The notes below the pieces were generated by a model. The model was not told the DNA's origin and did not search any database. It saw only the letters and a list, made by a program, of their open reading frames with translations. Below, piece after piece: positions 1-41,640 of a stretch of 41,640 nt of DNA. How positions within the stretch are numbered: the stretch's first letter is position 1; each line of letters opens with the position of its first letter. The stretch spans positions 1-41,640 of the forward strand of contig CAIWAN010000045.1 in NCBI GenBank assembly GCA_903910705.1. The letters are read 5' to 3'. Source of the stretch: an uncultured Candidatus Marinamargulisbacteria bacterium (GTDB taxonomy: Bacteria; Margulisbacteria; Riflemargulisbacteria; GWF2-35-9). The position numbers were made by a program, and so were the translations under genes.

Positions 1-135
1 TAAAGGCATCATCATACCTGCTAAACCTTATGCTAATTGGTCTTTATGAAAGTATTTGCAAATTGCCTCTTGACAAGGGTTGCTCAACCTCAATATTTAG
101 GCTGATGTTTGCCGCCGCCACGGACTGTGAAGGTC

Positions 136-570
136 TTACACAACCACTTCAAACCAGTAGTCTCTAAGTCGCTCGATGGCCTCCATAAAGCTACTTAAAT
201 TGACGGGTTTATGGATATAACTATTCGCACCGTCATCATAACAATGCAAGATATCCATTTTGTCCTCGGAGGTCGTCAACACGATGATGGGGATCCTTCG
301 GGTTTCGGGATCACTTTTGGCTGCCTTTAGAATGTCGCGTCCATTGGTGCCTGGGATGTTTAAGTCGAGTAAGACAATGCCTGGGGCGGGGTATTTGTCC
401 TTGTCAGCATAGAGGCCTCTTGAGAAAAGGTAATCTAAGGCTTGATCCCCATTTTCACAGCGAAAAACCGGATTATGAAGCTGTGACTTTTTGAAGGCAC
501 GAATGGTTGCCTCGAAGTCTTCATTGCTGTCCTCAACTAATAAGATGGTTTGGTTACTCGTTATTCGCAT
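136..570 (-). CDS. Single-domain response regulator (CheY/Rcp1-like receiver)
   Basis: ILLVEDSNEDFEATIRAF, GIVLLDLNIPGTNGRDILK (phospho-acceptor Asp), IIVLTTSE, IHKPVN; start overlaps the end of the kinase ORF. Confidence 0.9.
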   Translation of the reverse strand: MRITSNQTILLVEDSNEDFEATIRAFKKSQLHNPVFRCENGDQALDYLFSRGLYADKDKYPAPGIVLLDLNIPGTNGRDILKAAKSDPETRRIPIIVLTTSEDKMDILHCYDDGANSYIHKPVNLSSFMEAIERLRDYWFEVVV

Positions 571-2599
571 GATCGTTTCCTCCTAAAGTAAAATAAAATA
601 CGGTTCCCATTCCAAGACTAGACTCAACCCAGATCTGACCACCCAGTGCATCAATCTTTTTTTTCACAATGGTTAAGCCCGCACCTGATCCGCCACCGTA
701 CTTGTCTCGTCCGTGAATCCGTCGAAAGATTTTAAAGATCTCTTCGAAATGACGCTCCTCGATACCGATACCATTATCTTTTACATAAAAGACATTGTAA
801 ATATCTGCATATTCATCTAAGTAGCCAACCGAAACAATTTTTTCGTGGCTATTATTATACTTTAGAGCGTTTGATACAAGGTTCATTAATATTTCTTTGA
901 CGAATTCGGGATCGGTTCTAAGCGTTGGAAGCGGTGTCTCGATGACGATCTCTGATTTTATGGAAGGATCCTCATGAAGGAGGAAGTCCAAATCTTGCCG
1001 GATGACCCCCACGAGCTTATTCATGTCGACATAAACACTCGAGGCTTTTTCTCGTCCAGCCCGAGAGTAAGTTAGGAGCGCAGTCAAGAAAGCTTCGAGT
1101 CGGGCGCTTTGGCTAATGAGAACGTTTAACATGCGAATGCCTTCTTCGCTGAGGTTATCTTTGTTGTCTTCAAGGAGAAACGAGGAGAAATTACTGATGG
1201 ATCGCAGCGGTTCTTTTAGGTCATGGGAAGCGATATAGGCAAAATCATCCAACTCAAGGTTTGAGCGTAGGAGTTCGTCCGACAATTCGGTGAGTTGAGC
1301 ATTTTTCTCTTGCGTTTTCTTCAAGGCAGTTGATAGTGCCTTTGTTTTGACTTTGATCTCATCCTCCATGTTGATATATTGCGAGAGCAATTTTCTCCGA
1401 GCACCATCCACAATACGAGAGAGCTCACCTATCTCATCTTTTGAAGGCGTTGCTATAGGATGGTGAAGATTCCCCTCGCGAATTTTTTTTGCACCCTTAC
1501 AAAGATTGAGAATCGGCCGAGAGACAAATCGAGCGAGGATATAGCCAAAAAGTGCGACTGCGAGGAGTCCGCCAAGCACGGTCAGCAATATATAGGATTT
1601 TAATTGAGCAGAGGGCTTTTGAACCTCGCTTAGACTCATTTCTGCGATGAAGCCCCAAGACGTCATCGGAATGCTTTTCCAACACGCTAAGACGTCTTCT
1701 CCACGATAGTCTTTTGCGACCAAGTGATGGGGGGTGGGCGTGGCGCCTGACCTCGCTAAGACTTTCTCTTTTCGATAGTCTGTGGCGACCGCTAAATGAG
1801 TGCCTTCGCTTAGCTTGTTTTGGACCAGATCCATCAAGTCATCTTTCTTGTTATGGGTTTGAGTCGGGGGAACCAATAAGGGCTTATGATCGGGCAATTC
1901 TTGAAAAAGGAAGGTTTCTCCCGTTTTCCCAAGAACGGCGTGATCGTTTATGATGTTGAGGATGTTGTCTATGTCTACGTGCAAGATGATGGCACCGAGG
2001 GGAGCCCCCTTAGGGCCCTTAATGACCTCGCAAAAAAGCAGTGCATAGCTTGTCTTGCCTGCATGGGTCAAGCGTTCGGTCAGGATTTTGTTTTTTGCTA
2101 GTGGGGAATAAGCATTAGGGCCGTAAGTTGGAGAATATTGTCCAAGGATATGAGGGTGGCGTTCACAGTTTGAATAGATGATGCGCCCGTCTTGATCCAA
2201 CATGACAACGCCAAAATATTGGTTTGTATCCGAAGGGAGATTGCTGAGATGTTTGTTCCTGTTGTGTTGATGGTCGCTCAAAAGAGGACTGAACTGCTTA
2301 TCAAGGGACAAGGTTGCTTGGATAAAAACAGGGTTTGATCGATTCGTGCGGAAACGATCTAATTCGGCTAGCGATGATCGGATTGTCGGGTTGTCGCTAT
2401 AAAACCCAAGATCCGTTTGGCAGTCGTCAAGAAACGACTCGATCATGCCTGTTTTGAGTTCGGTAAAGACTTCAAGGGTTGATCGTGCGTCTTTTTGAAC
2501 GATGGCATCAACCTTTTTAAAAAATAATAAAGCAATGATAAAGAGGGGAATGATGCTTATCGCAAAAAACGAAAGAAGTAGTTTATAGAATAGTCGCAT
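554..2599 (-). CDS. Sensor histidine kinase: TM, dCache-like sensor, TM, HAMP, HisKA, HATPase
   Basis: IASHDLKEPLRSISNF H-box, LMNLVSNALKYN N-box, VKDNGIGIEE, GGGSGAGLTIVKK; HAMP after second TM; 17-bp overlap with the receiver gene. Confidence 0.9.
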   Translation of the reverse strand: MRLFYKLLLSFFAISIIPLFIIALLFFKKVDAIVQKDARSTLEVFTELKTGMIESFLDDCQTDLGFYSDNPTIRSSLAELDRFRTNRSNPVFIQATLSLDKQFSPLLSDHQHNRNKHLSNLPSDTNQYFGVVMLDQDGRIIYSNCERHPHILGQYSPTYGPNAYSPLAKNKILTERLTHAGKTSYALLFCEVIKGPKGAPLGAIILHVDIDNILNIINDHAVLGKTGETFLFQELPDHKPLLVPPTQTHNKKDDLMDLVQNKLSEGTHLAVATDYRKEKVLARSGATPTPHHLVAKDYRGEDVLACWKSIPMTSWGFIAEMSLSEVQKPSAQLKSYILLTVLGGLLAVALFGYILARFVSRPILNLCKGAKKIREGNLHHPIATPSKDEIGELSRIVDGARRKLLSQYINMEDEIKVKTKALSTALKKTQEKNAQLTELSDELLRSNLELDDFAYIASHDLKEPLRSISNFSSFLLEDNKDNLSEEGIRMLNVLISQSARLEAFLTALLTYSRAGREKASSVYVDMNKLVGVIRQDLDFLLHEDPSIKSEIVIETPLPTLRTDPEFVKEILMNLVSNALKYNNSHEKIVSVGYLDEYADIYNVFYVKDNGIGIEERHFEEIFKIFRRIHGRDKYGGGSGAGLTIVKKKIDALGGQIWVESSLGMGTVFYFTLGGNDHANNE

Positions 2600-2728
2600 C
2601 CCCGTGCCCCCCGATAGTATAAATTACCCTAAACGATTAGAAAAAACAATGTCAACGCTTGTTGCGCTTTTATTGACGACAATAAAGGCTGTCATATACC
2701 ATGAAGCTTAAGAAATGGGTAAGAAAGG

Positions 2729-4150
2729 GTGTCCTCTATCATGACAAATGACCTCCATGAATCAGATGCTTTTCGCGGTCGTATTGAAGAGCTAGAAAGA
2801 GACCTTCAACACAAAAGCGAGAAGCTTGAACAGGCTCTCGAATCGCTAGAGGCCATGAATCAAGAATTATTGTCAACCAATGAAGAACTCACGGCCTCAA
2901 ATGAAGAATTGCACCGGACGAACAAAGAACTGCAATTCGTTAATGAGGAGCTCTATAAAGTCAATGCAGCACATATTCGCAAAATCGACGAATTAACCCA
3001 GCTTAACGCCGACTTTGATAATTTACATCGAAATACGTTTATTGGTGATCTTTATCTGGACAGACATTTGGCTATCCGTAAAATCAATCAAGTGGCAGCA
3101 TCCATCACGAATATTTCGGTCGCTGATATTGGAAAACCCCTTCGTCATGTCACAGGGAACGCGCTATACGAGCATTTTTTCCGTGATATTGAGAGCGTGT
3201 CAGAAACGCAGGTCGCTATTGAACAAGAAGTGTGTGATTCGCAGGGGAAGTGGTACTTGATGCGTGTCGTGCCCTATATGACCAAAGAAAATTTGGTGGA
3301 TGGTGTTTTGATCTCGTTTATTGATATTTCAAATCAGAAGCGGGTTCAAAATATTGCCTCTGACTTAAATATCCGCTTGGACAATGCGCTTAAAATGGGC
3401 GAAATGTCATGGTGGGAATGGGATTATGAAACTAATCATGTCAATACAGGGGTTGGTAAATATCGGATGCTAGGTTATGAGAAAGAAGAAATGGGCGAGG
3501 GCTATGAGTCTTGGACAAAACTGATCCACCCGGACGACTATGGGCCGAGCATGGAGGCCATGCGTGCTCACTTGAAAGGTGAGGCGACAACCTATTTTAC
3601 TGAATTCAGGATCCGTCACAAGTTTGGACATTATCTATGGTACAAGGACAATGGAGGAATTGTTACTCGAACGGCCAGCGGGAAACCCAAACTGCTGATT
3701 GGCATTGTTCAGAATATTTCCAGAGAGAAGGCGCAGGAACAAAAATATATTGATGCCCTAAAGCAAGCTCAGCAAAAAGAAGCCGATTTTTCGTTTCTTT
3801 TCAATGAATTGCCCCAAGGTGTTCTGCTTCAAGCTGCGTCAGGAGAAGTTCTGGACGCCAACCCTGTCGCCCTTGATCTCTTTGGTTTGGCACTCGATGA
3901 GATTAGGGGGCGTCTCTTGAGCCGCCTAGGGTGGACCTTTTCAAAGGAAAATGAGATGGCGCTTCCCAGTACCGAATTTCCTGGGTTAGTGGCCCTTCGA
4001 ACCGGACAAAAACAAAATACCGAGATGTTTTGGGCCTATGATCCAAAAAGAGAAGAGAACCTCCGCTTAATGGTGAGTGCTGTCCCTGTTTTTAGGGAAA
4101 ACGAATCCACGCCGTGTCAGGTGTATTCAATGATCTCGGAAATAAAATAA
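2729..4150 (+). CDS. Multi-PAS protein with CheB/CheR-fusion-type coiled coil and no visible kinase/cyclase output (GTG start at 2729 or ATG at 2741)
   Basis: Coiled coil NQELLSTNEELTASNEELHRTNKELQFVNEELYKVN; PAS segments around RNTFIGDLYLDRHLAIRKIN, MSWWEWDYETNHVNTG, LFNELPQGVLLQAASGEVLDANPVAL; ends without an H-box/N-box. Confidence 0.8.
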   Translation: MSSIMTNDLHESDAFRGRIEELERDLQHKSEKLEQALESLEAMNQELLSTNEELTASNEELHRTNKELQFVNEELYKVNAAHIRKIDELTQLNADFDNLHRNTFIGDLYLDRHLAIRKINQVAASITNISVADIGKPLRHVTGNALYEHFFRDIESVSETQVAIEQEVCDSQGKWYLMRVVPYMTKENLVDGVLISFIDISNQKRVQNIASDLNIRLDNALKMGEMSWWEWDYETNHVNTGVGKYRMLGYEKEEMGEGYESWTKLIHPDDYGPSMEAMRAHLKGEATTYFTEFRIRHKFGHYLWYKDNGGIVTRTASGKPKLLIGIVQNISREKAQEQKYIDALKQAQQKEADFSFLFNELPQGVLLQAASGEVLDANPVALDLFGLALDEIRGRLLSRLGWTFSKENEMALPSTEFPGLVALRTGQKQNTEMFWAYDPKREENLRLMVSAVPVFRENESTPCQVYSMISEIK

Positions 4151-4154
4151 TTTT

Positions 4155-5099
4155 ATGCTTTTAGAGAACCTCGCACTTTTTCTTGGGGTGATATGTCTTG
4201 CGTTGATTGGCACGGGTGTGATGATTCACGTTATTTGTCGCAAAGGGGCCGCTCTAAAAAAGATCAAGCTGGGATTGAAACAGCTTGAGTTGGGGCGATT
4301 GGATGGGGTAGACGGCGAGCCGATCCTAGCCGAGTTGGTTCAAGGGCTGCGGTCTAAAACGGATTATTGCCAGCAATTGGCGTCGGGGGTGCTTTCAGCG
4401 GAGGAGACCAAATTTAACCCTGAGGACAAACTTGGGCGGGCCCTTCAGTCTATTCGCGATCGTTTATCCCAAATTGTCCTACACATTGAACGGATCTCTC
4501 AGGGAGATTACACGCAAGACTTACCCCTCCTGTCCGACCAAGATGAGCTCGCCAGTATGTTTAATGCGATGACGAGTGCGTTGTGGCAAGCAAAAAAAGA
4601 AACGGAACAAAATGAATGGAAAAAGAATGGGCTGGCCTACTTAACGCTTCAGCTTCAACGAGGAGAGAATACGGATACTGAAATTGCGGAACTGAGTGTT
4701 CAACACATCGTTAAGTATATCAAAGCAAAAACAGGGTCTTTCTATATTTTGGATGATGAGGGGTTCTACTCGTTCCGAAAAGGCCATATGTTCGCACCCG
4801 TCGAAACGAACCGATTGCGATTTCGGATCGGTGAAAGTTTTGTCGGCCAATGTGCGGCCGAGCGACGAATGTTGATCGTTTCCGACATTCCCCCCGATTA
4901 CTTTCAGATCAAGTCCTCCTTGCCTTCAACGATCCCTCGTCAACTGGTTTTCTTGCCCATTAAGCATCATGATTTTGTGATAGCGGTGATGGAGTTTGGG
5001 TTTCTCCAGCCGATCGGAGCGGTGCAGCTATCATATCTTCAATCGACGGAATCCTACATTGCTTTAGCGCTTTCATCGGCCTTAGCTCGCAAAAAATAA
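4155..5099 (+). CDS. Membrane-anchored HAMP + GAF protein without output domain
   Basis: N-terminal TM (NLALFLGVICLALIGTGVMIHVI), HAMP-like ISQGDYTQDLPLLSDQDELASMFNAM, GAF-like VKYIKAKTGSFYILDDEGF...IGESFVGQCAAERRMLIVSDIPPDY; ends after GAF. Confidence 0.75.
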   Translation: MLLENLALFLGVICLALIGTGVMIHVICRKGAALKKIKLGLKQLELGRLDGVDGEPILAELVQGLRSKTDYCQQLASGVLSAEETKFNPEDKLGRALQSIRDRLSQIVLHIERISQGDYTQDLPLLSDQDELASMFNAMTSALWQAKKETEQNEWKKNGLAYLTLQLQRGENTDTEIAELSVQHIVKYIKAKTGSFYILDDEGFYSFRKGHMFAPVETNRLRFRIGESFVGQCAAERRMLIVSDIPPDYFQIKSSLPSTIPRQLVFLPIKHHDFVIAVMEFGFLQPIGAVQLSYLQSTESYIALALSSALARKK

Positions 5100-5112
5100 T
5101 TCCCAAAACCAA

Positions 5113-5136
5113 GAAAACCCGATAGAATGGGTTTTC
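5113..5136 (+). terminator. Putative intrinsic terminator: perfect 8-bp stem GAAAACCC / GGGTTTTC, 8-nt loop
   Basis: gaaaaccc-gatagaat-gggttttc directly after the GAF gene; stem is AT-rich at its base. Confidence 0.5.
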
Positions 5137-5194
5137 TATTAATCGTACACTTGAATTGATTCGGGTTACAAATATCATGAAGGACTAAATCAGC

Positions 5195-7003
5195 ATGCCC
5201 AGACAAAGTAAGATTCGTAATGTCGCTATTATTGCCCACGTTGACCACGGGAAGACCACCTTAGTGGACCAACTTTTTCGTCAGAGCGGTCTGTTTCGAG
5301 AGAATCAAGAGGTCGCTGTTTTCCTCATGGACTCGATGGATTTAGAGCGTGAACGGGGCATTACGATCATGGCAAAGAATGGTTCTTGTACCTATAACGG
5401 GCATCAAATCAATATCATCGACACACCCGGCCATGCTGATTTTGGTGGTGAGGTGGAGCGAGTCCTTAATATGGCCGATGGGGTCGTCTTCTTGGTCGAT
5501 GCTGCCGAGGGGCCTATGCCGCAGTCATATTTTGTTTTAAAGAAAGCCGTTGCGCTGAACTTACCCGTTATTGTCATGGTCAATAAAATCGACAAACCCT
5601 CTGCCCGCATTGAATGGGTGGTTGACCAAGTGTTTGACCTACTGGTTGGATTGAATGCGCCGGATCATATTTTGGATTTTCCGATCCTCTATGCCTCGAC
5701 GAAAAATGGCTATGCTATGCTTGATTATCACCAACCGAGCGACAATATTTTTCCTGTCTTTGATGAAATTATTCGCTATGTGCCGCCACCCAAGGGTGAC
5801 TCGCATGGTCCGGTTCAGATTTTAGTGAGCTCTTTGACGTATTCGTCCTTCTTAGGTCGAATTGCGGTCGGGAAAGTGACCTCCGGCAATCTCAAGATCA
5901 ATCAAGATGTGGTCATCGCAAAGCATGATGGGACGTTTGTTCCTTCTCGGATCACCAAACTTTATAAGTTCAACGCGAATCAACAAGTCGAGGCGCATTC
6001 CGCCCATGTTGGGGATATCATTGCGCTTGCGGGTTTGACCGATATTCGTGTGGGCGAGACCATCACCGATCCCACAAACCCTATTCCCCTTGCCTATAAA
6101 CCGGTAGATCCCCCGACAATCTCGATGAACCTGATTCCGAACGATTCACCTTTCGCAGGTAAAGAGGGCACGTATGTGACCTCGCGTCATTTGCGAGATC
6201 GACTGATTCAAGAAACATTGGCCGATGTGGCGCTTCAGGTGGAAGAGCTTTCGGATGCGGTGGGGTTCAAAGTCTCGGGGCGAGGTGAGCTTCACCTCTC
6301 TATTTTGGTTGAAAAAATGCGCCGAGAGGGCTATGAATTTCAGGTCTCAAAGGCCACGGTTATCTACAAAGAAGAGAACGGTCAAAAGCTAGAGCCGTAT
6401 GAAGAACTTACGGTTGATGTCGCCGAAGAGTTCATGGGACGGGTTATTGAAAGTTTGGGTTCACGAAAAGGTCAATTGATCGAAATCAATCAAGATGGCG
6501 ATCTAACGCGCATTAAATATATCGTTCCAACGCGGGGACTGCTTGGGTATCATGACCAGTTCATGACCGAGACCAAGGGGCTTGGCACCATGAACTATGT
6601 TTTTGATAAATATGGCCCGTACGCGGGTGATCTTAAAACACGCAAAAATGGCGTCATGATCGCCAAGGACACCTGTGTGACCGTTGCGTTCGCGTTATTT
6701 AATATTCAAGAGCGGGGCGAACTGTTCCTCGGGCCAGGGGTTGATGTTTATGCAGGTCAAATCATTGGCGAATGTTCACGTGAGGGCGACATGGTCGTCA
6801 ATCCCGCGAAGGGCAAGAAATTAACCAACATGCGTGCCTCAGGGACGGATGAAGCCGTTAATCTGGTGCCCCCACGGTTGATGAGCCTTGAGCAATATAT
6901 CTCCTATATCAACGACGACGAACTGGTTGAGATCACGCCTAAAAGTATCCGTATCCGCAAACTCTATCTCGATGAGAATGAGCGAAAGAAGCGCGAACGG
7001 TAA
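5195..7003 (+). CDS. typA: Translational GTPase TypA/BipA
   Basis: IAHVDHGKTTLVDQL, RERGITI, DTPGHADFGGEVERVL, VNKIDKP; conserved C-terminal TypA architecture. Confidence 0.97.
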   Translation: MPRQSKIRNVAIIAHVDHGKTTLVDQLFRQSGLFRENQEVAVFLMDSMDLERERGITIMAKNGSCTYNGHQINIIDTPGHADFGGEVERVLNMADGVVFLVDAAEGPMPQSYFVLKKAVALNLPVIVMVNKIDKPSARIEWVVDQVFDLLVGLNAPDHILDFPILYASTKNGYAMLDYHQPSDNIFPVFDEIIRYVPPPKGDSHGPVQILVSSLTYSSFLGRIAVGKVTSGNLKINQDVVIAKHDGTFVPSRITKLYKFNANQQVEAHSAHVGDIIALAGLTDIRVGETITDPTNPIPLAYKPVDPPTISMNLIPNDSPFAGKEGTYVTSRHLRDRLIQETLADVALQVEELSDAVGFKVSGRGELHLSILVEKMRREGYEFQVSKATVIYKEENGQKLEPYEELTVDVAEEFMGRVIESLGSRKGQLIEINQDGDLTRIKYIVPTRGLLGYHDQFMTETKGLGTMNYVFDKYGPYAGDLKTRKNGVMIAKDTCVTVAFALFNIQERGELFLGPGVDVYAGQIIGECSREGDMVVNPAKGKKLTNMRASGTDEAVNLVPPRLMSLEQYISYINDDELVEITPKSIRIRKLYLDENERKKRER

Positions 7004-7012
7004 AGCCTCAAC

Positions 7013-7034
7013 ATTTTGGGCACGTGCCCAAAAT
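7013..7034. repeat. Perfect 22-bp palindrome ATTTTGGGCACGTGCCCAAAAT
   Basis: Equal to its own reverse complement; located 10 nt after the typA stop; no clear U-tract. Confidence 0.9.
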
Positions 7035-7093
7035 CTCCATCAGGAGAATAAAAAATTTGTTTAATACCCTGATATTGCGGGCATAGTAGCGTT

Positions 7094-8041
7094 ATGACAA
7101 GCTTTGCCTTATTAAGGAATACCCCCCCCTCGACAAAAAGTTTGTTAATAGTTCCGAAAAATGTAAGTTTAACTGAGGTGGCTATCGTAAGAAACACTCT
7201 AAATAGAGTCCCAACAAGATTCCATTTGCCGGAGATAAATAATCAACAATGCTTTTGTCGGCAAATGGAAAAAGAATCAACGGGTGATCCTTTTGCGGAA
7301 AATATAGTCACAGGGGCTCTCGGTCGAATGCAGATTTTGCCACCAACAGCAGGAGAAATTGCGACGAATCTTCTTAAATCAAATTCACCGTTATATCAAG
7401 CTGTTTCGCGCACACTTTCGCCAAAAGAGCGTCATCAAATTGCTGCGATAAAAAATACCCCTTCTTTGGTAAAAAATAATGTAGCCATGAATATATTTTT
7501 GGGGATAATTTATCAATTGGAACTTAATCGAAGGATTTCTGATAATCCAAAGTATGCAAAACTCTCCAACATTGAAAAGTGTGCAATTGCTCTTGCGTCA
7601 TACAATTGGGGAGGAAAACATGTAAATGATTTAATAAAAATTCATGGGACGACGCAGTGGTCAGGACATTTGCCTCTTGAATCAAGAGACTATCTAGCCA
7701 AGATCATGGGACAAACCTCAGCGGAGCTTGTTTCACTAGCTAAACATAGACCGGTATCGTCGAAAAATGAAGCTAGGATTAAGATAGCACACTTAGGGAT
7801 TATACCCGCCAAGCCGATTGCTTACAGTGCTGCTACTTTAATGACGAGTGTCGTTGTTGATTCGAAGAACAAAAAACATGCGAACATTTATAGTATTGCA
7901 AATACCTATAAAGATCGTTTCCCTGGGCACTTTCGTGTAGTAGATGCATTAATCACTTATAACGCCGATCGAGGGAACCATATTCCGGACGTGTTGAAGT
8001 CTGGCTTTAAGGTTTTGATTCCCCCTCGTCAACCGAGTTAG
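7094..8041 (+). CDS. SLT-like (lytic transglycosylase-fold) protein with degenerate LysM-like C-terminus; no signal peptide visible
   Basis: QMEKESTGDPFAENIVTGALGRMQILPPTAGE and IALASYNWGGKHVNDLI resemble SLT Glu-containing and AYNxG motifs; C-term IYSIANTYKDRFPGHFRVVDALITYNAD...VLKSGFKVLIPP resembles LysM. Confidence 0.7.
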   Translation: MTSFALLRNTPPSTKSLLIVPKNVSLTEVAIVRNTLNRVPTRFHLPEINNQQCFCRQMEKESTGDPFAENIVTGALGRMQILPPTAGEIATNLLKSNSPLYQAVSRTLSPKERHQIAAIKNTPSLVKNNVAMNIFLGIIYQLELNRRISDNPKYAKLSNIEKCAIALASYNWGGKHVNDLIKIHGTTQWSGHLPLESRDYLAKIMGQTSAELVSLAKHRPVSSKNEARIKIAHLGIIPAKPIAYSAATLMTSVVVDSKNKKHANIYSIANTYKDRFPGHFRVVDALITYNADRGNHIPDVLKSGFKVLIPPRQPS

Positions 8042-8087
8042 CTTCCTGCCTCTCCCGTTTTCCCCATAACTTTGATACGATACGCCT

Positions 8088-9158
8088 ATGCTTAAAAAAT
8101 TCCTCCATAATCAATCCCGTTCATTGGGGCTTGAACCCGGTGCCCCTGTTTATACCGGCGAAAAGTCGGCGGTCAAGGTAGCCGTCTCCGCGGTACGATT
8201 TAATGAAGCGACCTTTGAAGAGAAACCCAATCTTACTTTTGATGAGGCGCTCGGTCTTATTGAGGAAGGCTCTTTGACGTGGATCAATGTCGATGGATTG
8301 TCCGACCCAGCTATTACCGAAGCCCTTGGCACCAAAATGTCGATCCATCCTCTGGTGGCTGAAGATATCTTGAATACCTCGCAACGTCCCAAATTTGAGG
8401 CCTTTGATGGCTATTTCTTTGTGGTCTTGAAAATGCTTTATTATGGGGCGAACAAGCGAGAGTTTAACGTCGAACAGGTTAGTCTGATCGTTAAAGACAA
8501 TGTCATCTTTTCGTTTCAAGAGGATATCGAGGGGGATGTCTTTGACCCCCTTCGTGAACGTATCCGTAGTAATAAGGCGGGCGCTCGAAAGATTACGACC
8601 GACTATTTGGCCTATCTTCTTATTGATGCGATCGTGGATAACTATTTCATTATTATCGAAGAGGTGGGTGAAAAGATCGAAGCGCTTGAAATGATGGTCA
8701 TCAATAAGCCAAGCCCTAAAGCCATGGCAAAGATGCATTATTTGAAGCAAAAGATGATCTTTTTGCGTAAATCCATTTGGCCCTTGCGTGAAGTCGTCAG
8801 CGGAATGCTTCGAGATGAGGGGGGGCAAATTAACAATAACACCAAGATCTTTTTGCGTGATGCTTATGACCATACGATCCAAGTCATCGAATTGATCGAG
8901 ACCTGTCGGGATATGGTCTCGGGGCTACTCGACATTTATCTTTCCAGTAACAGCAACAAGCTGAATGAAATCATGAAAGTGCTAACCATGATCTCGACAA
9001 TATTTATTCCTTTGAGCTTTATGGCTAGTTTTTACGGAATGAACTTTCACTATATGCCCGAACTTTCCTCGAAATGGGGCTACCCAGCCCTTATTTCGGT
9101 CATGGTAACCGTTGCGATCTCAATGCTTTTTTACTTTCGCCGCCGTCGTTGGTTGTAG
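8088..9158 (+). CDS. corA: CorA family Mg2+/Co2+ transporter
   Basis: C-terminal FYGMNFHYMPEL (GMN motif) and two terminal TM helices. Confidence 0.95.
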   Translation: MLKKFLHNQSRSLGLEPGAPVYTGEKSAVKVAVSAVRFNEATFEEKPNLTFDEALGLIEEGSLTWINVDGLSDPAITEALGTKMSIHPLVAEDILNTSQRPKFEAFDGYFFVVLKMLYYGANKREFNVEQVSLIVKDNVIFSFQEDIEGDVFDPLRERIRSNKAGARKITTDYLAYLLIDAIVDNYFIIIEEVGEKIEALEMMVINKPSPKAMAKMHYLKQKMIFLRKSIWPLREVVSGMLRDEGGQINNNTKIFLRDAYDHTIQVIELIETCRDMVSGLLDIYLSSNSNKLNEIMKVLTMISTIFIPLSFMASFYGMNFHYMPELSSKWGYPALISVMVTVAISMLFYFRRRRWL

Positions 9159-9245
9159 CGCAGCTATAGCATCTTGCCTGAAATCGCCTCTTCCCCTACA
9201 CTATGAAGGGGTTTTCCCAATTTTTTATTCGGAAGGAGCAGGAGT

Positions 9246-11687
9246 ATGAAACGTTTTAATGTGATGTTGGCCACCGTTCTTGGGTTGGTCATGACGAGCT
9301 CGACATGGGCAGGTGAGGCTAATTTGGTCTTGCCGGATCTCAATACGGGTAGTTTCTTTGGTTTGACAGGGAAGAGCTTTTTGGTTTGGGGGATCTTGAT
9401 CTGTGTTGTGGGTTTTCTGTTTGGGATCGTGCAATTTCTTCAGTTAAAAAATATGAAGGTTCACAAGTCGATGTCCGATATTTCGGCCCTCATTTATGAA
9501 ACCTGTAAAACGTACCTTATTACACAAGGCAAGCTGTTGATTTGGCTTGAATTGCTGATCGGTTCGATCATTTTTGCTTACTTCTACTTCATCGAGGCGC
9601 TCTCTCTTTCCAAAGTGGGGATCATTCTTGCGTTCAGTGTGGTAGGGATTCTGGGTTCGGTTGGCGTGGCGTGGTTTGGTATTCGTATTAACACGTATGC
9701 CAATAGCCGCACGGCGTTTGCTTCGCTAAAAGGCAAGGGATATAGCTGCTATGCGATCCCTCTCAAGGCGGGTATGTCGATCGGCACTTTGCTAATTAGT
9801 ACCGAGCTTATTATTATGTTGACCATTCTGCTTTTTCTTCCTAAAGAATTAGCGGGTCCTTGTTTTATCGGATTTGCCATTGGGGAATCGTTGGGTGCGT
9901 CAGTTCTTCGTATTGCGGGCGGTATTTTTACAAAGATCGCTGATATCGGTTCCGATCTCATGAAGATCGTTTTTAAGGTTAAAGAAGATGATGCTCGGAA
10001 TCCAGGGGTTATTGCGGATTGTACTGGTGACAATGCGGGCGACAGCGTTGGTCCTTCGGCCGACGGTTTCGAAACGTATGGGGTTACGGGTGTTGCGCTG
10101 ATTACGTTTATTATGTTGGCGATCAAGAATCCTGAGATCCAAGTACAACTCCTTGTTTGGATTTTTGCTATGCGCGTTGCCATGATCTTGACTTCGGTAG
10201 GCAGTTATTTTATTAATGACCTCTTTATTGCTCGTCCTCGTTTTGGCAACAAAGTTAAGTTCAACTACGAGATCCCTTTAACGACGTTGGTTATTCTGAC
10301 TTCGGTCGTTTCGGTGGGCGTTACCTTCCTGATCTCTCGACTTCTTGTTCCCAGTATCGCGGGCAACCTCGATCTTTGGTGGCAGCTTTCTTTGATCATT
10401 TCTTGCGGAACAGCAGCGGGCGCGCTTATTCCAGAAGCGGTCAAAGTGTTCACGTCGACTAATTCAAAGCACGTTCGTGAAGTCGTTACCTCCTCGAAAG
10501 AGGGTGGCGCTTCGTTGAATGTGTTGTCTGGCTTGGTTGCGGGAAATTTTTCTGCCTATTGGTTAGGCTTAATGATCGTGGGCTTGATGACGGTTGCCTA
10601 TTATGTTTCAGGTCTTGGCTTAGCCGGTGTGCTTGCCGTCGGAACGACGCCTTCAATTGGTGGAACGATGGCGGCTGTTTTTGCTTTTGGTCTTGTCGCG
10701 TTTGGATTCCTTGGCATGGGTCCTGTGACCATCGCGGTTGATTCTTATGGCCCTGTTACCGATAATGCTCAGTCCATTTATGAGCTTTCTCTTATCGAAA
10801 CCCTTCCCAACATTAAGAACGACCTAAAGAAGGATTATGGGTTTGATACCGATTTCGAATTGGCAAAAGAACTCCTTGAAGAGAACGACGGCGCAGGGAA
10901 TACCTTTAAGGCTACCGCTAAGCCGGTTCTTATCGGTACGGCTGTTGTCGGTTCAACCACGATGATTTTCTCGATTATTATGGAACTCACGGATAGTTTG
11001 GCGAATACCCCCGAGGTGTTAAAGTTGTCCCTCACGCATGCTCCGTTCTTGCTCGGGCTTGTCACGGGTGGCGCGATGATCTATTGGTTCACCGGTGCGT
11101 CGATGCAAGCTGTTGTGGCAGGTGCGTATAAGGCCGTTGAATATATTAAGAAAACCATGAAACTCGATGGCGAGCAGACCGCTTCGACAGAAGACAGCAA
11201 AAAAGTCGTTGAGATCTGTACCCTTTATGCCCAAAAAGGCATGTGGAATATTTTCTTGGCGGTGTTTTTTGGTACCTTGGCGTTTGCCTTTATGGAAGCC
11301 TACTTCTTTATTGGCTACTTGATTTCCATCGCCCTTTTTGGTCTGTATCAAGCCGTTTTTATGGCCAATGCCGGCGGAGCTTGGGATAACGCCAAAAAAG
11401 TTGTTGAGACAGAGCTTCGCGCAAAAAATACCCCCCTTCACGAGGCGGTTATTGTGGGTGATACAGTGGGGGATCCTTTCAAAGATACCAGTTCTGTGGC
11501 GATGAATCCGATCATCAAATTTACAACGCTTTTTGGATTGTTGGCGGTATCGATGGCGGTCGGCATGCGCCATGCAGGGAATGGTGATCTGGCGACCGGT
11601 TTAGCCGTTGGATTCCTCCTTATTTCCATGTTCTTTGTGTGGAGAAGCTTCTACGCGATGCGTATTGAGGAAGCCGTTATCGCTTAG
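9246..11687 (+). CDS. hppA: Membrane-bound (ion-pumping) pyrophosphatase, divergent type
   Basis: About 16 TM; EDDARNPGVIADCTGDNAGDSVGPSADGFETYGVTGVAL; DSYGPVTDNAQSIYELS; GNTFKAT; GDTVGDPFKDTSSVAMNPIIKF; SD ggaaggagcaggag before ATG. Confidence 0.95.
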   Translation: MKRFNVMLATVLGLVMTSSTWAGEANLVLPDLNTGSFFGLTGKSFLVWGILICVVGFLFGIVQFLQLKNMKVHKSMSDISALIYETCKTYLITQGKLLIWLELLIGSIIFAYFYFIEALSLSKVGIILAFSVVGILGSVGVAWFGIRINTYANSRTAFASLKGKGYSCYAIPLKAGMSIGTLLISTELIIMLTILLFLPKELAGPCFIGFAIGESLGASVLRIAGGIFTKIADIGSDLMKIVFKVKEDDARNPGVIADCTGDNAGDSVGPSADGFETYGVTGVALITFIMLAIKNPEIQVQLLVWIFAMRVAMILTSVGSYFINDLFIARPRFGNKVKFNYEIPLTTLVILTSVVSVGVTFLISRLLVPSIAGNLDLWWQLSLIISCGTAAGALIPEAVKVFTSTNSKHVREVVTSSKEGGASLNVLSGLVAGNFSAYWLGLMIVGLMTVAYYVSGLGLAGVLAVGTTPSIGGTMAAVFAFGLVAFGFLGMGPVTIAVDSYGPVTDNAQSIYELSLIETLPNIKNDLKKDYGFDTDFELAKELLEENDGAGNTFKATAKPVLIGTAVVGSTTMIFSIIMELTDSLANTPEVLKLSLTHAPFLLGLVTGGAMIYWFTGASMQAVVAGAYKAVEYIKKTMKLDGEQTASTEDSKKVVEICTLYAQKGMWNIFLAVFFGTLAFAFMEAYFFIGYLISIALFGLYQAVFMANAGGAWDNAKKVVETELRAKNTPLHEAVIVGDTVGDPFKDTSSVAMNPIIKFTTLFGLLAVSMAVGMRHAGNGDLATGLAVGFLLISMFFVWRSFYAMRIEEAVIA

Positions 11688-11711
11688 TCTTTAGCCGCTC
11701 AGTTGCTTTAC

Positions 11712-11750
11712 AAGGCCAACGTCATCGGATAGAATGACGTTGGCCTTTTT
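11712..11750 (+). terminator. Strong intrinsic terminator-like hairpin between hppA and the hydrogenase operon
   Basis: Perfect 14-bp stem AAGGCCAACGTCAT / ATGACGTTGGCCTT, 8-nt loop CGGATAGA, followed by TTT (TTTTT run). Confidence 0.85.
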
Positions 11751-11754
11751 AATT

Positions 11755-13650
11755 ATGATACAAAACTTAGTTCTCTTTCTCATCGGTTTTCCTGCTCTGG
11801 CTGCGCTTATTTTAGCGGGCGTTCCAAACAACAACTTTCGGAATCGCTTAGTCTGGGTCTTTGGCCTCATTATTTTAGTGGTTTCCGTTGTCTTGGTTGT
11901 TGGGTTTGGCTCGATCAGTTCAGAGATGCTTTCTTTTCACAGTAAAGCTCTCGAAAAAGTCATGTTCTACGGTGAATGGGTGATGTCGCTCTTGATCTTG
12001 GTCCTTTCGATAAAGCACAAGAAATTAGCCCCCCTGTTCTTGGTTGTTATTCAAACATCCTTGCTAACGTGGTTTGAGCTGGGTTATGGTCATCAGCTTG
12101 AGGCCGCTAACAATCTTTTTGTCGACAAACTTTCCTTGGTTATGGCGCTTATTATTGGTGTCATTGGTTCCTTGATCTGTATCTACGCCGTTGGCTATAT
12201 GAAAGAATTCCACGAAAAACAACACCCCGAGATCAAAGATCGTCGTGCCCTTTTTTTCTTTATTCTGTTCTTTTTCTTGTCGGCCATGTTCGGCATTGTT
12301 TTCTCTAATAATTTGATGTGGCTCTTTTTCTTCTGGGAAGTCACAACGCTTAGCTCATTTCTTCTTATTGGCTATAAGCAGAACGAAGAATCCATAAATA
12401 ATGCGTTCCGAGCTGTCTTTATGAATTTGTTCGGCGGCGTTTTCTTTGCAATGGCGATCATTTACCTGTTTCTGACAACCAATACGATCGAACTTAATCA
12501 GATGCTTGGTTTGGGTGGACTGGTCATGTTGCCCGTGGTCTTTCTCAGCATCGCAGGGATGACCAAGGCGGCTCAAATGCCTTTTTCGAGTTGGCTATTA
12601 GGGGCGATGGTGGCACCGACCCCTGTTTCAGCGCTGCTTCATTCAAGTACGATGGTCAAAGCGGGTGTTTATTTGCTGATCCGGGTTGCGCCACTACTTG
12701 GCGGAACGTTGGCGGGTCTATTGGTTGCGTGTGTGGGGGGTGTGACTTTTATCATTACGAGCTTTATCGCGATCTCTCAAAGCGATGCCAAGAAAGTCTT
12801 AGCTTATTCCACGATCGCTAATCTGGGTCTTATCGTGATGTGTTCCGGTATCGGAACCCCTGCCGCTATCTGGGCAGCGATTCTTCTCGTGATCTTTCAT
12901 GCTATCGCGAAAGGCCTTCTCTTCCTTAGTGTCGGTGTTGTTGAGCACAAACTGCATAGTCGTGATATCGAATCGATGGATAATCTCATCATCAAGATGC
13001 CGCGCTTAGCTTGGATGCTTTTGGTTGGCATGGCGGGTATGTTCTTGGCACCGTTTGGTATGCTCATCAGTAAATGGGCTGTGTTAAAGGCTTTGGTTGA
13101 TGCCAACCCGGGGCTAACGGTTGTTTTGATCTATGGGAGTGCTGCAACGTTGTTCTTCTGGGTAAAATGGATGGGAAAAATACTGGCTGTTGTACAGCCT
13201 GAAAAGACCGACGAAACCGGTATTAGTCGTAGCGAGTGGACAGCCCTTTATGCTCTCGTGACGGCAACTATCGCCGTTTGTTTAACTTTCCCGCTTATTT
13301 CTAGATTGATGATCGAGCCTTTTGTGTTTGGTTCTTCGACCGCAACGACCATTCTAACTCGTGGAAATAGTCTGATCATGATCATCATGATGGGGTTTGT
13401 GATTCTCTTTCGATTTAGTCTTCCGAAAAAAGATGAAGGGGAGCGTATCGTCGAAACGTATCTCTCCGGCTTAAATGTCGATCAACGCAATGCTTACTCG
13501 GCTCCATTGGGTGCAACCAAATCCTTTATCTCAAAAAATTATTATCTTTCCAAATATTTTGGAGAGAAGAATCTCTCTAGCATTGGTGTCGCGACTTCAT
13601 GGCTGATTGTTATGTTATTAATCGGGAGCTCATTGCCATGGTTAGTATAA
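11755..13650 (+). CDS. echA: Ech-type hydrogenase antiporter-like membrane subunit (NuoL/ND5 family, EchA-like)
   Basis: Proton_antipo_M-like core (FFFWEVTTLSSFLLIGY, SIAGMTKAAQMPFSSWLLGAMVAPTPVSALLHSSTMVKAGVYLLIR). Start set to 11755 because the ORF-track ATG at 11734 lies inside the terminator hairpin. Confidence 0.9.
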   Translation: MIQNLVLFLIGFPALAALILAGVPNNNFRNRLVWVFGLIILVVSVVLVVGFGSISSEMLSFHSKALEKVMFYGEWVMSLLILVLSIKHKKLAPLFLVVIQTSLLTWFELGYGHQLEAANNLFVDKLSLVMALIIGVIGSLICIYAVGYMKEFHEKQHPEIKDRRALFFFILFFFLSAMFGIVFSNNLMWLFFFWEVTTLSSFLLIGYKQNEESINNAFRAVFMNLFGGVFFAMAIIYLFLTTNTIELNQMLGLGGLVMLPVVFLSIAGMTKAAQMPFSSWLLGAMVAPTPVSALLHSSTMVKAGVYLLIRVAPLLGGTLAGLLVACVGGVTFIITSFIAISQSDAKKVLAYSTIANLGLIVMCSGIGTPAAIWAAILLVIFHAIAKGLLFLSVGVVEHKLHSRDIESMDNLIIKMPRLAWMLLVGMAGMFLAPFGMLISKWAVLKALVDANPGLTVVLIYGSAATLFFWVKWMGKILAVVQPEKTDETGISRSEWTALYALVTATIAVCLTFPLISRLMIEPFVFGSSTATTILTRGNSLIMIIMMGFVILFRFSLPKKDEGERIVETYLSGLNVDQRNAYSAPLGATKSFISKNYYLSKYFGEKNLSSIGVATSWLIVMLLIGSSLPWLV

Positions 13651-14489
13651 TAATGGGGTTGTTATATTTGGTGTTGGGGCCTCTTTTTGGTGGGCTCGTG
13701 ACGGGGCTTGATCGTCGAATTTCGGCGCGTATGCAAGGACGTTTTGGCCCCCCTATCCTTCAACCGTTTTATGATGTTTTAAAGTTATTTGAAAAAGAAC
13801 AGATCGTCGTTCGTCGTTCGCAAAATGTGTATGTTTATTTCTATCTCCTTTTTATTGTTTTTACAGGGGTTCTTTTCTTCATGGGTGAAGATCTGTTGCT
13901 GGTCATATTCTCTTTAACCTTAGCGGCTATCTTCTTTGTTTTGGCAGGATATAAAGGCGGCTCGCCGTTTAGTATAATCGGTGCTGAACGTGAACTGCTT
14001 CAGATGATGGCCTACGAACCCATGGTATTGATGATGGCCGTCGGAATGTACATGGCAACCAAGAGTTTTTATGTGGGCGATATCGTCACCAGTCCTGCGA
14101 TGCCGATCATGCTGCTACCGGGTATTTTTATCGGATTAACCTATGTCTTGACCATCAAACTGCGCAAGTCTCCATTTGATCTTTCAACGTCCCATCACGG
14201 GCATCAAGAGCTCGTCAAAGGTATTACTACTGAGTATTCAGGGCCGGCTCTTGCTCTGATTGAGATCGCTCATTTTTATGAAGTTCCTTTTCTCGTTGGG
14301 TTTGTTTTTCTTTTCTTTGGTTCGCATTGGCTTTTGGGTTTGTTAGTATGTGCGGCGGTTTATTTCTTGGAAATATTGATCGATAACACCTTCGCTCGAA
14401 CAAAGTGGCAATTTATGGTCGCCGCCTCATGGGTTGTGGCGGCTATCTTTGGGTTTGGTAATATTATTATTCTGAGTTTATTGGGGTAA
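13638..14489 (+). CDS. echB: Ech-type hydrogenase membrane subunit (NuoH/EchB-like)
   Basis: RRISARMQGRFGPPILQPFYDVLKLFEKE, GAERELLQMMAYEPM, KLRKSPFDLSTSHHGHQELVKG. Start at 13638 (MVSIIMGLLYL) preferred over 13599. Confidence 0.92.
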   Translation: MVSIIMGLLYLVLGPLFGGLVTGLDRRISARMQGRFGPPILQPFYDVLKLFEKEQIVVRRSQNVYVYFYLLFIVFTGVLFFMGEDLLLVIFSLTLAAIFFVLAGYKGGSPFSIIGAERELLQMMAYEPMVLMMAVGMYMATKSFYVGDIVTSPAMPIMLLPGIFIGLTYVLTIKLRKSPFDLSTSHHGHQELVKGITTEYSGPALALIEIAHFYEVPFLVGFVFLFFGSHWLLGLLVCAAVYFLEILIDNTFARTKWQFMVAASWVVAAIFGFGNIIILSLLG

Positions 14490-14491
14490 AC

Positions 14492-14935
14492 ATGACTTAT
14501 TTAGCAAAATCACCGTGGATTATTCATTATGATGCAACGAGCTGTAATGGTTGCGATATCGAAGTCTTAGCGTGCCTTACACCCATGTATGATGTCGAAC
14601 GATTTGGTATTATCAATACCGGCAATCCTAAACATGCGGATATCTTTTTGATCACGGGATCGGTCAATGAGCAAAACGTTAAAGTCGTTGAAAATATTTA
14701 TAATCAAATGCCCAACCCCAAGGTTGTCGTTGCGATTGGTATCTGTGCCACCTCCGGTGGTATCTTTAGAGAGTGTTATAACGTCCTTGGTGGCGTCGAC
14801 AAAGTGATACCGGTTGATGTCTATGTTCCGGGATGCGCGGTTCGACCTGAGGCGATAATCGATGGCGTTGTAAAAGCGATCGGGGTCCTAGAAGAAAAGC
14901 ATACCCAAATGAAAAAGGGAGCGGCTAAGTCATGA
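14492..14935 (+). CDS. echC: [NiFe] hydrogenase small subunit (NuoB/EchC-like), [4Fe-4S] ligands present
   Basis: SCNGCDIEVLA, IGICATSGGIF, VPGCAVRPEAI. Confidence 0.95.
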   Translation: MTYLAKSPWIIHYDATSCNGCDIEVLACLTPMYDVERFGIINTGNPKHADIFLITGSVNEQNVKVVENIYNQMPNPKVVVAIGICATSGGIFRECYNVLGGVDKVIPVDVYVPGCAVRPEAIIDGVVKAIGVLEEKHTQMKKGAAKS

Positions 14936-15348
14936 TAGAAGAACAAAAGCTTATCGAAATAATCCCTTCCGAGCTGGTTGCCAAAGTACGGGATATGTTT
15001 GTGGAACAGTATCGTTTGGTTCAGATCGGTTGTACCAAGCTGCCCGATCGTATTGAGATCAATTATTCCTTTGATAAAAACTACCAGTTCATTAATTATC
15101 GACTCATCCTTGCGAATGATAAGGTAGAGGTTCCAAGTGTTAGCAGTGTGTATTGGAATGCCTTGTTTTATGAGAACGAGATCCATGATCTATTTGGACT
15201 CAATATTGTCGGTATCGTGCTCGATTTTAAAGGGACGTTCTATGAAACGAAGGAAAAATATGCCTTTGCGACGTGCCCCCCCCCAATTGAGCCTGTTATT
15301 AAGACGACGCCTGTCGTAAATATTAAAGAAAAGGGAAAACCCCAATGA
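14932..15348 (+). CDS. echD: Ech hydrogenase NuoC-like subunit (EchD-like)
   Basis: SSVYWNALFYENEIHDLFGLNIVG resembles the NuoC ERE.DLFG motif; start overlaps echC stop, stop overlaps echE start. Confidence 0.85.
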   Translation: MIEEQKLIEIIPSELVAKVRDMFVEQYRLVQIGCTKLPDRIEINYSFDKNYQFINYRLILANDKVEVPSVSSVYWNALFYENEIHDLFGLNIVGIVLDFKGTFYETKEKYAFATCPPPIEPVIKTTPVVNIKEKGKPQ

Positions 15349-16424
15349 GCAATAGAACGATCATTCCATTCGGTCCGCAACACCCTGTTCTCCCTGAACC
15401 GATCCACCTCGATCTTGTCATGGAAGACGAGTTGGTTGTCGAAGCTATTCCACGTATTGGTTGGGTTCATCGCGGCCTTGAAAAGCTCGTAGAGAAAAAA
15501 GATTTCCTTGAGATGACCTATGTAGCTGAACGCATTTGTGGTATTTGCAGCTTTATTCACGGGTTGACGTATTGTCATGGAATTGAGCAAATCATGAATA
15601 TCGAGGTGCCGATCAGGGCGCATTTTTTAAGAACGCTATGGAGTGAGCTGAGTCGTATTCATAGTCACTTATTATGGTTAGGTCTTGTGGCTGATGCGTT
15701 TGGATTTGAGAGCTTATTTATGCACAGTTGGCGAATCCGCGAGAAGGTCCTTGATATTATTGAAGCAACAACTGGTGGACGTGTTATTTTTGGTTCGGCC
15801 AAAGTGGGTGGAACGCGTCGCGATATCGACAATGAGATGTTGAAGCGGATCATCGCCCAAGTGACGGAGATCGAAAAAGAAATGAAAGAAATCAGTCAGA
15901 CATTTCTTAACGATTACAGTGTTCAACAGCGTCTAAAGGGTGTTGGGATCTTGTCAAAAGCGGATGCAAACATGCTGGGTGCAGTGGGGCCCATGTTACG
16001 TGCGAGCGGGATCAATCAAGATATGCGGAAGTTAAATTATGCGGCTTATGGGCATATCGACTGGGAGCCCGTCATGGCTCAAGACGGCGATTGTTTCGCT
16101 CGGGTGGAGGTGCGAGTAGGCGAACTTTTTCAAGCAACCGATATGATCCGACAAGTCATCGAAAAAATGCCTGAAGGCCCTGTAGATGTTAAAGTGACGG
16201 GTTCCCCCAATGGTGAATTCTTCGCTCGAACTGAACAACCTCGCGGCGAAGTGATCTATTATCTTAAGGGGAATGGTAGCAAAAACTTAGAGCGTATGCG
16301 TGTTAGAACCCCCACCTTCGCTAACATTCCGGCTATTACCAAGATATTGCCGGGTATCCAGTTAGCCGATGTTCCGATGATGTTGTTAACGATCGATCCG
16401 TGTATCAGTTGTACAGAAAGGTAA
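15345..16424 (+). CDS. echE: [NiFe] hydrogenase large subunit, group 4 (NuoD/EchE-like), all four NiFe Cys present
   Basis: L1 motif RICGICSFIH and L2 motif DPCISCTER at the very C-terminus. Confidence 0.96.
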   Translation: MSNRTIIPFGPQHPVLPEPIHLDLVMEDELVVEAIPRIGWVHRGLEKLVEKKDFLEMTYVAERICGICSFIHGLTYCHGIEQIMNIEVPIRAHFLRTLWSELSRIHSHLLWLGLVADAFGFESLFMHSWRIREKVLDIIEATTGGRVIFGSAKVGGTRRDIDNEMLKRIIAQVTEIEKEMKEISQTFLNDYSVQQRLKGVGILSKADANMLGAVGPMLRASGINQDMRKLNYAAYGHIDWEPVMAQDGDCFARVEVRVGELFQATDMIRQVIEKMPEGPVDVKVTGSPNGEFFARTEQPRGEVIYYLKGNGSKNLERMRVRTPTFANIPAITKILPGIQLADVPMMLLTIDPCISCTER

Positions 16425-16757
16425 ATGATGCCAAGATTCTTTACATTAAGCAAAATGGTTCTGAAGAGCTTGTTCTCAAAGCCTGCAACGTATATGTACC
16501 CCCTATTAACGCGTGAGCCGATGGTAGGAAGTCGTGGCAGCATCGTTAATCATGTTGATCAATGTAGCTATTGTACGCTTTGTCAAAAGAAATGCCCAAC
16601 GGATGCGATCGTTGTCGATCGCGAGAAAAAGACATGGGCCATTGATTCTATGAGATGTATTACCTGTAATGCTTGTGTCGATGTATGCCCCAAAAGCTGC
16701 CTTGAAATGCTCACAACCTACTCAAGTTCAAAGACTGCGGCCGAACTAAGTCGATAA
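16425..16757 (+). CDS. echF: 2x[4Fe-4S] ferredoxin-like hydrogenase subunit (EchF-like)
   Basis: CSYCTLCQKKCP and CITCNACVDVCPKSC. Confidence 0.93.
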   Translation: MMPRFFTLSKMVLKSLFSKPATYMYPLLTREPMVGSRGSIVNHVDQCSYCTLCQKKCPTDAIVVDREKKTWAIDSMRCITCNACVDVCPKSCLEMLTTYSSSKTAAELSR

Positions 16758-16785
16758 AAAACCCCACCTTACGGCGGGGTTTTTT
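16758..16785. terminator. Intrinsic terminator between convergent hydrogenase operon and Lys-rich peptide gene
   Basis: aaaACCCCACC-ttac-GGCGGGGTtttttaa, one A/C mismatch in stem. Confidence 0.8.
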
Positions 16786-16808
16786 AATCAAATTTACAAG
16801 AACAGAAG

Positions 16809-17024
16809 TTACTTTGTTGCCTCAGGTTTAACGTCAGTTTTAACCTCTTTAGCCGCTTTAACAGCCTTTGCCTTTTTGGTTTTAACAACTTTAACCGCTT
16901 TAACTTCTTTTGCAGCCTCAACCTTAACAGCAGCTTTATCAGCAGCCTTAGCTGGAGTAACTTCAGCAGCGAAAACCGTAGCAGCCATCATTAGAACGAG
17001 TGCCATTGCGAGTGTCTTTTTCAT
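16809..17024 (-). CDS. Small secreted Lys/Ala/Val-rich low-complexity protein (71 aa from the ATG)
   Basis: Signal peptide MKKTLAMALVLMMAATVFAAE then AKAADKAAVKVEAAKEVKAVKVVKTKKAKAVKAAKEVKTDVKPEATK; ggggagg SD sits right for the ATG at 17024, whereas the track's GTG at 17036 overlaps the SD. Confidence 0.8.
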   Translation of the reverse strand: MKKTLAMALVLMMAATVFAAEVTPAKAADKAAVKVEAAKEVKAVKVVKTKKAKAVKAAKEVKTDVKPEATK

Positions 17025-17060
17025 AATATATTTCACCTCCCCTTAAAATGTTCTGGTTTA

Positions 17061-17096
17061 ATTTTAGCAAGGTCAAGATGAAAGGAAGATGAATCG
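17061..17096 (-). promoter_or_regulatory. Putative activator-dependent promoter: two 11-bp direct repeats (17075-17096) upstream of -10 TAAAAT (17061-17066, minus strand)
   Basis: Plus strand AAGATGAAAGG AAGATGAATCG; repeats replace the -35 region, as in PhoB/OmpR-family class II promoters. Confidence 0.5.
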
Positions 17097-17114
17097 AATA
17101 TTAAAAAACGTTAA

Positions 17115-18602
17115 TCAAACAGGGAAGTCCAGATCAAAAGTAGTTCCTTCTCCGAATTTACTTTTAACGTTGATTTTGCCATGATGGAGCTCCATAATTC
17201 GTTTACACATACTCAGACCCAATCCAAACCCCATCCCATGTCGAGAATTGTCTGCCTGAAAGAAGCGATCAAATATTCGGCTTAAATGATGACTGAGAAT
17301 ACCGATTCCCTGATCTTCAATAGAGAAGTGCAATCGATTTTGATTGTACATTGCGGAGAGTGTGATGGTTCCTCCCTTTGATGAATATTTTATCGCGTTA
17401 TCGATAAGATTAGAAAAAAGACGTTCGAGATAGGTCGGTTCACCATCAATCATACAGTTTTCTTTAAGGGTTGATGTTAAAGTTAACTGTTTTTCTTTAG
17501 CAATTCGTTCAAATCGGTTCAGGATTTGATTAATAAGAGCAGTCAAATCAACCGACATCAGACTTATCTCGTTATGGGCGTTATCCAGTCTTGCAAGTAG
17601 TAGCAGCGATTCAATAATGTGTCCTAGCGTGTCAATTTCTTCTAGGGTACTTGATAGTGCAAGTTGGTATTCATCAATCGATCGCCGTTTCTTTAGCAGG
17701 ACATCTAGTTCTCCCTTTATGATGGTGAGGGGTGTGCGGAGTTCGTGAGAGGCATCCGAAATAAACTGGGTTTGGACAATAAAGGCATGGGATGCCTCTG
17801 CCAAGAGCTTGTTAAACGTCTCGGCAAGGTGTTGGAGTTCGTCGTGGGTTTGAGGAACGGGAATATGTGTGCTTAGACGGTTAGGATCCATGGTTCGAAT
17901 CGTTTTGGTCATGTTTCGAACGGGTCGAAGGGTTCGTCCTGCCAAGAAAGCCCCCATAATCCCTGTTAGTAAGACGATCGTTGGAATGAAAATGAGCAGC
18001 AACCATTGAAGGTTTGCTGCCTCAAAATGAACGCGATCAAGGGTGCAGGAGATTTGAACGATATACCCCAGATGATGTTGTTCTTCTACGCCCACCGTCA
18101 ATTGCCTCATATGAATGGAGGGTTGATGGGCGGTTTTTAAGGTTGCTGTGTTGTAGAACCAATTTCCTCGATCGATGGATGCTCGTGTGGTTTTTGGTAG
18201 ATGCATAAGCCCTTCATACGCTTTTGATGAGGCGATATGCCGTCCTTTTGCATCAAAGATCTGAACCAGCAAATTGGGTAAATGAGGATCTCGAAGTTGA
18301 GCTGGCTCTGGGCGTTTGATAACCCATTTCTGCGCAATATGAACGAAATTCAGGTTGTTTCTTATAGTATATACTTGATAGGGGCGGCCGTCTTTGATCG
18401 CTTCCAGCCGTTCAGCATCCCAATAGGTGTTGATCGAGTCCGCAATCGCCTCAGCTTTGTAAAGAAGTTGATTGTCTATTTGCTCCATTAATAGATTTTT
18501 ATATACATTGAAGATGAGCAGGCTAAATAAAGAAAGGGTAACGAATAGTATAGCCATATACCAGAGACTAATCCGAAAACGAATGGATTTAAGACTTAGC
18601 AC
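17115..18602 (-). CDS. Sensor histidine kinase (2 TM, HAMP, HisKA, HATPase)
   Basis: DASHELRTPLTIIKGELDVL, LIDNAIKYSSKG, IEDQGIGI, GMGFGLGLSMCKRIMELHHG. Confidence 0.95.
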   Translation of the reverse strand: MLSLKSIRFRISLWYMAILFVTLSLFSLLIFNVYKNLLMEQIDNQLLYKAEAIADSINTYWDAERLEAIKDGRPYQVYTIRNNLNFVHIAQKWVIKRPEPAQLRDPHLPNLLVQIFDAKGRHIASSKAYEGLMHLPKTTRASIDRGNWFYNTATLKTAHQPSIHMRQLTVGVEEQHHLGYIVQISCTLDRVHFEAANLQWLLLIFIPTIVLLTGIMGAFLAGRTLRPVRNMTKTIRTMDPNRLSTHIPVPQTHDELQHLAETFNKLLAEASHAFIVQTQFISDASHELRTPLTIIKGELDVLLKKRRSIDEYQLALSSTLEEIDTLGHIIESLLLLARLDNAHNEISLMSVDLTALINQILNRFERIAKEKQLTLTSTLKENCMIDGEPTYLERLFSNLIDNAIKYSSKGGTITLSAMYNQNRLHFSIEDQGIGILSHHLSRIFDRFFQADNSRHGMGFGLGLSMCKRIMELHHGKINVKSKFGEGTTFDLDFPV

Positions 18603-19261
18603 TGGCTTCGTAAACGATATCCCCGCCCACGAATGGTTTCTAAATAGGCAGGTGAGGTTAGTTTTTTGCGAAGATGGGTCAGGGTTACATCGATGACATT
18701 TGTATTGGGCTCAAAGTGCAAGTCCCAGACATGCTCGGCTAGCTCCGTTCGGGTAATCACCTCGTTGGGTTTTCGCATAAAATAGGCAAAGACACTGAAT
18801 TCTTTGCTAGATAGATCGATAATATGATCATTTTCCGTGGCGACATGTCGGAGTAGATCCATATGAAAGGGGCCAACTTGAAGATGGTTTGGACTGACTT
18901 GAGCGGGTGTTCGAAGCTGGGATCTTATTCTGGCCAAGAGTTCTTCGAAGGCAAATGGCTTTGTTAGATAGTCGTTTGCCCCGCTATCAAGTCCAAGAAC
19001 ACGGTCATGGATACTATCCTTTGCGGTTAGCATGATAATGGGGACAGCCCTTCCGTGCTTCCGTATCTCTTTGCAAACATTGACCCCATCAAGTTTGGGC
19101 AACATAAGATCAAGCAATATAAGGTCAAAATCATGACTATCGGAAAGGAATCGCCCTTCTTCGCCATCAAACGCCGGTGTCACGGCGTACCCAGCTTCTT
19201 TTAAGCCACGGCAAATGAATCGCGAGATCTTGGGTTCATCCTCCACAACGAGAATGTGCAT
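18596..19261 (-). CDS. OmpR/PhoB-family response regulator
   Basis: ILVVEDEPKISRFI, LILLDLMLPKLDG, MLTAKD, TKPFAFEELLARI; C-terminal winged helix IDLSSKEFSVFAYFMRKPNEVITRTELAEHVW..VIDVTLTHLRKKL. Confidence 0.96.
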   Translation of the reverse strand: MHILVVEDEPKISRFICRGLKEAGYAVTPAFDGEEGRFLSDSHDFDLILLDLMLPKLDGVNVCKEIRKHGRAVPIIMLTAKDSIHDRVLGLDSGANDYLTKPFAFEELLARIRSQLRTPAQVSPNHLQVGPFHMDLLRHVATENDHIIDLSSKEFSVFAYFMRKPNEVITRTELAEHVWDLHFEPNTNVIDVTLTHLRKKLTSPAYLETIRGRGYRLRSQC

Positions 19262-19270
19262 GGCTCTATT

Positions 19271-20461
19271 TTAGCCCCACGGCAAGATTTCAACAAATAG
19301 GGTTTTAAGGTATTGTCCTTCGGGAAAAGCGAGTCGCTGCGTATGGCAGCTTGATTGTCCGAGTCGCTTGACGATGCGAATTTGTTTGTTGGCTTGTGTC
19401 GCGGCTGTTCGAAGTATCTTCTCGAAATCAGTGGCGGAAATTCGACCGGAACAAGAGGAGGTCAAGAGCCTGCCGCCAACCGGTAAATGTTCAAGACATT
19501 TTTTGTTGATCCGGATATAGGCTTCCGTTGCCACTTTGGCTTGGGCTGCTGTTTTAGCAAAAGCCGGTGGGTCACAAATAATGAGATCATAGGTTTTCTT
19601 CGCTGCCTTATCGATAAACTTAAACGCATCGGTCGCAATAAATTCGTGTTCAGTGAGTCTCAGTTTGTTTAGGGTGAAATGATGCTGCGCTCGGTTCAAC
19701 GCCTCTTGGCTAATATCAACGGAGGTGACCTGTTTTGCGCCTCCAATGGCAGCAGCCACACTGAATGCGCCCGTGTATGAAAATAAGTTCAAGACCTCTT
19801 TCTGGTTAGACTGTTCACCAATAAGCATGCGAGCCTCTCGTTGATCAAGGAAGAAGCCTGTTTTTTGACCTTTCATCACATCAGCAGAAAAAGAAAGGTT
19901 GTTTTCTAAGAAGCGTGCTTCGTCGGAATGGCCTTGATGGACAAGGATGGGGAAAGTCGAAAGACCTTCTTCTTTGCGAATGCCGACGTCTGATCGTTCG
20001 ATGATGTTAGCCCCACCTATGTCTTTGAGGATGTTGATGAGCATGTCTTTCAGTCGTTCCATGCCAGCGGTATGGATCTGAAAGACGGTGGTATCTCCAA
20101 ATTGATCGATGATAAGTCCCGGAAGGTTGTCGCTCTCGGCATACACCCAACGAAAACCGGTCGTCTGATCCGGTAGACGACGAAGCTTGGCTTCTTTTAG
20201 ATCGAGCAGTCTCGTCTTTAAAAAGTTGAGGTCGATCGTGTCGTTGGGTTTTAGAGAGAGCATTCTTACTCGGATTGATGATTCGTCATTATAGAAGCCG
20301 ACTCCAATGGGTTGGTTGTCAGCATTACTGATGTTGACGAGGCTGCCATTTGGAATGCTTCGACTGGGTGATTCGACACCATTTGAGAATATCCAAGGAT
20401 GCCCGGCTAAAACAGGGATATCTCGTCGGGGAAGGATTTTCACGATAGGGTAGCTGTTCAT
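19271..20461 (-). CDS. rlmI: Class I SAM-dependent rRNA (cytosine-C5) methyltransferase, RlmI-like
   Basis: N-terminal PUA-like GHPWIFSNGVES; VLNLFSYTGAFSVAAAIGGAKQVTSVDIS; DLIICDPPAFAK; SSCSGRI. Start at 20461 (MNSYPIVKILPRRD) preferred. Confidence 0.88.
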   Translation of the reverse strand: MNSYPIVKILPRRDIPVLAGHPWIFSNGVESPSRSIPNGSLVNISNADNQPIGVGFYNDESSIRVRMLSLKPNDTIDLNFLKTRLLDLKEAKLRRLPDQTTGFRWVYAESDNLPGLIIDQFGDTTVFQIHTAGMERLKDMLINILKDIGGANIIERSDVGIRKEEGLSTFPILVHQGHSDEARFLENNLSFSADVMKGQKTGFFLDQREARMLIGEQSNQKEVLNLFSYTGAFSVAAAIGGAKQVTSVDISQEALNRAQHHFTLNKLRLTEHEFIATDAFKFIDKAAKKTYDLIICDPPAFAKTAAQAKVATEAYIRINKKCLEHLPVGGRLLTSSCSGRISATDFEKILRTAATQANKQIRIVKRLGQSSCHTQRLAFPEGQYLKTLFVEILPWG

Positions 20462-20471
20462 GATGAGGGTT

Positions 20472-20500
20472 ACCCTACCGGACTGACAAATCTTTGTCAA
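20472..20500 (-). promoter_or_regulatory. Putative rlmI promoter: TTGACA - 17 nt - TAGGGT
   Basis: Perfect -35 on minus strand (20495-20500), weak -10 (20472-20477). Confidence 0.4.
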
Positions 20501-20522
20501 ATCATTCATAAATGAGTATCAT
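20494..20522 (+). promoter_or_regulatory. Putative pyk promoter: TTGTCA - 17 nt - TATCAT, start site predicted at or next to the ATG
   Basis: Hexamers at 20494-20499 and 20517-20522; ATG at 20529. Confidence 0.6.
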
Positions 20523-20528
20523 AAAAAG

Positions 20529-21935
20529 ATGCAAGCTTCGTTTAACAAAACAAAAATTGTCGCAACACTAGGACCCTCATCACATTCCTTAGAAAAGGTT
20601 CGAGCATTAGCGCTCGCGGGTGTAGATGTGTTTCGTCTCAATTCATCACATGGAACGGTTTCCGATCATGAACAAGCAATGGCTTTTATCCGACAAGTTG
20701 CGCTCGAAGAGGATATGGTGTTGGCTATCCTGCTCGATCTTCAGGGACCCAAAATTCGACTTGGGAACTTTGATGGGGTAAAACTCGTCAAGGTTGGAGA
20801 TGAGCTGGATCTTACGGTGTCGAGCGAAGAAAGCCATGCTCTTTTCGTTGACTATAAAGGGTTAATTCATGATGTTGCGGTGGGCGATCCGATCATGATC
20901 AATGATGGCCGAATTCGATTGCGTGTGCAAAAGGTGTTGGGCGATATCGTCCATACGATCGTCGAGGCAGGGGGGGAGTTAACGGCTCGAAAGGGTATTA
21001 ATTTACCCGGAGCCGATGTTGCAGTTGAGGCAATGACGCCTAAGGATCGCGAGTATGTTGCGTGGGGCGTCAAACAGGATGTCGATTTTATTGCCCTCTC
21101 TTTTGTTCGGAAGTCCGAGGATATCCTCGGGTTAAAGCAATTATTACAAGAGCTAGGCCGATTGATCCCTGTGATCGCTAAGATCGAAAAACCGCAGGCG
21201 ATCGACCATTTGGATGAAATTATCGACGCTGCCGATGGCGTGATGGTGGCGCGAGGGGATCTGGGCGTTGAGATGAACCCCGAACAAGTTCCAATTATAC
21301 AGAAAAGCATAATCCAAAAAGCCAATATCGCTCAAAAACCAGTGATCGTAGCGACACAAATGCTCGAGTCGATGATCCATGAACCGGTGGCGACTCGTGC
21401 CGAAGTAGCGGATGTAGCGAACGCCATTCTAGATGGTACCGATGCGATTATGTTGTCGGCGGAAACCGCCTCTGGCGATTTTCCTGTTGAGGCCGTGACC
21501 ATGATGAGTCGTATCGCCAGTGAGGTCGAAGCAAGCAAGCTCTATGCGTCACAATATCTATTTCTATCACAAGACCATAGCCCTGACCTCAATATTCAAA
21601 TGACCCGATTGCTCGATCCGTTACCGATCAAAGCCGTGATCGCCATGACCCAAACGGGGCGAACGGCTGAAAAACTCTCCAAAGCCAAGGTTCGTCACCC
21701 CATTATTGCCTTGTGTCCCCAGCTTCACATGGTGCGTCGATTGTCTTTATTGTGGGGGGTCTATCCTCTTTTATATGAGGGGCCTCTTGAGATTTCAGAG
21801 GCGTCTCTTCGAAAGGTGTTTGAGCATGTCATGGCGCACTCTTTTCTTAAGGCAGGAGATCAGGTGATGATGGTCACGGGGTTACCCTATTTTACACTGG
21901 GAAAGACGACCTCTTTTCGGCTCTGTTCAATCTAA
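20529..21935 (+). CDS. pyk: Pyruvate kinase
   Basis: KTKIVATLGPSS, VFRLNSSHG, DLQGPKIRLG, MVARGDLGVE, ATQMLESM, DAIMLSAETASGDFP. Confidence 0.97.
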   Translation: MQASFNKTKIVATLGPSSHSLEKVRALALAGVDVFRLNSSHGTVSDHEQAMAFIRQVALEEDMVLAILLDLQGPKIRLGNFDGVKLVKVGDELDLTVSSEESHALFVDYKGLIHDVAVGDPIMINDGRIRLRVQKVLGDIVHTIVEAGGELTARKGINLPGADVAVEAMTPKDREYVAWGVKQDVDFIALSFVRKSEDILGLKQLLQELGRLIPVIAKIEKPQAIDHLDEIIDAADGVMVARGDLGVEMNPEQVPIIQKSIIQKANIAQKPVIVATQMLESMIHEPVATRAEVADVANAILDGTDAIMLSAETASGDFPVEAVTMMSRIASEVEASKLYASQYLFLSQDHSPDLNIQMTRLLDPLPIKAVIAMTQTGRTAEKLSKAKVRHPIIALCPQLHMVRRLSLLWGVYPLLYEGPLEISEASLRKVFEHVMAHSFLKAGDQVMMVTGLPYFTLGKTTSFRLCSI

Positions 21936-21982
21936 ATAGGGGTCGCTATAATGCTGCAGCCACAAAGCATGGGAGGATATCT

Positions 21983-23080
21983 ATGAAGGGTTGTTCGGTG
22001 ACGATTAAGGGGGTTAATAAATCATTCGGAAGTACCCCTATTCTTAAAAACATCGATCTTGAAATCAAAAAAGGCGAATTCTTTTCGATGCTCGGTCCCT
22101 CAGGTTGTGGCAAGACCACTTTGCTTCGGTGTATCGCTGGATTTGAACCCCTGTCTCAAGGTGCTATTTTTCTCAATGACCGAGACGTGACGACGCTACC
22201 CCCCAATGAGCGACCTGTTAATACCGTGTTTCAGAATTATGCCTTATTTCCCCATTTATCGGTTTTTGATAATGTGGCTTTTTCCCTTCGGATCAAAAAA
22301 ATTAAAACGAGCCTTATTGAAGACAAAGTGAGGCATTATCTCGAGTTAGTGAAGTTGTCTGATCATCTTTATAAAATGCCCAATCAACTATCTGGCGGGC
22401 AACGACAACGAGTGGCGATCGCGCGGGCCTTGATAAATGAACCGGAGGTTCTTTTACTGGATGAACCCTTAAGTGCGCTTGATGCGAAGTTAAGGCATCA
22501 ATTGTTAGTTGATCTCGATGCGCTTCATGATGAGGTAGGTATTACCTTTATCTATGTGACACATGATCAACAAGAAGCTCTTGGGGTGTCGGATCGAATT
22601 GCGGTGATGAATCAGGGAGAGATCTTGCAAGTGGGTACAGCGTTTGAAATTTATGATAAACCCGTGAATGCCTTTGTGGCTGAATTTATTGGTGAAACCA
22701 ACCTGTTTAATGGGCTTGTCGAGAGCGTCAGCGGGACGAATCTTATGGTGAATACAAAACAATTGGGCATAATCCCCGTTAACGGGGCTATTCCCGTTCG
22801 AACCTCCTCTCAGGTTACCGTATCGCTTCGACCGGAGAAAGTCAAACTCTTCCATCAGCGACCTGTTGACTCGAAGGGGCCTGTCTATGAGGGCATTGTT
22901 GAAGAGATCGTCTATGCGGGTTATCAAAGTCGAATTTATGTGCAGGTCGAGGGGGCAATAATAAAGGTTCAACAACCTCATATTGTTGGAGCGGGAAGCG
23001 ATCATTTTTCATGGAAAGAACCGGTTTATATCACATGGGATCCGACCTCTTGTTGCCTTGTTGAGGTTATATCGACGTGA
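21983..23080 (+). CDS. potA: Spermidine/putrescine ABC transporter ATPase
   Basis: GPSGCGKTTLLRCIAGFE, QNYALFPHLSVFDNVAF, LSGGQRQRVAIARAL, LLLDEPLSALD; TOBE-like C-terminus; TATAAT at 21947-21952 upstream. Confidence 0.95.
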   Translation: MKGCSVTIKGVNKSFGSTPILKNIDLEIKKGEFFSMLGPSGCGKTTLLRCIAGFEPLSQGAIFLNDRDVTTLPPNERPVNTVFQNYALFPHLSVFDNVAFSLRIKKIKTSLIEDKVRHYLELVKLSDHLYKMPNQLSGGQRQRVAIARALINEPEVLLLDEPLSALDAKLRHQLLVDLDALHDEVGITFIYVTHDQQEALGVSDRIAVMNQGEILQVGTAFEIYDKPVNAFVAEFIGETNLFNGLVESVSGTNLMVNTKQLGIIPVNGAIPVRTSSQVTVSLRPEKVKLFHQRPVDSKGPVYEGIVEEIVYAGYQSRIYVQVEGAIIKVQQPHIVGAGSDHFSWKEPVYITWDPTSCCLVEVIST

Positions 23081-23922
23081 AGTCCCGTTCGGGCTATGCC
23101 TATATTGCTCCGCTCAGCTTATGGATGGGGTTGCTCTTATTAGCGCCAATAGGGATCATTCTTAGTTATAGCTTTTTAAAGCGTGGACTTTATGGGGGCG
23201 TTTCGAATCAGATCACACTGGAAGCCTATCAGCAATTGTGGAGTCCCCTTTATGCCAAAGTCTTTCTAAATACGCTTCTATTGAGCGGTATCGCAACCGT
23301 TATCATGATCTTGATGGCCATCCCAACGGCTTATTTTATGGCAAGGAGTAAACGCAAGACCTTGTGGTTGTTCCTTATTATTATTCCCTTCTGGACCAAT
23401 TTCTTGATTCGGATCTATGCTTGGATCGCAATTTTGGGGAATAATGGCATCGTGAATCAATGCTTGTTGCGGGTCGGGTGGATCGATCAACCCTTACGTC
23501 TCCTCTACAACCCCTTGTCGGTGATTTTGGTCCTTGTTTATACGTATCTACCTTTTGCGATCCTTCCTTTGTTCTCGACGATTGAGAAATTCGACTTTTC
23601 CCTCCTCGAAGCGGCACGAGATCTTGGGGCCACTCGATTTCAAGCGTTTTACAAGGTGCTGATCCCTGCCATAAAAAGTGGGATCTTTTCCGCGCTATTA
23701 TTTTGTTTTATTCCTGCGTTTGGTCAATACGCTGTGCCTGCGCTTGTTGGAGATAGTCGGTCATATATGATGGGCAACATTATTGCCAGAGAGCTAACCA
23801 TTACACGAAACTGGCCCCTTTCCGCTGCGATATCGACCCTCTTAACTTTAGCCACTCTTTTTGCATTGATGGTTTTTGTGATCCAAGGTAGTCGACCTGC
23901 GCGAGTGAAACCGATCGAATGA
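23077..23922 (+). CDS. potB: Spermidine/putrescine ABC transporter permease
   Basis: Six TM; EAARDLGATRFQAFYKVLIPA EAA motif; GTG start overlapping potA stop. Confidence 0.93.
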   Translation: MKSRSGYAYIAPLSLWMGLLLLAPIGIILSYSFLKRGLYGGVSNQITLEAYQQLWSPLYAKVFLNTLLLSGIATVIMILMAIPTAYFMARSKRKTLWLFLIIIPFWTNFLIRIYAWIAILGNNGIVNQCLLRVGWIDQPLRLLYNPLSVILVLVYTYLPFAILPLFSTIEKFDFSLLEAARDLGATRFQAFYKVLIPAIKSGIFSALLFCFIPAFGQYAVPALVGDSRSYMMGNIIARELTITRNWPLSAAISTLLTLATLFALMVFVIQGSRPARVKPIE

Positions 23923-24704
23923 GCCCGCAGAAAAGAGGTCTCTTTACGTGGACAATGGTGCTGGTGACCCTTGCCTTCTTTTATTTGCCGCTTCTTTTAT
24001 TAACCTTTTTTTCTTTTAATCATTCTAAGTCGATGGTTTGGGAAGGGGCGTCTTTTCGGTGGTATGCTGCGTTATTTTTGCACTCCCCTGACCTGTGGGC
24101 CTCGTTTGGAAAGAGTATCATGATTGCGTTGTCAGCGTCTTTAGTCGCAACTTTGATCGGAAGTTTGGGTGCGATAGGCCTCTATTGGTATGCGTTTAAA
24201 TCCAAACGTGTTATCACGGTCTTGACCCTTCTGCCCCTCTTATTGCCGGAAATTATCATGGGGGTTTCGTTTCTCATCTTCTTTTCAAAGATCGGCCTCC
24301 CGCTGGGGCTATTTTCAATCTTTATTGCGCATACCACGTTCTGTATCCCCTATGTGTTTTTGATCATGACCGCAAGGCTTGATGAATTTGATTATTCGGT
24401 TATTGAAGCAGCCTATGATCTGGGGGCGCAGGAGTGGGTTGTCCTGACCAACGTCATTCTTCCGATCTGCCGGCCTGCGATCATGGCGAGTTTGCTCATG
24501 AGCGCGACCCTTTCGCTTGAGGATTTTGTCATAACATTTTTTGTTGCGGGCCCCGGCTCCACCACCTTACCGCTCTATATTTACTCTATGATCCGCTTTG
24601 GCGTGTCTCCGGTGATCAATGCTTTATCCGTCGTGTTGATCGTGGGTACGGCGATCATCGCGGTCTTGACCAGTCGATTATTTAAATACGTTATACAAAA
24701 GTAA
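23919..24704 (+). CDS. potC: Spermidine/putrescine ABC transporter permease
   Basis: EAAYDLGAQEWVVLTNVILPI EAA motif; ATGA overlap with potB. Confidence 0.93.
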   Translation: MSPQKRGLFTWTMVLVTLAFFYLPLLLLTFFSFNHSKSMVWEGASFRWYAALFLHSPDLWASFGKSIMIALSASLVATLIGSLGAIGLYWYAFKSKRVITVLTLLPLLLPEIIMGVSFLIFFSKIGLPLGLFSIFIAHTTFCIPYVFLIMTARLDEFDYSVIEAAYDLGAQEWVVLTNVILPICRPAIMASLLMSATLSLEDFVITFFVAGPGSTTLPLYIYSMIRFGVSPVINALSVVLIVGTAIIAVLTSRLFKYVIQK

Positions 24705-24717
24705 AAAGGGGGAGTCA

Positions 24718-25728
24718 ATGAAGAACTTACTGCTGGGCTTGTTGCTGTTGGGTTTGGTTGGTTTAGTCGGGTGTGGGGGACGAACGTTGTATGTCTACAA
24801 CTGGACGTATTATATTCCTGATGAGGTGGTGAAGCAATTTGAGCAAAAATTTATGTGCAAAGTCGTCTATGATGTCTATTCCTCCAATGAGGAGATGTTC
24901 GCAAAACTCAAAGCGGGTGGCCGAGGATATGATGTGGTGTTTCCCAGTGGTGACTTCGTTAAGATAATGATCCACGAGGGGATGCTTGAAAAATTCGAGA
25001 AGTCAAAATTGACCAACGTCAAATATTTAGATCCACGAATTCTCGAAAAGATCACCTTCGATAAAGGGAATCTTTATAGCGTTCCGTATATGGCTGGGAC
25101 GGCCGGCATCGCTGTGAACAAAAAATGTGTTAAGGATTATGACCACAGTAGTTCCATTTTTGATCGTTCGGATTTAAAGGGCCGGATGACGCTTCTTGAT
25201 GACATGAGGGAAGTGCTCGGAATGGCGCTTAAAAGTCTTGGATATTCGGTTAACAGCACCGATCCCTCCGAGCTTGAACAAGCCAAAGCGGTTGCACTAC
25301 GTTGGAAGAAGAATATCTTAAAGTTTGATGCTGAATCGTTTGCAAAAGGCTTTGCTGCGGGTGAATATTGGGTGGTTCAAGGCTATGCCGAGAATGTGTT
25401 TCTCGAACTGGATGAGGAACAACGGAAGTCCGTTGATTTCTTCATCCCAAAAGAAGGAACCACCATGTATATTGATAGTATGGTCATATTAAAGAATGCA
25501 CCGCATGTCGATCTTGCCTATGAATTTATCAATTTTGTCCATGAACCGGAGGTTTATGCTAAGATCGCTGATTATTTGCAGCTTCCGGCTATCAATACTG
25601 GCGCCGTATCTTTTATCAAGCGCCCCCCTCATTATCGTATCGAGGATCTTGATAAGTGTCAGCTTAAAGAGGATCTTGGGCAAGGGGTTATCCAGTTCAA
25701 TCAGGCGTGGGAGTCTATTCGGATGTAG
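24718..25728 (+). CDS. potD: Spermidine/putrescine-binding lipoprotein
   Basis: Lipobox LVGLVGC; LYVYNWTYYIPDEVVKQFEQKF; YDVVFPSGDFVKIMI; SVPYMAGTAGIAVNK. Confidence 0.93.
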   Translation: MKNLLLGLLLLGLVGLVGCGGRTLYVYNWTYYIPDEVVKQFEQKFMCKVVYDVYSSNEEMFAKLKAGGRGYDVVFPSGDFVKIMIHEGMLEKFEKSKLTNVKYLDPRILEKITFDKGNLYSVPYMAGTAGIAVNKKCVKDYDHSSSIFDRSDLKGRMTLLDDMREVLGMALKSLGYSVNSTDPSELEQAKAVALRWKKNILKFDAESFAKGFAAGEYWVVQGYAENVFLELDEEQRKSVDFFIPKEGTTMYIDSMVILKNAPHVDLAYEFINFVHEPEVYAKIADYLQLPAINTGAVSFIKRPPHYRIEDLDKCQLKEDLGQGVIQFNQAWESIRM

Positions 25729-27424
25729 CTTTAATGAGCCTTCGGATCTGGGCTTCCGCTTCCTTCAGTGAAAAGGCGTTCAAGTTGTCTCGAATTTGTT
25801 TTGCGATCTGATTGATCTCATCCAGATTGTGTCGTGTTGAAAATTCCAGCAACGTATTCGACCAATTAGATAATTGGGTGACGGACATCGTTTGTATGTA
25901 TTTGGTGGCGGGTGCAATAATGTCCTTTTTCCACTCTGCTTTGATATGTGTGGGAATGGCCTTATCCAAGACGACATATCCATCATGTGAGGTTTTGCTT
26001 TGATCGTTTAGGTCTTGAAAGGATTTCTCCGGATCCCCACTGCGAACACAGGGGATCTCTACTGTGAAACGGGAGCCCATCCCCATGGTACTGGTTAAGG
26101 TCATCTCGCCGTTCATCGACTGAACGAGTCGTTGCGAGATCGCAAGGCCAAGCCCCGACCCCCCGTAAGTCTTCTGACTTTGGTTGGCGGCTTGAACAAA
26201 GGGCTCAAAGATTTTAGCTCGATCTTCAAGAGGGATTCCAATTCCGGTGTCTTCGATAGAAATAATGAGTCGAGATTCGAGGCTCTCAACCCATGCAACT
26301 TGGACGGTAATGCTTCCTTCATGGGTAAATTTAACGGCATTTCCGATCAGATTAAAGAGGATCTGTCTCAGTCGGGTTTCGTCGAGCATCAGGCGTTCAG
26401 GTACACTGCGATCAATGCCCAGTTTAACGAGGATATCTTTCTCTCGGACCTTGAGTGAAAAAACGCCAATGAGATCATTGACAAGGACTCGGATCTCAAC
26501 CGGCGAAGGTTCGAGTTTTATGGCACCCATTTCAAGCTTGGAGAGGTCGAGGATGTCGTTGATAAGCCCCAGAAGGGCTTTGCCGCTGATCTGGATCGAT
26601 CGCAAGTAGTCGAGATAGACTCGATCGTTGAGCGTTGATTTTCGAAGCAAGTCTGTAAAGCCAAGAATGGCCGTAAGGGGCGTTCGGATCTCATGGCTGA
26701 TATTGGCCAAAAACTCGCCTTTTGCTTGATTTGCTTTGTCGGCCTCATTTTTTGCGATCTCAAGCGAGTGGGCGAGAGCCATGGCTTTATGGGATTCCGC
26801 GGACAGGAGTCGAAACGCGATACTTAGCAGCGTAATGGATAAAAGAACACCCAAGACGATAATAAAAACTAGTAATTGAGCGGTTCGATTGGATCGTTGG
26901 TTGAAATATTTCAATTCTTTCGACTCCGTTTGCTCGATCATCGCAAGATAATTCGTCGATAGATCAATGATGTCGGAAGTATGTTTCTGGAGTGATTTAA
27001 GGATGGCGGGACTATTATTTCGGATGCGAAATTGTGCAATAAGTTGTTTTTGAGTGGTAAATCGTGACGCGAGGAATCGTTGAAGGTTGTCTAGTGCTGT
27101 GGCTTCAGTGAGCGCATTAGTCTCAATGAGGGTCTTGAGATGATCAATAGAGGTCAGGATATGGATGCTTTCATTTTCAAAGACTTGGAGTTCGATTTGA
27201 GCCCCGTAAAGAAAATAGTCTTTAAGGGAGACTTGGGAGGAAAGCAGATCTGATTTTATTCGACGAAGCCAACTGAGGGACTCGTTGGTTTCTAAGATCT
27301 TGTCGTTAATTCCCACGAGCGAATGGGTGAGCATTAAGGTGCTGATCATTAAACTGAGTAGTACGGCGATCGAAACCCCAAAAAAGATTCGAATGGGCAC
27401 TGAAAAGCTTTTAAATCGAACCAC
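25715..27424 (-). CDS. Sensor histidine kinase with CHASE3-like periplasmic domain and C-terminal helical extension
   Basis: TM-ILETNESLSWLRRIKSDLLSSQVSLKDYFLYG; GEFLANISHEIRTPLTAILGF; NLIGNAVKFT; IEDTGIGIP; YGGSGLGLAISQRLV. Confidence 0.93.
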   Translation of the reverse strand: MVRFKSFSVPIRIFFGVSIAVLLSLMISTLMLTHSLVGINDKILETNESLSWLRRIKSDLLSSQVSLKDYFLYGAQIELQVFENESIHILTSIDHLKTLIETNALTEATALDNLQRFLASRFTTQKQLIAQFRIRNNSPAILKSLQKHTSDIIDLSTNYLAMIEQTESKELKYFNQRSNRTAQLLVFIIVLGVLLSITLLSIAFRLLSAESHKAMALAHSLEIAKNEADKANQAKGEFLANISHEIRTPLTAILGFTDLLRKSTLNDRVYLDYLRSIQISGKALLGLINDILDLSKLEMGAIKLEPSPVEIRVLVNDLIGVFSLKVREKDILVKLGIDRSVPERLMLDETRLRQILFNLIGNAVKFTHEGSITVQVAWVESLESRLIISIEDTGIGIPLEDRAKIFEPFVQAANQSQKTYGGSGLGLAISQRLVQSMNGEMTLTSTMGMGSRFTVEIPCVRSGDPEKSFQDLNDQSKTSHDGYVVLDKAIPTHIKAEWKKDIIAPATKYIQTMSVTQLSNWSNTLLEFSTRHNLDEINQIAKQIRDNLNAFSLKEAEAQIRRLIKATSE

Positions 27425-28043
27425 GGGACTTAAGTATTCTTTCCGCTTCTAGGGGATAAAGTTCTTTCAGACAATCATCACAGAGCCCATGAGACACTTT
27501 TACATGCATCGTGTTGGCAAGGTATTCTTCGAGCTTCATCCAATAACCTGTATCATCTTTTACTTTTTTACAGTTAAAACAAATAGGGAGCAAGCTTTGC
27601 AGTGTTTTAATCTCAGCATAGGCACGTTCCAGCTCGGTATGTTGTCTTTGAAGATCTTGATGGGCTTTACGCAGCGAGCTATGGGTGTGAACCCGAGCAA
27701 TCAATTCGTCCGCTTGAAAGGGCTTGGTTACATAGTCTACCGCACCCAGTTGAAACCCTTCAACCAAACTCTCATGGTCCGTCTTGGCCGTCAGAAAGAC
27801 GACAGGGATGTCTCTCCAGACCGGGGTTGTTTTTATTTTCTTTAACACGTCAAATCCGTTCATCTCAGGCATCATGACATCTAAAAGAATAAGATCGGGT
27901 TCCGTGGCCGAAAGGATCTCGAGCGCTTTTTTGCCCGACTGAGCGACAAGGACGTCATATGTCTCTTGGCTGAGCAAGTCAAAGAGGATCTTTAAATTAT
28001 AAGCCGTATCATCAACAACAAGGATTCGAGCTTTTGTCATCAT
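27411..28043 (-). CDS. Response regulator with C-terminal CxxC...CxxC domain
   Basis: ILVVDDTAYNLKIL, LILLDVMMPEMNGF, FLTAKTD, TKPFQADEL; C-term LLPICFNCKKVKDDTGYWMKLEEYLANTMHVKVSHGLCDDCLKELYP. Confidence 0.93.
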   Translation of the reverse strand: MMTKARILVVDDTAYNLKILFDLLSQETYDVLVAQSGKKALEILSATEPDLILLDVMMPEMNGFDVLKKIKTTPVWRDIPVVFLTAKTDHESLVEGFQLGAVDYVTKPFQADELIARVHTHSSLRKAHQDLQRQHTELERAYAEIKTLQSLLPICFNCKKVKDDTGYWMKLEEYLANTMHVKVSHGLCDDCLKELYPLEAERILKSRGSI

Positions 28044-28044
28044 C

Positions 28045-28560
28045 CTATAGCCAATGTTGGAATTTAGAAGGAAGCAATGTTTTTAACGGAATGTGGATCG
28101 AAATCGCTTGATAGGACTTAAACGTGATGGATTTAGCGGTGTAGAGGCGAAGGTCTTTAAAGGGGAGTTGCATTAAAATGGCTGCGACTAACCACAAGAG
28201 CAATATCCATTTGGATATATTGAGCCCCAACCCTGCCCACCGATTCCAAGACCCCAAATACGTGCGTTCAAAAAATCGGGTTAAAAAGGTGCCGGCCAAT
28301 TTGAAGAGAATAAAACAGAGAATAAAGGTCAAAAGCCAAACAAGAACGTTGTCCCATGTATCGACCTTCGTCCAACCTAAACGAATGTGTAGGGTATTTT
28401 GAAGAACAAGACCGACGCTTCGGTAGTGACGGATCGTAAACCAAAACGATAGCCCGACAGCAAGAACTTCAAAAACCATATGAATGAGACCGGCACGAAA
28501 CCCTTTATAGGCACCATACCCAAGAACCAGCACGGCAATAATATCGAGAATGCTGATCAA
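28045..28560 (-). CDS. CvpA family membrane protein
   Basis: ILDIIAVLVLGYGAYKGFRAGLIHMVFEVLAVGLSFWF, four TM; upstream of a kinase/RR pair and after purE. Confidence 0.7.
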   Translation of the reverse strand: MISILDIIAVLVLGYGAYKGFRAGLIHMVFEVLAVGLSFWFTIRHYRSVGLVLQNTLHIRLGWTKVDTWDNVLVWLLTFILCFILFKLAGTFLTRFFERTYLGSWNRWAGLGLNISKWILLLWLVAAILMQLPFKDLRLYTAKSITFKSYQAISIHIPLKTLLPSKFQHWL

Positions 28561-28564
28561 AGAA

Positions 28565-29011
28565 TTATTCCTTTAGTTCTTCTTTAAAGGCTTCAAGTTT
28601 TTGTTGAAGGTCAGGTTGATGAATCCCGAGAATCTGCGCGGCAAGGATCGCAGCATTAGCTGCCCCGTTGATGGCAACGGTCGCGACAGGGACGCCTTTG
28701 GGCATCTGCACAATGGAGTATAAAGAATCCACGCCCCCGAGATCGGAGGTTTTAATGGGGACGCCGATGACAGGGAGGGTGGTGTGACCCGCAAAAACGC
28801 CCGGAAGATGGGCGGCTTTCCCCGCTGCGGCAATGATCACGCGGTAGTGTTGCGAGGCCGTTTTGGCGAGGGCTGACACTTGGTCAGGGTTTCGATGAGC
28901 CGAGGCGATAACTTTGTCATAGCTAAGTCCAAACTTTTCGAGGTAAGGGATCGCGTCGTCTAAAATGGGTTCATCCGAACGACTTCCCATAATGATCAAG
29001 ATATCTTTCAT
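28565..29011 (-). CDS. purE: N5-carboxyaminoimidazole ribonucleotide mutase (class I PurE)
   Basis: IIMGSRSDEPILDDA, SAHRNPDQV, IIAAAGKAAHLPGVFAGHTTLPVIGVPI, MPKGVPVATVAI. Confidence 0.96.
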   Translation of the reverse strand: MKDILIIMGSRSDEPILDDAIPYLEKFGLSYDKVIASAHRNPDQVSALAKTASQHYRVIIAAAGKAAHLPGVFAGHTTLPVIGVPIKTSDLGGVDSLYSIVQMPKGVPVATVAINGAANAAILAAQILGIHQPDLQQKLEAFKEELKE

Positions 29012-29020
29012 GAAAACCTC

Positions 29021-29704
29021 CTATTTAATGGGCTTACCTTTGAAACTGAATTTGGCGGTGATCATTTGTGTGGCGGTTAAGTCCCCAGGGAGTGCGGTGG
29101 TAGCGTTGTCGGCGCTCTGGATCGACATGAGCCGAGGTTGAGCCTCAACGATGAACGGTGTTTGGGCTGGCGTGATTTGAAGGTCAATGAGCTCAACTTG
29201 GCTAAGCCCAAGGGTCTGTGCGATGAGCTTTGCTTTTTGGGTTGCATCTTTTAAGGCAAGGTCGAGGGCATTCTTTTGAAAAGCTTCGGGTTGGGTGTGG
29301 CTAAACGAAACGCCATTAAGCGAATTGAGGCCGCACTTCATGCTGAGGTCAATAAGAGTACCCACAAGTTCGAGGTGGGTGCAATAGATCCGCAGGGATT
29401 GTTTGATATCATAACCGGTAAAGACGGCTCGACCATCGCGGTAATCGAACTTTCTGTTGACTTGAAGGGCATTGGTCTCCATTTGCTCTTTGGGTAAATA
29501 CCCCATGGCGCTTTTAATAAAGTCATTCATCTTTTTGTTGATCTCTTTTTGTCCGGCGGCTGCATCGGAGTACGATTCTTCGATCCCTAGTTGAATAATA
29601 GCCATGTTGGGGCGATATTTAACCGTGCCTTGGCCGGTCAGCGTCATGGTGGTATCGAGGCCAAAGACTAACGAAAAAAGAAATACAAGGATAATTTTCT
29701 TCAT
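29021..29704 (-). CDS. SIMPL (DUF541) domain exported protein
   Basis: Signal peptide MKKIILVFLFSLVFG; TLTGQGTVKYRPNMAIIQLGIEESYSDA; FTGYDIKQSLRI; ALDLALKDATQKAKLIAQTLGL. Confidence 0.85.
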   Translation of the reverse strand: MKKIILVFLFSLVFGLDTTMTLTGQGTVKYRPNMAIIQLGIEESYSDAAAGQKEINKKMNDFIKSAMGYLPKEQMETNALQVNRKFDYRDGRAVFTGYDIKQSLRIYCTHLELVGTLIDLSMKCGLNSLNGVSFSHTQPEAFQKNALDLALKDATQKAKLIAQTLGLSQVELIDLQITPAQTPFIVEAQPRLMSIQSADNATTALPGDLTATQMITAKFSFKGKPIK

Positions 29705-29711
29705 AACATTA

Positions 29712-29717
29712 AGTATA
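29712..29717 (-). promoter_or_regulatory. Putative -10 (TATACT) of the SIMPL gene, 7 nt from the ATG
   Basis: Minus strand tatattaTACTtaatgttATG; no SD possible between. Confidence 0.4.
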
Positions 29718-29772
29718 ATATAAAATCTGGGTAAAAACGACCTTCTTTGTATTACAATAAATTGGGGTGGTT

Positions 29773-30756
29773 ATGATCAACAGATTAACAGAAATGATCC
29801 GGTTGTCTCGATACCGAGGTAGCCGGGTCCAAGCACATGATGAGTTCTATTTTGATCCGTCAGAGCAAAAATCGTTTTTTTTGCAGGTTATGTGGGCGAT
29901 GCTTGCCCTTGTGGGGGCCAAGCAGTTTTTCCATCGCACACTGAAGGCGAGTCGATGGGATTACTATAATACATGGTTTCTTCCGTTTAATGATCTGACA
30001 CCTTATCAATGGGTTCTTCGTGACTATCCCCATCATTATCATGTTTTTCGTCAACGTTTGTCGGGTTATTCTGAGTCGCTTTGTGTCAATCTTTTAGTCA
30101 CTCAAACCAGTGGGTTGATGATGCTGATTCTGTTTTTTCTGGCCTATGCGATGGAGGATGAAGCGGATGCCCATTTTATTGTGGTGTTGCCGCAACGATG
30201 GCAATTACGGATCAAACAATATTTAGATCTTGCTTTAGCTGCTTCGTGCCACGATGATTTTAAACGCCGCTTTGTGGTTTGGCGAGCCAGTCAAAATGTT
30301 GTTTTGCCTACGATGGTCGAAGGGCGACAAAAAATGAGAGTGCTCGTCGTAGCAGATCGTCCTTATGTCGAGAGTCGAAGGGACATCCCCCAAAACATCT
30401 CCATAGGTTCAACCTTTTCGCTTAAATTGGCCGCTTGGTGGCCCGACTGGTTGACGCGTTCAAGCCCTAGTCCACTATTGATGATGATGCCGACGTTAGG
30501 GCTTTTTACGTGGGAGCAGGGGCTTATCCTCGAAGCCGAACGGATGCGAGCGACACTCGAAGACTCGGCCTTGATGACGCGGGCCTTTGAGTCTTTATTA
30601 AAAAATCATCCCGAGCATTGGCTCGGTTGGCAAGAGCTTGAAACCTATTCTCCCCATGTGACATTATCGACAAGGTTACCCAGACAAATAAAGCGACGAT
30701 TCCAAAAAAGAACGATTACGGTGGACATTCCTTCATTGAGGGTAACTGTCGAGTAG
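29773..30756 (+). CDS. Hypothetical protein, no family recognised, one likely TM
   Basis: ATG at 29773 preceded by ggggtgg SD; long uninterrupted ORF; hydrophobic LLVTQTSGLMMLILFFLAYAM. Confidence 0.75.
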   Translation: MINRLTEMIRLSRYRGSRVQAHDEFYFDPSEQKSFFLQVMWAMLALVGAKQFFHRTLKASRWDYYNTWFLPFNDLTPYQWVLRDYPHHYHVFRQRLSGYSESLCVNLLVTQTSGLMMLILFFLAYAMEDEADAHFIVVLPQRWQLRIKQYLDLALAASCHDDFKRRFVVWRASQNVVLPTMVEGRQKMRVLVVADRPYVESRRDIPQNISIGSTFSLKLAAWWPDWLTRSSPSPLLMMMPTLGLFTWEQGLILEAERMRATLEDSALMTRAFESLLKNHPEHWLGWQELETYSPHVTLSTRLPRQIKRRFQKRTITVDIPSLRVTVE

Positions 30757-30771
30757 AGCCTAAACCCTTCG

Positions 30772-33700
30772 CTAATCATGACAAAGTAATTGTCGTATCT
30801 CATTCGCGCTTACCTTAAAGGGGGTGCGCAGTGTTAGAAGTGGCTGGTCGTCCTTAAAGTAAACAAAGAAATAGAGTCCTTCCCCCCAGCGCTGAAGATC
30901 ATGACCATAATGCTTTTGATGGGTAATGCTATCGTGGAGTTCATCGCTTTGCAGCCTACTGTAGTGGGCGTTGAAGCGAAAGAAAATCGTAGCCGTTCGA
31001 ATGGATGCATCGTCTTGATAAGCGGGTGGAAGATTGTTTTGTTCAAGAAGTGAGAGAAAATGAACCTCATGGTGAACATAATGTTGCAGCGTTTCGTGAA
31101 GCGAGCTGGCGAGGGTTGCATTATTTTTTGACACATCGAGGAGGAGGGGGCGATAATCCCCAAATCCCCCAATGGTATTTACAAATTGGTCATGGCTGAA
31201 TCGTCGGCAGTCATCAACCATAAAAAAGGGAATGATCTGCATGGGCAGATGGGCTCGCAAGAACGCTGCGAATATATGAATGGCGATCTCCCATTTTGTT
31301 AAGGGTTTACATTTCTCTGGTACGTCGATAGGAATAGAAAAATGAGCGAATGTTTGGCCGACGGGATAAGCCTGTAAATGTTGGCGGACTTCCATAAGGG
31401 CATCGACATGTTGTTGGAACTTAAACAGGTTATTCAGCTCTGTTGATAAAGAACCCTTCGACTGTAGATGTTTCAAATAATCCTCATAACGAGGTTGTGG
31501 GGTTGGGTTTCGCGTCTGAGAGTATAGGTCTTGTAACGTTTGGCAAATAATATCCTCACCGAATGTATCATGTATGGACTCATCCATTAAGAACAAGATC
31601 GAGTGGGCTTTTTGGGCATGCTTGATGAGGGCAAAACGAAAAGGAAGCTTTCGGAGGGGGTTGATGTCTTCATAATAGGGGGTCAAAATGTTTTGCCAAA
31701 ACGATTTTATCCAAGCCGGGGAATAGTCTGAGAGATCGAGGAACGGAACATGGGTCAGATTCTGATGAAGGTATTCGGTCCAAACGTATTCGTCGTTTTT
31801 CTTTGTGAACGTGCTGCGAAGAAGACTTTGTTCCATAAGGAGCCCGTTGATGGCGTTTATTAAACGTAAAGGGTCGGCGTTTTCAAAGATGAGATGTTTG
31901 GCAAAATAGACCTCGCGGGCAAAAATGCGATGATCGTTTTTGTGCAATAGGGGTGAAAAAACACGACTGACTGGACGTGATAGGAGCTGTTGATAGTACG
32001 TGGTTTCTTGTTGAAAGAGTGAATGAATGAGCGGTTTGCTGGTTTGGGCGTCTACGACATCGCTTTCGAGGATCGGGGCCTCGAAATCGACTCGGATGGA
32101 TGTTTGGTGTCGGCCTGCAAATTTTGCTAAATCGGCCACCGTGCGATAATGGTATAAATCGGCCAAGGTGAGGTGTCCCCCTTCTTTATTCATCTGGCTC
32201 AGCACGTTAACGCAGTCAAGCGAATCTGCACCGCGTTCGAATACATCGTCATTTAAATCGATGGGCCGTTGATGGAGAACCGTTTCCCAAAGTTGTTGTA
32301 TTCGGATTTGTTCAGGTGTCATCTCTGTGGGGGTATCGGGATGTTGATGCTGATTGGCTTTATCGTGAAGAGTTTTACGATCCACCTTTCCGCTCGCGTT
32401 TAAGGGAAGGGATGTGTTAAAAATATATCGAGTTGGAATCATGTGTCGAGGGAGTTTGTCGCTTAAATACTGGCGAAGGGTTTCTTCTGCTATGGAGGTT
32501 GTTGACACGAAAAACGCCGTGAGGGTTTGTCGATTTGTGTCTTTGTTTACGCCGACAACAAGGGCTTCTTCAATGAGGGGATGTTGCCGGAGGGTGTTTT
32601 CGATCTCTTCGATGTCAACACGATACCCCGAGATCTTTACTTGGAAGTCACGACGACCCAGAAATATCAGATTTCCATCAGGCGACCATTTAGCCCTATC
32701 GCCGGTGGCATAGAGTCGCTCGTTGGCATCAAAGGGTGAAACGATGAACCGTTCTGTGGTGAGGTCTGGACGGTTTAAATAGCCTCGGGCTAAGCCGTCA
32801 CCGCCAAGGTATAGATCCCCTTCAACACCTAAAGGGAGTAGCGTTAAGGTCTCGTCAAGGACGAAAAGTTGAGTGTTACAAAATGGTTTGCCTATGGGCG
32901 TGGCTCCATTAAGGGGGATCTCGTTGAGTGGGGCTTGATATTCACAACTATAAATAGTGGCCTCGGTGACGCCGTAGGTGTTGATCACCTGAGCTTGCCC
33001 CTTAAAGGTCTCAGCCAGTTTTCGATAATCTTCGAGGTGGCACAGGTCAGAGCCGAGAAGAATATGCGTTAATGTCGAGGCGCTTTCTAGTCTATTTTCT
33101 TCGATATAGGCGATCAGACGAAGAATAATAGCGGGGGTGGTATCGAGCATACTTACCCGATTCGAAGACATCAACTGAGCTAATTTTCCAATGTCTTTTC
33201 GTTCTAATCCTGTCGGAATGATGAGCGTGCCCCCTGTAAGCAGCGTTTTAACCCAATTGCCGGTGAACACATCGTGGGTGTAATCCGATAGCTGAAGGAG
33301 TGTCGCAGGGTTCTGGGCTAGGTCATAGGCGTTGACCCAATGATGGAGGACATTGATGACCCCTTTGTGTTCGAGTAGTACGCCCTTGGGGTCTCCAGTA
33401 GAGCCAGAGGTGTAGATAACATAGGCCAAGTCGGATGGCTTATTAATGTGGGGCGGGTTTTGGGGGTTGCCATGAACAGGCAGCCTTCGAAGCACGATCT
33501 TTGCTTGGCTATGGTCGATGCGATGGGTGATTAGGGTTTCGGGGTCGCTGGGATTGATGGGCAAATACGCCCCTCCTGCTTTAAGGATACCCAATATCGC
33601 GACGATCATTTCGAGGGAATAATCAAAGAGGATGGCAACGAGGGTGTCAACGCCAACCCCCTGTTCACGGAGGGCATGGGCAACCCTGTTGCTGCGCGTG

Positions 33701-35079
33701 TTTAACGCTTCATAAGTATAGGTTTGCTGATTAATGACAACGGCGCATCGATGGGGAGTGCAACTAACTTGATGCTCAAAAAGGGTTGGGATCGTATCGT
33801 GATGGCCGAGAATGATCTTGCCGTTGGATATTCTGTCTAGGAGCGTTTGGCTATTGAGGGTGGAAAGGGGGCTGTAAATGAACCCCTTAAACGAATCTGT
33901 GAGGGCTTGCCTTTCTAAGGGGCTAAATACACAGGCATTGTATTCAATATCTACGTCTACATTATGTGAATGTGAATAGTATCGAACATGTATATCTATT
34001 TTGCTGCGCATCATGCCAGAAGAAACCGCCCTGCTTTGTGTCGCGAAATGATCAAAATCGGCCGCATAATGGTGATGTTCATAGGAGAAGATGATATCGA
34101 AAAGCCCTGCATTGTTTATCATCGAGGCCATCTCTCGACTGGGGAAGCGAGCATGTCGATAATCGCATCGAAGGGTTTTATGAATGAGGTAAATGAGCTT
34201 TTCAAAGGGTTCATCTTGTTGAAGGGAAACCTGTAGTGGGAGGGTATTAAAAAACGTGCCAATGGTTTGCTTTTGTCTTTTGTCAAAACGGTTCAGGAGG
34301 TTGATCCCGACAACAAGGTCTGTTTGTGCGTAATGCTGTGCAAGGCAAAGATAGAGGGCTCCAAGAAAGTAATGAAAAACAGTTGCGTCGTTGCGATGGG
34401 CAAACGCTTCGAGGTCATTAAAGGTTTCGCGAGGGATAGAAAAACTATTTCGAATGGCTTCGGCATGTTTGGGTTCCTTTTGGTCGAAGAGGGGGGGGGG
34501 TACAGAGGAAAACTTCCCGAGCCAATATGTTTTATCCGCTTCATAATGTGTGGATTTTGCATAAGACAAGATTTGTTCTATGCAGTCGCGGTAAGGAATT
34601 CGCCCCGTTGAAGCAGGAAAAGTCTCGAACTGACGGTAATGGTTATATAGCATGGATATCGTTTGCAGAAAAAGCGATAAGCCCCATGAATCGGTAATCA
34701 GATGATGAACGCGTGCAAAGAAGTAGGTGTGGGCGTTGGAATAGAGTAAGTTGACCTCAAATAGGGGGTAGTGCCCGATGTCAAAGGGTTTGCGCATGGC
34801 GTTTTGCATCCATTCCAGACTGTCCTCGTCGGATTGATGAAGGACCTTAACCGTGTAATCGGGAAAAGAGTTGATGTTCGCCATATCACGATGAGGAAAG
34901 TATCGGCAAAACGCATCGTTATTCATTAAAAAGAACATAAAGGATTTTTGGAAAATAGAAGCATCAATATGCCCATCGATTTGTGTGTATCCGCCAATGT
35001 TTAGAGCGGGGCTTTCGGGGAAAAGTTGTTGTTCGTGCCAGAACTGCTGCTCAATCGGAGAGAGAGGGATGTTTTTCAT
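30772..35079 (-). CDS. Single-module NRPS: C - A - T - degenerate C-like; no TE/R domain
   Basis: C: ARVHHLITDSWG; A: LAYVIYTSGSTGDPKGVLLEH, NTYGVTEATI, GDLYLGGDGLARGYLNRPDLT, YATGDRAKW, GRRDFQVKISGYRVDIEEIE, LNASGKVDRK; T: DDVFERGADSLDCV; second C-like with ILFLMDESIHDTFGEDII in place of HHxxxDG. Confidence 0.93.
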   Translation of the reverse strand: MKNIPLSPIEQQFWHEQQLFPESPALNIGGYTQIDGHIDASIFQKSFMFFLMNNDAFCRYFPHRDMANINSFPDYTVKVLHQSDEDSLEWMQNAMRKPFDIGHYPLFEVNLLYSNAHTYFFARVHHLITDSWGLSLFLQTISMLYNHYRQFETFPASTGRIPYRDCIEQILSYAKSTHYEADKTYWLGKFSSVPPPLFDQKEPKHAEAIRNSFSIPRETFNDLEAFAHRNDATVFHYFLGALYLCLAQHYAQTDLVVGINLLNRFDKRQKQTIGTFFNTLPLQVSLQQDEPFEKLIYLIHKTLRCDYRHARFPSREMASMINNAGLFDIIFSYEHHHYAADFDHFATQSRAVSSGMMRSKIDIHVRYYSHSHNVDVDIEYNACVFSPLERQALTDSFKGFIYSPLSTLNSQTLLDRISNGKIILGHHDTIPTLFEHQVSCTPHRCAVVINQQTYTYEALNTRSNRVAHALREQGVGVDTLVAILFDYSLEMIVAILGILKAGGAYLPINPSDPETLITHRIDHSQAKIVLRRLPVHGNPQNPPHINKPSDLAYVIYTSGSTGDPKGVLLEHKGVINVLHHWVNAYDLAQNPATLLQLSDYTHDVFTGNWVKTLLTGGTLIIPTGLERKDIGKLAQLMSSNRVSMLDTTPAIILRLIAYIEENRLESASTLTHILLGSDLCHLEDYRKLAETFKGQAQVINTYGVTEATIYSCEYQAPLNEIPLNGATPIGKPFCNTQLFVLDETLTLLPLGVEGDLYLGGDGLARGYLNRPDLTTERFIVSPFDANERLYATGDRAKWSPDGNLIFLGRRDFQVKISGYRVDIEEIENTLRQHPLIEEALVVGVNKDTNRQTLTAFFVSTTSIAEETLRQYLSDKLPRHMIPTRYIFNTSLPLNASGKVDRKTLHDKANQHQHPDTPTEMTPEQIRIQQLWETVLHQRPIDLNDDVFERGADSLDCVNVLSQMNKEGGHLTLADLYHYRTVADLAKFAGRHQTSIRVDFEAPILESDVVDAQTSKPLIHSLFQQETTYYQQLLSRPVSRVFSPLLHKNDHRIFAREVYFAKHLIFENADPLRLINAINGLLMEQSLLRSTFTKKNDEYVWTEYLHQNLTHVPFLDLSDYSPAWIKSFWQNILTPYYEDINPLRKLPFRFALIKHAQKAHSILFLMDESIHDTFGEDIICQTLQDLYSQTRNPTPQPRYEDYLKHLQSKGSLSTELNNLFKFQQHVDALMEVRQHLQAYPVGQTFAHFSIPIDVPEKCKPLTKWEIAIHIFAAFLRAHLPMQIIPFFMVDDCRRFSHDQFVNTIGGFGDYRPLLLDVSKNNATLASSLHETLQHYVHHEVHFLSLLEQNNLPPAYQDDASIRTATIFFRFNAHYSRLQSDELHDSITHQKHYGHDLQRWGEGLYFFVYFKDDQPLLTLRTPFKVSANEIRQLLCHD

Positions 35080-35115
35080 TTACGCTTCGTTTCAGTATAA
35101 CGTACAATATTGCCC

Positions 35116-36060
35116 ATGAACAATAAATCGATTTCTTTTGCCGACGCCCTTTCAATTTTAAATACGCCTGACGATCAACTCGATGAATTATTAGTGCGCA
35201 CAGAGGCCTTAACCCTCGAAACAGTAGGGAATGCTGTGCTTTTGTGTGGCATCGTTAATGCCAAGAGTGGACAATGCAGCGAGGATTGTTCCTTTTGTTC
35301 GCAATCCGCCCATCATCAGACCAAGGCGGAGGTCTATCCGTTAATGACCCAAAAAACCTTGATCGATGCCCATCTTCGGTCAAAAGACGATGGGGTGAGT
35401 TGCTTTTCGATCGTCACCTCTGGGAAAGGGGTGCCGGTCGGAAAGGACTTTGAAACCATTCTTGCGGCGCTAGCTGACTTTGACGGGACCTATCGTTGTA
35501 CGTCTCTGGGGATCATGACGAAAGCACAGCTGCAACAGCTCAAGGAAGCCGGCATGGATAAGTATCATCATAATCTTGAGACCGCACGGTCTTTCTTTGA
35601 TGAAATGTGCACAACGCATACCTATGATGACCGTGTCGCTACGCTGCGAGCGGCCAAAGAAGTGGGCTTGCAGGTGTGTTCGGGTGGGATCTTTGGGTTA
35701 GGTGAGTCCTTAGAACAGCGTGTCGAACTGGCGATGGAGCTGCGCGACCTTGATGTGGACTCGGTTCCGATCAATATTTTATACCCCATTGAAGGCACCA
35801 AAGTCTTTGGTAAAGTCGACCCGATCCGTCCCCAAGATATTTTAAAGCTGATCGCCATGTTTCGATGGGTGATGCCCACCAAGATCATTGGTCTCTTTGG
35901 GGGCCGTGAGCGAAACTTAGCTGAGTGGCAGCCCAAAATGTTCTCGGCCGGTGCAAACGCCATGCTCGTCGGAAACTATCTAACAACAACGGGCAATCCT
36001 GTCGACTTAGACTGGCAGCTCATCGAGCAAGCCGGTCGCGTACCCATGCGAAAAGTTTAG
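35116..36060 (+). CDS. bioB: Biotin synthase
   Basis: Radical SAM CSEDCSFCSQSAHH; YHHNLETARSFFDEM; CSGGIFGLGES; GANAMLVGNYLTTTGN. ATG at 35116 preferred over TTG at 35110. Confidence 0.96.
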   Translation: MNNKSISFADALSILNTPDDQLDELLVRTEALTLETVGNAVLLCGIVNAKSGQCSEDCSFCSQSAHHQTKAEVYPLMTQKTLIDAHLRSKDDGVSCFSIVTSGKGVPVGKDFETILAALADFDGTYRCTSLGIMTKAQLQQLKEAGMDKYHHNLETARSFFDEMCTTHTYDDRVATLRAAKEVGLQVCSGGIFGLGESLEQRVELAMELRDLDVDSVPINILYPIEGTKVFGKVDPIRPQDILKLIAMFRWVMPTKIIGLFGGRERNLAEWQPKMFSAGANAMLVGNYLTTTGNPVDLDWQLIEQAGRVPMRKV

Positions 36061-36088
36061 TTCTAATTATATTAACTATAATTCGGGA

Positions 36089-36116
36089 TTGAATATCCAT
36101 AAAAACTATGTAAAAT
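36089..36116 (+). promoter_or_regulatory. Putative promoter TTGAAT - 16 nt - TAAAAT, predicted start site at the ATG (36123)
   Basis: Hexamers at 36089-36094 and 36111-36116. Confidence 0.55.
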
Positions 36117-36122
36117 AGGATT

Positions 36123-37271
36123 ATGATTCCAAGAATACTTGAAGAACCTTTAAGCAATAATCAGAGTTTTTTTCTGTTTGGTCCGAGAGGAACCGGTAAG
36201 ACGACGTGGATAAAGTCACGGTTCAAAAACGCGTTATATTTGGATTTGCTTGATAGCACATTGTCCCAGAAGTTGTTGTCAAATCCAAGTCGACTTCGAA
36301 ATTTGGTGTTAGCAAAGGTACAAGATTGGGTGATTATCGATGAAATTCAGAAAATCCCTGAACTTCTCAATGAAGTGCACAAAATGATCGAAGAAAATCA
36401 TTGTCGATTTATTCTTACAGGATCCAGTGCACGAAATCTAAGAAAAAAAGGGGTTAACTTGTTGGGTGGAAGGGCTTTGACTTTTCATATGTACCCTTTA
36501 ACGGTGGAGGAATTGGGAGAGCGATTTGATTTGCAGCGATCATTAGACAGTGGACACTTGCCCATGGTGTATTCTGTAAAGTCCCCGACACGATACTTGT
36601 CGAGTTATGTAAGCACCTATTTGCAACAAGAGGTTCAGAGTGAAGGGCTAACTCGCAACCTGAGTGCCTTTTCGCGATTTATGGAGATTGCCAGCTTCTC
36701 ACAAGCGCAGGTGTTAAATGTTTCTGAGATTGCAAGAGAAGTGGGTGTCGACAGCAAGACGATCGAGAACTATTTTACTATTCTGGAAGATTTGTTAATT
36801 GCGGATAGAGTCCCTGTGTTTACCCGAAAAGCCAAGCGTCGAATGATTACCCATTCGAAGTTTTTCTTTTTCGATGTGGGGGTTTATCGAACATTGCGAC
36901 CGATGTCACCCCTGGATAAGCCAGAAGAGGCAGCGGGGGCGGCTCTTGAGACGATATTTTATCAAGAACTCAAAGCGATCAATGACTACTATAACCTTGG
37001 ATATCAAATTTTCTACTGGCGTACAGCGAATAACGAGGAAGTCGATTTTGTCATCTATGGTGAAAAGGGTATTATTGCGTTTGAGATCAAACGGTCGAAC
37101 CGTTTCTCACAGAAAGACCTTTCAAGTCTTAAGTTGTTTTTGAAAGATTATCCCATGGCTTGTGCGTATTTTCTTTTTGGTGGCGATATCTCAGAATGTT
37201 ACGATAAGGTAAAGGTTATTCCTTTTGATGTCGCCATTCGTCAGCTGAAGGGTATGCTTACAAAGCAATAA
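36123..37271 (+). CDS. AAA+ (AAA_14) ATPase with C-terminal DUF4143/nuclease-like domain
   Basis: FLFGPRGTGKTTWIK Walker A; VIIDEIQKIPELLNEVHKMIEE; ILTGSSARNLRKKGVNLLGGRAL; FYWRTANNEEVDFVIYGEKGIIAFEIKRS. Confidence 0.9.
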   Translation: MIPRILEEPLSNNQSFFLFGPRGTGKTTWIKSRFKNALYLDLLDSTLSQKLLSNPSRLRNLVLAKVQDWVIIDEIQKIPELLNEVHKMIEENHCRFILTGSSARNLRKKGVNLLGGRALTFHMYPLTVEELGERFDLQRSLDSGHLPMVYSVKSPTRYLSSYVSTYLQQEVQSEGLTRNLSAFSRFMEIASFSQAQVLNVSEIAREVGVDSKTIENYFTILEDLLIADRVPVFTRKAKRRMITHSKFFFFDVGVYRTLRPMSPLDKPEEAAGAALETIFYQELKAINDYYNLGYQIFYWRTANNEEVDFVIYGEKGIIAFEIKRSNRFSQKDLSSLKLFLKDYPMACAYFLFGGDISECYDKVKVIPFDVAIRQLKGMLTKQ

Positions 37272-38337
37272 TTCCCCCGCCTAAAACGATCTCCCCATCA
37301 TACAAGACAATAGATTGCCCCGGGGTGATGGCTTTTTGTGGTGAGTGGAACGACACGTCAAAGCGACTTTCATCAATCGGGGTGACATCAACCTCGACAT
37401 CGGGGCTGGCATAGCGGATCTTGGCCGAGCAGGTAAACGGTGCCGTTGGGGCGGCGATGCTTGACCACGTGCAGTCGGTCGCGGTGAGATGATGACCAAA
37501 AAGCGAGTCGCCGGTGCCCAATACAACGGTGTTCGTCTGCGCATCGATACGGACCACAAACAAGGGCTCAGTCCAAGCGATGCCGAGACCTCGACGTTGT
37601 CCGATGGTGTAATGGGCGATCCCACGATGGGTGCCAAGGACGGTGCCATCGTCAAGGACAAACGGCCCCTGAACGGGTGTTTCTTTTAATAGATAGCCAT
37701 AATCGCCGTTGATGAAATTTTGACTTTCGGGCTTATCGGCGACGGCTAGTCCAAGGCTTCGGGCGATGTCTTTGATCTCGTTTTTTTCATAGTTGCCCAA
37801 GGGGAATAGGCAGCGGCTCAATTGGTCTTGCGACAAGCGATAAATAAAATAGGTTTGATCTTTGCGTCGGTCAACGGCCCGACGAAGGATATATCGGCTC
37901 GAAACAGGGTCAAGCGAAACTTGGGCGTAATGACCTGTCGCAAAATGGTCAAAAGGGATGCCGGCTTTTTCCACTTCGCGAAGCAGTGCGCCGAACTTTA
38001 TCTTTTGGTTACAGGCAATGCAGGGGTTGGGGGTGCGACCGGCGGTGTATTCGCTGGCGAAATAATCGAGCACATGGGTGGCATAATCCGCGCTGACATC
38101 AAGGAGATGAAACGGGATGTTGAGGCGTTTGGCGATATCGGCTGCATCTGCTTCATCGCGCGTATCACCAGGGCAATAACACGCCTCTCTAGCTAGTTGG
38201 TGTGGCGTTGGACCCTGCGGGTGAGAGGGCGACCAGACACTCATGTGGACACCGATAACCGAGTGGCCTTGTTGTTGAAGCAAATATGCGGTGACGGCAG
38301 AATCCACCCCACCACTTAGGCCCACAATAATGTTCAT
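37258..38337 (-). CDS. mnmA: tRNA-specific 2-thiouridylase MnmA-type
   Basis: VGLSGGVDSAVTAYLL PP-loop; GRTPNPCIACNQKIKFGALL; ATGHYAQV; YTIGQRRGLGI. Confidence 0.93.
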   Translation of the reverse strand: MNIIVGLSGGVDSAVTAYLLQQQGHSVIGVHMSVWSPSHPQGPTPHQLAREACYCPGDTRDEADAADIAKRLNIPFHLLDVSADYATHVLDYFASEYTAGRTPNPCIACNQKIKFGALLREVEKAGIPFDHFATGHYAQVSLDPVSSRYILRRAVDRRKDQTYFIYRLSQDQLSRCLFPLGNYEKNEIKDIARSLGLAVADKPESQNFINGDYGYLLKETPVQGPFVLDDGTVLGTHRGIAHYTIGQRRGLGIAWTEPLFVVRIDAQTNTVVLGTGDSLFGHHLTATDCTWSSIAAPTAPFTCSAKIRYASPDVEVDVTPIDESRFDVSFHSPQKAITPGQSIVLYDGEIVLGGGIIAL

Positions 38338-38346
38338 AAATCCCCC

Positions 38347-39255
38347 CTACCCATATTTGACCATTTCTTCGAGGGAGTGGCGGGCACGATCCATGATAGT
38401 GGCGTCGAGGTTGATCTCGGTGCGTCCTTTGAGTAGCGCGAGATAGACATCTTGGAGGGTAGTTTTCTTCATATTAAAACAGCTCTTGGCATTGCCAGCG
38501 GCATAAAACTGTTTGTCAGGGTTCTCACGGCGAAGACGATGGATGATGCCTTCTTCGGTGGCGATGAGGAATTGCTTGGCGCTTGAGGCGGCAGCGAACG
38601 TCACCATCTTATTGGTAGAAAGCACCTCGTCGGCGAGATCGACTACGTCAGCGGGGCATTCGGGGTGGACAAGCAAAACAGCGTCAGGGAATCGAACGTG
38701 ACTAGCCGCAACCTCGGCTGCCGAGAAACGACTATGTACATAGCAATACCCGTCCCAAGCAATGATCTTTTTTTTGGTAAACCGTTGGCACCATGAGGCT
38801 AGGTTTTTATCGGGGAAAAAGAGGATCTCGTCGGTTTGCAAGTGTTCGATGATGGTAGCGGCATTCGCAGAAGTCACACAAATATCGGCTTCGGCTTTCA
38901 CCGTTGCCGGTGTGTTGACATAACAAACGACGGTGGCGGCTGGATGGGCAGCCTTCATGGCGAGGACATCGTCCGCAGTCACCATGTCGGCCATGGGGCA
39001 GCCCGCATTGTGGTTAGGCAGGAGAACCGTTTTCTGGGGAGCGAGGATTTTTGCCGTCTCGGCCATAAACCGAACGCCACAAAACACGATCACCTCAGCC
39101 GAGGTGGCTGCTGCGCGACGGGATAGATCGAGCGAGTCGCCGACGAGGTCAGCCAGTTCTTGGATCTCGGGGCGCTGATAATTATGGGCTAAAATGATGG
39201 CGTTTTTTTGTTGCTTAAGCTGCCTAATCGCCCTGATCGTGTCGATGTCTTTCAT
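38347..39255 (-). CDS. nadA: Quinolinate synthase
   Basis: NAIILAHNYQRPEIQELADLVGDSLDLSRRAA, VFCGVRFMAETAKIL, PNHNAGCPMADMV, VHPECPADV, CFNMKKTTL. Confidence 0.96.
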   Translation of the reverse strand: MKDIDTIRAIRQLKQQKNAIILAHNYQRPEIQELADLVGDSLDLSRRAAATSAEVIVFCGVRFMAETAKILAPQKTVLLPNHNAGCPMADMVTADDVLAMKAAHPAATVVCYVNTPATVKAEADICVTSANAATIIEHLQTDEILFFPDKNLASWCQRFTKKKIIAWDGYCYVHSRFSAAEVAASHVRFPDAVLLVHPECPADVVDLADEVLSTNKMVTFAAASSAKQFLIATEEGIIHRLRRENPDKQFYAAGNAKSCFNMKKTTLQDVYLALLKGRTEINLDATIMDRARHSLEEMVKYG

Positions 39256-39356
39256 GGGGACAGTTTAACATGTTAAGCGGATTTCAAAAAAGCAGGTTTA
39301 AGATCGCAAAAAGTGGGCAGAATAAAGATGTAGTTGAAACGAGAGGGGGAGAGTAT

Positions 39357-40127
39357 ATGGATTTAGACAGTACTTTCGTTCTTGCTGGAGCCGGTCCAAA
39401 GATAGAACCAAAAAAACTCAAGCCAAATTCATTTGTATTGGATATGGTTACGATCAATAAATCCACTGAAGGAAAAGGCACAGCCTCATTAACCCTTTCT
39501 GGTCAGCCCATTCCTATTACTTTTGTTTTATCGAAACAACAAACCGATAAGCTTATGGCGAGTACGTCGAAGGGCGAGGTAGCCATTGAGGAGTTCCTTA
39601 AGTTAATGGGGGTTGATGAGCAAGCAATAAAGACTCTTCAGCAAATGGGTGTCACCGAATTTGAAAAGAAAGATGATGGCACGATCAGTCTAAAGTTAAA
39701 AGGCGGTAACGCCTTTAAATCCACAAACTTTATAGGTTTGTTAATGTCCCCTGATAAGGCGGTGCAGAAGTGGTGTCATGAGCTTTTGGCGCAAATTCTT
39801 AAGATGCCGATGGAAGTGCGGGAAGAAGCCGTCAAACAATTCGTCAAAACCATCGAAGAAAATTCAGCTAAAGACAAAGAAAACTTGAAACAGATGGCAA
39901 TACTGGCTGAGAGAAAAAACCAAGAAAAGAGAATGTTTGAAGCCAAAAGGAATGAAAAACAAATAAATTCAATGGGTCTAGCGGAGAAATCGTTGCGTGT
40001 GGAATATCTTGTTAATCAGATAATCATTGATTATGCTAACAAGAATAACGAGTCAGCAAAAGAACAAAACCCGTTAGATAAGAACAATTCGGCATGGGAA
40101 CGTAACTGGCGACAATGGATGTTGTAA
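39357..40127 (+). CDS. Hypothetical protein, no family recognised
   Basis: ATG at 39357 preceded by gagggggagagtat (good SD); track start 39270 lacks support. MDLDSTFVLAGAGPKIEPKKLKPNSFVL... Confidence 0.75.
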   Translation: MDLDSTFVLAGAGPKIEPKKLKPNSFVLDMVTINKSTEGKGTASLTLSGQPIPITFVLSKQQTDKLMASTSKGEVAIEEFLKLMGVDEQAIKTLQQMGVTEFEKKDDGTISLKLKGGNAFKSTNFIGLLMSPDKAVQKWCHELLAQILKMPMEVREEAVKQFVKTIEENSAKDKENLKQMAILAERKNQEKRMFEAKRNEKQINSMGLAEKSLRVEYLVNQIIIDYANKNNESAKEQNPLDKNNSAWERNWRQWML

Positions 40128-40132
40128 TACGC

Positions 40133-40264
40133 ATGATTCCCGTCGACCTCGATATCCAATCATGGCTCATGCAGGAGCGCCTCAACCAGATCAAAAATCC
40201 GGTTCACCCGCCTGAGTTGCCACCCATCGTCTTGCAACTAGCGGACGCAGCCGGGGAATATTGA
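40133..40264 (+). CDS. Small hypothetical ORF, 43 aa, not in the ORF track
   Basis: MIPVDLDIQSWLMQERLNQIKNPVHPPELPPIVLQLADAAGEY; starts 5 nt after the upstream stop, overlaps the TTG start of the next ORF. Confidence 0.5.
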   Translation: MIPVDLDIQSWLMQERLNQIKNPVHPPELPPIVLQLADAAGEY

Positions 40265-41496
40265 AGGTGGGTGAAGATACTCTCATAAACAAGGGTCTAG
40301 GACCGAACGGCACGGTTCAAACCCCTACCAACGCTGCCGCTGCGAATTCAGGAACCACCGTTCCGGCCAAGGATCCCACCCCGCTCAGCTCATTTATAAA
40401 TACCCAATATGCTAAAGATGTGATGGCTGTGATTGGTGGGGCCAACACAGGGCTTAGCCAAGACGATAACAAAAAAATGTGGCTTCTAATGGAACATATA
40501 AGTCCAGGCGGGCTCAAAGATATAACCGAACCCCAGTGGAAAGCGATTGCTGCCGAGTTCAAAAATTGGGTCGGGTGTAGTGGGGGGTTGCATTTCTTCG
40601 GAATGGGTGGAGGCCGAGAAGATGAGGTCAAATATTTAAAGAGTATGGCAAAAATAGTGCTATATGGCTCCACAAGAAAGGAGCTAACCGCTACGGAGCA
40701 GAAACCTCTTGATGCCCTTGCCGGAGCGGGCAACTTCTTTAAGGCCTTATTTGATGAATTGGATTCTAAGATCTCCAAGGCAAATGCTGGTGCGGCGTAT
40801 GCCGAACTGGCTCAAATTGTGCTGAATACCATCGTGTTAAACTATGGAGATTTCAAGGACATAACCTCGAATCCATCCAAGAACGTGATTGAAAAGGCCC
40901 TCGCTAGCTTTTATGGAAAGATGAAAGAAGCAGACAGTGCAGATCGTCATTTTGAGTTTGATAACAAATCGCGAAATAAAGGTATCGCTCGGGATGTGAA
41001 CGGTGCTGCCGTCTTTAATAATAGTACAAACCCATTAAACAACTTTCTCGACACACTGATTCCTAGCAACGTGCCCCCAGACGAAAAAGAAGGCGCAAGA
41101 GTTGGCGCGTTTATTGCCCTATTAAAGCGGTTTCCTTTCTTGGAACACGTTCATTTCGATAAACTAGGCAGGAAAGAGCTGGCCATTTTCCTTCGCTATG
41201 CGGCACAACAGATTAAGGCTTCACCTGTTACAGGCGCTTTAATTGAAAAGTTAGAAGAAGATCCTTCATTAAAAAAATTAGCGAAACAACTTGAAGAAAG
41301 CTATCCCGATCCTAACAAAGATAAAACATCATGGGTTTTGGCTGGAAATGATACGTCGCAAGATCAGGTGATTAACATTGATGGAAAAGACTACCTATTC
41401 CAACCCAGCATCCCCAATCTAACGGTAAACGCCCCTGTTTCAGAAGAAGCGCCTAAACCCGATAATGCCCACCCAGACAACCCCGCAACCAAATAA
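40261..41496 (+). CDS. Hypothetical protein (TTG start) with Asn/Thr/Ala/Pro-rich N-terminus; no family recognised
   Basis: Long ORF; ggggaa four nt upstream of TTG; GPNGTVQTPTNAAAANSGTTVPAKDPTPLSSFIN... and acidic/Pro-rich tail PVSEEAPKPDNAHPDNPATK. Confidence 0.75.
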   Translation: MKVGEDTLINKGLGPNGTVQTPTNAAAANSGTTVPAKDPTPLSSFINTQYAKDVMAVIGGANTGLSQDDNKKMWLLMEHISPGGLKDITEPQWKAIAAEFKNWVGCSGGLHFFGMGGGREDEVKYLKSMAKIVLYGSTRKELTATEQKPLDALAGAGNFFKALFDELDSKISKANAGAAYAELAQIVLNTIVLNYGDFKDITSNPSKNVIEKALASFYGKMKEADSADRHFEFDNKSRNKGIARDVNGAAVFNNSTNPLNNFLDTLIPSNVPPDEKEGARVGAFIALLKRFPFLEHVHFDKLGRKELAIFLRYAAQQIKASPVTGALIEKLEEDPSLKKLAKQLEESYPDPNKDKTSWVLAGNDTSQDQVINIDGKDYLFQPSIPNLTVNAPVSEEAPKPDNAHPDNPATK

Positions 41497-41562
41497 TCCA
41501 GCCTAGGAGTCTGTCGGACTTAATGGGTTAAAGTTTTGCCCCCCCCCTGTCAATAGGCAGTT

Positions 41563-41640
41563 TCAGCGATCACCTAAAACCACCGACACATTGTTGCTGA
41601 GCTTGGCGCAGGTTGCGTCATAATCGCTGCAAAACTGCAA
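41563..41640 (-). CDS. Possible 3' end of a CDS running off the right edge
   Basis: Minus frame LQFCSDYDATCAKLSNNVSVVLGDR* open to the edge; only 25 codons, could be chance. Confidence 0.15.
   Translation of the reverse strand: MQFCSDYDATCAKLSNNVSVVLGDR

Follow-up and report, generated by a model that had tools for sequence, protein, structure and literature searches.

An exported Lys/Ala-rich peptide gene with a triple direct-repeat promoter behind a CusR/CopR-like two-component pair in Candidatus Marinamargulisbacteria

The window, a stretch of 41,640 nucleotides from the genome of an uncultured Ca. Marinamargulisbacteria bacterium (G000), contains a gene for a small exported Lys/Ala-rich peptide directly behind an OmpR-family response regulator-histidine kinase (RR-HK) pair, and the peptide promoter carries a triple direct repeat that is a putative site of the regulator. 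We compared it with four relatives of the same family (G001-G004), and genome-wide statements refer to pattern and protein searches. The RR, the HK, the triple repeat, a strong Shine-Dalgarno sequence and an exported K/A/E/V peptide were found in the same order in four of the five family genomes (G000-G003), an arrangement conserved across three genera. Our best explanation, a tentative one that we put somewhat short of even probability, is that the peptide, switched on by the adjacent pair, is a disordered polycation made in abundance, which acts under stress as a shield or chaperone for the envelope. We infer binding and activation by the window RR, as well as the abundance and disorder of the peptide; the protective function and the stimulus are guesses.

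Peptide gene and promoter

The peptide gene (16809-17024, minus strand; stop codon 16809-16811) starts, according to our reading of both strands, at the ATG 17024-17022 and not at the upstream GTG of the listed ORF (16809-17036, minus strand). This ATG is located about 8 nt past a near-perfect Shine-Dalgarno sequence (GGGGAGGTGA; 17033-17042, minus strand), and the GTG was rejected because it sits inside the ribosome-binding site. The product comprises 71 residues, MKKTLAMALVLMMAATVFA, and begins with what looks by eye like a typical Sec signal sequence (residues 1-19, cleavage between TVFA and AEV). The mature peptide of 52 residues consists of K15, A14, V10, E5, T4, P2 and D2, with no other residue, and has a net charge of +8 and a calculated pI of 9.9. 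The original prediction of a signal peptide plus about 50 residues of almost only K, A, V, E and T was right on the export signal and the Lys/Ala-rich composition, and is corrected here for length and for the presence of P and D. Since His, Cys and Met are absent from the mature peptide, proton buffering or metal chelation is unlikely. The peptide had no family match in Pfam or NCBIfam. Between the gene and a convergent ferredoxin-like gene (16425-16757) we found a bidirectional hairpin that resembles an intrinsic terminator (16758-16790; fold -24.4 kcal/mol, z -6.5). We regard the peptide gene as real and conserved; it is under-annotated, although it belongs to a familiar kind.

The same convergent side of the window (8088-16757) contains an operon for a NuoL/H/B/C/D/I-like membrane complex; its gene for the large subunit is similar to NuoD/FpoD and to group 4 hydrogenases. 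In G002 (L142, 17947-19659), the counterpart of window gene 9246-11687 is itself convergent with the peptide gene.

The triple direct repeat TTAAT-N6-TTCAT-N6-TTCAT (17078-17104, minus strand) has an 11-bp period, with half-sites at 17104-17100 (TTAAT), 17093-17089 (TTCAT) and 17082-17078 (TTCAT). The last half-site is separated by 11 nt from a -10 element, TAAAAT (17061-17066, minus strand), which is extended by a TGC before it. Two 11-bp direct repeats had been predicted before TAAAAT; both were real, and the promoter-distal third half-site (17104-17100) had been overlooked. The tandem-repeat class II promoters of the OmpR/PhoB family have direct repeats with a period of about 10-11 bp shortly before the -10, as here, which supports the proposed layout in which the repeats replace the -35. 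On the minus strand, a scan for sigma-70 promoters gave no site, as expected where the promoter has no -35.

No other site in the window came near the score of the triple repeat, and none appeared in 30 dinucleotide-shuffled versions of the window, even at a lowered score. The genome search suggested with the original prediction recovered the triple repeat plus -10 once in G000, before the peptide gene. The exact pattern (three TTMAT, 10-11 nt, TANNNT) was present once each in G000, G001 and G003, each time upstream of the peptide gene, and the reversed control pattern occurred once over all five genomes combined. The two-half-site form with at most one mismatch (12 matches in the window versus 6.8 expected) is little above chance and by itself weak evidence. 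Searches for the triple with one mismatch returned 10 to 38 matches per genome, so many that no regulon could be named from them. Further exact triples in G001 (contig C74), G003 (C86) and G004 (C1, C23) had no matching promoter-gene layout on reading and were discarded.

The two-component pair and its conservation

As predicted, an OmpR-family RR-HK operon (17115-19261) adjoins the peptide gene. The RR (18596-19261, minus strand), the proposed activator of the peptide promoter, contains Response_reg and Trans_reg_C domains, both above the Pfam cut-off. Its gene overlaps by 7 nt with that of the HK (17115-18602, minus strand), for which we identified HAMP, HisKA and HATPase domains with Pfam and an extracytoplasmic PAS-like sensor from a model and a fold search. 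Upstream of the RR, at a distance of 9 nt, there is an RlmI-like 23S rRNA methyltransferase gene (19271-20509, minus strand).

By sequence, the window RR is assigned to the CusR/CopR-like subfamily of the OmpR/PhoB family. Against the cztR_silR_copR model (TIGR01387, cut-off 279.2) it scored 219.6, and the RRs of G003, G004 and G002 scored 285.6, 283.8 and 277.9, respectively. In a tree of 62 RRs, it grouped with its four family counterparts (support 100/99) and stood apart both from the phylum's PhoB-type RRs (99/98) and from the PhoB-like RR of G000. The latter is encoded on contig C29, adjoins pstS and scored 269.9 bits against the PhoB model (TIGR02154, cut-off 296.2), for which the window RR reached 183.4 bits; the score of the window RR with the PmrA model was 165.6 (cut-off 330). 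The regulator is neither PhoB nor RstA: the RR falls outside the PhoB clades and below the PhoB cut-off. The half-site is TTMAT, versus TACA for RstA (PMC4117788). The PhoB-like RR gene, which lies upstream of pstS, is preceded by GTGAC-N6-GTCAT-N6-GTCAC-N10-TATACT (L096, 4502-4544), a box close to the classical pho box.

The HK scored 268.6 bits against the NCBIfam cztS_silS_copS model, below its cut-off of 292.55, and its closest solved structure by sequence was HprS. A model of its first 270 residues, built from six sequences (mean pLDDT 79), resembled the extracytoplasmic PAS-like domain of WalK and, to a lesser degree, that of CusS; TM-scores were modest, and only the fold class is taken from this match. 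No His, Met or Cys was conserved in the sensor among the five orthologues, and the G003 sensor had no His or Cys at all, so metal sensing is not supported. The net charge of the sensor segment was 0 to +4, that is, not acidic.

The order of rlmI-like gene, RR, HK, box and K/A peptide was intact in G001 and G002; in G003, RR, HK, box and peptide were present and the contig ends beyond the RR. Only one close locus was present in the genome collection, that of the same-genus MAG, G001, whose peptide orthologue is 89% identical to the window peptide. This was also the only copy found confidently by sequence search with the window peptide, which missed the peptides of G002 and G003 (85 and 129 aa); we located those by position. 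With the G003 peptide as query, G002 was recovered at E 9e-5 and G000 was not found. The G002 and G003 peptides share with the window peptide the cleavage region (FA before and AE after the site), the composition and the GGAGGTGA ribosome-binding site, a Shine-Dalgarno core that is kept in G001 as well. The mature peptides of the window and its relatives carried a net charge of +8 to +13 and no aromatic residues, and varied freely in sequence and in length (52-108 aa). Such a pattern would be expected under selection for composition and not for fold, and points to bulk charge. Low-complexity K/A sequence can arise easily, which makes homology of the peptides between genera hard to prove from their sequences.

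The box of G002 (CTAAT-TTAAT-TTAAT) has one base changed from the exact pattern, and that of G004 is TTAAT-TTCAT-TTAAG plus one more TTAAT upstream. Between G000 and G001, half-sites were identical at 15 out of 15 positions and spacers at 12 out of 23 (Fisher p 0.002). Mean pairwise identity over the five genomes was 87% for half-sites versus 44% for spacers, figures that are partly built in because these sequences also served to define the box; independent support comes from its genome-wide uniqueness and its syntenic position. Loss of the repeat with a conserved peptide, the outcome named beforehand as contrary to the original prediction, did not occur, as the repeat was present in all four peptide-bearing genomes. 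Conservation across three genera thus supports a predicted link between the peptide promoter and the adjacent two-component system. The adjacent RR is the most likely binder of the predicted site, because box and RR-HK travel together and PhoB, the other regulator with a recognisable box, uses a different half-site; another OmpR-family regulator of G000 could use this putative site.

G004 keeps the RR-HK pair and the box, followed by a gene for a 145-aa protein that is unrelated to the peptide, has one apparent membrane segment and gave no Pfam match. The peptide is thus not an obligatory output of the pair. Also in G004 (contig C70; L141, 9128-9340, minus strand), a lone ATP-synthase c-subunit-like gene (PF00137) is located directly behind another OmpR-type RR-HK pair, preceded by TTAAT-N6-CTCAT-N6-TTAAT and with a cation/proton antiporter-like gene nearby. 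Behind RR homologues in other phyla (G078, G093, G083 and G087) we found neither box nor peptide.

In many genomes of the phylum, a PhoB-type RR-HK pair is followed by TTAAY-N6-TTCAT-N6-TTAAY, 10 nt before ATAAT. The genes behind these repeats encode PstS (L110, L120), a Na/Pi transporter (L105), DUF2490-like proteins (L103, L107, L114) or porin-like proteins (L089, L101, L119, L124, L132). Tandem-repeat promoters right after the kinase gene are therefore common in the phylum and not peptide-specific, which makes the promoter less surprising, yet supports its reading as a regulator site. Porin-like exported proteins were observed behind PhoB-type pairs at L097, L104 and L127 in addition to the five loci above; five of these proteins were scanned without a Pfam match, and they are possibly phosphate porins of a new family. 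In those of L097 and L127 the signal sequence is followed by a Lys/Ala/Pro-rich stretch; that the K/A peptide is a remnant of such a Lys-rich N-terminus is a speculation based on low-complexity likeness.

Proposed function and alternatives

According to our proposal, the CusR/CopR-like pair would sense an envelope condition through the PAS-like domain outside the inner membrane, and the phosphorylated RR would bind the triple repeat head-to-tail and, as a class II activator, bring in RNA polymerase at this promoter, which has no -35. The output would be a short, strongly translated mRNA for a single exported peptide. As a disordered periplasmic polycation acting by bulk charge, the peptide may, like other small stress-induced periplasmic proteins, coat or bridge anionic envelope polymers, or keep proteins soluble. 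Since Omp85 is encoded in the window genome, we expect the cell to have an outer membrane and a periplasm. Tandem sites are bound by OmpR-family regulators, and promoters whose -35 is poor are where class II activators operate (PMC4117788, PMC3973317, PMC7380067), a pattern that the window layout fits.

A feedback role is the main rival, although we consider it unlikely: the exported cation would bind the extracytoplasmic sensor of the kinase, or the membrane nearby, and tune signalling, as CpxP tunes CpxA and MgrB tunes PhoQ. The position of the gene directly behind the kinase, the sole exact box plus -10 in the genome and the different small protein at the same place in G004 agree with it, since small feedback proteins vary in that manner; however, a polycation would find no obvious place to dock on a sensor that is not acidic, a ribosome-binding site of such strength suggests production in bulk, and a sequence this free to change speaks against specific contact with a protein. 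A different arrangement, doubtful in our view but with some weight, is that the promoter behind the kinase is a conserved output socket that exchanges unrelated small envelope genes, with the K/A peptide as a new polycation family selected for composition. Its cases would be the K/A peptide in four genomes and, in G004, the 145-aa protein and, behind the second pair, the c-subunit-like gene. The persistence of box and pair while the third gene changes is the most interesting remainder of our analysis.

Other readings concern the stimulus or the gene itself. A heavy-metal response, with the pair sensing copper, silver or zinc like CusS/CopS and the peptide protecting against the metal, is improbable: the G003 and G004 RRs pass the cztR_silR_copR cut-off, HprS and CusS are among the matches of the kinase and PrsQ provides a precedent, but neither sensor (no kept His, Met or Cys) nor mature peptide has the residues for it, and no metal exporter was recognised beside the pair. 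We give no better chance to an Asr-like acid-shock or phosphate-starvation protein under a PhoB- or RstA-like regulator. Similar composition, export and an 11-bp direct-repeat promoter favour it, as do the PhoB-type pairs of related phylum genomes with a similar triple repeat before pstS or a Na/Pi transporter, and RstA controls asr by way of TACA sites in tandem (PMC4117788). The RR lies outside the PhoB clades, though, far below the PhoB cut-off (183 bits versus 296), and the genome has its own PhoB-like RR beside pstS with a GTGAC/GTCAT/GTCAC box; membership of the gene in the Pho regulon was dropped after the RR tree and the finding of this separate PhoB. The acid-stress protectant of the original prediction received no specific support, as the mature peptide has no His. 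A functionless chance reading frame transcribed by read-through from the kinase gene would suit the low-complexity sequence and the lack of a database family, and is very improbable given a signal sequence, Shine-Dalgarno, promoter box and position kept across three genera and a terminator behind the gene.

The polycation under control of the adjacent pair remains our preferred reading. In an uncultivated lineage, the locus joins regulator, box and target in a set that can be tested, and position and promoter revealed it where sequence search fails. It also allows a clean comparison of conserved control versus changing effector. If the peptide works by bulk charge, it would be an independently evolved case of two-component-induced disordered periplasmic polycations.

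Comparison with known systems

The PhoB-type boxes of the same phylum are alike in their triple 11-bp repeat directly behind an RR-HK pair, with 10 nt to the -10, but belong to RRs of another clade, and the PhoB-type half-sites of this family are GTMAY versus TTMAT here. Asr of enterobacteria is, as our peptide, a small exported Lys/Ala-rich protein. Its control by an OmpR-family regulator, RstA, with tandem sites (PMC4117788) is like the control proposed here; Asr differs in half-site (TACA versus TTMAT), in regulator subfamily and in that no His is found here. No Pfam family was above cut-off for the four peptides and no Asr match appeared up to E 10 (assuming that the Asr model is in that Pfam copy), so the likeness proposed earlier does not extend beyond composition and would not indicate membership. 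The PmrA (BasR) box, CTTAAG-N5-NTTAAT (PMC3973317), shares the 11-bp period, and the half-sites of G002 (CTTAAT, TTTAAT) and G003 (three TTTAAT) read like those of PmrA; our box has three half-sites, however, with TTCAT variants in G000 and G001, and the RR is far below the PmrA cut-off.

In AgrRS-PrsQ2 of Cupriavidus metallidurans, where PrsQ2 is one of the CopQ-like small periplasmic proteins, AgrR has a core box built as an inverted repeat (ATTACA-N4) to which direct half-sites are added, whereas the window box has direct repeats only. The window peptide, which has no metal-binding residues, is likened to PrsQ2 by description. Both systems combine an OmpR-family pair (for silver resistance in C. 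metallidurans) with a small exported protein as its strong target, a role predicted for the window peptide, and with a class II type promoter that has no good -35. AgrR is a class II activator that drives prsQ2; silver resistance requires the product, a small protein predicted to be periplasmic (PMC7380067), a precedent that supports the envelope-peptide reading.
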